Shown piece by piece: positions 1 through 46,286 of a stretch of 46,286 bases of DNA. The number at the start of each line of letters is the position of its first letter. The stretch's first letter is position 1. Origin of the DNA: Candidatus Dadabacteria bacterium (lineage in GTDB: Bacteria > Desulfobacterota_D > UBA1144 > Nemesobacterales > Nemesobacteraceae). The translations under genes and the position numbers were made by a program. The stretch covers positions 1-46,286 of the forward strand of contig JAJDTG010000014.1 in the NCBI GenBank assembly GCA_022827275.1. Reading direction: 5' to 3'. A model generated the notes under the pieces. That model was not told where the DNA came from. It worked only from the letters and a program-made list of their open reading frames with translations, and searched no databases.

Positions 1-54
1 AGGGAAATGGACAGAAAGGAAGTAGTTGAGGTAGGGTAATGGACAAGGCCGGAG

Positions 55-90
55 TTCAGGATCAAAGACTCATGAGTCTTTGATCCTGAA
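55..90. repeat. Perfect 36-bp palindrome beyond the CRISPR trailer end
   Basis: The left arm TTCAGGATCAAAGACTCA (55-72) is followed at once by its exact reverse complement (73-90), so there is no loop. The symmetry breaks at 54/91. Neither strand has a T-run after it, so it does not look like an intrinsic terminator. It lies 115 bp past the oldest (trailer-end) repeat and I see no second copy in the window. It could be a dimeric protein-binding site, a cruciform-forming element or a resolved repeat element. Only the symmetry is observed; the function is unknown. Confidence 0.85.
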
Positions 91-204
91 ACTGAAGAAA
101 TGCCGAAAACTTAAATTTGCGAAAAATTCCGAGCACTACCTTGTTCTTATCGAACAAAGATTTGTTTTCAAACATCGATCATTTAACTTCAATGCGTAAA
201 CTTT
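91..204. other. CRISPR trailer flank, no gene seen
   Basis: This AT-rich stretch lies between the palindrome and the degenerate last repeat. On the minus strand it is what array transcription would run into after the terminal repeat. I see no convincing coding signal and no clear hairpin plus T-run terminator. Confidence 0.4.
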
Positions 205-2248
205 TGCTTCATCCCCGCTCCCGCGGGGAACATATCTCGGTCGTGAGCGTCTGCCCCAATATTGCCGGTTCATCCCCGCTCCCGCGGGGAACATCTAAGC
301 AGGAATTTTCATTAGGAGCCCCGGACCGGTTCATCCCCGCTCCCGCGGGGAACATGGAACCTACGGGAGACCAGCCGGCAGCCGGGCCGGTTCATCCCCG
401 CTCCCGCGGGGAACATTTTCTTCTGTTTTTATCGCAACTTTGGCGCCGCGGTTCATCCCCGCTCCCGCGGGGAACATTCCTCTTCCCATCCGAGAGTATC
501 CCCATCGAACGGTTCATCCCCGCTCCCGCGGGGAACATTTCCCTTCCTAAAGAGGTTTGGAAAACTCAACCGGTTCATCCCCGCTCCCGCGGGGAACATT
601 CCGTCGCTGACCTCTAGGATATCCATGATGTCGGTTCATCCCCGCTCCCGCGGGGAACATACGTCAGCGTCATCCTTTTCCCGCTTGTCAACCGGTTCAT
701 CCCCGCTCCCGCGGGGAACATGCGCCCTGATTGATACGGTAATATTCCCGAGCCGGTTCATCCCCGCTCCCGCGGGGAACATTCATACGATTCTTTGTTG
801 AGGAAATTGACGGTCGGTTCATCCCCGCTCCCGCGGGGAACATTCTTACACCCACTCCAAGTGATTATGCAAGAACGGTTCATCCCCGCTCCCGCGGGGA
901 ACATTGCGTCCGCTTTTTCCAAATTGCGGACGTGGTCGGTTCATCCCCGCTCCCGCGGGGAACATATCTGTTCGTCGAATACGAAGACGAGTTAGCGGCG
1001 GTTCATCCCCGCTCCCGCGGGGAACATCTTCATCTTGCGCCTTCCTCCTGTTTCTGCATCGGTTCATCCCCGCTCCCGCGGGGAACATGGGGTTTCAGGC
1101 TTTGAACCTCGCCGCCAGAACGGTTCATCCCCGCTCCCGCGGGGAACATAATTACAACGACATCCCACTCACGACCCTTAGCGGTTCATCCCCGCTCCCG
1201 CGGGGAACATTAGTAACGATGAGACTGGGTCTTTTTAGTAATCGGTTCATCCCCGCTCCCGCGGGGAACATTCTCTGAACAGAGAACCTATTCATACCAG
1301 TAACGGTTCATCCCCGCTCCCGCGGGGAACATACATAATTCCGGTTCTGCTCTCGCAGTCGATACGGTTCATCCCCGCTCCCGCGGGGAACATTTAAAGG
1401 GGCTTACAGGCGCCATTAATGGCGCCGGTTCATCCCCGCTCCCGCGGGGAACATGTGTCCCAGAAAGGGTCGTCGAGCGGGAAGGTCGGTTCATCCCCGC
1501 TCCCGCGGGGAACATCCAGTAGCCAAAGGAGCACAATTCGGACTGGACGGTTCATCCCCGCTCCCGCGGGGAACATCGCGGTCGCGGCTGTAATGTCGTT
1601 TATGTGTACGGTTCATCCCCGCTCCCGCGGGGAACATCTTTAGAATGGATACTCAAAATCCACCGAGATCGGTTCATCCCCGCTCCCGCGGGGAACATTC
1701 ATGGGATGTAACCAAGGCGCAGGCCGCGAGCGGTTCATCCCCGCTCCCGCGGGGAACATATATAACTAGCAATGGCACTAGAGTCAGTCCGCGGTTCATC
1801 CCCGCTCCCGCGGGGAACATCGCTGAGTTCGAGGAGCTTAAGAAGAAAAACGAGGGTTCATCCCCGCTCCCGCGGGGAACATATAACCCAAAGAGTACCA
1901 TGCTCCTTGAAAATCGGTTCATCCCCGCTCCCGCGGGGAACATAGCTTATTACTGAAGAAGAACTCAATCGCATGCGGTTCATCCCCGCTCCCGCGGGGA
2001 ACATTAACGATGTCTCGGCTGCGGCGGAGGATTTTGCGGTTCATCCCCGCTCCCGCGGGGAACATTGATTCTGTTGGCGAGTTGGGCCGACTACAAACGG
2101 TTCATCCCCGCTCCCGCGGGGAACATTTCGGTACCGGTGCGGGCAGCAGCAAGACCGCCGGTTCATCCCCGCTCCCGCGGGGAACATCGCCCTACTGTCG
2201 CGGCGTTGATAGGGTGGGCCGGTTCATCCCCGCTCCCGCGGGGAACAT
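205..2248 (-). CRISPR. Type I-E CRISPR array, 34 repeats and 33 spacers
   Basis: A 29-nt repeat recurs every 61 bp. On the plus strand it begins CGGTTCATCCCCGC and ends CGCGGGGAACAT. Repeats start at 205, 266, 327 and so on up to 2220. Thirty-one spacers are 32 nt and two are 33 nt (966-998 and 1821-1853). Read on the minus strand the repeat has the I-E form: stem CCCCGC/GCGGGG with loop GGGA, then ATGAACCG, the 8-nt crRNA handle expected after Cas6e cleavage. The repeat at 205-233 differs at two positions (205 and 207), as usual for the trailer end, so the leader lies at the high-coordinate end beside cas2. The repeat at 1854 has G instead of C as its first plus-strand base. I noticed no duplicated spacers. 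Confidence 0.99.
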
Positions 2249-2382
2249 ACTAGAGAAAACTTACTTGCTTTACAGGTAGTTACGAACAGACAGAAAAATT
2301 ACCAGCAATATTTTGGAAAAACAGAGAATGGAAAATGCACCTAAATCCTTTTGCAATTTTTAGGAGTTACCCTTCCAAAATC
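2249..2382 (-). promoter_or_regulatory. CRISPR leader
   Basis: This 134-bp AT-rich gap separates the newest repeat (ends 2248) from the cas2 stop codon (2383-2385). In I-E loci the array promoter and the integration signals (IHF-type site, leader-proximal integration) are in this position. The orientation is supported by the degenerate repeat at the opposite end and by the minus-strand cas operon. I could not pick a convincing -35/-10 pair or IHF site by eye, so the call rests on position and base composition. Confidence 0.7.
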
Positions 2383-3605
<1,223 letters not shown>

Positions 3606-4289
3606 TTATTTTCTTCGGACAAGTATTAGGCCACAGCCAAAGGCTTTGGATTTTCCAATGCCATTGAACAAGGCCAATTTAAAACGTTCTGGGTCAGTTA
3701 CCGTTAAAACACCTTGAAAATCAACTGTGCTGTAGCGTATGTACTTGTTGGATTTCTTGCTTCGGCTGTGATGCTGTCGGTAACCGTCAGCTATCACTTC
3801 ATCAGTTTTAAAAGCGAAGCCATTTTTGTCAGTACGTAAATTCAACCATTCTATGCAGCTTTTCTGAACAATTTGTTGTATAGACGGACGTTCCTGTTTC
3901 GGCATTTGCTTATAACCAATAAGAGTTTTCTCGTGCATGACAATGTCATGTCGCCGTTTCTTACCATCTGGAGCAGTGAAGGTGATAACAGGATTTACAC
4001 GTAATATAAAATATAGCTTCTTGCCCCTTGACAGTTTTGGTTCGTAAACCTTCGGAGGGTCGACTTGCCATATACCACTTTTATCAACAGGTATCCGTTC
4101 GGACAATATGTAATATTTTATACGTCCATTTTCAAGAACGCGTCGGTATAAAAAATCCCGTTCTTTGTCAGGGTCTCCACAAAACAATGTCCACAACATT
4201 TGATGTTCTTGATAACTGTCTTCAGACAATACTTTTGCGAGTTGCTGGTGGTCAACTTGAGGACTTAAAGTAACTCTGTTTAAGTACAT
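3606..4289 (-). CDS. cas6e: crRNA endoribonuclease Cas6e (CasE/Cse3)
   Basis: This protein cleaves the pre-crRNA at the base of each repeat hairpin and stays bound to the 3' stem-loop as part of Cascade. It is 227 residues from the ATG at 4287-4289, which gives the family N-terminus MYLNRV; a GTG at 4293-4295 overlapping the cas5e stop would add two residues. YQEH near residues 26-29 matches the catalytic Tyr23/His26 region of Thermus Cse3. The C-terminal glycine-rich loop GIGKSKAFGCGLILV is typical of Cas6 RAMPs. The repeat hairpin CCCCGC-GGGA-GCGGGG in the adjacent array is its expected substrate. A GGGAGATGAG segment upstream could serve as the ribosome binding site. Confidence 0.96.
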   Translation of the reverse strand: MYLNRVTLSPQVDHQQLAKVLSEDSYQEHQMLWTLFCGDPDKERDFLYRRVLENGRIKYYILSERIPVDKSGIWQVDPPKVYEPKLSRGKKLYFILRVNPVITFTAPDGKKRRHDIVMHEKTLIGYKQMPKQERPSIQQIVQKSCIEWLNLRTDKNGFAFKTDEVIADGYRQHHSRSKKSNKYIRYSTVDFQGVLTVTDPERFKLALFNGIGKSKAFGCGLILVRRK

Positions 4290-4291
4290 AA

Positions 4292-5053
4292 TCACTCATC
4301 TCCCAACGTATCGGAAAAATAGTATTCGTCTCGGTTAACAAACTGCCAGCGTCTGCGTGCGTGAACTTGGTCTCGACGTGTGTTAACCATCTGCTCTTCA
4401 AGCCCTAACTGCTCTTTTGTTAATCCACCCTTTTCCCATAAATAACAGACTGAATCAGAAAAATTTAATCTTTTGGTCCATGTCTCCGCTAAAACCAGAG
4501 GATAATAATCAAATGCCTGCCTTAGGGTAAAGTTTTCAGCTTTCGTGTTAGTGTCCGGTAAAATTGCAGGGTTTAGAGGTAAGCTTATCGGACATGATTT
4601 TCGACCTAGATATAAATTAAATTTAGGTTTCTGCAACGATTGTTGAATCTGGCGCAGTGTATAAGGAACATCTTCACTCATACACCAGATCGCTACCTGA
4701 TAAAACGCATCAGTTCTGTAATCGCGGTGGGAAAGGATAGTTTCCAGCTTGGACTCGTCAAAATATAATTCATCACGACGAGTGGCGTATCTCAGCCTGC
4801 CCTTAGGAACTTGTACGGTATGATAATCCCGCATAATTTCACCGGTTGACCGAATACAAGAAGCAACTGCATATTCCGTATTAAGTCTTATGTGAACGTC
4901 ATCTTCATCGCGCTTAATTCCCAAAGCTGCCGCAACCAAGCCGATTACAGCGGATTTCGACGGATAACTGGAACTGTGGCGGTCTTGCCCAACTGCTATA
5001 TCCCCCCACGAAGCCATGGGCCCGTAGAGCTGAAAAACTAGAAATTCTGGCAT
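4292..5053 (-). CDS. cas5e: Cascade subunit Cas5e (CasD)
   Basis: This RAMP-fold subunit binds the 5' handle of the crRNA and connects Cse1 to the Cas7 backbone. The N-terminus reads MPEFLVFQLYGPMASWGD, with the LxGPMASWG signature of Cas5e, followed by HSSSYPSKSAVIGLVAAALG. I chose the ATG at 5051-5053, 2 nt after the cas7e stop, with AGAGG about 8 nt upstream. The reading frame opens seven codons earlier, but that start would overlap cas7e and add residues absent from the family. The length of 253 residues is slightly above E. coli CasD (224). The TGA overlaps the possible GTG start of cas6e, so the genes are coupled. Confidence 0.96.
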   Translation of the reverse strand: MPEFLVFQLYGPMASWGDIAVGQDRHSSSYPSKSAVIGLVAAALGIKRDEDDVHIRLNTEYAVASCIRSTGEIMRDYHTVQVPKGRLRYATRRDELYFDESKLETILSHRDYRTDAFYQVAIWCMSEDVPYTLRQIQQSLQKPKFNLYLGRKSCPISLPLNPAILPDTNTKAENFTLRQAFDYYPLVLAETWTKRLNFSDSVCYLWEKGGLTKEQLGLEEQMVNTRRDQVHARRRWQFVNRDEYYFSDTLGDE

Positions 5054-5055
5054 GT

Positions 5056-6138
5056 CTATGCCTCTATCGCACACAGAATAATTTCTTGCAGAGTACCTTC
5101 TGCTGTTAATGTGTTCACAGAACTACGCCTTTCCGCACAACTGCCATAAACCTCATCCATCTTTTGAAGTGTATCTTCTATTCGCTCAATAGCTTCTCTT
5201 AGTATGTCTTGGTCTCTTACCGGTTCGAGAAAAGCAACGGATAATGATCGCGGTTGCTGGTTGCCAATTTCGCATAAGATATAAGATGCTCGAGAACGCG
5301 AAGCAAAACTGTTTTGCTTGCCCGAGGGTGATACAGTCGCAGAACTTTCGATCAGTGCGGCAAGAGTTCTATCAGCAAGTTCCTTATTATCAGATAAATT
5401 CTGAACCAGCAATTCCTTGTCAATACATAAATAGAGATAGAAAAGGCCAGCAGCAAACTCGGTTTCTCCAAGATGTCCCGCGCCTGAATCTTCTTCTCCG
5501 GTATTCAAGTCATCTACTGCCGTAAAATAATCATTTTCAACAGCAACCGAATGGACAGTGATAGCGTGAGCAACTTGAGCTGCAGCTTCCGTATTGAATG
5601 AGGGTTTCGATGCAAGCATCCGCCCGAAAAGCGCAATATCGGCAGCAGTATGCCGCTTGCGCAGAAGCTCAAGCTTATCTTCAGGTTCTTCATTTCCCTC
5701 AGCGACAGTTTCAATCAGTTTGTCAATCAGCCTGTCTTCCTCAGGGCTAAAGTGAGCTAACTGTTCAATTTTTAATTGTTCAACTTTTATCTGTTCTTTT
5801 TCTATATTCTTTTTGTCCCCTTCAGAGAGTTTTTTGATCTTGCCAAATTCGGCTGCAATTTTCCCTGCCCACTCAAAAGCCTTTTCCCTCTTAACACCCC
5901 TATCCATTAGCTTGTTAAAAATATCAACACCCTTTTCTTTGGTGCGGATGCCTATATGTCCCTTTAAAGCACTCTCGAATACATCTGAAGTGCGCCAAGC
6001 CCTTTTAAGGCTTTGGGAAGAAATCCTAAGACGCATTCCTCCTCCCATCATCGCAGTTTTAGGGCGCCCCAAATCATCACGGTTCAGATTTGCAGGCGGA
6101 TAAGATGTAAGCAAATGCAATTGAACAAAACGGTTCAT
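5056..6138 (-). CDS. cas7e: Cascade backbone subunit Cas7e (CasC/Cse4)
   Basis: This protein forms the six-copy filament that coats the crRNA spacer. It is 360 residues, near E. coli CasC (363). The N-terminus MNRFVQLHLLTSYPPANLNRD and the segment GGGMRLRISSQSLKRAWR are hallmark Cas7e sequences. The conserved HAITVHSVAVENDYFTAVDD block follows near the middle. A lysine/glutamate-rich insert (about residues 95-135, with repeated EQLKIEQL-like units) lies in the variable thumb region. It is the only gene in the operon with a near-perfect Shine-Dalgarno (6143-6152), which fits the need for several copies per complex. Confidence 0.97.
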   Translation of the reverse strand: MNRFVQLHLLTSYPPANLNRDDLGRPKTAMMGGGMRLRISSQSLKRAWRTSDVFESALKGHIGIRTKEKGVDIFNKLMDRGVKREKAFEWAGKIAAEFGKIKKLSEGDKKNIEKEQIKVEQLKIEQLAHFSPEEDRLIDKLIETVAEGNEEPEDKLELLRKRHTAADIALFGRMLASKPSFNTEAAAQVAHAITVHSVAVENDYFTAVDDLNTGEEDSGAGHLGETEFAAGLFYLYLCIDKELLVQNLSDNKELADRTLAALIESSATVSPSGKQNSFASRSRASYILCEIGNQQPRSLSVAFLEPVRDQDILREAIERIEDTLQKMDEVYGSCAERRSSVNTLTAEGTLQEIILCAIEA

Positions 6139-6142
6139 AAAA

Positions 6143-6152
6143 CAACCTCCTT
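6143..6152 (-). promoter_or_regulatory. Strong ribosome binding site for cas7e
   Basis: On the minus strand AAGGAGGTTG lies four bases before the cas7e ATG (6136-6138), in a 37-nt gap after cse2. Its match to the anti-Shine-Dalgarno is much better than at any other cas gene here, several of which overlap their upstream gene or start with TTG. It would raise Cas7 output relative to the single-copy subunits. Confidence 0.8.
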
Positions 6153-6175
6153 ATGAAACTTAAACCAACTGTAAT

Positions 6176-6652
6176 TTACGTATTTGGAAAGTATTCAAAC
6201 GCCCAGTCCCGTTTGATTTTATCTCCCCAGTAATAAATCGACCGGGCAAGATCATGTAAATTAGCCGTTTTACCAAGCATATTAATAATGCGGACCATGG
6301 AAACATATAAGTCTTCCCTGTCTCGTTGAATCAAACGTCTGAAACGCAATTCACTGACAATAGGTTTAGGTTTTCCCGCCATCTGTAGCGCAATCTTTTT
6401 CTGATTCGTCTGTGTTACATGAGACAACAAACCAATTATCGCAGCCAGACGATATTCCCATCCGGTCTGATTTTCAAAAAACGGCTTAAAGCGCATACGG
6501 GCCCTGTGGAACACAGGCAGAAGAAGTATATCATTTACTGTTTTCGCTCTGCGCAGTTCAGCACGGTCACTGCGATGGTTCTGTAAGTCTTGCCACCATT
6601 TACTCAACTCTATGCCCAACGGTTTATCCGCATCAAAATTAATCGTATTCAT
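6176..6652 (-). CDS. cse2: Cascade small subunit Cse2 (CasB)
   Basis: This 158-residue all-helical small subunit is present in two copies per Cascade and stabilises the R-loop. The pattern is typical: LSKWWQDLQNHRSDRAELRR near the N-terminus, VFHRARMRFKP in the middle and LRFRRLIQRDREDLYVSMVRII toward the C-terminus, all rich in arginine. The ATG at 6650-6652 overlaps the end of cse1 by 14 nt, indicating translational coupling. The family is fast-evolving, so the assignment rests on both these motifs and its fixed place between cse1 and cas7e. Confidence 0.94.
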   Translation of the reverse strand: MNTINFDADKPLGIELSKWWQDLQNHRSDRAELRRAKTVNDILLLPVFHRARMRFKPFFENQTGWEYRLAAIIGLLSHVTQTNQKKIALQMAGKPKPIVSELRFRRLIQRDREDLYVSMVRIINMLGKTANLHDLARSIYYWGDKIKRDWAFEYFPNT

Positions 6653-8228
6653 TTTGCGCTCTTAATTCTCTTGGCAGTTGAAGAGTATCCTTGATTCTCT
6701 TATTGTAGAATTTCTTTTTCAGCATTTCTCTTCTCGCGTCGGCAATTCGCCTCGGGTCGGCCTGAGCAAAATCTCCGCGAGCTGTCCAATAATCGAATAT
6801 TTCAACAGAAATCCTGCATAAAATCCTATGCCATTTGTGCAATATTTCAATCTCAGTGTTTTCTCGTAGCTCTCTGACAACAAACCAAAAATCGCTTTCG
6901 GTACGTTGGTAAAATAATTCAGTTAGAAAAGAGGGGGATTTATTTCCAGCATTCTTGCCGAACCAAGCCTGTTTTACGGAATCTTGAACAATTTTAGCAA
7001 ATTCACCGGCGCCGTCAGTCAAATTTTGTACCCTTTTCGAAAAGTCTGAACGAATATCTTCAGACACTTTATACAGAGGATAAGTTGTTTCATACCAACA
7101 ACGCGCTTTGTCGTTTTCCATGTCATAACCAAAAGCGTAAATACGCAACTGTAACCCTAGTCTGTGAAGAAGACCGCAACGGTGTTTCACTACTATCGCA
7201 CTGAGTTCAGTTTTGGAATCAAATGCAACACTAAGCCAGTTTTTATAAGTAAAACCACCCTGTTGAGGATGCCGTGGTAACCACTGATCTGACTCCCCTT
7301 TTTTCTGTTTTAGATAATATGGACTCAGCGGATGTTGCCAAGCCCCTTCGTAGTTAATACCATAGTTGCAAGTCTTGAAATGGCTTATGAGTTTTTCCGA
7401 ATACGTATTGCAAAGATCGCAATAACCACAAGTAGCATTATCCCATAAAATTCTTATTCTAAGCGGCATTCCCCAGTACATTTGCAACGGATTTACATCC
7501 ATTGGGGTTGTGTTTCTCCCCGTATTCTTCTCGCTAGTACGAGTCTTCGCCAGCCAAGGGAAAATGTCGGAAAAGGCGTTTCGCCCAGAATTCCCATCAT
7601 GAGAAGGGATTTTATTTGGTTCAAGCACATTAAGCCATAGGTTGGTCCACAGATCATCGCACAATTCTCCGGTCTCAGGGTCTGAAACAACTAACGTGGT
7701 AAGAGGTCCTCCACCTCGAAGAGACACTCGGTACCCTACACCACCTGCAGGAGCATTGATCTGCAGAGTTAACAAGGCAGCAACAACGCAATTTGGGCAA
7801 AGAGTTTTGATCAATCCAGATTTTATAAAATGATCTATATTTTTTGCCACAGTATTTTTCTTTGGAGATTCTATAAGGAGACGCTCTATGGGTTTAGGTT
7901 CCGAATCAAAATCTTCAATATCCTGCATAAAAGAACCTTTTTCTCCATGCACTTCAAATGCTTTCGTATATTTACTGAAACAATCCCGCAAAATTTCTGG
8001 AGATGGTGGAGTTTCCATCCAAGAAGCCCATTTATATTCATCTTCGGGTGCGGCAGCGGTTTGTAACAAACCGATGAGAAACTGCATCAGCGATCCGTTA
8101 AAATCAGGTCTGATAGCATTAACAGCGATGATGCGATCGGAAGTTTCAGTTATCTGCCATGGAGCTATCAACTCGTTCTTGCCACTTTCGCGGCTCACCG
8201 GTATCCAAGGGGTTTTTATCAGGTTCAT
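6639..8228 (-). CDS. cse1: Cascade large subunit Cse1 / Cas8e (CasA)
   Basis: This subunit recognises the PAM and recruits Cas3. It is 529 residues (E. coli CasA 502) and starts MNLIKTPWIPVSRESG, the usual family opening. The glycine loop used for PAM reading is present as LRGGGPLTTL near residues 170-179. Two cysteine pairs, CPNC (144-147) and CGYC followed by DLC (267-273), suggest the structural zinc site seen in Thermus Cse1. A four-helix C-terminal region follows. The ATG at 8226-8228 is 29 nt after the cas3 stop. Nothing suggests damage. Confidence 0.96.
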   Translation of the reverse strand: MNLIKTPWIPVSRESGKNELIAPWQITETSDRIIAVNAIRPDFNGSLMQFLIGLLQTAAAPEDEYKWASWMETPPSPEILRDCFSKYTKAFEVHGEKGSFMQDIEDFDSEPKPIERLLIESPKKNTVAKNIDHFIKSGLIKTLCPNCVVAALLTLQINAPAGGVGYRVSLRGGGPLTTLVVSDPETGELCDDLWTNLWLNVLEPNKIPSHDGNSGRNAFSDIFPWLAKTRTSEKNTGRNTTPMDVNPLQMYWGMPLRIRILWDNATCGYCDLCNTYSEKLISHFKTCNYGINYEGAWQHPLSPYYLKQKKGESDQWLPRHPQQGGFTYKNWLSVAFDSKTELSAIVVKHRCGLLHRLGLQLRIYAFGYDMENDKARCWYETTYPLYKVSEDIRSDFSKRVQNLTDGAGEFAKIVQDSVKQAWFGKNAGNKSPSFLTELFYQRTESDFWFVVRELRENTEIEILHKWHRILCRISVEIFDYWTARGDFAQADPRRIADARREMLKKKFYNKRIKDTLQLPRELRAQNEYD

Positions 8229-8257
8229 GGCTTTCTACCCACCTATTATCTTGAATT

Positions 8258-11065
8258 TCAAGTTAGACCAAAGGTTTCACTGTATGCAAATTCAACTCTT
8301 CGATTGTTGCTGTCAAACGCAGAACCCATCCAGACATCTCCGGTAAAATTGAGAACTAAGAGCTTTCCCCATATTCCTTTTCCAGGCAGGTGCTCTTTGC
8401 ACTCATTAATTTGCTCCTGAGTAATACCTTGTGTTTCACATCCTTCAGAAATCCGATGAGCAGCAATTGAAACAGCACTTAGTCGCCATCTATATTTGTC
8501 GTCATTCAATTTTTGGCCAAAGAACCAAGGTTGTAAAGTTCCATTTAGATTCTTAGCAAGATAAACTGTTACGGTCTGCTCCCCTAAGCGTGTTGGTGTT
8601 TTGGACTCATCCAGCCATGCGTTTGTTGTCTCTTGTGTATATCCGTTATCAAGCCCAATAGTATTGAAGCGGGCCATGCTCGCATCCGCCATACTTTGAC
8701 CTTCCGCTTCGTAGCTATGATGAATTAACCCATCAGGAATATTCTCCTGCTGTTCTTCTCCATAAACACTTTCAATAAGCATACGTGCGTCTTCTGGCAT
8801 TTGGAATTTGCCTCGCTTATAAAGGACATTAGCCGTTAGCCAAAGCTGTCCGTGGTTCTGATAGATTTTCTGTGCGTTTCTGAAAAATCCAGCATACCAA
8901 TCAGAAGCAGGCGAATCTACGACCTCTGGTGAATGTATGTAAATCTTAACTTCTCCTCTCTGGTCTTCACGATCAATTAAATTTCCACATTTGTTTCTTG
9001 TATGACGACGTAAGCGTCCAGCGCGCTGGATAATCAGGTCAACAGGCGCAAGATCTGTAATCATTGCGTCAAAATCAAGATCAAGCGATTGTTCAACAAC
9101 TTGGGTTGTGATAAGAATTCTTTTTCGGCGTGTGCTAACCGTACTTTCTTTACCAAAAGAATCTATAACCCGCTCTTCAATACGCAGACGGTCTCCTAAA
9201 GCATAACGTGCATGGAAAAGATCAACTTCCCATTCTGGATATTTTCCTTTAATCCACTGATAAGCATCAACAGCGTCTTTAACGGTATTACGAATCCAGC
9301 AAGCACACTGATTGGAGTCAACAACTCTAGCTAGTATTTGCTCCACAGAATGCAAGTCAGAAACAAATTCCACTTCCACCTCACGTTTGACTGATTCACG
9401 GGTACCGACAAGTTTTTCCTCCAAGCCTTCGCAGCTTAAGCAAGTCGCTAAAGGGTAACAGTGCTCATCTACTTTGTTCAAGACTGGTTTCTTCCAGTTC
9501 CGACCCTTTGAATACGAATCTAGTAGTTCTTGGCGCTGCTTTCTAGAAAGAGTAGCAGAAAGCAAAATCGCACTACCGCCTGCAACAGCATGCGCATGTA
9601 ACAAAGCGCACAAAACTTTATGCATATATACATCACAGGCATGAACCTCATCTACTACCAAGACCTTGCCTAAAAGCCCCAGCAACCGTAGTGATTGGTG
9701 TCGGGAATGCAAAACAGATATTAATGCTTGATCAATAGTGCCGACTCCAATATCTGCTAATAGCGCTTTTTTATGATTATCTGCAAGCCATGCAGAACAA
9801 TGAGATTCAGCTGTTAGAATTTCTCCATCATAACTTTCACTAACAATTGATGCTTCAGGAATTGCAGATATAGACTGTTTAAAATCATCTGAAAGATCTC
9901 TAGACCCGTGCGCCAGAACAAGTGAGGGCATTGAGTCGGCGGCAAATAGTTTTCTATACGGTTCCCTCATCCTTGAATACATGTTGTTAGCTGTTGCCAT
10001 CGTGGGCAACGCAAAGTAAAGGCCGTTGCACTGTGAGGTGTTCATAAGTTTATGTACCAACATTATGGCAGCTTCCGTTTTCCCAGAACCCGTTACATCT
10101 TCAAGAACAAACAGCCTCGGAGAAGTGGATACTTTCCACCCAGAAATAAACTTCTGCATAGGGGTAAGCTCAACCGATGCGGTTTCCGCGGTGGTTTTAA
10201 TCATATCAGAAAGATGAAAAGAAGTTGAAGGTTTACAGCATAAGATGCTAGTATAATCAAGCACTTCATCCGCACGTTTTTGGGCCAACTTCCAGTAACT
10301 GTCCAAAGGTTCAATTGATTGCTTAAGAGGAAAAAACTGAGCATTAGAACCGACCCAATCACAGAGAACGGCTAAACCAGATAACCACCAAGATGCAAGT
10401 TTAGTAGTTTCTATATCACATTCAGGGAAAACCGACTGATCAGGCAGGCAGATTTCTATAAGTTTATCTATAAAGAGAGAAACTGCGGTAAAATCTTTCT
10501 CATCATCAAAATCATCTCTTAGCAAACGGTTTGTAGTAGATAGCGGTGGTTTTCCGTGATGGCCAAAGATTGCCTTAACCCAAAAATCTATAGGGCTTTG
10601 CCCCGTGATTTGCAAAAGTTTTGATCCCTTTGCTTGCGGAAGCAAACCTTTATCTTGGAGCTTTCCAAATAAACATTTATGCCAAATTTTTAATCCTAAT
10701 GAATCATGTCGAAATTCACTACTGTAATTCCGATTACTGGTACATCCTTGCAAATGTTGCAATAATTTAGGATTCAGATTCTGAAAACTGTTGGAGAACT
10801 TACCAACATCGTGTAAAGCCAGCAAGAATGTAAACCACTTATTGAAAATAGGCTGATTGATTCCGGTTAAACGTGAAAGAACGCTTGAATAAATCGACTT
10901 TCGTTTTAGCAACACATTACCTACGGCCGCAACATCCAAGCAATGATAAACAAGTAGATGATAATTCAGATCAGACTCTGGATTCCTATCCGACTTTCCC
11001 CAATACTTGAAATAACAGTTTTTTTCATCTTCCACCATAACTGTTGGTACAATAATGTTTCCCAA
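8258..11065 (-). CDS. cas3: CRISPR nuclease-helicase Cas3, type I-E
   Basis: This protein is recruited by Cascade to nick, unwind and degrade target DNA. It is 935 residues with an N-terminal HD nuclease (LALHDVGKF, His85-Asp86, and GHHGKPP at 169-174). A superfamily 2 helicase follows: Walker A EDVTGSGKTEA near 322-332, DEVH at 472-475, LLSATL (motif III) and IIQRAGRLRRH (motif VI). The C-terminal accessory domain ends the protein. The frame starts with TTG (11063-11065) without a clear Shine-Dalgarno; an in-frame ATG at 11036-11038 would remove nine residues. It is the first cas gene of the operon. A weak -10-like TATACT (minus, 11102-11107) lies upstream but lacks a good -35. Confidence 0.97.
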   Translation of the reverse strand: MGNIIVPTVMVEDEKNCYFKYWGKSDRNPESDLNYHLLVYHCLDVAAVGNVLLKRKSIYSSVLSRLTGINQPIFNKWFTFLLALHDVGKFSNSFQNLNPKLLQHLQGCTSNRNYSSEFRHDSLGLKIWHKCLFGKLQDKGLLPQAKGSKLLQITGQSPIDFWVKAIFGHHGKPPLSTTNRLLRDDFDDEKDFTAVSLFIDKLIEICLPDQSVFPECDIETTKLASWWLSGLAVLCDWVGSNAQFFPLKQSIEPLDSYWKLAQKRADEVLDYTSILCCKPSTSFHLSDMIKTTAETASVELTPMQKFISGWKVSTSPRLFVLEDVTGSGKTEAAIMLVHKLMNTSQCNGLYFALPTMATANNMYSRMREPYRKLFAADSMPSLVLAHGSRDLSDDFKQSISAIPEASIVSESYDGEILTAESHCSAWLADNHKKALLADIGVGTIDQALISVLHSRHQSLRLLGLLGKVLVVDEVHACDVYMHKVLCALLHAHAVAGGSAILLSATLSRKQRQELLDSYSKGRNWKKPVLNKVDEHCYPLATCLSCEGLEEKLVGTRESVKREVEVEFVSDLHSVEQILARVVDSNQCACWIRNTVKDAVDAYQWIKGKYPEWEVDLFHARYALGDRLRIEERVIDSFGKESTVSTRRKRILITTQVVEQSLDLDFDAMITDLAPVDLIIQRAGRLRRHTRNKCGNLIDREDQRGEVKIYIHSPEVVDSPASDWYAGFFRNAQKIYQNHGQLWLTANVLYKRGKFQMPEDARMLIESVYGEEQQENIPDGLIHHSYEAEGQSMADASMARFNTIGLDNGYTQETTNAWLDESKTPTRLGEQTVTVYLAKNLNGTLQPWFFGQKLNDDKYRWRLSAVSIAAHRISEGCETQGITQEQINECKEHLPGKGIWGKLLVLNFTGDVWMGSAFDSNNRRVEFAYSETFGLT

Positions 11066-11148
11066 ACTGAAAAGAAATGTTTCAAGTCAGAAAATCCCTT
11101 GAGTATAAGACGAGAATTTCTTGTTATTTTGGACCAAAAGTATTATTG

Positions 11149-11460
11149 TCACTTTAAATAGAATACCTCGGCTGACTTTAGAATTGCTTCACGACGGATG
11201 TAATTTCGGCTCTTCTCAATAGCGGTGCGGGAAAGCAAATCAGTCTCCCTCCCCAGAATGCCGCTTAACTCCTCCTCCATGCTTACCATGCTAAAAAGAC
11301 TGTGGGAGGCTTCCGGCCGAAAACGTACCATTACATCTACGTCGCTGTCCGGCCCGAAATCATCTCTAAGAACAGATCCGAAAAAGGCCAATTCCTCAAT
11401 CTGCCACCGCTCGCAAAAGGCAACGACTTTTTCTTTCGGCACTTTTATCTGCAAACTCAT
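11149..11460 (-). CDS. MNT-type minimal nucleotidyltransferase, orphan
   Basis: This 103-residue protein has the MNT (MntA-like) catalytic motif: FFGSVLRDDFGPDSDVDVMV, that is GS-x10-DxD, with Gly28-Ser29 and the two metal-binding aspartates. The third acidic residue is probably the Asp in GRETDLLS. MNT proteins usually act as antitoxins that adenylylate a HEPN (HepT) toxin. No HEPN gene is adjacent here: the next gene downstream is cas3, 83 bp away, and upstream is a TraT-like lipoprotein. It may be a solitary remnant, or its partner may be elsewhere. The fold assignment is confident; the role is not. Confidence 0.85.
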   Translation of the reverse strand: MSLQIKVPKEKVVAFCERWQIEELAFFGSVLRDDFGPDSDVDVMVRFRPEASHSLFSMVSMEEELSGILGRETDLLSRTAIEKSRNYIRREAILKSAEVFYLK

Positions 11461-11503
11461 TATCTAGCCTTAAGTAACTTGGTCTTCTTCAAAACTCATA
11501 ACC

Positions 11504-12277
11504 TCAGAAAATCCCGCCTATAGATCTTACAAGACCAGCCTGAAGATGAGGTTTCGCCTCCTCAAAATCCAAGTTCGCCTTATTGGCGACACTCACAATC
11601 CTGGTCCTGTATGTCTTCCATTTCACGTTATCAGTACGAGAAGTCTGCGTTACCCGAGTCGAGGTACCTTGCTGAGCGTCCGTGTCCTCACTCTGCGATA
11701 CAACTTCTCCTTCTTGGACGCGCTCCCTTATCTGAATATCTGTTACCATCGTGAAAAGGTCATCAGTGACAAGCGCATCAAATAAAAAGCCCGCAACTCC
11801 GCCCGCAATAGCGCCCGCAACGGTACCCTTGTTGATCTCGTCAACATCTCCGCCTATTGCCCCTCCTATTACTCCTCCGAGAACGGCACCTTCAACCACG
11901 CCCTGATAACCTTCTCCAAGCATAGCATTCGTCTCCTCGAGATCAGACTTTCCGACATTCAGAATGTTGGCTTGGAGAATGAAAGTCGCCTCGGCCGGGT
12001 CTTCCGTGATCCTGTAACCGTTAGAAGCTATTCTCCCTTTTATCCCGTATTCAATTCCCGGCAGTTCCTTGTCGGTCGTATTTTTTATATCAACGTAAAC
12101 CACTCTTTCTTCGGGCGATACCGGTTCAAGAAAAATCGTCTCCGACATCTTGGTCTCAACCGTAAGATTCCTTTTCTCGATAAGGGTCCTGGTCGCCGCG
12201 CAGCCGTTTACAATAAAAAGAAAACATATGGATACAGCAAAAAATAGATTCCTTTTACACACAAGATCTTTCCTCAT
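11504..12277 (-). CDS. traT: TraT-family outer-membrane lipoprotein
   Basis: This 257-residue protein resembles plasmid TraT, the surface-exclusion and complement-resistance lipoprotein. The similarity includes KRNLTVETKMSETIFLEPVS near residues 35-54, ILQANILNVGKSDLEE and the C-terminal NKANLDFEEAKPHLQ. A signal peptide ends at a lipobox (VNGC), so the mature protein should be lipid-anchored. Two glycine-zipper hydrophobic stretches (about 125-145 and 152-170) match the TraT membrane regions. The ATG at 12275-12277 follows AAGGAGA. No conjugation genes are nearby, so this is probably a chromosomal homologue whose role may be envelope protection; that role is inferred. Confidence 0.88.
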   Translation of the reverse strand: MRKDLVCKRNLFFAVSICFLFIVNGCAATRTLIEKRNLTVETKMSETIFLEPVSPEERVVYVDIKNTTDKELPGIEYGIKGRIASNGYRITEDPAEATFILQANILNVGKSDLEETNAMLGEGYQGVVEGAVLGGVIGGAIGGDVDEINKGTVAGAIAGGVAGFLFDALVTDDLFTMVTDIQIRERVQEGEVVSQSEDTDAQQGTSTRVTQTSRTDNVKWKTYRTRIVSVANKANLDFEEAKPHLQAGLVRSIGGIF

Positions 12278-12458
12278 TAAATCAGGTCTCCTTTGATTTT
12301 AGTGTCGGAGGGAAAATCTCCGCCTTCCGAACTAAAATCGTATGTGAAAAAAAGAAAAAAACAAATAAAAGAAAAAACATGCACAGGCAAGAATTTTCTT
12401 CTACAAAATACGGAAGAAAAATCACTCCTTATCATCCTCTTAAAACGTCGCCATAACC
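12278..12458. other. Divergent intergenic region traT/aspS with A-rich tract
   Basis: This is the first part of the region between two divergent genes. Around 12340-12375 the plus strand is almost pure purine, mostly A-runs interrupted by G, with CATGCACAGG after it. No open reading frame is convincing. The asymmetric A-tract may act as an UP-element or bend DNA for either promoter, but I only see the composition. Confidence 0.4.
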
Positions 12459-12486
12459 TTGCCAACGTAAATCAATCTAGTATGAT
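12459..12486 (+). promoter_or_regulatory. Sigma70-like promoter of aspS
   Basis: TTGCCA (12459-12464) and TATGAT (12481-12486) are separated by 16 bp, each with five of six consensus bases. Transcription would start near 12493, about 30 nt before the chosen aspS ATG and barely ahead of the possible TTG at 12501, which argues against that earlier start. Confidence 0.7.
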
Positions 12487-12521
12487 TAGCCAATCCTTCT
12501 TTGCCGGGAGAACCGCGTTTA

Positions 12522-14318
12522 ATGCTTGAACTTATGGGAGAGTGGAAAAGATCGGATTTCTGCGGAAAGCTCGGGAAAAAACACGTTGACCGCTCCGTTA
12601 CCCTTATGGGCTGGGTACAGTCACGAAGAGACCATGGCGGGGTGATTTTTGTTGATCTGCGCGATAAGGAAGGTCTTTGCCAGATCGTTTTTAACCCCGA
12701 GCACGACCCGAATATCCACCAGACCGCTGAACAGTTTCGGGATGAATGGGTAATCGCAGTGAAAGGAACTGTAACTCCCCGGACCGAGGAAACTGTAAAC
12801 CCGAACCTAAAGACCGGTGAGATCGAGGTGATAGCCGAGCAGGTAAAGGTCCTTAACACATCAAAAGTAATACCGTTTCTCATAGAAAACGAAGTGAACG
12901 CCGATGAGCTTCTCAGGCTTAAGTACCGCTACCTCGACCTCAGAAGACCCCCAATGCGGGACAACATAATCTTTCGTCACAAAGTCGCCGCCGCGGTGCG
13001 AAGCTACCTTAATGAAAACGGGTTTCTCGAGATCGAAACCCCCTATTTTACGAAATCGACGCCTGAAGGGGCAAGAGACTTCCTCGTTCCGAGCCGACTT
13101 AACGAAGGTCAGTTCTACGCGCTTCCCCAGTCGCCCCAGATATTGAAACAGACTCTCATGATCTCGGGTTTTGACAGATACTACCAGATAGTTAAATGCT
13201 TCAGGGACGAAGACCTAAGAGCCGACCGCCAGCCCGAATTCACCCAGATAGACATGGAGATGTCGTTTGTCTCAGAAGACGACGTGATCTCAATTGTCGA
13301 AGGCATGATAAAAACAGTTCTTCGGCAAACAAGAGGGATTGACGTAAGCATTCCTTTTTCGAGAATGTCTTATGAAGAAGCCATGGAGAGGTACGGAACC
13401 GACTGCCCCGATACGAGGTTCGGCCTTGAATTAAAGGACATTTCCTCCATATTCGAGAACTCGCAGTTCAAAGTTTTTCGCGGAGCTCTTGAGAAAGGCG
13501 GAGCGATAAAGGCGCTTAACCTCAAGGGGGGAGCCGAAAAGCTTACCAGAAAAGAAATAGACGATCTTACCGAATACGCAATCTCGCTCGGAGCAAAAGG
13601 GCTTGCCTGGATAAGGGTCGGCGAGGACGGGTGGAACTCCCCCATAGTCAAGTTTTTAAGCGAAGGGGAACGCGAGCTTCTGGCCGAGGCCCTTTCGATG
13701 GAAAAAGGAGACATAGTGTTTTTCGGCGCCGACTCGGTTGATATGGTAAACCAAGTGATGTCAAGCGTAAGGCTAAGTCTCGGTCAAACTCTTTCTCTCA
13801 TTGACGAAGAAAAACTTGAATTTCTCTGGGTAGTTGATTTCCCGCTTCTTAAGTACAGCCCCAGAGACAAAAGATACGTCGCCGTCCACCACCCTTTTAC
13901 CGCCCCAAAGGATGAGGACGTGGAAAAAATTGAGAATTCCCCAGGCGACGCGGCTTCAAAATCTTACGATATAGTCTTAAACGGTGTAGAGATAGGTGGG
14001 GGAAGCATAAGAATCCACAGAAAAGACATCCAGCAAAAAGTGTTTGACGTTATAGGAATCGGAGAGGATGAAGCAAGAGAAAAATTCGGTTTTCTCCTCG
14101 AGGCTCTTGAATTCGGAGCCCCCCCGCACGGAGGCATAGCACTCGGTCTTGACAGGCTTTTGATGCTTCTCTCGGGCGGGGAATCGATAAGAGATGTAAT
14201 AGCTTTTCCAAAAACGCAGAAGGGATCCTGTCCCTTGACAGAAGCTCCCTCGGAGGTTTCCCCGGAACAGCTCCTTGAAGTTGGAATAAACAGTATTGCG
14301 AAAAAGCCAGAAGACTGA
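12522..14318 (+). CDS. aspS: Aspartyl-tRNA synthetase, probably non-discriminating
   Basis: This 598-residue class II synthetase charges tRNA-Asp with aspartate. It has an N-terminal OB-fold anticodon-binding domain, a catalytic domain with motif 2 (FRDEDLRADRQPEFTQIDME), the bacterial GAD insertion (about residues 280-420), and motif 3 (GIALGLDRLLMLL). Residue His38 in SRRDHGGVIF replaces the leucine of discriminating bacterial enzymes (RRDLG in E. coli). This matches the non-discriminating Pseudomonas-type AspRS, which also makes Asp-tRNA-Asn for GatCAB. I chose the ATG at 12522 because GGGAG precedes it and the promoter leaves little room for the TTG at 12501; an ATG at 12534 is possible. 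Confidence 0.97.
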   Translation: MLELMGEWKRSDFCGKLGKKHVDRSVTLMGWVQSRRDHGGVIFVDLRDKEGLCQIVFNPEHDPNIHQTAEQFRDEWVIAVKGTVTPRTEETVNPNLKTGEIEVIAEQVKVLNTSKVIPFLIENEVNADELLRLKYRYLDLRRPPMRDNIIFRHKVAAAVRSYLNENGFLEIETPYFTKSTPEGARDFLVPSRLNEGQFYALPQSPQILKQTLMISGFDRYYQIVKCFRDEDLRADRQPEFTQIDMEMSFVSEDDVISIVEGMIKTVLRQTRGIDVSIPFSRMSYEEAMERYGTDCPDTRFGLELKDISSIFENSQFKVFRGALEKGGAIKALNLKGGAEKLTRKEIDDLTEYAISLGAKGLAWIRVGEDGWNSPIVKFLSEGERELLAEALSMEKGDIVFFGADSVDMVNQVMSSVRLSLGQTLSLIDEEKLEFLWVVDFPLLKYSPRDKRYVAVHHPFTAPKDEDVEKIENSPGDAASKSYDIVLNGVEIGGGSIRIHRKDIQQKVFDVIGIGEDEAREKFGFLLEALEFGAPPHGGIALGLDRLLMLLSGGESIRDVIAFPKTQKGSCPLTEAPSEVSPEQLLEVGINSIAKKPED

Positions 14319-14388
14319 CCTTCCCAGTGTCCTTTTCATATACCACCTAGGACTGTTACCGCGTCATTTTGACGAAAGCAAAAAATCC

Positions 14389-14416
14389 TTGTTTGCTTTA
14401 TATTTTATGCTATGAT
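14389..14416 (+). promoter_or_regulatory. Sigma70-like promoter of sucAB
   Basis: TTGTTT (14389-14394) is followed after 16 bp by TATGAT (14411-14416), which carries an extended -10 TGC directly before it. It lies in the 133-bp gap between aspS and sucA, about 35 nt ahead of the sucA start. The extended -10 probably compensates for the weaker -35. Confidence 0.65.
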
Positions 14417-14451
14417 TCTATGCGGTTACCGTTAGAGTAGGCGGAAGGTGC

Positions 14452-17310
14452 ATGGACATCTGGAAAAACTTTCACGGGCTCAACTCAGGTTACGTAATGG
14501 ATCTCTACGAACGTTACGTAAGAGACTCTTCTTCAGTCGATCCCGCTACCAAGACCATCTTTAAGGGATGGAAACCCGATAGCAAATACTCGTCTCTCAG
14601 GGTCGAAATTGAACCCGAGATCGAGAAAAATGGCTTCAAGCAATCATCCGTAAGGGATGTAAACAAGGCTGTTGCAATCGCCAACATGGCCCAGGCAATC
14701 AGGAGGCATGGTCACTTGGCAAGCAGAATAGACCCCCTCGGGGGCCCCGTTCACGGAGACCTCACCCTGCACGCCGAAACCTTCGGACTTGACGAGGAGG
14801 AATTAAGAGATTTTCCCTCGACTCTTGTAGGATGGCCTCTTTCGCAGAACTCCCTTGACGCGCTTGACGGAATAAGAAAGCTGAGAAAAATCTACTCTTC
14901 CTCCACAGGGTATAACTATGACCACATCTACGAAGCCGAAGAGAGAAGGTGGATGAGGGGCGCCATAGAGTCAGGCGTTTACCGCCCTCCCCTAAATCCT
15001 GTCGACGAAGTGGATCTTCTCGATACCCTCACCAAGGTGGAGGTATTCGAAAACTTTCTCCACAGGATCTTTCCCGGAAAATTCAGGTTCTCAATAGAAG
15101 GCGTCGACATGCTTGTGCCGATGCTGAATGAACTCATACATCTCGCCATCAAAGCCGACATACACCAGATAATTCTCGGAATGGCCCATCGCGGAAGGCT
15201 GAACGTGATGCACCACGTGATGGAGAAAAACTACAAGTACACGCTTCTTAAGTTCAAGGACCCTGTTCTGGTAAGGGACTTCGCCGATGACATGGGATGG
15301 ACCGGGGACGTAAAGTATCACGAGGCCGTAGAGCGCGATATTCCGACAGGAGACATGCTTGACCGCAACATGAGGATCACCATGGTTCCCAATCCGAGCC
15401 ACTTGGAATCCGTAAATCCGGTAGTGCAGGGAATGTCGAGAGCCTGCGGGATAAGCGATGATACATCTGGTTCTCCGCAGTTTGACCCGTCAACGGTAAT
15501 ACCGGTGCAGATCCATGGAGATTCGGCATTCATGGGACAGGGGATAAACGCGGAAACGCTTAATCTCTCCGCTCTTCCGGGCTACTGCGCTGGCGGAACG
15601 ATACACATAATCACCAACAACCAGCTCGGCTACACCACGCTTCCCTCCGACAGCAGAAGCACTCTTTATGCAAGCGATCTCGCCAAGGGATTCGAAATAC
15701 CGATTGTCCACGTAAACGCGGACGACCCGGTTGCCTGCATAGAGTCAATACGCCTAGCCTTCGGCTACACATCGAAATTCGAGAAACATTTCCTAATAGA
15801 CCTCGTCGGATACAGAAGATACGGACATAACGAGGCGGACGAACCGGGATTCACCCAGCCCATGATATACAAAAAGATAGACAGCCATCCACGGGTGATG
15901 AGTATCTGGGCGAAGAAACTGATAGAAAAAGGCACCGTCTCGGAAAAGCAGGTAGAACAGCTACAGGAAGAACATATCAAGAAGATTGCCGAGGAATTCG
16001 AATCAATTTCTCCTGACGACTCCCCCGAGGAATCAACGGCACCATCCCCGGAACGCGAGATAGCGAAAAGAACGGTTACCAAGATTTCGGACGAGACACT
16101 TTGCGAACTAAATGACTCCCTGCTTTCAATTCCCGAAGAATTCACCGTAAATTCGAAAATCGCCAGGATACGTGACAGGAGAAAAAACATTCTCGACGAC
16201 CCGAAAGAAAAGACAATTGACTGGGCCATGGCCGAGGAACTAGCCTACGCATCCATAGTCGCAGAAGGCATTCCCATCAGAATAACCGGACAGGATTGCG
16301 AGAGGGGTACTTTCAGCCACCGCCACGCGGTGCTACATGACTCTGAGAACGGCGCTATACATATTCCCCTGCAAGAAATCCCGCAGGCAAAAGCGGCGTT
16401 CGAGATAAAGAACAGTCCTCTCAGCGAAAACGCCTGCCTGGGTTTTGAGTACGGCTACTGCATCGAAAGAACAAACTGCCTTGTAATATGGGAAGCTCAG
16501 TACGGAGATTTCATAAACGGGGCTCAGACCATAGTGGATGAATATCTTGTATCGGCAAGAGCGAAATGGGGACAGACCCCTTCCCTAGTTCTTCTACTCC
16601 CTCACGCTTATGAAGGACAAGGCCCTGATCACTCAAGCGGAAGGCTTGAAAGGTTCCTGATGTCGGCCGCCGAATACAACATAAGGATAGTAAACTGCAC
16701 CACTTCGGCACAGTTTTTCCATGTGCTTCGCCGCCAGGCCCTGCTGCTTGAAAAAGATCCTCTTCCCCTGGTTGTCATGACACCCAAGGGACTTCTCCGA
16801 AACCCGATGATAAACTCGTCCCTTAAGGATTTATCCGAGGGGAGATGGTTTCCAGTGATTGACGATCCGATGACCGCCAGACGGGCAAAAAAAGTAAGAA
16901 GGCTCATATTCTGCAGCGGCAAGATATACGTTGACCTCATCTCAAGCGAACTCAGAGCCAAATCGCCCGATGTCGCAATAGCCAGAATCGAGCAGCTTTA
17001 CCCAAGGCCCAAGGACGAGGTAAGCGCCGTCTTGGAGAGGTATGGTAAGCTTGAAGAGGTGGTTTGGGTGCAGGAAGAACCCCAGAATGCGGGAGCCTGG
17101 AAATACATGCTGCCTTTTTTCAGAAGAAAAATTATCAAGAAACGGCTTCCACTCAGTTATATAGGGAGAAAGCGCTACTCAAGCCCTTCCGAAGGACTTT
17201 CCTCCATGCACAAATACAACCAGGACCTGCTTGTAAAACAGGCGTTCAGCATAGACGAAGTAGTAGAAGGGAATGAAGAAAGCGGCATAACCTGGCACAG
17301 GGATATCTGA
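14452..17310 (+). CDS. sucA: 2-oxoglutarate dehydrogenase E1 component
   Basis: This thiamine-diphosphate enzyme decarboxylates 2-oxoglutarate in the TCA cycle and passes the succinyl group to E2. It is 952 residues, the usual E1o length. Conserved blocks appear in order: an N-terminal segment [20 protein letters not shown] near 244-253, the ThDP/Mg motif from GDSAF (356-360) to TNNQ (388-391), [34 protein letters not shown], and EEPQNAGAW near the C-terminus. The ATG at 14452 follows GGAAGG. A short gap separates it from sucB, so the two form an operon. The E3 subunit (lpd) is not in the window. Confidence 0.98.
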
Positions 17311-17335
17311 AACAAACGCGCAAGCGAGGGAGAAA

Positions 17336-18610
17336 ATGGCCAAGAACATCGTCGTTCCCCACTTGGGGGATTCCGTAATAGAAGCAACAATAATCAAGTG
17401 GACCAAGCAACAGGGAGACTCGGTGAGACTCGGGGAAACCGTTGTTGAGCTTGAAACCGAGAAAGCTAACTTCGAAGTCGCCGCCGAAGCGACGGGGATT
17501 CTGGCTTCAATAGCCAAAAAAGCCGATGAGGATGTCGAAGTAGGAGACATTCTGGGAACCATCGAGGTATCCGAGAGTAAAAAGGATACAAAAAGCGATG
17601 CAGAAGAAGCCCCTAAAAAAACCGAGGCCTCACCCCAACCGCCAGCCGAAGAAATTCCTCAGGAAAAACAGCCTGAAGAAGAACCCAGGGCCCGAGTGAC
17701 TCCCGTCGCGAGAAATATCGCCGAGCAGAACGAAGTCGACCTTTCCCAGGTCATACCCGAGGGAAACAGAATCACAAAAGATGATGTGGAAAAGCACCTT
17801 GAGTCCCAGAGAACCAGAGAAGAAACCCCGCAAGAAGCTCCCCCGGAGGAGAAAATCTCCGAAACCCCCGTGTCGCCTGATATCTTCCCCTCCCTCTCAC
17901 AGCTTACCGCTAATAAAGAGAGAAGGATGAAGATGTCGAGACGTCGCAGGACTATCGCAAGGCGTCTCGTGGAAGCTCAGCAGACAGCCGCCATACTTTC
18001 CACTTTTAATGAAATCGACATGTCTAACGTAATGGAGCTTCGATCGAGAAAAAAGGATGCTTTCCGGGAAAAATACGGAGTGAGCCTCGGTTTTTCCTCC
18101 TTTTTTATAAAAGCCTCTATCGGAGCACTCAGACTGTTTCCTGAGATAAATGCCGAGATCCAAGAGGATGAAATAGTCTATAAGGACTATTACGACATCG
18201 GAATAGCGGTAGGAGCCGAGGGAGGACTTGTCGTTCCGGTCATAAGGGAGGCTGACAGAAAAACCTTCGCTCAGATAGAAAAAGAGGTCAGGGAACTTGC
18301 CGAGAAGGCAAACACAAACACGCTTTCGCTCGATGAAATTTTCGGCGGGACTTTCACAATAACCAACGGGGGAGTATACGGCTCGCTGATGAGCACCCCA
18401 ATACTGAATCCCCCGCAGGTCGCCATACTGGGACTTCACAAGATAGAGGAGAGACCCGTGGCGGTTAACGGAGACATAGTGATAAAACCGATGATGTACA
18501 CTGCACTCAGCTACGACCACAGGATAGTTGACGGAAAGGAAGCGGTTCAGTTCCTCGTAAAAATAAAGGAACTTATCGAAGACCCCGAAACTCTTCTTAT
18601 CGAAGGATAA
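17336..18610 (+). CDS. sucB: Dihydrolipoyllysine succinyltransferase, E2 of 2-oxoglutarate dehydrogenase
   Basis: This protein forms the core of the 2-oxoglutarate dehydrogenase complex and transfers succinyl to CoA. It is 424 residues with one N-terminal lipoyl domain (Lys43 in ETEKANFE is the lipoylated residue), a Glu/Pro-rich linker, a peripheral-subunit-binding domain (about 120-155, [12 protein letters not shown] to [10 protein letters not shown]) and a C-terminal catalytic domain. The catalytic motif is [13 protein letters not shown], with His395 and Asp399. The ATG at 17336 has GAGGGAG just upstream, 25 nt after the sucA stop. Succinyl rather than acetyl specificity is inferred from the linked sucA. 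Confidence 0.96.
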
Positions 18611-18707
18611 AACCGCAGACATCTCCGCAGAGAAAAGTCCGGATCAGTTTAGCAAGAAACGTCTTTCCAGACCAGGCTCAAAAATATCAGGAAGCAGTAA
18701 TCCCGTT

Positions 18708-18713
18708 TATAAT
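18708..18713 (+). promoter_or_regulatory. Candidate -10 element upstream of the barrel gene
   Basis: A perfect TATAAT lies 33 bp before the ATG at 18746. No recognisable -35 is found 15-18 bp upstream, so the promoter may depend on an activator or another sigma factor, or the hexamer may be fortuitous. Confidence 0.4.
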
Positions 18714-18745
18714 AAAATGGGATTGCTAGTAGAGAGGTGCTTTTC

Positions 18746-19552
18746 ATGTTAGCGAACATCAAATTCCCGAGTGGCTTCGCTCGGTTTGCTTTAGTGGTTT
18801 TTCTTGTGTCCTGCATCACAATCCAGGAATCAAAAGCAATGGAAGGCTTTTACGCAGGGGGAGCGATCGGCGGAGAATATGCCGATGTGGATTTTAAAAA
18901 ATCTGTGGGTCGCATTCTTCCTGACACTCCCACCGAATTCACCTCAGCAGAGGATAGTGCCCAGGGCTGGGTAGGCTCATTTAAGGCTGTCCTGGGACAT
19001 CGCTGGAATCTGCCCGGGAGAACATACTTCTCAGGGGAAATTGACGCTGCACTCAGACTGGACAATGACGTAACGGGTTTCCTTGAGGGCGTCATGGATG
19101 ACCAGAACCCCGACAACAACGTGTTCCCAGGGGACTGGTATCTTGACAAGAACTACAGCGTGGGCTTTAACGCCAAACTTGGGTACTCTCCCGAAGGAAT
19201 CAGTTTTTGGGGCGAGGGAGGCTCTGTCTACATAATCGGGGGAATACAGTGGCTTGACGCAACTGTCAGAAGTGAACATGAAGGCATACTGCCCAATGGA
19301 GAAATACTGGAGGGCGGATATGGCTCGGACATCTCTGCAATACCATGGCTTGCCGGAGCTGGCATAGAAATCGGAGGTGCCAAGAGTCGTCTTGATCTAA
19401 GAGTAATCTACAGCAGATACAACGTTGACTTCAGCGTGGAAGAGGTTAATTCTCCCGATCTTCGTTACGATCTTCGCTACGATTATGAAATAAGCGAATG
19501 GGGAGTTTATCTGGGTTACACCTGGTTCCTGGGATTCGCTTTGGGTACATGA
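18746..19552 (+). CDS. Outer-membrane beta-barrel protein
   Basis: This 268-residue protein has a signal peptide (hydrophobic FARFALVVFLVSC, cleavage likely after ESKA near residue 32). The mature part opens MEGFYAGGAIGGEY and alternates glycine and aromatic residues in strands throughout (for example YSVGFNAKLGYSPEG, SEWGVYLGYTWFLGF). This is typical of small outer-membrane barrels of the porin or opacity-protein type. The ATG at 18746 is preceded by AGAGAGG at good spacing; a GTG nine bases upstream is less likely. The substrate and exact family are unknown. It follows sucB but probably has its own transcription start. Confidence 0.75.
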   Translation: MLANIKFPSGFARFALVVFLVSCITIQESKAMEGFYAGGAIGGEYADVDFKKSVGRILPDTPTEFTSAEDSAQGWVGSFKAVLGHRWNLPGRTYFSGEIDAALRLDNDVTGFLEGVMDDQNPDNNVFPGDWYLDKNYSVGFNAKLGYSPEGISFWGEGGSVYIIGGIQWLDATVRSEHEGILPNGEILEGGYGSDISAIPWLAGAGIEIGGAKSRLDLRVIYSRYNVDFSVEEVNSPDLRYDLRYDYEISEWGVYLGYTWFLGFALGT

Positions 19553-19584
19553 GCCAAGAACCCTTGTCTTAACTGCTTGACGTT

Positions 19585-22065
19585 CTATGAGCTCGTCTCC
19601 AGTTCAAGCATTTCGCCCCATTTTTCCGTTACATAAGTGAAGAGTTTTCCGCGTTCCGCGTAATTACTCGCCCTACCTATTAATTCGCGGGCGGAATCTC
19701 TTGATTCACCAAGCAGAGCGGAATCTCTTATAAGGTTGGCAAAGCTGAAACCGGGAACTCCCGACTGTTTCGTTCCCATGAATTCCCCAGGACCCCTGTT
19801 GGCAAGATCAAACTCGGAGATTCTGAACCCGTCTGAGGTCTCACCCATTATTTTAAGCCTCTCTCCCGACTCCTCTCCCGACACAAACGAATACACTATA
19901 TAACAAGTCGATTCATGTTCCCCCCTCCCCACTCTTCCCCTCATTTGGTGAAGTTGTGAGAGTCCGAAGCGTTCTGCGTTTTCTATAACCATGACGGTGG
20001 CGTTGGGAACGTCGACCCCTACTTCTATTACCGTCGTGGAAACAAGAATATCGCACCGCTTCGCGAGAAAATCATCCATCACCGCGTCTCTCTCATCGCT
20101 TTTCATTCTGCCGTGAAGAAGACAGACACGAAACTCGGAGAATTCCTTGCGCAGTTCCTCGACCATTCTGGTTACGTGTCTTACGCGTTTGAAATCCTGA
20201 TTCTCGGACTCCTCGATAAAAGGATAGACAAAATACGCTTGGCGTCCTTCTTCAAGTTTCTTTCTTGTCTGATCGTAAAACCATGTTCGGTTTTTCTGAT
20301 TATCCCTGAGAACAAACGTCTCGACCCTTTTTCTTGAAGGAGGAAGCTCATCAATCACCGAAACCTCGAGGTCTCCGTACACAGTAATGGCTAAGGTTCT
20401 CGGAATCGGAGTAGCCGTCATAACAAGAACGTCGGGTACCGTTGCTTTCCTTACAAGCTTGGCTCTCTGGACAACTCCGAACCTGTGCTGCTCATCTATT
20501 ACCACGAATCCAAGAGCCTTAAAATCCACCGCTTCTGAGATCAGGGCATGGGTTCCAACCACGATATCAGCCTGGCCGGTTCTTATCTCTTCATGGACGC
20601 GGGATTTGTTCGCCTTCGAAAGGGCACTTTTAAGAAGAACTACGCTTATTCCCGTGTTCTCGGTCATTTGCTTAATATTTCGAAAATGCTGCTCAGCCAG
20701 TATCTCCGTCGGAACCATAAGTGCGGCCTGATAGCCGGACTCAACCGCCCGGAGCATCGAGACAAGGGCAACAAGAGTCTTTCCGCTTCCCACATCACCC
20801 TGAAGAAGCCTATTCATCGGGTGGGAGGAAACCATGTCCGCCCTTATCTCCGAGATAGCTCTTTGCTGAGCATGTGTAAGGCTGAAAGGAAGTAATCGAA
20901 GAAGTTTCTCCGATATAAAGTCTCCGGAGTTAAAAGATATCCCGTCACTTTGTTCCACCTTTTGTTTCTTCGAGAAGAGGCCGAGTTGGAGGACAAAAAA
21001 CTCGAAGAATATAACGGTTCTGTGGGCCCGGGAACCCGCGACCGACACAGGGTCGTCAAAATCAACCGGCGGGATATCGCCCGGGGGAAAATGCACTTGC
21101 TCAAGTGCCTCGGGCAAATCCACCAAATCGTGCTTTTCCCGAATGTCTTTCGGGATCAGTCCCCCGAAGTCCCTTGCATAGCCGTCAAGAGCTCCTCTTA
21201 CCGCCTCCCTCAGTTTCTTCTGAGTAAGACCTTCTGTAAGCGGGTAGACGGGAACGATTCTTCCGAACTGAAGAGGGTTTCCTATATCTTCTTCATCTTC
21301 TATTATCTCTATATCCTGGGCAAGCGGATGAATTATCTGGAGAGTTCTGCCGCCCGGGGCGACCGATACTTTGCCGTGAATTATGAAACTCGCACCCTTT
21401 TTAAAAATCCCCCTGAGATAGGAAGGATTGTAATTAAACCAGGTGAGTCTAAGCCTGCCGGTCCCGTCGTGAATAACTACCTGAAAAAAGCTTCTCCTCC
21501 TGTTTCTTATGTCCGCCACGGAAACAACCCTGCCCCGAACAGTGCAGGAATCCCCCGGAGCAATTTCCGATATGTCTGCTATCTTCCTGCGGTCGTCGTA
21601 TTTTCTCGGAGAGTAAAAAAGAAGGTCTGAAACGGTAAATATGGATCTTTTCGCGAGAAATCCCGCAATCCTCGATCCGATTTTCTCAAGGGTCGTCACG
21701 CTCACAGAAGATGGGCTCCCGCCCGGGGGAGACTTTTTTCTGGAAACGGATGTTTTCCTTGGGATATTCCCGCGTTCGCTTCTTGTGGCAAGCTTTATTG
21801 CTTTGCGAACGGTCGATAGCGCAGAAGATATTTTCTTCTTTTTCTCCGCCCGCTCCAACCCCTCGAATCCGGAAAAAGAATCCCGAAGGGTGGTTATGAG
21901 AGTTTTTATTTCCGCAGGAGGATTGGATGTAAGGACTTTCGTGCATAAGCTCCTTACGGTTCCTTCCAGGTCGGCCATCCTGTCAAGATTCGAGAATTTA
22001 TTCTTCGAGGCAAAATCAAGGGGAGTTTCCAGACGATTCAGAGATTTTTCCATCTCGCCCCGCAT
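19585..22065 (-). CDS. recG: ATP-dependent DNA helicase RecG
   Basis: This superfamily 2 helicase reverses stalled replication forks and processes Holliday junctions. It is 826 residues: a long N-terminal extension (about 120 residues beyond E. coli RecG), an OB-fold wedge domain (GDSCTVRGRVVSVADIR, about 171-187), Walker A (LLQGDVGSGKT, 420-430), the DEQH box in FVVIDEQHRFGV, TATPIPRTLAI, and the late motifs LLHGRMKSDER and QMRGRVGRGEH. The start is either the ATG at 22063-22065, 6 nt after the topA stop, or Met5 at 22051-22053, which has GGGGCGAG before it. It is clearly co-transcribed with topA. Confidence 0.97.
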   Translation of the reverse strand: MRGEMEKSLNRLETPLDFASKNKFSNLDRMADLEGTVRSLCTKVLTSNPPAEIKTLITTLRDSFSGFEGLERAEKKKKISSALSTVRKAIKLATRSERGNIPRKTSVSRKKSPPGGSPSSVSVTTLEKIGSRIAGFLAKRSIFTVSDLLFYSPRKYDDRRKIADISEIAPGDSCTVRGRVVSVADIRNRRRSFFQVVIHDGTGRLRLTWFNYNPSYLRGIFKKGASFIIHGKVSVAPGGRTLQIIHPLAQDIEIIEDEEDIGNPLQFGRIVPVYPLTEGLTQKKLREAVRGALDGYARDFGGLIPKDIREKHDLVDLPEALEQVHFPPGDIPPVDFDDPVSVAGSRAHRTVIFFEFFVLQLGLFSKKQKVEQSDGISFNSGDFISEKLLRLLPFSLTHAQQRAISEIRADMVSSHPMNRLLQGDVGSGKTLVALVSMLRAVESGYQAALMVPTEILAEQHFRNIKQMTENTGISVVLLKSALSKANKSRVHEEIRTGQADIVVGTHALISEAVDFKALGFVVIDEQHRFGVVQRAKLVRKATVPDVLVMTATPIPRTLAITVYGDLEVSVIDELPPSRKRVETFVLRDNQKNRTWFYDQTRKKLEEGRQAYFVYPFIEESENQDFKRVRHVTRMVEELRKEFSEFRVCLLHGRMKSDERDAVMDDFLAKRCDILVSTTVIEVGVDVPNATVMVIENAERFGLSQLHQMRGRVGRGEHESTCYIVYSFVSGEESGERLKIMGETSDGFRISEFDLANRGPGEFMGTKQSGVPGFSFANLIRDSALLGESRDSARELIGRASNYAERGKLFTYVTEKWGEMLELETSS

Positions 22066-22071
22066 AATGAA

Positions 22072-24321
22072 TCAGGCTTCTTCCGCTTTAGTTGCTTTTC
22101 TAACTACATTACCGTCTTTATCGAGATTGAGGGTGCTTTTGCATTTTGGATAGCCGCTGCAGCCGAGAAAGCGCCCGCGCCGGCTGCGGCGAACAACCAT
22201 GGGTTTACCGCATTTCTCGCATTTTATATCTTCGCGGACCTCGGGAGCTTCCTTCTGCTTTATGACAATCTTGCCATCCTGCCTTGTGAATTCCTTGGGG
22301 TTTTTACAATCGGGATACTTTGAGCAGGAAAGAAACTGCCCGTAGCGCCCTTCTTTTATCACCATGGGGGCCCCGCACTTATCGCATTCTATATCATCGC
22401 AGATCTCGGGGTCGGTTTTCTTCCCAACGATGATCTCGCCGTCTTCCGCTCTTGTGAAGTCCTTCGCGCTCTTACATTCAGGATACGCAGAGCAGGAAAG
22501 AAACTGCCCGTAGCGCCCTTCTCTTATAACCATCGAAGCTCCGCACTTGTCACATTCTATATCAGTTGGAATTTCCAACTTGCGTCCCTCGATTTCCTCC
22601 TCGGCTCTGGTCACGCTCTTTGAAAATCCATCGTAAAAGCCCCGCAGGAGTTCAACCCAGTGAACTTCGCCCTCTTCCACCCTGTCAAGATCGCTCTCCA
22701 TCCGGGCTGTAAATTCCTCGTTCATTATTCCCGGGAAACCCTCCACCAGAAAATCGTTCACGGAGAAACCCAGGGAAGTCGGAACGAACCTTCCCTTCTG
22801 CCGCTCGGCATATCCCCTGTCCTGTATTGTCGAAAGGATGGAAGCGTAGGTCGAGGGTCTTCCGATACCCTTTTCCTCAAGTTCCTTTACAAGCGAACTT
22901 TCCGAATATCTGGGCGGAGGCTGAGTGAAATGCTGCTTGGGGTCAAGCTTTAGAAGAGAAAGAACATCTTTTTTTGAAAGCTCGGGAAGCCGCTTGTTTT
23001 CGTCTCTTTTCGAGTTCTTACCCGTATTGCTGGTTTCTTCTTTTTCGGTCGCCTCCTCGTAGGCGGCTGTAAAGCCCGGGAACTTCATCACGTTGCCAGT
23101 GGCCCTGAAAACAGCTTCGCCCGCCGTGATGTCAACACGAGTCTGGTCGTATACGGCTGGAGTCATCTGCGAGGCAATGAACCTTTTCCATATAAGAGAA
23201 TAAAGCTTATACTGGTCTTCGGTGAGAAACTTCTTGAGATCCTCGGGACGCCTTGAAGGAAAAGTGGGTCTTATGCATTCATGGGCGTCCTGCGCGGATT
23301 TCTTCACCTTAAAGGTATTCGGACGCTTCGGCACGTAACCCCCTCCGTAATTCTTGGATATGAAATCCCTTGCTTCAGCTACAGCGTTATCAGAGGCCCT
23401 CACCGAATCGGTCCTCATGTAGGTTATAAGTCCTACCGGCCCCTCGCTTCCAAGCTCAATTCCCTCGTAGAGTCCCTGGGCAACCAGCATAGTCTTTTTG
23501 ACGGAGAAGCGGTTTTTTTTCGAGGAATCCTGCTGGAGAGTGCTGGTTATAAAAGGAGGCAGCGGCTTTCTTTTCCGCTCTTTCTTCTCGATCTCTCCTA
23601 CAACAAAATCCTTTCCTGAAAGCGCGGAAACTATATCCTCTGACTGCTGTGCGTTTTCAATCTTGGCTTTTTTCCCCCGGAACATGTTAAGCGAAGCCGT
23701 AAAGGCATCCGCATCGGGGTCCGCACTCCTCTTAACAAGGGCATCGAGAGTCCAGTATTCCCGCGGCTTGAAATTCTTAATCTCCCTTTCCCTGTCGACA
23801 ACAAATCTGAGAGCAACACTCTGTACCCTCCCGGCGCTCAGCCCCTTTCTAACCTTTTTCCAAAGAACGGGACTCACTTTGTAGCCGACGATCCTGTCAA
23901 GAATTCTTCTCGCCTGCTGAGATTCGAAGCGGTCTGTGTTGATCTCGAGGGGCCTGTTCATTGAGTCCCTCACTCCCGCTTCCGTTATTTCGTGTATAAG
24001 AACCCTGTGGACCTTGTCCCAGAGATCAAGGCGGTTGGCTATGTGCCATGCGATCGCTTCTCCTTCCCTGTCCGGGTCGGAGGCAAGATAAACTTTTTCG
24101 GCATCTCGCGACGCTTTTTTCAGATTCTCAAGATATTTGGTTTTGCCCTTTATGACTGTGTATTTGGGCTTGAAATCGTTTTTTATATCCACCCCGAGAC
24201 TGCTGCTCGGAAGATCTACCAGATGTCCCGAAGAAGCTTCCACGCGGAAATCCCGGCCGAGATATTTCTTTATTGTTCTCGCCTTTGATGGAGATTCGAC
24301 TATTACAAGAGATTTGGCCAT
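22072..24321 (-). CDS. topA: DNA topoisomerase I
   Basis: This type IA topoisomerase relaxes negative supercoils. It is 749 residues. The TOPRIM domain opens MAKSLVIVESPSKA with Glu9 and continues with SDPDREGEA (81-89). The catalytic tyrosine is Tyr301 in LITYMRTDS, and GLSAGRVQSVALR (160-172) is the conserved DNA-binding stretch. The C-terminus carries three topoisomerase zinc ribbons, each CxxCG followed by a CSxYPxC-type pair. The first two are nearly identical in DNA as well as protein. The ATG is preceded by a strong promoter at 24358-24385. recG follows 6 nt after the stop. Confidence 0.98.
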   Translation of the reverse strand: MAKSLVIVESPSKARTIKKYLGRDFRVEASSGHLVDLPSSSLGVDIKNDFKPKYTVIKGKTKYLENLKKASRDAEKVYLASDPDREGEAIAWHIANRLDLWDKVHRVLIHEITEAGVRDSMNRPLEINTDRFESQQARRILDRIVGYKVSPVLWKKVRKGLSAGRVQSVALRFVVDREREIKNFKPREYWTLDALVKRSADPDADAFTASLNMFRGKKAKIENAQQSEDIVSALSGKDFVVGEIEKKERKRKPLPPFITSTLQQDSSKKNRFSVKKTMLVAQGLYEGIELGSEGPVGLITYMRTDSVRASDNAVAEARDFISKNYGGGYVPKRPNTFKVKKSAQDAHECIRPTFPSRRPEDLKKFLTEDQYKLYSLIWKRFIASQMTPAVYDQTRVDITAGEAVFRATGNVMKFPGFTAAYEEATEKEETSNTGKNSKRDENKRLPELSKKDVLSLLKLDPKQHFTQPPPRYSESSLVKELEEKGIGRPSTYASILSTIQDRGYAERQKGRFVPTSLGFSVNDFLVEGFPGIMNEEFTARMESDLDRVEEGEVHWVELLRGFYDGFSKSVTRAEEEIEGRKLEIPTDIECDKCGASMVIREGRYGQFLSCSAYPECKSAKDFTRAEDGEIIVGKKTDPEICDDIECDKCGAPMVIKEGRYGQFLSCSKYPDCKNPKEFTRQDGKIVIKQKEAPEVREDIKCEKCGKPMVVRRSRRGRFLGCSGYPKCKSTLNLDKDGNVVRKATKAEEA
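22322..22522. repeat. In-phase duplicated zinc-ribbon DNA inside topA
   Basis: A 33-nt run is identical at 22322-22354 and 22490-22522, a period of 168 bp or exactly 56 codons. It encodes the GRYGQFLSCS part of the second and first zinc ribbons. The surrounding bases diverge, so this is either a fairly recent domain duplication or ongoing gene conversion between the ribbons. The third ribbon has diverged. Confidence 0.8.
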
Positions 24322-24357
24322 AGAAATAGTTGCTCTGTTCGTAAAATCAGTCTAAAT

Positions 24358-24385
24358 CTTATAAAAAGCTGACGGAGTCTGTCAA
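24358..24385 (-). promoter_or_regulatory. Sigma70-like promoter of topA-recG
   Basis: On the minus strand a perfect TTGACA (24380-24385) is followed after 16 bp by TATAAG (24358-24363). Transcription would begin near 24350, about 30 nt before the topA ATG at 24321. It also separates topA from the epimerase gene upstream, which ends at 24424. Confidence 0.75.
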
Positions 24386-24423
24386 TACCAACCCAAACCA
24401 CTCCCCAAATCCTTCGCAGCGTG

Positions 24424-25410
24424 TCAAACCTCTATACTCCGTACAAGGGCCTTGTTGGCATTATACCACCTGAGCGAGTTTTCAATGCCGGTCTCGACAT
24501 CAAAGCAAGGTTCCCAGTCCAAAATCCTTTTTGCCTTGCCTATACTTGCCAAGGTAACCCTGATATCGGAAGGATGCGGAGCGCTGCAAGTGACTTTGGC
24601 TTTTTTGCCGGTCCTGCGTTCTATTACGCTTATAATTTCGTTGAGGGAGACAGAGGTCGCGCTTCCGAGATTTATTACCTCAAAGCCTAAATTCCTTATC
24701 GCCAAGACTGTACCGGCCGCAATATCGTCAACATAGGTAAAGTCCCTTTTCTGCTCTCCGTCACCCAGTATGACTATTTCCTCTCCCTCGTTTATCCACT
24801 TTATGAACCGAAAAACGCTCATGTCTGGCCTTCCCGCGGGACCGTAAACCGTAAAGTAACGAAGCACCGAGATATCTATTCCATAAAGAGAGTTGTAGAC
24901 CGAGCAAAGGCCTTCGGCCGATTTCTTCGAGGAGGCGTATTGAGAAAGCTGATAATCGGTCTTCATATCCTCCCTGAAAGGAATCTCGTTTTCCCCGTAG
25001 ACGCTTGAAGTCGAAGCGAGCACGAACTTGCCTACTCCTTCTGAGCGACAAAATTCAAGGAGATTAAGGGTTCCAGTCACATTGGTAGAGTAATATATCC
25101 AGGGATTCTCAATGCTCTGGCGAACCCCGGCGCGGGCCGCAAGGTTAATAACGCAGTCAATCCGGCCACCTTCGCAGAGACTCTTTATTTCCTCACACAC
25201 CGAAAGAAGCCTGGAATTGTCCGATATGTCGCACTCGAAAAAACTGAATTTCTCAAGCTTTCTGAGAGTTTCAAGCCTGTGATGCTTGAGCCTCACGTCA
25301 TAAGCGTCGGACATGTTGTCGAGCCCGAAAACAAGGTCTCCACGCTCAAGAAGGAGTTCGCACACTTTGGCGCCTATAAATCCTGCGCACCCCGAAACGA
25401 TTACTTTCAT
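24424..25410 (-). CDS. NAD-dependent sugar epimerase, probably UDP-glucuronate 4-epimerase
   Basis: This extended short-chain dehydrogenase has 328 residues. The Rossmann motif is GCAGFIGAKV near the N-terminus, the catalytic serine is in STSSVYGE and the YxxxK pair in YASSKKSAEG. Features such as LAARAGVRQSIENP and RYFTVYGPAGRPDMSVFRF match the UDP-glucuronate 4-epimerase group (UDP-GlcA to UDP-GalA). The gene lies 31 bp downstream of ugd, whose product would be the substrate, which strengthens that choice; a GalE- or dehydratase-type activity cannot be excluded. The ATG at 25408-25410 gives the standard start MKVIVSG; the open frame extends 24 codons upstream into the ugd end. Confidence 0.88.
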   Translation of the reverse strand: MKVIVSGCAGFIGAKVCELLLERGDLVFGLDNMSDAYDVRLKHHRLETLRKLEKFSFFECDISDNSRLLSVCEEIKSLCEGGRIDCVINLAARAGVRQSIENPWIYYSTNVTGTLNLLEFCRSEGVGKFVLASTSSVYGENEIPFREDMKTDYQLSQYASSKKSAEGLCSVYNSLYGIDISVLRYFTVYGPAGRPDMSVFRFIKWINEGEEIVILGDGEQKRDFTYVDDIAAGTVLAIRNLGFEVINLGSATSVSLNEIISVIERRTGKKAKVTCSAPHPSDIRVTLASIGKAKRILDWEPCFDVETGIENSLRWYNANKALVRSIEV

Positions 25411-25441
25411 GATGGTAAAAACCGCTCCCAGTTCATTCTCA

Positions 25442-26737
25442 TTACCTGCCGATTCCGAAATACTCGATACCCATGGCCTCAAGTTTCATGTAATCATAGA
25501 TATTTCTTCCATCAAATATCACAGGGGTCTTCATCAGTTCCTTTATCATCTCGAAATTCGGCTGTCTGTACTGACTCCACTCGGTGTGAATCACAAGGGC
25601 GTCCGCCCCCCTGCAGGCATCGTAGTAGGATTCGAAATAATCCACACTGTCTCCCAGTACGGTTCTCGCATTTTCCATGGCGGCGGGGTCGTGGACGGCA
25701 ACAGAACATCCCGCATCAAGAAGTTTTTCTATCACGTAAAGCGATGGGGCCTCCCTTATATCATCCGTGTTAGGTTTAAACGAAATTCCCCACACGGCAA
25801 CTCTTTTTCCCGCAAGATCAGTGAAAAATCCGGCTATTTTATCGAAGAACCTCTCCCTTTGAGCGGCGTTCACGCGGTCAACCGCGGTTACCACCCTAGG
25901 GTCATAGCCTACACCGTGCGCCATTTTCTCAAGGGCTTTTACGTCCTTTGGGAAACACGACCCCCCGTATCCTACTCCCGGATAGAGATAATATCTGCCT
26001 ATCCTCGCATCAGAACCCACCACCGAGCGCACCTCGGACACGTTCGCACCCAGAAGTTCGCAGAGGTTAGCTATCTCGTTCATAAACGATATCCTGGTGG
26101 CAAGCATCGCGTTTGAGGCATACTTCGACATTTCAGAAGACCGGATGGAAACCACTATAGTCCTGTCGGCAGATCTCATAAAGGGAGAGTAAAGCTCCCT
26201 GAGAACCGAGCCTACCGATTCATCCTCAACTCCTATTACCACCCTGTCGGGCTTAAGGAAGTCCTCAATCGCCGCTCCTTCCTTGAGAAATTCAGGGTTT
26301 GAGGCCACACCGAACTCCTGATCCGTGAGGGATTTTATAGTGTCGCGCACTTTCTCGGTAGTGCCCACGGGAACCGTACTTTTGGTTACCACTATCTTGT
26401 ATCCGTTAAGATTGCTCCCTATTGACCGCGCAACTTCGAGAACAGAAGAGATGTCCGCCTCGCCGTCTTGCGCCTGAGGGGTTCCAACCGCAATAAATAC
26501 AAGAAAGGATTCCCTGACGGCCGAAGCTATATCGGTTGTAAAGGAGAGCCTTCCCTCATCTATATTGGTGCGCACCATCTCATCAAGACCCGGCTCGAAA
26601 AAGGGAACTTCGGCGCGTTGAAGGCTCTCGATTTTGCTTTCATCTATGTCGACGCACTCAACGCTGTTCCCGCTTCCCGCTAAACACGCTCCCGTGACAA
26701 GTCCCACGTAACCCGTTCCTATAACGGCTATCTTCAT
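25442..26737 (-). CDS. ugd: UDP-glucose 6-dehydrogenase
   Basis: This enzyme oxidises UDP-glucose twice with NAD+ to UDP-glucuronate for surface polysaccharide synthesis. It is 431 residues. The N-terminal Rossmann motif is [20 protein letters not shown], the middle carries [19 protein letters not shown], and the catalytic cysteine lies in [14 protein letters not shown]. The C-terminal UDP-binding domain includes [21 protein letters not shown] chose the ATG at 26735-26737; the open frame runs further upstream but those residues are not part of the family. AGAGGAAA precedes it. It forms a two-gene unit with the epimerase and is divergent from yjbQ. Confidence 0.96.
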
Positions 26738-26900
26738 CTGGCAAGTTTCCTCTGATAAATGCGCAAGCAACCCTCGTGCAGGAATTTTCAACCAATTAAA
26801 AGAGAAGATAGGGTACAACAAATCCTCAAAAAATAAACAGAACCGGGAAAACCCGCAATGGACAAAGTATAGTTACAGGAAAAAGCTAAGGAGGCGCATC

Positions 26901-27314
26901 TTGAAATCTCATACCGAATATCTGTGGTTTAATACGGACAAAAAAAGAGAGTTCGTTCACATAACTCCGACGGTAAGGCAGATCGTACAGCAAAGCGGCA
27001 TAATTGAGGGTTTTGTCCTCGTGTCCGCTATGCATATAACGGCTTCTGTCTTCGTAAACGACCTCGAGCAGGGGCTTTTCGAGGACATATGGGAGTGGCT
27101 TGAAGGCATCTCGCCCTTCAGGGAAGATTACAAGCATCACCGCACGGGGGAGGACAATGGAGACGCTCACCTGAAAAATCTCCTCATGCACCACCAAGTG
27201 ATGGTTCCCGTGACGGAAGGAGACCTTGACCTTGGCCCTTGGCAGGAAATCTTCTACGGGGAGTTTGACGGAAGGAGGAGAAAGAGGGTCGTCGTGAAAG
27301 CTATCGGGATATGA
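26901..27314 (+). CDS. yjbQ: UPF0047 / YjbQ family protein
   Basis: This 137-residue protein has the YjbQ family pattern: a central [15 protein letters not shown], then [43 protein letters not shown] and a basic C-terminus. Conserved histidines and the GEDNG loop form the family active-site pocket. E. coli YjbQ has a weak thiamine-phosphate-synthase activity, but the physiological role is unknown. The start is TTG at 26901: AAGGAGG (26888-26894) lies six bases before it and no ATG is suitably placed. It overlaps the next gene by 4 nt (ATGA). Confidence 0.92.
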
Positions 27315-27772
27315 AAAACACTCGAGGGAGCAAAAAATCCAGAATATTCATAGACAGCCGCGGCAGGTGGTTTCACGACGGGGTCAGAATAACCCACAGG
27401 TGGACATACCTTGAGAACAACAAGAATCTCGACGTGGACGCAGATGGGAGGTTTTTCGTCGAAGAGCAAGGGAGCAGGGTTTACGTCGAGTGCGAGGATA
27501 CCCCTTTTGTTGTTACTATGGTCACCAAAACGGAGAACGGTTTTTCCATAAGGTTAAACGACGAATCCGGGGAAGAACTGGATTTGACGACTCTCACCAT
27601 AGCCGAGCAGAACATACCTTACGTAAAAGTAAAGAACGGGAAATTCGAGGCTAGGCTGCTTAGCGCGGCCTACTACGAACTAATGAAACACGCAGGAAAA
27701 GACGAGAAAGGCTTTTACCTGGAATCCGGACGGAGCAGGTCCTATCTGCACCACAATTCAAGAACCGTCTAA
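27311..27772 (+). CDS. DUF1285-like conserved protein
   Basis: This 153-residue protein has no catalytic motif I recognise. The pattern [19 protein letters not shown] followed by [26 protein letters not shown] strongly recalls DUF1285 proteins, which share the W-x-DG opening and the VEDxPFVV strand. The remainder is a beta-rich region and a helical C-terminus ([16 protein letters not shown]). It is translationally coupled to yjbQ by an ATGA overlap. The molecular function is unknown. Confidence 0.75.
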
Positions 27773-27941
27773 TTAGATTTGCTTGAAACCTGTCGGGGCA
27801 TGGGTTACGCTGTCCTTGCAAATTATCGGCTCCATCTGCTCAGAAAACAGATCTTGCAGTACAGGCCACAAAACCGCGTATTATGCTAGCGATATCCGCA
27901 CTCACGAAAACCCTTGCGGGAATGCGTCATGGAGGACTAGG

Positions 27942-28619
27942 TTGACCTGCTGGGGTTATACCGGTGTCAAAGGTCCCGATAACTGGGGCTCCCTCTCGCC
28001 GGATTATGCGACCTGCGCTATCGGACGCATGCAGTCGCCGATTGACATCACGGGGGCCTTTCCCGTCAAGGGACCGGCACTGAAATTTGATTACAAGCCC
28101 TCTTCTCTGAAGATTCTAAACACCGGACACACCCTCCAGGTAAATTACGCACCCGGCAGCACGCTGACTGCAGCAGGTGAAATTTACGAACTGTTGCAGT
28201 TTCACTTTCACGTCCCGAGCGAACACGCTTTTGATGGTTCGCACGCGGCGATGGAGGCACATTTCGTACACAAAAATCCAGCAGGCGTACTGGCAGTGGT
28301 TGGCGTTATGATGGAAATAGGCGCACAAAACCATGCCTTGGATGCGGTGTTTGACAACGTACCGACCGAGGCAGGAATAGAAATTGATGTTGCGGGCACG
28401 ACAGTGGATGCATCCGTGATACTGCCGACGACCACCGGCTATTTCCATTACAAGGGGTCACTCACCACCCCTCCCTGCAGCGAGGGAGTACACTGGTTCA
28501 TTTTCCCGGACGTAATTGAGGTGAGTGCAGAACAGGTCGCAAACTTTGAGCGGATGTTCGGACACAATGCACGTCCGTTACAAAAGTGCAACGACCGTCT
28601 GCTGATTGTATCTTCGTAG
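27942..28619 (+). CDS. Alpha-class carbonic anhydrase lacking a visible signal peptide
   Basis: This enzyme interconverts CO2 and bicarbonate. The alpha-CA fold is clear: WGYTGVKGPDNWG, the zinc ligands His88 and His90 (FHFHVPSEH) and His107 (EAHFVH), and SLTTPPCSEGVHW with the active-site threonine. Cys25 and Cys178 match the disulphide of exported bacterial alpha-CAs. Yet no signal peptide is encoded. The best start is TTG at 27942, six bases after GGAGG (27931-27935), giving 225 residues. The frame stays open to 27783, but those 53 codons do not look like an export signal. It may be a 5'-truncated, transferred gene. The stop is 2 bp from the convergent hemW stop. Confidence 0.85.
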   Translation: MTCWGYTGVKGPDNWGSLSPDYATCAIGRMQSPIDITGAFPVKGPALKFDYKPSSLKILNTGHTLQVNYAPGSTLTAAGEIYELLQFHFHVPSEHAFDGSHAAMEAHFVHKNPAGVLAVVGVMMEIGAQNHALDAVFDNVPTEAGIEIDVAGTTVDASVILPTTTGYFHYKGSLTTPPCSEGVHWFIFPDVIEVSAEQVANFERMFGHNARPLQKCNDRLLIVSS

Positions 28620-28621
28620 TT

Positions 28622-29806
28622 TCAGTGAAAAGCCCCGCACACCCTTGCAACCAACTCATCGGTGAATACCCTTCCCTTGGCGGTGAGTCTGAGACGGTCG
28701 CCATCGGTGAGAATAAAACCGTCAGATTCAAGGTATTCGAGGCCAGAAGTATCAGGTTCGCAACCAAAGCGTTTCCTTACGTCTTCAATTCCTACCCCGT
28801 CGCTTAGCCGAAGTCCCATAAGAAGCTTATCTTCAAGGGCTGTAGTCCGCGAGAGATCATAAGAGGCAGAGACGGCATTTCCGTTGCCCACAACTCGCTT
28901 CATGTAAAGCTCGGGATTCCTTACGTTTGACCATCTTATTCCCCAGCCCTCTTCTCCACCGCAGCTAATGTGGGAATGGGCTCCGGCACCCACGCCTAGG
29001 TAATCATGACAGTTCCAGTAGATAAGGTTATGCCTGCACTCATAGCCACGCCGGGCAAAATTCGATACTTCGTAATTGCCGTACCCCTCTGCCTCGAGTA
29101 TTTCCCGTGCGCTCCGCATGAACCCGACCAGAACCGAGTCATCGGGAACAGAGAGTTTCCCTTTGCGCCGAAGCGTCGCAAACTCGGTGCCGGGCTCAAT
29201 CGTAAGGCAGTAGGCGGATATATGGGTCGGAGAGAATCTCAGGGCAGTACGGATATCTTCTTCAAACTCTTCCCGGGTTTCCTGAGAGCTTCCGTATATA
29301 AGATCAAGATTATAGTTGTGAAAACCGGCGTCCCGGACGTCAACAAGCGCGCGGACACAGTCATCCGGAGTGGTGAATCTCCCGTAGAAATCAAGCTTTC
29401 TCTGCGAAAAAGACTGTACGCCGACGCTTATTCTGTTTATCCCAAAGCGCATGAGGGAAACAAGCTTTTCCCTGTCGGCGGTTCTCGGGTTAACCTCGAG
29501 GCTCACTTCTACCTTGGACGAGAAGGAAGCAATCGAGGCGAGTTTCTCCATTACCATCCCTACACTTCTGGGCTTTAAAAGTGACGGGGTCCCTCCTCCG
29601 AAAAACACCGTGCTTATCTCTCTGCTTTCAATAACGCTCCGGGAGCTTTCAATTTCCCGCTCCAGGGCACGGACGTAATCATCCTCCGGAAAGTTGCCAT
29701 TAGTCCCATAAGAGTTAAAATCACAATAAGGACATTTGGTAAGACAATACGGAATATGCACATATACGCCTAGGGGCGTTTGGTATTTATCGATATTCTC
29801 TTTCAT
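28622..29806 (-). CDS. hemW: Radical SAM heme chaperone HemW
   Basis: This radical SAM protein is related to HemN but acts as a heme-binding chaperone for respiratory enzymes, not as coproporphyrinogen dehydrogenase. The 4Fe-4S motif is HIPYCLTKCPYCDF (Cys21, Cys25, Cys28), followed by Phe rather than the fourth Cys of HemN, which identifies HemW. FFGGGTPSLL and the C-terminal HemN_C region (GVGAGAHSH and the winged-helix end) are present. I chose the ATG at 29804-29806; a GTG six bases upstream is in frame. Its start is only 34 bp from the divergent tolC-like ATG, so the promoters must overlap coding sequence. Confidence 0.93.
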   Translation of the reverse strand: MKENIDKYQTPLGVYVHIPYCLTKCPYCDFNSYGTNGNFPEDDYVRALEREIESSRSVIESREISTVFFGGGTPSLLKPRSVGMVMEKLASIASFSSKVEVSLEVNPRTADREKLVSLMRFGINRISVGVQSFSQRKLDFYGRFTTPDDCVRALVDVRDAGFHNYNLDLIYGSSQETREEFEEDIRTALRFSPTHISAYCLTIEPGTEFATLRRKGKLSVPDDSVLVGFMRSAREILEAEGYGNYEVSNFARRGYECRHNLIYWNCHDYLGVGAGAHSHISCGGEEGWGIRWSNVRNPELYMKRVVGNGNAVSASYDLSRTTALEDKLLMGLRLSDGVGIEDVRKRFGCEPDTSGLEYLESDGFILTDGDRLRLTAKGRVFTDELVARVCGAFH

Positions 29807-29840
29807 CCTCACTCAAGCGACACACCGCGGTTGCCACACG

Positions 29841-31067
29841 ATGAGTATACCGAAAAAATTCCTCCTTCTTCTCAGTCCACTGCTGCTGCTTTCCCAGACC
29901 GCGTGGGCACAGGAAGTAATCCCGGTTGAACGGGCCATCGAGATAGCGCTGCTCAACAGCCCGGAACTCCGGATTTCCCGTTCCGAGGTCGACATCTCGA
30001 AATCAATACTCAGGCAGACGAAGGCTCCCCTTTATCCCCAGCTCAGCGGAAAGCTCGTGGTACCGTTTGTGGGAAGAGAATCCGGTTTTTACGTCGACCA
30101 GATGATATGGGACTTTGGAAAGACAAAAGCCAGGATAAGAGCAAGAGAACATCATCTGGAATCCGCAAGATACCTGCTTACGGGCTCAGAAGCGATGCTC
30201 GTGCGCGACACTCGCATTGCTTACTACCAGGCGCTTTCCGAGAAAAACCGGCTCGAGGGGGCTGCCACAGAAACCAAGCGCAGGGAATGGCTCCTTGAGA
30301 AAACAGAAGAGCTTTTCGCCGTCGGCAAAAGGTCCGCCCAGCAGCTAAGCCAGGCAGAAATCGACCTGCAACAGGCAAAGCTAGAACTGGTTTCAAGGGA
30401 AAACTCCTACGAACTCGCCATGCTTAACCTAAGACATCTGATGAACGACCCCTCGCTCGGACAATTCGACATCCGTGAGGATCTTGCCTATGAGAAGGTA
30501 TACGAAACCAGAGAAGACCTTGTCAGCTTCGCCCTCTCCGAAAACGCAGAGATAAAGAGTCTTCTGGCGGACCATGATGGAATAAGGGCCTCGGTTGCAG
30601 AGGCCAAGGGGAAATTTCTCCCGTCGATATTCGGCAGGGCAGCGTACAGATTTGAGGGAGAAGGCGCCCAGACGCCGGCTTTTGTCGCCGGGCTCGGCGT
30701 TAAGATTCCCATCTTCGAGGGATTCTCAAGGTTCGGCCAGATGTCACAGTCAAAGGCTGAACTCACAAGAAACGAGGCACAGACCGAACTGCTCAGAAAC
30801 AGAATAATCCTCTCGGTTGGGGAACTCTACCTCGAACTCAAGCACCTTGAGAAAAAAATAAAAATACTTGGGGATTCAGAATCGATATCGGAGAAAAACC
30901 TGCTTCTTGTCAAGGAAAGATACGAGTCGCGAAGCGCTTCGAAAATAGAATTCGCCCAAGCCCAAGCACTCTACGAGGAATCGGTAGCGGACTACAAAAA
31001 CTCCATATATGACTATAAAATAGTAAGGTTAAGTCTGTTAAGCCTCTGCGGAAAAGAGATACAATGA
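29841..31067 (+). CDS. TolC-family outer-membrane efflux channel
   Basis: This 408-residue protein has a signal peptide (MSIPKKF plus a leucine-rich core, cleavage after QTAWA near residue 23) and two TolC/OEP repeats. Each is built of long amphipathic helices (for example RAIEIALLNSPELRISRSEVD and ERYESRSASKIEFAQAQALYEE). It should form the trimeric outer-membrane exit duct for the membrane-fusion protein encoded next. The ATG at 29841 is chosen because it opens the signal peptide; the frame extends upstream into hemW but those residues do not fit. The TGA overlaps the next ATG (ATGA), so the two genes are translationally coupled. Confidence 0.93.
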   Translation: MSIPKKFLLLLSPLLLLSQTAWAQEVIPVERAIEIALLNSPELRISRSEVDISKSILRQTKAPLYPQLSGKLVVPFVGRESGFYVDQMIWDFGKTKARIRAREHHLESARYLLTGSEAMLVRDTRIAYYQALSEKNRLEGAATETKRREWLLEKTEELFAVGKRSAQQLSQAEIDLQQAKLELVSRENSYELAMLNLRHLMNDPSLGQFDIREDLAYEKVYETREDLVSFALSENAEIKSLLADHDGIRASVAEAKGKFLPSIFGRAAYRFEGEGAQTPAFVAGLGVKIPIFEGFSRFGQMSQSKAELTRNEAQTELLRNRIILSVGELYLELKHLEKKIKILGDSESISEKNLLLVKERYESRSASKIEFAQAQALYEESVADYKNSIYDYKIVRLSLLSLCGKEIQ

Positions 31068-32200
31068 AAAATTCCCCCCGCTCAAAGCTTCTCTACGCCG
31101 TCGCCGCCGTAGTCGTCATCGCAGTATACTTCATCTTTTTCGGAGGAAAGGAAGGCAAGATAGAGTACGTAACGCAGAAGATCGAGAGAGGAAACATAAC
31201 TTCTCTTGTAAGAGCCTCGGGAACCTTAAAACCGACTAAGGAAGCAAGAATATATTCGCAAATAAACGGAACAATAAAGGAAGTCCGCTCTGAGGTGAAC
31301 GATGAGGTCAGAAAGGGCCAAGTACTGGCCCTCATGGAAGAACCGGAGGGTCTTTCAGGAGACGTCGAATACTTCAAGGAGATACTTAAGAAGACTACAA
31401 CCGACCTTGAGATTTCAACCAACTCGCACGAGGCAAACAAGAGGCTTTACGAAAAAGAACTTATCTCCCGGGAGGAATTCAACATATCCCTCTCAGAGCA
31501 CAGCGCGGCAGTTGCCGCCCGGGAAAAAGCCCAAGCCGATCTAGAGACGGCGCAGAGAAGGTTTGACGCGACGCGCATCACTTCCATGCTTGACGGCATG
31601 GTGCTTGAGAAGAACATAATAATCGGCGAACAGATACACCCGAACAAATCCGAACCCCTGTACGTACTCGCTGAAAACCCCCGAACTCTTCATCTGGTTT
31701 CAAACGTAAGCGAAGCCGACATAGGAAAGATAAAGAAGGGTCAGGACGCTCTTTTCAGGGTTGACGCCTTCCCCGGGAAGAATTTCAGCGCGAAAGTGGC
31801 ACAGGTGGCAAACTCTCCGAGCATAAAAAATGACGTCGTTACCTATGACGTAACGTGCCTTGTGGAGAACCCGGAGCTAGAGCTTAAACCCGGGATGACC
31901 GCCGAAGTCAAAATAGTCATATCAACCAAAAAAGACATACTTAAAATTCCCACCGCAGCGCTCCGCTTCATTCCCCCGAAATCCTCCGCCGCCACGGCCG
32001 AGGCGGGCGAAAACATCTGGATCCTCAAGCAGGGAAAACTCTCGCCAGTAGTAATAGAAACCGGGATAAGCGACGATTTCCACACAGAAATCGTAAACAG
32101 TTCGCTCTCTGAAGGAGATCCGATAGTGGTTGAGTACACGATTTCCGGCGGAAACAACAAAGGACCGGGCTTTGCGCTTCCCCAGCCGAAAAGATTCTGA
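31064..32200 (+). CDS. Periplasmic adaptor (HlyD/MacA-type membrane fusion protein)
   Basis: This 378-residue protein has one N-terminal membrane anchor (LLYAVAAVVVIAVYFIFFGG, residues 9-28). It is followed by the barrel-sandwich/lipoyl half-motifs (LVRASGTLKPTKEARIYSQ and MLDGMVLEKNIIIGEQI), a coiled-coil hairpin (about 95-175) and beta-barrel domains. The overall order matches MacA-like adaptors that connect an inner-membrane ABC transporter to TolC. It overlaps the tolC-like gene by 4 nt and the ATPase gene by 1 nt (TGATG). The cargo is unknown. Confidence 0.92.
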   Translation: MKNSPRSKLLYAVAAVVVIAVYFIFFGGKEGKIEYVTQKIERGNITSLVRASGTLKPTKEARIYSQINGTIKEVRSEVNDEVRKGQVLALMEEPEGLSGDVEYFKEILKKTTTDLEISTNSHEANKRLYEKELISREEFNISLSEHSAAVAAREKAQADLETAQRRFDATRITSMLDGMVLEKNIIIGEQIHPNKSEPLYVLAENPRTLHLVSNVSEADIGKIKKGQDALFRVDAFPGKNFSAKVAQVANSPSIKNDVVTYDVTCLVENPELELKPGMTAEVKIVISTKKDILKIPTAALRFIPPKSSAATAEAGENIWILKQGKLSPVVIETGISDDFHTEIVNSSLSEGDPIVVEYTISGGNNKGPGFALPQPKRF

Positions 32201-32895
32201 TGACACCGCCCTTAATCAAGCTAAAGAACATCGGCAAAACCTACTCGAGCGGAAAAGTCGAGGTAAACGCCCTCCGCTCAATAAACCTTGAAATCGCACA
32301 AGGGGAATTCGTCGCCATTATGGGATCTTCGGGATCCGGCAAAAGCACTCTCATGAACATTCTCGGCTGCCTCGACACTCAAAGCCAAGGAAACTACGTG
32401 CTCGACGGGACCGACATAATGGAACTTGAGACGGATGAAAAGGCGGAGATAAGAAGCACGAAAATCGGTTTTGTCTTCCAGAGCTTCAATCTGTTGCCGC
32501 GGACGACGGCGCTTGAGAACGTGGAATTGCCACTTGTCTATTCCGGCATGCTGGGGGCCCAGAGAAAAAAGCTTGCCTCGGCCGCGCTCTCTCTCGTGGG
32601 ACTCGCAGACAGAGCGGATCATCTTCCCAACCAGCTCTCGGGAGGACAGCAGCAGAGAGTGGCGATAGCCAGGGCGGTTGTAAACAATCCGAGGATGATA
32701 CTCGCAGATGAACCGACCGGGAACCTAGATACGGCAACAAGCTACGAAATAATGAGAATATTCAGGGACCTGAACGAACAGGGAAAAACGATAGTAATGA
32801 TAACGCACGAAGAAGATATAGCCTCTCACTCGAAAAGAATAATAAGCCTGAAGGACGGAGAGATCATCAAAGACAGATTGAACGGCCCGATTTGA
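32200..32895 (+). CDS. MacB/LolD-type ABC transporter ATPase, permease not found
   Basis: This 231-residue nucleotide-binding subunit has Walker [17 protein letters not shown], a Q-loop in [10 protein letters not shown], signature [14 protein letters not shown], Walker [13 protein letters not shown] and the H-loop VMITHEED. It belongs to the MacB/LolD/FtsE group, which drives FtsX-fold permeases. In MacAB-TolC systems the permease domain follows immediately or is fused. Here the gene ends at 32895 and the next gene is a convergent ammonium transporter with different base composition. The permease has been lost, displaced or lies elsewhere, so the system may be inactive. Confidence 0.94.
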
Positions 32896-33014
32896 CTCTG
32901 TCGCCCCTCGCAAGCCGCGAAGCCGCAGCTTGGGGCATCCGATTGAGAGCACAAGCGGGTTGCAACCTGCCTCTGGCCCGCGGTCCGGGCTGGAAGACTA
33001 CTCTGACGCTTCAA
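32896..33014. other. Short convergent gap with GC-rich sequence
   Basis: These 119 bp lie between the ABC ATPase and the amt stop codon. The sequence turns GC-rich here and contains several GC-rich dyads but no clear T-run terminator. No permease remnant can be read in any frame. It is a plausible junction of a foreign insert that begins with amt. Confidence 0.35.
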
Positions 33015-34409
33015 TCAGTCCTCTTCCGGCATCATTACGAATTCTGGATAGGCTTCAATGCCCAGCTCGCCCACGTCTTGGCCGATGGCCTCGACATCCT
33101 CTGAGACCCGCAATCCCAAGGTCCGATCGATCAGAAACCACAACAGCATCGAAAGCCCGAACACAAACACTCCGACGGCCAAAATGCCGATGATCTGAAC
33201 AAAAAGGCTTCCACCAGCAGCGATGCAGACCGCCAACGTCCCCCAGATGCCGGTGCAGAGATGAACAGGGACAGCACCCACGACGTCATCTACCTTTATC
33301 ATTTCAAAACCCTTCATGGACAACAGGCAAACCATGCCCCCGATCGCCCCGATCACTACTGCCCAGAGATGCTGGACGATATCCGGCGCCGCCGTGATCG
33401 CGACTAGACCAGCCAGAGCGCCATTGAGTCCGGCGAACAGGTCGACACGGCCCAGTACGGGGCGGGATAGAGTCAGAGCCGCCAAAACCCCAGCCGCCGC
33501 GGCCAGGTTGGTATTTGAGAAGATATTGCTCACCGCCACGGCATCGAATGCGCCGCTGAGGGCAAGCTGCGAACCGCCGTTGAAGCCAAACCAGCCCAGC
33601 CAGAGTATAAAGACGCCGAGAGTGACGACCGGAACATTGGATGGAGGGGTCGCCTTGACACTGCCATCAGCCCGGAACTTGCCCGAACGCGGCCCAAGCA
33701 TGATAGCCCCAGCAAGTGCCGCCCAGCCTCCCGTGGAGTGGACTACTGTGGAACCGGCGAAGTCCTTGAACCCTAATTCAGCCAACCAGCCTCCACCCCA
33801 AGTCCACGCGCCAACAATCGGGTAGATGACCGAGGTCAACACGACGATAAAAACGAAAAAAGACCACAACTTCACGCGCTCGGCCAGAGCGCCTGAAACA
33901 ATCGAAGCCGTGGTCGCCACGAACACCATTTGGAAGAACCAGTACGACATCGCCGAGTAACCGCTTTCGACTACAGCCGCGGTGGCTGCTTCCTCGCCGC
34001 TCAGCAGCGCCACTTCATCGGCGGTCGTGCCGTACAGGAGTTCCAGCGAACCAAACCAGCCGCCCGGCTCGACGCCGACATACATGATGTTAAAGCCGAT
34101 CAGGTAGTATGCCAGTCCGGCAATGGAGTAGAGACCAATGTTCTTCAAGCAAATGACCGAAGCGTTCTTCGTCCGTACCGAGCCCGCCTCGAGCATTGTG
34201 AAGCCCGCTGCCATCCACATCACTAAAGCGCCCCACACAAGGAACCCGAACGTGTTGAAGACGAACTGTGCCTCGCCCTCGATGGCGGCCCATGCAGGCA
34301 CGGGCGACAAGACACAAGCCATTAGTATCGCGACAATGCCGAATCTAGTCACAACCCAAGCGGCAGCACTCCGACAGCCCTTAAATAACCGAAAGTTATG
34401 GATAATCAT
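33015..34409 (-). CDS. amt: Ammonium transporter Amt
   Basis: This 464-residue inner-membrane channel conducts ammonium/ammonia. It has a cleavable N-terminal signal (core GIVAILMACVLSPVPAWA) and eleven transmembrane segments. The twin-histidine pore motif is present: STVVHSTGGWAAL (AmtB His168) and GAVPVHLCTGIWGT (His318). LEAGSVRTKNA and YWFFQMVFVATTASIVSGALAER are also typical. AAGGAGGT precedes the ATG. No glnK follows, although amt and glnK are usually paired. The gene is visibly richer in G and C than its neighbours and sits where an ABC permease gene would be expected, suggesting lateral acquisition. Confidence 0.96.
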   Translation of the reverse strand: MIIHNFRLFKGCRSAAAWVVTRFGIVAILMACVLSPVPAWAAIEGEAQFVFNTFGFLVWGALVMWMAAGFTMLEAGSVRTKNASVICLKNIGLYSIAGLAYYLIGFNIMYVGVEPGGWFGSLELLYGTTADEVALLSGEEAATAAVVESGYSAMSYWFFQMVFVATTASIVSGALAERVKLWSFFVFIVVLTSVIYPIVGAWTWGGGWLAELGFKDFAGSTVVHSTGGWAALAGAIMLGPRSGKFRADGSVKATPPSNVPVVTLGVFILWLGWFGFNGGSQLALSGAFDAVAVSNIFSNTNLAAAAGVLAALTLSRPVLGRVDLFAGLNGALAGLVAITAAPDIVQHLWAVVIGAIGGMVCLLSMKGFEMIKVDDVVGAVPVHLCTGIWGTLAVCIAAGGSLFVQIIGILAVGVFVFGLSMLLWFLIDRTLGLRVSEDVEAIGQDVGELGIEAYPEFVMMPEED

Positions 34410-34669
34410 AGCTGCTTTCTACCTCCTTCTACGATGGACAGCGGCCGCGCAACGAGCGACAAGACCAAGACGCGGACTCAGAGAGCATGGCGCTTTCCGG
34501 TGTTCGTGTTGAGCTAAAGCCCAAAACAGCGCCGGATTACCCGACTGCCGAAAAAATATTTCTCTACCTCCTGTTAAAATACATAACACGCTTTGAGCAG
34601 CAGCTCAATAAAAAACGGTGGGTCTGTCAGATCGTTATGACTTGAAACAACGTAGATCCCAAACTGATT
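34410..34669. other. Intergenic region upstream of amt
   Basis: No gene is convincing. The amt ribosome binding site lies at its low end (AAGGAGGT on the minus strand near 34424). A hairpin TTGAGC-AGCA-GCTCAA occupies 34593-34608. A second AGGAGGTAGA-like stretch on the minus strand near 34567-34575 has no start codon after it. Composition changes from GC-rich to AT-rich around 34550, consistent with an edge of foreign DNA. Confidence 0.45.
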
Positions 34670-36167
<1,498 letters not shown>

Positions 36168-36169
36168 TA

Positions 36170-37594
36170 ATGGCGGGAAAAACTCTTTTTGACAAAATTT
36201 GGGAATCGCACCTCGTTCACGAAGAAGAAGGCAAACCGTCCCTTCTCTACATAGATCTTCACCTCGTTCACGAAGTTACCTCTCCCCAGGCGTTTGAAGG
36301 GCTGAGAATTACGGGACGAGGAGTAAGAAGGCCCGACCTTACTTTCGCCACTATGGACCATAACGTTCCGACCACAGACCGCAGCGGACCCATTTCGGAT
36401 CCTATATCCGCAAAACAGATAGAAGCCCTGCGGCAAAACTGCAAGGATTTCGGAATAACGCTCTTCGGAATAAAAATAAACAACCACTCTCAGGGCATAG
36501 TGCACGTTATTGGCCCCGAACTAGGCCTCACAAAACCCGGGATGACCATAGTGTGCGGAGACAGCCATACTTCCACCCATGGAGCGTTCGGAGCGCTCGC
36601 CTTCGGCATAGGAACAAGCGAAGTAGAGCATGTTCTGGCAACGCAGTGCTTAAGACAGAACCGCCCGAAGGTGTTTGAAATAAGGGTCGAGGGCGAACGC
36701 CAGTACGGGGTTACCGCAAAGGACATAATCCTTGGCATAATCGGACATATAGGTACCGCGGGGGCCACGGGTACTGTGGTTGAATACCGCGGGGAAGCAA
36801 TAGAGGCGCTCTCCATGGAAGAGAGGATGACGATCTGCAACATGTCGATAGAGGGAGGGGCAAGGGCCGGAATGATAGCCCCTGACCAAAAGACCTTCGA
36901 GTACGTCAAGGGCCGACAGTACGCACCGAAAGACCTCAACTATGCAAAAGCCCTTGAGCACTGGCAGACTCTCCGCACGGACCCTGACGCCATTTTCGAC
37001 AAATCAGTAACTCTTGACGCCTGCAAGATAGCTCCGCAGGTAAGCTGGGGAACCAACCCGGGAATGGTTACGGACATAACTTCAAAAGTACCCGATCCCG
37101 GGGAATGCGAAGACCCGAGCAAGAGAAAATCAATGGAACAGGCTCTTGAATACATGGACCTCAAGGCAAACACCCCCATAACAGACATACGCGTAGACAG
37201 GGTATTTATAGGTTCCTGCACGAATTCAAGAATAGAGGATCTTCTGGCGGTCGCGAGGCTCGTAAAGGGAAGGAAGGTCGCCGACGGTGTAAATGCCATG
37301 GTGGTTCCGGGCTCCCAGATCGTAAAGAGGAAAGCAGAGGAGATGGAGCTTCACAGGGTGTTTACCGAGGCGGGATTTGAGTGGCGCGAGTCCGGATGCA
37401 GCATGTGTCTTGGAATGAACCCCGACATACTGGCTCCGGGGGAGAGATGCGCGAGTACGTCTAACAGAAATTTCGAAGGTCGCCAGGGAAAAGGAGGCAG
37501 GACTCATCTTGTAAGCCCCATAATGGCGGCCGCGGCAGCACTTACCGGACACTTCGTGGACGTCAGGGACTGGGAGACAGGAAAGGGGATCTGA
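36170..37594 (+). CDS. leuC: 3-isopropylmalate dehydratase large subunit
   Basis: With LeuD this aconitase-family enzyme isomerises 2- to 3-isopropylmalate in leucine synthesis. It is 474 residues. It opens [16 protein letters not shown], carries [33 protein letters not shown]-type sequence near residues 125-160, and binds a 4Fe-4S cluster through the cysteines in [13 protein letters not shown] and [12 protein letters not shown]. The ATG at 36170 has GGAG upstream, inside the end of eno. leuD starts 3 nt after its stop. leuA and leuB are not in the window. Confidence 0.97.
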
Positions 37595-37597
37595 GAC

Positions 37598-38224
37598 ATG
37601 GAAAAACTTAAGAGAATAGCGGGAAAAGTGGCGGCTCTTGACAGGATGAACGTCGACACCGACCAGATAATCCCCAAGCAGTTTTTAAAACGCATCGAGA
37701 GAACGGGGTTCGGTGAGTTCCTGTTTTTTGACTGGAAGTATAATGATGACGGAACCCTGAACGAGGATTTCGAGCTTAACCAGACGAGATACGCGGGAGC
37801 GTGCGTACTGCTTACCCGAGATAATTTCGGAAGCGGAAGTTCGAGAGAACATGCGCCCTGGGCCATAAGGGAAGCGGGATTTCGCGTGATTCTGGCCCCT
37901 TCCTTCGCCGACATTTTCTACAATAACTGCTTTAAGAACTCGATACTTCCGATAGTTATCTCCAAAGACAGAACGGATGAGCTTTTCCGTCTTGTGCGGG
38001 AAAACGAAGGTTACTCTCTTGAGGTAGACCTGGCGGAAAGATCCGTAAGCGGGGATGGAATGGAGTTTTCATTTGAAATAGACGATTTTAAAAGAAAAGT
38101 GCTTCTTGAAGGGCTTGACGACATATCGCAGACCCTTGAGCTTGTGGGTAGCATAGAGAAATATGAAAAACTTTTTACGGACGAAAGGCAGTGGGTTATT
38201 CCCGACGAGCGCGAAAACCCCTGA
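37598..38224 (+). CDS. leuD: 3-isopropylmalate dehydratase small subunit
   Basis: This 208-residue swivel-domain partner of LeuC has the family landmarks: RMNVDTDQIIPKQFLKRIERTG near the N-terminus, the substrate loop NFGSGSSREHAPWAI around residues 78-92 and FADIFYNNCFKNSILPI. It lies 3 nt after leuC and so is co-translated. It ends 9 bp before the convergent DUF2905 gene. Confidence 0.97.
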   Translation: MEKLKRIAGKVAALDRMNVDTDQIIPKQFLKRIERTGFGEFLFFDWKYNDDGTLNEDFELNQTRYAGACVLLTRDNFGSGSSREHAPWAIREAGFRVILAPSFADIFYNNCFKNSILPIVISKDRTDELFRLVRENEGYSLEVDLAERSVSGDGMEFSFEIDDFKRKVLLEGLDDISQTLELVGSIEKYEKLFTDERQWVIPDERENP

Positions 38225-38233
38225 TCCCCGTTT

Positions 38234-38455
38234 TTATTTCCTTAAGAAAAGATTGCCGAGAACCGTGAGCAGTATGCTCAGTACTACGCAGGTCACAATC
38301 GGAAAGTAGAAACTGAAGTTCCCTCTCTCGATTTTTATGTCCCCCGGAAGTTTCCCGAGGAAACCGAATTTTGCCATATAGGGCAGCAGTACACCGAGCG
38401 CTATGAGCGCCGCGCCTAGGATGATCAGAACTCTGGCTGCTTCCGTAATGTTCAT
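38234..38455 (-). CDS. DUF2905 small membrane protein
   Basis: This 73-residue protein has two predicted membrane segments (VLIILGAALIALGVLLPYM and FYFPIVTCVVLSILLTVLG). They are separated by the conserved loop FGFLGKLPGDIKIERGNFSFYFP, which identifies DUF2905. The function is unknown. It is transcribed separately from leuD, which it faces. Confidence 0.88.
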   Translation of the reverse strand: MNITEAARVLIILGAALIALGVLLPYMAKFGFLGKLPGDIKIERGNFSFYFPIVTCVVLSILLTVLGNLFLRK

Positions 38456-38517
38456 AAAAAACGTTAACCTCGTAGAGACAACCGGCAGACCACGGGCCCA
38501 GATGTACGCGCGAGACG

Positions 38518-39543
38518 TTACGTAAGACCGAGCTTTCTCCGCACTTCTGACTTTTTAAGCCCGGCGGCTTTTTCAAGAGCCCGAATTGATTTTCTCCTCA
38601 GATCAAGCCTGCCGATTCTGCTTTCCCACAGCCTGACTGAGCCGACGCTGACTCCGATCAGCCTCGCAAACTGCGTTGTGTTCAGGCCAAGACGCACGCG
38701 AAGCTTCGCAACATCCTCGCCCCTGAAAACAGATGACTCTCCCCGCGCGGGCCGGGTTCGGGCAGGTTCTTTCAGCTCCCCACTCTTTTTCCCCTGCGGG
38801 GGACGGACTGTTCTGTCCGTTTCTCCACCCTTACCCTCTCCCTCACCGTTGTCGATATCAACCCCGAACACATCCCCTACATCGTCGCTTATACGCCTGC
38901 GTCCGCCCCGGCTCCCGGGTATGGGGATATCCGCGCCTACCATATCCTCGTGGTTTACACCCCGAAGCCTGAAAAGCAGCTCGGGCTGCCTGTCAAGCGT
39001 GGCCCCCACGCCGTAGAGCACCGCGGAGAGATGTTTGCAGAGGGACGACCAGTCAGGGCAGTCGCACTCAAGATCTATTTCCCCGGGACGCGGAAACAGT
39101 CCGTCTTCGGGGTGCGTGACAACCCTCATGACGTTATCGGACAGTTTTCCCTGAAACAGCTCCAGGACTGATCCTATCTGCCCCATGCACCGCTTCTTTA
39201 TGCCATCCCAGCGCTGGGCAGGCAGCCGGGCAATTGACACGTTGACTATGTACAGGTCCGAACCGCTTACAATGGCCCTTATCTCGCCTTCACTTATTTC
39301 CATATTAAGTACAAGACCATTTCGCAGGTAGCTTTTTCCCCTGGGCAGACGGTTTGAGTAATCGCTGAATTTCTCAAGATGCTTGCACCACGCCTGACCC
39401 CAGAACGTTCTGGCAATCTTCCTGCCTTCAATTTCAACGGGATGGAGTTCAACACCCTGTTTGCGAAGCTTCGCAGTGTCCCTGCAGGCCTTGGCACGCC
39501 GCGCGGAAACAGAGGCCTGAGGTCTCCAAGAACGATAACCCAT
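38518..39543 (-). CDS. SWIM zinc-finger protein with C-terminal XRE-type HTH
   Basis: This 341-residue protein has a SWIM zinc finger CDCPDWSSLCKH (Cys160, Cys162, Cys169, His171), preceded by the family region TFWGQAWCKHLE. After a low-complexity basic and acidic linker (about 210-272), the C-terminus contains a helix-turn-helix: LRVRLGLNTTQFARLIGVS followed by GSVRLWESR, like Cro/XRE domains. SWIM proteins of this kind often pair with SNF2 helicases (YwqB with YwqA in Bacillus), and here the SNF2 gene ends 17 bp upstream. I chose the ATG at 39541-39543, ten bases after AGGAGG; a GTG three codons earlier is too close to it. The HTH suggests promoter or DNA-end targeting. Confidence 0.88.
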   Translation of the reverse strand: MGYRSWRPQASVSARRAKACRDTAKLRKQGVELHPVEIEGRKIARTFWGQAWCKHLEKFSDYSNRLPRGKSYLRNGLVLNMEISEGEIRAIVSGSDLYIVNVSIARLPAQRWDGIKKRCMGQIGSVLELFQGKLSDNVMRVVTHPEDGLFPRPGEIDLECDCPDWSSLCKHLSAVLYGVGATLDRQPELLFRLRGVNHEDMVGADIPIPGSRGGRRRISDDVGDVFGVDIDNGEGEGKGGETDRTVRPPQGKKSGELKEPARTRPARGESSVFRGEDVAKLRVRLGLNTTQFARLIGVSVGSVRLWESRIGRLDLRRKSIRALEKAAGLKKSEVRRKLGLT

Positions 39544-39560
39544 ACCGAGCACTCCTCCTC

Positions 39561-42251
39561 TTAAGTAAGCATCTTGGCAACGTCAAGACTGACAATTTCT
39601 ATCAGCTCGTCATTGCTCATTTCCGTTAAAATCGTTTCGCCGCCACCTTTTAGTATATCATCGGACAGTGCGCTTTTTTCTGTTATCATCCGGTCTATCT
39701 TGTCTTCTATGGTACCTTGGCAGACCATTTTGTGCACAAGAACATTGCGCTTCTGGCCTATGCGAAAAGCGCGGTCGGTAGCCTGATTCTCAACCGCAGG
39801 GTTCCACCAGCGGTCAAAATGAATCACGTGAGACGCCTGGGTAAGATTGAGTCCGACGCCTCCGGCCTTTATGGAAAGTATGAAAAAAGGCGGACCGTCT
39901 TCCCGCTGAAACTGCTCAACTCTTTGTTTTCTGCGCGCTACTGCGGTGGCGCCGTGGAGAACTAACCCGGGATGTCCGAAACATCCAGTGAGAAACCGAG
40001 CAAGAGGCTTTGTCATTTCGCGAAACTGCGTAAACACCAGAACCTTTTCCTGTCGCGAAGCAATCTCCTCGCAGATCTCGCCCAGCCGGGAGAACTTGCC
40101 GCTGTCCCCTGCGGCGTAACTCCCGTCGCCAAGCCACTGGGAAGGATGGTTGCATATCTGCTTGAAGCGCGTTATGTAGGAGAGCACGATCCCTCTTCTC
40201 TTTATGCCTTCTGTCTCCGGCCCGAGAGCCATCTTTAACTCGTCCACGGAATTTGCGTAGAGGGCCGCCTGTTTTTTGCTGAGGCCGCAATACGCGTAGA
40301 CCTCAGTTTTGTCGGGCAGATCGGCAATAATGGTTTTGTCGGTTTTCAGGCGGCGCAGAATATACGGTCTCACAAGATTTCTAAGCGGCGCATAACGGTC
40401 CTTGTCGTTTCCATCCAGTGATTTCACAAACGCCTGAAAGCGTTTAGCCGAGCCCAGCAGACCCGGACAGATAAAATCAAACAGCGACCACAGATCCGTA
40501 AGCCTGTTCTCAACCGGGGTGCCGGTAAGGGCTATCCTGGATTCGGCCTTAATCTTTTTTGCGGCCCTGCTCTGCCGCGTGCCGGGATTTTTAATGGCCT
40601 GAGCCTCGTCAATAACGGCAAGTTGCCACTGCTCCCCGAGCAGCCAGTCGTGACGAGACAGCATGCCGTAGGTGGTGATAACCAGATCCCTGCCAGCAAG
40701 ACAGTTGTCCTCCCGCCCCGCCTCCCACCCTCCGTTTCCAAGAGAATAAGACGGATGAACGAGGAGATAGCTTATTGACGGAGCGAACCTGTCAAGCTCG
40801 CTCTTCCAGTTGTTAAGCAGCGACGCTGGCAGCACCAGCAGGGATGGTTTGCGGATTCCCTGTTCTTTAAGGGCGAGGAGCAGCGCTATAACCTGAATGG
40901 TCTTCCCAAGCCCCATGTCGTCAGCAAGACAGGCCCCCAGTTTCAGCCGCGAGAGATACCAGAGCCATCCAAGCCCCTTTTCCTGATAGGGACGAAGAGT
41001 CGCGTTAAGCCTGTCGCCCACAAGCTCAAGTGCCCGCGTACCGGGGTTGCCGAGGTTGTCAAGAACCTTGCGAAGTCCCCTGCCCGCCTGCACAGAAGAC
41101 CACTCTTTTTGCGCGCCTCCCCCGTCAACAGCCGAGAGGTCCGCAGGTGACCCCGCAAGCAGCCGCATACCTTCGATAAACGAAATTCCGCCCTCGGCAA
41201 CACCGCTCTCGACTTTTTTCCAGTGCTCAAGCGTCTCGTTCAGTTTTTCTCCGTCAACTTCCACCCACTGCCCCCTGAACATGACAAGCCCTTCGCTTGA
41301 TGCCGTAAGTTCCTCCCACTCCTCCCGGCTTAAGGTAGTGCCGCCGAGAGTCAGCGTAATGTCAAAGTCAAGCATGGCATCGGCGGTGAATTTTCTCTGG
41401 TCCGAGCTGCCTATTCTCACCGTAACTTGAGGACGGCTGCGTTTTTTCCACCAGTCCGGCAACCTGATCGAAAGACCGGCCTTTTCATAAACCGGAAGAT
41501 CCCTTATAAACTGACAGGCATCTGAAGGAGTCCAGGCCATCGGATAATAGATATCTCCCGACTCAAGCAGTTCCCTGACCAGGGAACTGCTTTGCGAAGC
41601 GAGATAAACGGGCGAGAGCAGATTGATCAGTTCCTCCTTGCGATTGTCCCCGGAGTATTGGCGCAGGGCTTCGCCCAGGGGCTTGTGCCTTACCTCTCCC
41701 CGGTCAGAAAGACGGGTAGTGTAGGTCGCCATAAAGGCGAATGGATAATCCTCATCTCTCTTGTTTTCCGCCAGATGAAAGCAGACCCGGCCCACCTGAT
41801 GCCAGAGAGGGGCCTGTTTTCTGAGAAATTCCGCAAAACCGCTTCCGGCTCTGTTGACCGATTCACAGAGCCAGAAATCAAGCGTCTTCCACGCATGCTC
41901 GAAAACCGCGGAGCAAAGATACTCCGCCCCCTTCATGGGCGGCGCGCTCCGGAGCAGCCGGTCAAGCTCCGGGGACTGCGAAAATTCAACAGGCTGCATG
42001 GAGCGAGGGGAAGATGTTGAAAGGTTGCATCGGGCAGTCAGATAAATACACGCAAACTCCCCCCAGAACCGAAACACCGAAGAGAACTCCGCAGTGTTCC
42101 TGCGGGCAGCCAGAGCAAACAATCCGTCACCGATACTTTTTTCAAAGGCTTTGTCGATAACAGAAGGCACCTGCGACCCGGACGATGCATCCTCTGAGGA
42201 CTTGTAACAATGCAGGCACCCATGCGGAGTTATACCAAGCTCTATTGTCAT
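39561..42251 (-). CDS. SNF2-family DNA helicase/ATPase
   Basis: This 896-residue Swi2/Snf2 ATPase has an N-terminal SNF2-associated domain (about 1-400). The motor follows: LADDMGLGKTIQVIALL (442-458), DEAQAIKNP, ALTGTPVENRL, the C-terminal lobe LVFTQFREM, and AGGVGLNLTQASHVIHFD followed by RAFRIGQKRNVLVHK. These bacterial HepA/YwqA-like enzymes translocate on duplex DNA; specific roles are mostly unknown, though SNF2 proteins recur in phage-defence systems. I chose the ATG at 42249-42251; the frame opens 12 codons earlier. It is 118 bp from the hsdM operon on the same strand and is followed by the SWIM gene. Confidence 0.95.
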   Translation of the reverse strand: MTIELGITPHGCLHCYKSSEDASSGSQVPSVIDKAFEKSIGDGLFALAARRNTAEFSSVFRFWGEFACIYLTARCNLSTSSPRSMQPVEFSQSPELDRLLRSAPPMKGAEYLCSAVFEHAWKTLDFWLCESVNRAGSGFAEFLRKQAPLWHQVGRVCFHLAENKRDEDYPFAFMATYTTRLSDRGEVRHKPLGEALRQYSGDNRKEELINLLSPVYLASQSSSLVRELLESGDIYYPMAWTPSDACQFIRDLPVYEKAGLSIRLPDWWKKRSRPQVTVRIGSSDQRKFTADAMLDFDITLTLGGTTLSREEWEELTASSEGLVMFRGQWVEVDGEKLNETLEHWKKVESGVAEGGISFIEGMRLLAGSPADLSAVDGGGAQKEWSSVQAGRGLRKVLDNLGNPGTRALELVGDRLNATLRPYQEKGLGWLWYLSRLKLGACLADDMGLGKTIQVIALLLALKEQGIRKPSLLVLPASLLNNWKSELDRFAPSISYLLVHPSYSLGNGGWEAGREDNCLAGRDLVITTYGMLSRHDWLLGEQWQLAVIDEAQAIKNPGTRQSRAAKKIKAESRIALTGTPVENRLTDLWSLFDFICPGLLGSAKRFQAFVKSLDGNDKDRYAPLRNLVRPYILRRLKTDKTIIADLPDKTEVYAYCGLSKKQAALYANSVDELKMALGPETEGIKRRGIVLSYITRFKQICNHPSQWLGDGSYAAGDSGKFSRLGEICEEIASRQEKVLVFTQFREMTKPLARFLTGCFGHPGLVLHGATAVARRKQRVEQFQREDGPPFFILSIKAGGVGLNLTQASHVIHFDRWWNPAVENQATDRAFRIGQKRNVLVHKMVCQGTIEDKIDRMITEKSALSDDILKGGGETILTEMSNDELIEIVSLDVAKMLT

Positions 42252-42369
42252 CTTACTGCTGATCCTGCGGCTCTCCAGCAAAGGCATCCTGAACTACTTG
42301 ATGCTACTGGCACCAGAACTCCAGAGGAATACAGACTAATGTCCTCTCCGCTCCGGCCTCTTTTATTGT

Positions 42370-43500
42370 TCACTTGTTATTGCCAGTTAATTCTCCATTT
42401 AATGCTTGTTGAAGAATGGATTCTTTGAGGTTTCTGAGATTGGCAAGTTTTTGTCCGACCAGAGAAGTTATTGTGCTGGATTTTTCGTTAAGAATATCAA
42501 GACTATGCATGATAGAAGCCTCTTCAACCTCCCGCACTTCAGACTTTTCGGGATTAACCTCAGAGATTTCTCTCAACTCCAACACAGGCCGCTTTCCTGA
42601 TATCGATCTCTGTAAATACGAATCAAAAAAATCTTGATAATTCTTCTGGTTTTCTCCCACGTTTTGAATCGCTTTATCAACAACTTGAAATGCATTGTTC
42701 AGTACAATAACGATTTCTTTCTGGGTATGCGGATGAGGAAGCGGAATTCTGTAAGAGCGAACAAACTCTTCAGAGATTCGCCTCAAACCGGATGTACCGG
42801 TGAAGCTGTCATCTCCATTCGACATGAAATTCGGCGTCAGAATATTCAGGTATATCCACTCCGGAAGTATTTTCTCAGAACTTCTCAAGACAAAAAATTC
42901 TGATGAAGCAAAACCAATCTTGTTGTGCAGTCCTCTTGCAATACCTGCTTTCCTGTTTTCAGAACAAGGAGTTACCTTTGCTAGAAGAACGTCATTCTCC
43001 CCGAAATGGTTATATCCCTTGCAGACATGCTTGAGTGGTACTGACTTCTTTACGTCAAAATACATCTGATTTTCATTCATATCCTCCACAGGAATGAATG
43101 ATACGACAGATGCCTCGTCAACATCTATCACTTCGGACTTTCTGGGATTAATCTCACAGACCTCCCCCAACTCCACCACAGGCCACTTTGCTGAATCCGC
43201 TCCTCGATAAAAAGTCTTCCCCACCCGCAAAACATGCTCAATTAAATCCGGATCCCCCAATTTATTAAAAATGGAAATATCAAAGGTGTAAGGGAGACTG
43301 AGGTCGTCTAACCTGCTCATCAGCGGATTGATGCTGTTGCTGTACGTTAAATCCTTCCCGACGAGAGTCAGGTCAATGTCCGAGCCGACCTTGTAATTTC
43401 CCCTAGCGCGAGAACCGTAAATTAAGACCTTCTCAATGCAAGGAAACCCGGCTATGACTTTTCTTATGTCGCGAAGGGTGTCGACATCCAAACCAAACAT
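42370..43500 (-). CDS. Fusion: MNT nucleotidyltransferase + type I specificity subunit (HsdS)
   Basis: This 376-residue protein joins two modules. Residues 1-95 are an MNT nucleotidyltransferase with an intact active site: IYGSRARGNYKVGSDIDLTL (Gly29-Ser30, Asp41, Asp43) and the third acidic residue Asp74 in YTFDISIF. From about 104 (WPVVELGEVCEINPRKSEV) it is an HsdS target-recognition unit with a helical spacer (about 255-300). A second copy of the TRD opening follows (304-328, RPVLELREISEVNPEKSEV) but runs straight into the C-terminal helix (KLANLRNLKESILQQALNGEL). About 125 residues of TRD2 are missing. No internal start exists at the junction. It lies 3 nt after the HEPN gene, the usual HepT-MntA order. 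Confidence 0.9.
   Translation of the reverse strand: MFGLDVDTLRDIRKVIAGFPCIEKVLIYGSRARGNYKVGSDIDLTLVGKDLTYSNSINPLMSRLDDLSLPYTFDISIFNKLGDPDLIEHVLRVGKTFYRGADSAKWPVVELGEVCEINPRKSEVIDVDEASVVSFIPVEDMNENQMYFDVKKSVPLKHVCKGYNHFGENDVLLAKVTPCSENRKAGIARGLHNKIGFASSEFFVLRSSEKILPEWIYLNILTPNFMSNGDDSFTGTSGLRRISEEFVRSYRIPLPHPHTQKEIVIVLNNAFQVVDKAIQNVGENQKNYQDFFDSYLQRSISGKRPVLELREISEVNPEKSEVREVEEASIMHSLDILNEKSSTITSLVGQKLANLRNLKESILQQALNGELTGNNK
42518..43194. repeat. Direct repeats flanking the single TRD of hsdS
   Basis: Two 83-bp copies, 43112-43194 and 42518-42600, encode the conserved opening of each HsdS half (residues about 103-130 and 301-328). They are clearly similar but not identical. Such repeats permit recombination between TRDs. 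Here the second half has only the repeat and the C-terminal helix, as if TRD2 was deleted. Confidence 0.8.
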
Positions 43501-43503
43501 GAT

Positions 43504-43932
43504 CTACAGTCCTCTTTCATCTTTCTCCTTCAGTAAAGCTTCTCTCAACTGTTCGAAAGCGCCATAATACTCTTCCACAACCTCACGAAAGATTTCCTCG
43601 GCGATTTCCTGGTTATACATATGGACGGCATTATTCCTGCTCTCCACGGTCCTAAGCAATGTTCCGTTTTCATCGGACACGAGATTCATTCTGAAGGCAA
43701 GCCTGAAAGCGTCCTTGCTTCCAAGTATTCTCTCTTCGCTTACAGATTCAAAGAAGTCTTTGATCATCTTCCATGCAAGTCCCTGCACAATTTCAAAACT
43801 TTTGATTATCCCTTTTTTCTCCAAAAGAGATAATTCCCTGTCAGATGCCATTTCGATTTCACTCTTGAGAGCATCCAGCGCCCTGCAGTAACTTTTAAGC
43901 CGTTGAACCCACCTCACATCATTTTTGCTCAT
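43504..43932 (-). CDS. HEPN / HI0074-family protein, HepT-like toxin candidate
   Basis: This 142-residue all-helical protein belongs to the nucleotidyltransferase substrate-binding (HI0074) branch of HEPN. The N-terminus reads RWVQRLKSYCRALDALKS and the middle LEKKGIIKSFEIVQGLAWKMIKDF. The motif RNNAVHMYNQ gives R-x4-H-x-Y (Arg99, His104, Tyr106), the RNase motif of HepT toxins including the tyrosine that MntA adenylylates. Its ATG overlaps the hsdM TGA (ATGA, 43929-43932). The MNT-HsdS fusion starts 3 nt after its stop, so all three proteins are co-translated. The RNase activity is inferred from the motif, not shown. Confidence 0.88.
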   Translation of the reverse strand: MSKNDVRWVQRLKSYCRALDALKSEIEMASDRELSLLEKKGIIKSFEIVQGLAWKMIKDFFESVSEERILGSKDAFRLAFRMNLVSDENGTLLRTVESRNNAVHMYNQEIAEEIFREVVEEYYGAFEQLREALLKEKDERGL

Positions 43933-45383
43933 ATTAACTCCTCCATGGATTTCAGCAACTCTTCCGTCTCTTTATCCAACAGTCTTATTCTCGCCAATAT
44001 CTCCTGCGGATGTGTTACAGGCGGTTCTTCCGGAACATGGGGATTTCTTACGGACAGATCAAAGTTTTTCCTGTCTATGTTGCTTACGTCCACAGTCCAT
44101 GATTGAGCGGATTCTCCAAAATTCCTTTGCAATCTCATAAATTCACCTAGGTCATCCTCATTGATGGGATTGGTTTTTCCAAGCTTGCGACCGGGATCAA
44201 GCTGATAGTACCAGATCTTCTCAGTGGGAATCCCTTTATCAAAAAACAGGACAACCGCCCTGACTCCGGTTCCCCTGAAAACTCCTCTGGGAAGATCGAG
44301 CACGGTATGAAGATTGCAGTTTTCAAGCAGTTCCTTGCGCAGACTGACTGAAGCGCTGTCAGTGTTTGAAAGAAAGGTATTTTTAATGATCATGCCGGCT
44401 CTGCCCCCCGATCTGAGCATATTAATGAAATGCTGCAGAAACAGATATGCGGTTTCTCCCGTTTGGATGGGAAAGTTCTGCTGAACCTCCCCACATTCCT
44501 TTCCTCCAAACGGAGGATTAGCAAGAATGACATGATAGCGGTCTTCTTCCCGGATATCAGTCGAGTTTTCTGCCAAGGTGTTGGCATGGACAATATCGGG
44601 AGCGTCCACTCCATGAAGAATCATGTTTATCATTCCGATCATATAGGCCAATATTTTTTTTTCCTTACCGAAAAAAGTCCTTTTCTGCAGAGTTTCCATA
44701 CCTTCGGCGGAAAGCTGCCCTCTCTCTTTCAGATAACTGAAGGCTTCGCACAGAAAACCCGCCGACCCAACCGCTCCGTCATATATTTTATCGCCGATCT
44801 TTGGAGCAACGACTTCTACAATAGTTTTAATCAATGGACGCGGAGTATAACATTCTCCGCCGTTGCGCCCGGCATTTCCCATGCTTTTGATTTTCGCTTC
44901 GTACAAGTGAGATATCTTGTGCTTTTCTCTATGGGAACGGAAGCTTAGAGCATCTATTTCGTTTATCACCTCTCTCAGTTTATATCCGCTTTGAAGCTTG
45001 TTTTTCAGTTCACTGAAAATTTCTCCAATCTTGTATTCTATCGTATCGGAAGCCATCGCCTTCAGTTTAAACCCTTTGAGATAAGGAAAAAGTCTCTCAT
45101 TGACAAATTCCCTAAGGTCGTCACCGTTTAAAGTTTTATTTCGGTCAATTTCTCCACCTTCCGTTCTGGGCGCCGCCCAGACATCCCAACAAAACTCCTC
45201 GTCAATAACGGGTTTATATATACTTCCTTCCAGTCCGGCAACGGTCTTTCTGTTTTTCTCAAAATCATTGAGGTACTTTAGAAACAGTATCCAAGATATC
45301 TGCTCAATATAATCCAATTCACTTCCACATCCTGAGTCCTTCCAAATTATGTCATCAATATTTTTAAAAACTTGTTCAAACAA
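43929..45383 (-). CDS. hsdM: Type I restriction-modification methyltransferase subunit HsdM
   Basis: This 484-residue N6-adenine methyltransferase starts with the HsdM_N helical domain (LFEQVFKNIDDIIWKD, SELDYIEQISWILFLKYL). The S-adenosylmethionine motif is KIYDGAVGSAGFLCEAF and the catalytic motif is NPPFGG. A C-terminal region contacts HsdS. The start is TTG at 45381-45383: GGAGG lies nine bases upstream and homology begins there. The frame stays open for 73 more codons, but those residues do not resemble HsdM. No HsdR gene is seen downstream, where instead HEPN and the MNT-HsdS fusion follow, then SNF2. Confidence 0.94.
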   Translation of the reverse strand: MFEQVFKNIDDIIWKDSGCGSELDYIEQISWILFLKYLNDFEKNRKTVAGLEGSIYKPVIDEEFCWDVWAAPRTEGGEIDRNKTLNGDDLREFVNERLFPYLKGFKLKAMASDTIEYKIGEIFSELKNKLQSGYKLREVINEIDALSFRSHREKHKISHLYEAKIKSMGNAGRNGGECYTPRPLIKTIVEVVAPKIGDKIYDGAVGSAGFLCEAFSYLKERGQLSAEGMETLQKRTFFGKEKKILAYMIGMINMILHGVDAPDIVHANTLAENSTDIREEDRYHVILANPPFGGKECGEVQQNFPIQTGETAYLFLQHFINMLRSGGRAGMIIKNTFLSNTDSASVSLRKELLENCNLHTVLDLPRGVFRGTGVRAVVLFFDKGIPTEKIWYYQLDPGRKLGKTNPINEDDLGEFMRLQRNFGESAQSWTVDVSNIDRKNFDLSVRNPHVPEEPPVTHPQEILARIRLLDKETEELLKSMEELI

Positions 45384-45632
45384 TTTATCGCTCCTCCAGA
45401 AGACTGAAAACCAGAATTCTAAAATAGCTTTCTCGTTCACTTGAAAATATTTTCCACAGATCAAAACCTCTCCAACCAATCCGCGAAGCAATCCATTATC
45501 ATTATTCCGTATTTTTTGCACGTCAGGCAACTGATTTGTATCAGCACCCACGGCAGCAGTTGCGTTTTGACCTCTTCTCAGGAACCTTATGAAAATCTTC
45601 ACAGCCTTTCAAGTTTTTCAGGAGGAATTCAG
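45384..45632. other. Divergent intergenic region hsdM / solute-binding lipoprotein
   Basis: This 249-bp region holds the hsdM ribosome binding site (GGAGG on the minus strand, near 45393-45397) and, at its other end, AGGAGG at 45620-45625 for the plus-strand lipoprotein. It is AT-rich in the hsdM-proximal half. Open frames cross it on both strands, but none resembles a known protein. Promoters for both genes must lie here; I could not identify hexamers with confidence. Confidence 0.4.
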
Positions 45633-45902
45633 ATGAAACACAAAAAAATGTTCCTGGGCCTGGTCATGATAATCGCAGGACTTTTCGCAACTTCCTGCGG
45701 AGATGACGAGGATGAAGCCCTGACTATACTTCTCTGGCAGGCCCCTACTATATCGAACCCTTATCTCGCCAATGGGACCAAGGATTCAGTATTGGAATAC
45801 CACACGGCTCTGGAATTCCACGGAAGGGCCTATTCAGTCCATTGGAGAATAGTATACATTTCAGAAAGAAAATCACTCCCTGTGGCATTTGCGCTTATAT
45901 GA
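45633..45902 (+). pseudogene. Truncated family-5 (peptide/nickel) solute-binding lipoprotein
   Basis: The N-terminus is intact: signal peptide MKHKKMFLGLVMIIAGLF and lipobox ATSC, then LTILLWQAPTISNPYLANGT, which matches the opening of SBP_bac_5 peptide-binding proteins. A perfect AGGAGG at seven bases spacing precedes the ATG. After about residue 50 the similarity stops and the frame ends at TGA (45900-45902) after 89 codons, far short of the roughly 500-600 residues of the family. The body of the gene has been lost, or it continues in a scrambled form beyond the window. Confidence 0.7.
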
Positions 45903-46286
45903 TTTTCAGGGTCCAGGTTTCCGGAACCAGAGCAACGACGAGACATATTCCGGCATTCAGACGGCCATACTGCCGATTCAAACATATTCCGCCTCCGATT
46001 CACCAGTCCCGACCAGCCAGGGGATGCAACTATCCAGTTTCTTCGGGGTTCATTACTCTTTAAGTTGTTTTACTGGATCAATACAGAAACGCTACACTAA
46101 ACACAGGGAATCCATGGAGCATTTCAGCTTGGTTATCCTGTCGGAAAGCAGCTTACAATTAAAATTGGGATCTTTATTCAGATTTCCTGATCTCATGCGA
46201 ATGAAATCAGACATAATTCTTGAAACACAGCCTGCAGGTTTCAGGTAAAACCAACCTGCCCGGCACCGCACGGTACCGGACAGATC
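45903..46286. other. Terminal region without recognisable gene
   Basis: Short frames exist on both strands (a 119-codon plus-strand frame from 45889, ending QPAGFR), but none shows a ribosome binding site or family resemblance. It probably contains decayed sequence downstream of the truncated solute-binding protein. The window ends here, so nothing more can be said. Confidence 0.4.

Follow-up and report, generated by a model that had tools for sequence, protein, structure and literature searches.

In the window analysed here, a stretch of 46,286 nt that makes up an entire contig of a 1.77 Mb Candidatus Dadabacteria draft genome (25 contigs, 95.7% complete), an MntA-like antitoxin domain is fused to the N-terminus of a type I HsdS specificity subunit that keeps one full TRD and the opening of a second. 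We favor, with a probability of about 0.55, an explanation in which the antitoxin was welded to the specificity subunit and TRD2 was then lost in frame, hsdR being absent. The resulting half-length subunit (half-S) would still methylate DNA, and its MNT domain would silence the HEPN toxin encoded in the same operon.

The inserted cassette and its three genes

The cassette is an insertion between native flanks and holds the genes in the order hsdM, HepT-like HEPN toxin gene and MNT::half-HsdS (Table 1). The left flank, up to position 42350, aligns at 94.7% with congener G009 (L116). The right flank aligns at 81% with congener G012 (L117) from 45553 and with G009 from 45777. Since the congener DNA shows the native site, the three genes arrived, or were reduced, as one block of at most 3.2 kb. 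This block ends 20 bases past the HsdS stop and, beside hsdM, holds only the HEPN and MNT::HsdS genes. No hsdR was found in the cassette, which is flanked by native chromosome, and no cognate HsdR in the assembly. Across the genome, HSDR_N was matched just once, in a separate, complete and unrelated hsdR-hsdM-hsdS operon on contig C6.

Table 1. Features of the cassette in window coordinates.
Feature	Coordinates	Strand	Basis or remark
Inserted cassette, three-gene operon only	42351..45552	-	native chromosome at both ends
hsdM, N6-adenine methyltransferase (NPPFGG motif)	43929..45383	-	Pfam N6_Mtase 2.7e-57 and HsdM_N
HepT-like HEPN toxin gene, RNNAVHMY (RX4HXY)	43504..43932	-	PF08780 5.6e-30, 104 bits
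MNT::half-HsdS fusion gene, 376 aa	42370..43500	-	frame intact, no stop or frameshift
MntA-like MNT domain, residues 1-103	43192..43500	-	Pfam Polbeta (E=5e-13)/NTP_transf_2; PDB MNT 8xeh 1.9e-16
Complete TRD1, residues 105-271	42688..43188	-	Methylase_S; 50% identical to a TRD in G081
CR1 spacer helix, residues ~272-303	42592..42687	-	position after TRD1; helix 275-300 in low-confidence model
TRD2 remnant, first ~28 residues only	42508..42591	-	17/31 residues identical to TRD1 opening
CR2 spacer helix and tail, residues ~332-373	42382..42507	-	matches CR2 of L072 HsdS
TRD-opening repeat, copy 1	43105..43194	-	nucleotide alignment
TRD-opening repeat, copy 2, 79% identical	42511..42600	-	nucleotide alignment

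Two features of the flanks were recorded separately. First, window positions 45553-45902 (+ strand) hold the beginning of a gene for a peptide-binding lipoprotein, which is truncated here and longer in G012; at about 45777 this gene start meets unrelated sequence, and G009 has the same sequence from 45777 onward. In addition, a gene pair encoding an SNF2 helicase (DUF3670) and a SWIM/HTH protein (38518-42287, - strand) adjoins the cassette; some members of the genus retain this pair although they lack the cassette. We considered the SNF2 helicase (39561-42287, downstream) as a motor partner and rejected it, because it is a gene of the genus that is 97% identical in G009, where this cassette is absent.

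HsdM is intact and has the catalytic motif of the N6-methyltransferases of type I R-M systems. Its start is probably the TTG at 45383, behind AGGAG, within an open frame that extends to 45602. The protein is 64% identical to the HsdM of L099 and 59% identical to that of L072, with the homology beginning at residue 74. The start of the HEPN gene overlaps the hsdM stop. The HEPN protein is a single domain of 142 aa with RNNAVHMY at residues 99-106; it matches the PDB HEPN toxin 8xdj at 1.7e-27 and passes the cut-off of the NCBIfam HI0074 subfamily. In the MNT domain, the motif GSRARGNYKVGSDID corresponds to GSX10DXD, the third Asp is D74, and the catalytic columns are invariant. The NTP_transf_2 score of this domain is 29 bits, compared with a cut-off of 21. 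The two proteins show the Pfam combination of type VII systems (PF08780/PF01934 with PF01909) and the motifs of that type, namely RX4HXY in the HEPN and GSX10DXD plus the third Asp in an adjoining MNT; their scores lie below the NCBIfam equivalog cut-offs (HepT, 23.8 vs. 60 bits; MntA, 25.4 vs. 60 bits). In the Shewanella HepT/MntA pair, the same residues make up the site of RNase activity, the tyrosine that accepts AMP, and the adenylyltransferase site (PMC7641770). The HEPN and MNT of the cassette are a predicted toxin-antitoxin pair, with the catalytic motifs intact in both.

One full TRD and the remnant of a second

The original prediction had placed an HsdS at 42370-43194 and suggested an N-terminal MNT fusion. 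The gene extends beyond this range to 43500, and its N-terminal ~103 residues are the MNT domain, as evidenced by the Pfam Polbeta match (E=5e-13). The MNT domain is followed by a linker of ~5 residues, the full TRD1, CR1, the TRD2 remnant, and CR2 with the tail. Pfam Methylase_S matched the fusion a single time, at residues 105-271. At the C-terminus, the protein matches CR2 of the intact L072 HsdS with 43% identity (residues 327-372). In a single-sequence structure model with a mean pLDDT of 33, the C-terminal helix (322-367) was the sole well-predicted part.

We compared the two copies of the TRD-opening repeat and found 71 of 90 bases identical. The alignment scored 52, whereas none of 2000 codon shuffles scored above 18. 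The repeat had been predicted at 83 bp and is real, with a length of 90 bp and an identity of 79%. As also predicted, the second copy runs straight into the C-terminal helix. The two repeat starts are separated by 198 residues and 71 residues lie between the second start and the protein end; therefore, TRD2 is ~127 residues short (125 in the prediction). The ancestral TRD2 evidently opened like TRD1, so that the ancestral target may already have been near-symmetric. Furthermore, the TRD1 and TRD2 of the HsdS in G143 are 68% identical to each other; given such one-family pairs in relatives, the loss of TRD2 could keep nearly the same target.

Given a draft assembly and repeats within the gene, we asked whether the fusion and the half-S could be spurious products of assembly or sequencing, the organism having a full TRD2. 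This is very improbable. A collapse between the repeat copies would remove TRD1, not TRD2. In addition, the copies are just 79% identical and share no long exact match, the junction is in frame, and MNT::HsdS recurs in other assemblies, a complete plasmid included. In other type I systems, repeats at TRD openings serve switching. The presence of such a repeat in this gene would fit phase variation, in which a TRD2 kept in a silent cassette elsewhere is swapped in via the 90-bp repeat. We give this hardly any credence, as a search of the organism's own genome revealed no further Methylase_S stretch except the two TRDs of the C6 system, and inverted copies near the gene were not found.

The main rival is decay, by which hsdR and TRD2 were lost, the HsdS no longer reads DNA, and the HsdS part is a passenger in a frame held by the need for MNT. 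If the HEPN toxin is active, the MNT antitoxin must stay; therefore, selection for MNT by itself could keep the frame open, and the MNT and HEPN motifs are indeed intact. The lack of an hsdR of this type in the cassette and elsewhere in the genome and the untidy TRD2 remnant also agree with decay. Half-length HsdS frames are, moreover, common (~11 of 62 in an 81-genome sample, counted by length, some being contig-edge or split genes). The original prediction had named two observations that would together point to simple decay, relatives with a full TRD2 and no methylation in this host. The former is what we found: two TRDs are present in L099, Zymomonas, G008 and G143. However, HsdM, catalytic motif included, is intact, and TRD1, CR1 and CR2 are all open past the MNT domain, a stretch of ~270 residues that would have no protection under decay. 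The same shape appears again in G216. The open residues and the intact HsdM oppose passenger decay, though not decisively, and we regard it as a serious but doubtful explanation.

The retained C-terminal helix had been read as a selected form tied to the MNT fusion. A frame that is intact through CR2 and the repetition of the shape in G216 are consistent with a selected form; the tie to the fusion is not established. Two of the seven complete fusions have lost TRD2, compared with ~11/62 half-length HsdS frames by the above length count, and this is no excess (Fisher p=0.61). On this count, the sample gives no statistical support for an association of the fusion with the loss of TRD2.

Recurrence of the fusion and its unfused relatives

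MNT::HsdS fusions occur in six other genomes (G008, G009, G013, G172, G216, and G358). The first three are congeners, and their fusions accompany a different HsdM subfamily. The G216 protein is another, different MNT::HsdS, which has likewise lost TRD2 but retains its final helix; unfused relatives of its MNT, 85-86% identical, are present in G388 and G410. With the MNT of G172 as the query, no relative was found in collections of phages and viruses. In Zymomonas mobilis ATCC 10988, the operon is complete, hsdR included, and lies on plasmid pZMOB01; its MNT::HsdS of 527 aa is annotated merely as 'restriction endonuclease subunit S'. GSX10DXD is present in all fusions, and RX4HXY in every partner HEPN checked. 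A tree of 36 MNT domains needed 8 changes of the fused state, and its starred branches make at least 4 unavoidable. Therefore, the fusion arose, or was undone, repeatedly.

Some of the fusion genes have features of their own. The HsdS of G008 (L025 5651-7660) has two MNT domains in tandem at the N-terminus. The MNT::HsdS frames of G009 and G013 (L063, L064) have no ATG, GTG or TTG before the MNT motif; in G009, a CTG overlapping the HEPN stop may serve as the start.

We scanned the genome contigs with the whole fusion protein and found two distant loci only. One (L071) is an unfused HEPN-MNT pair, and the other (L072) is an HsdM-HsdS-HsdR operon without HEPN-MNT. The same gene order in an unfused state was seen in another phylum (L099, in G281), with hsdM, HEPN, MNT, HsdS, a RhuM-like gene and hsdR. 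The identities of its products to those of the cassette are 64% for HsdM, 54% for MNT and 35% for HEPN; its HsdS has two TRDs, and its MNT and HsdS genes overlap by ATGA. In addition, Acetobacter plasmid L134 has the order hsdM-hepT-mntA-hsdS-hsdR with mntA abutting hsdS, and plasmid L133 has the same gene set minus hsdM. A RhuM-like gene lies inside three HEPN-MNT type I operons (L087, L088, and L099), where it is flanked either by hsdM and HEPN or by hsdS and hsdR.

Known systems and the proposed mechanism

The cassette shares features with several known systems. Like the HepT/MntA type VII pair of Shewanella oneidensis (SO_3166/SO_3165), it has a PF08780-type HEPN with RX4HXY adjoining an MNT with GSX10DXD; unlike that pair, its antitoxin is a domain of HsdS, the toxin gene comes first, and both lie inside a type I modification operon. 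It has hsdM and an HsdS-type specificity subunit in common with type I R-M systems, and its full relatives carry hsdR as well. In contrast to these systems, it has one TRD and not two (a single Methylase_S match, with TRD2 cut to its opening), no hsdR, and an extra MNT domain. Separate M and single-TRD S subunits are found here as in the Type 1 1/2 MTases (M.AhdI, M.BsaBI, and M.PshAI). However, those enzymes lack MNT and serve a Type II endonuclease, whereas the subunit here has kept both helices and the remnant of TRD2. For the HEPN genes that lie in R-M operons, a role as back-up suicide effectors has been proposed. Their occurrence there is already known; in the part of the survey used here, HEPN is described as fused to nucleases and helicases, and a fusion between MNT and HsdS is not mentioned (PMC3710099). 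PrrC with EcoprrI and other HEPN genes in R-M operons resemble the cassette in that a HEPN RNase lies in a type I operon and is presumed to be silenced by the complex (PMC3710099). In PrrC, the HEPN is fused to an ABC ATPase and masked by the complex; here it is a single domain, and an enzymatic antitoxin is fused to HsdS.

The original prediction had stated that half-HsdS proteins dimerize and read interrupted palindromes, and such precedents do exist. In nature, the Type 1 1/2 MTases M.AhdI, M.BsaBI and M.PshAI have S subunits with a single TRD that dimerize to act on palindromes, and M.AhdI assembles as 2M+2S (PMC3874165). Among the engineered ones, the CC398 half-S methylates ACCN5GGT (PMC6158711), and EcoR124INT is another single-TRD S subunit (PMC3320862). 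By analogy, the half-S of the cassette probably still pairs and methylates a symmetric site. The TRD2 remnant of 28 residues is not a clean deletion and may disturb the helix pairing.

In the explanation that we favor, fusion followed by TRD2 loss, the ancestral operon would have been hsdM-hepT-mntA-hsdS(-hsdR), and its two TRDs would have belonged to one family. The loss of a stop between overlapping genes could have fused MntA to HsdS, and an in-frame deletion would have removed TRD2 afterwards. The MNT domain would AMPylate Tyr106 in the RX4HXY motif and render the HEPN harmless. Two half-S chains would pair via their helices and join two HsdM in methylating a symmetric bipartite site, with no restriction taking place. 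Since a single chain holds both the antitoxin and the specificity subunit, the toxin would be freed once HsdS is lost, and the modification gene would be tied to survival, like a guarded defence or addiction module. The two parts of the fusion may be functionally coupled, as its recurrence suggests. More tentatively, MNT::HsdS may be a guarded module of its own kind, in which the specificity subunit itself acts as the AMPylating antitoxin and the HEPN RNase is released once the DNA-reading complex is disabled, displaced or lost; such a module would have been assembled several times, with HsdR and Cmr1 too, and would tolerate a half-HsdS. An antitoxin joined to HsdS, HsdR or Cmr1 offers a concrete, testable link from the state of the R-M complex to HEPN. 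Z. mobilis ATCC 10988 provides a complete example on a sequenced plasmid, and the half-S of the window is a naturally occurring example in which the sufficiency of one TRD can be studied.

The literature searched gave no description of an MNT fusion with HsdS, HsdR or Cmr1, and this absence is weak evidence. Two further kinds of MNT fusion were observed. In G062 (L031 4545-7682), an MNT domain lies at the N-terminus of a complete HsdR (HSDR_N, SWI2/SNF2, and EcoR124_C), with a HEPN upstream. In the type III CRISPR loci of G317 and G271 (L092 4459-5775; L093 3043-4407), a Cmr1-like RAMP protein has a C-terminal MNT, and the HEPN beside it carries RNYLVHTY in L092 and RNLLVHTY in L093.
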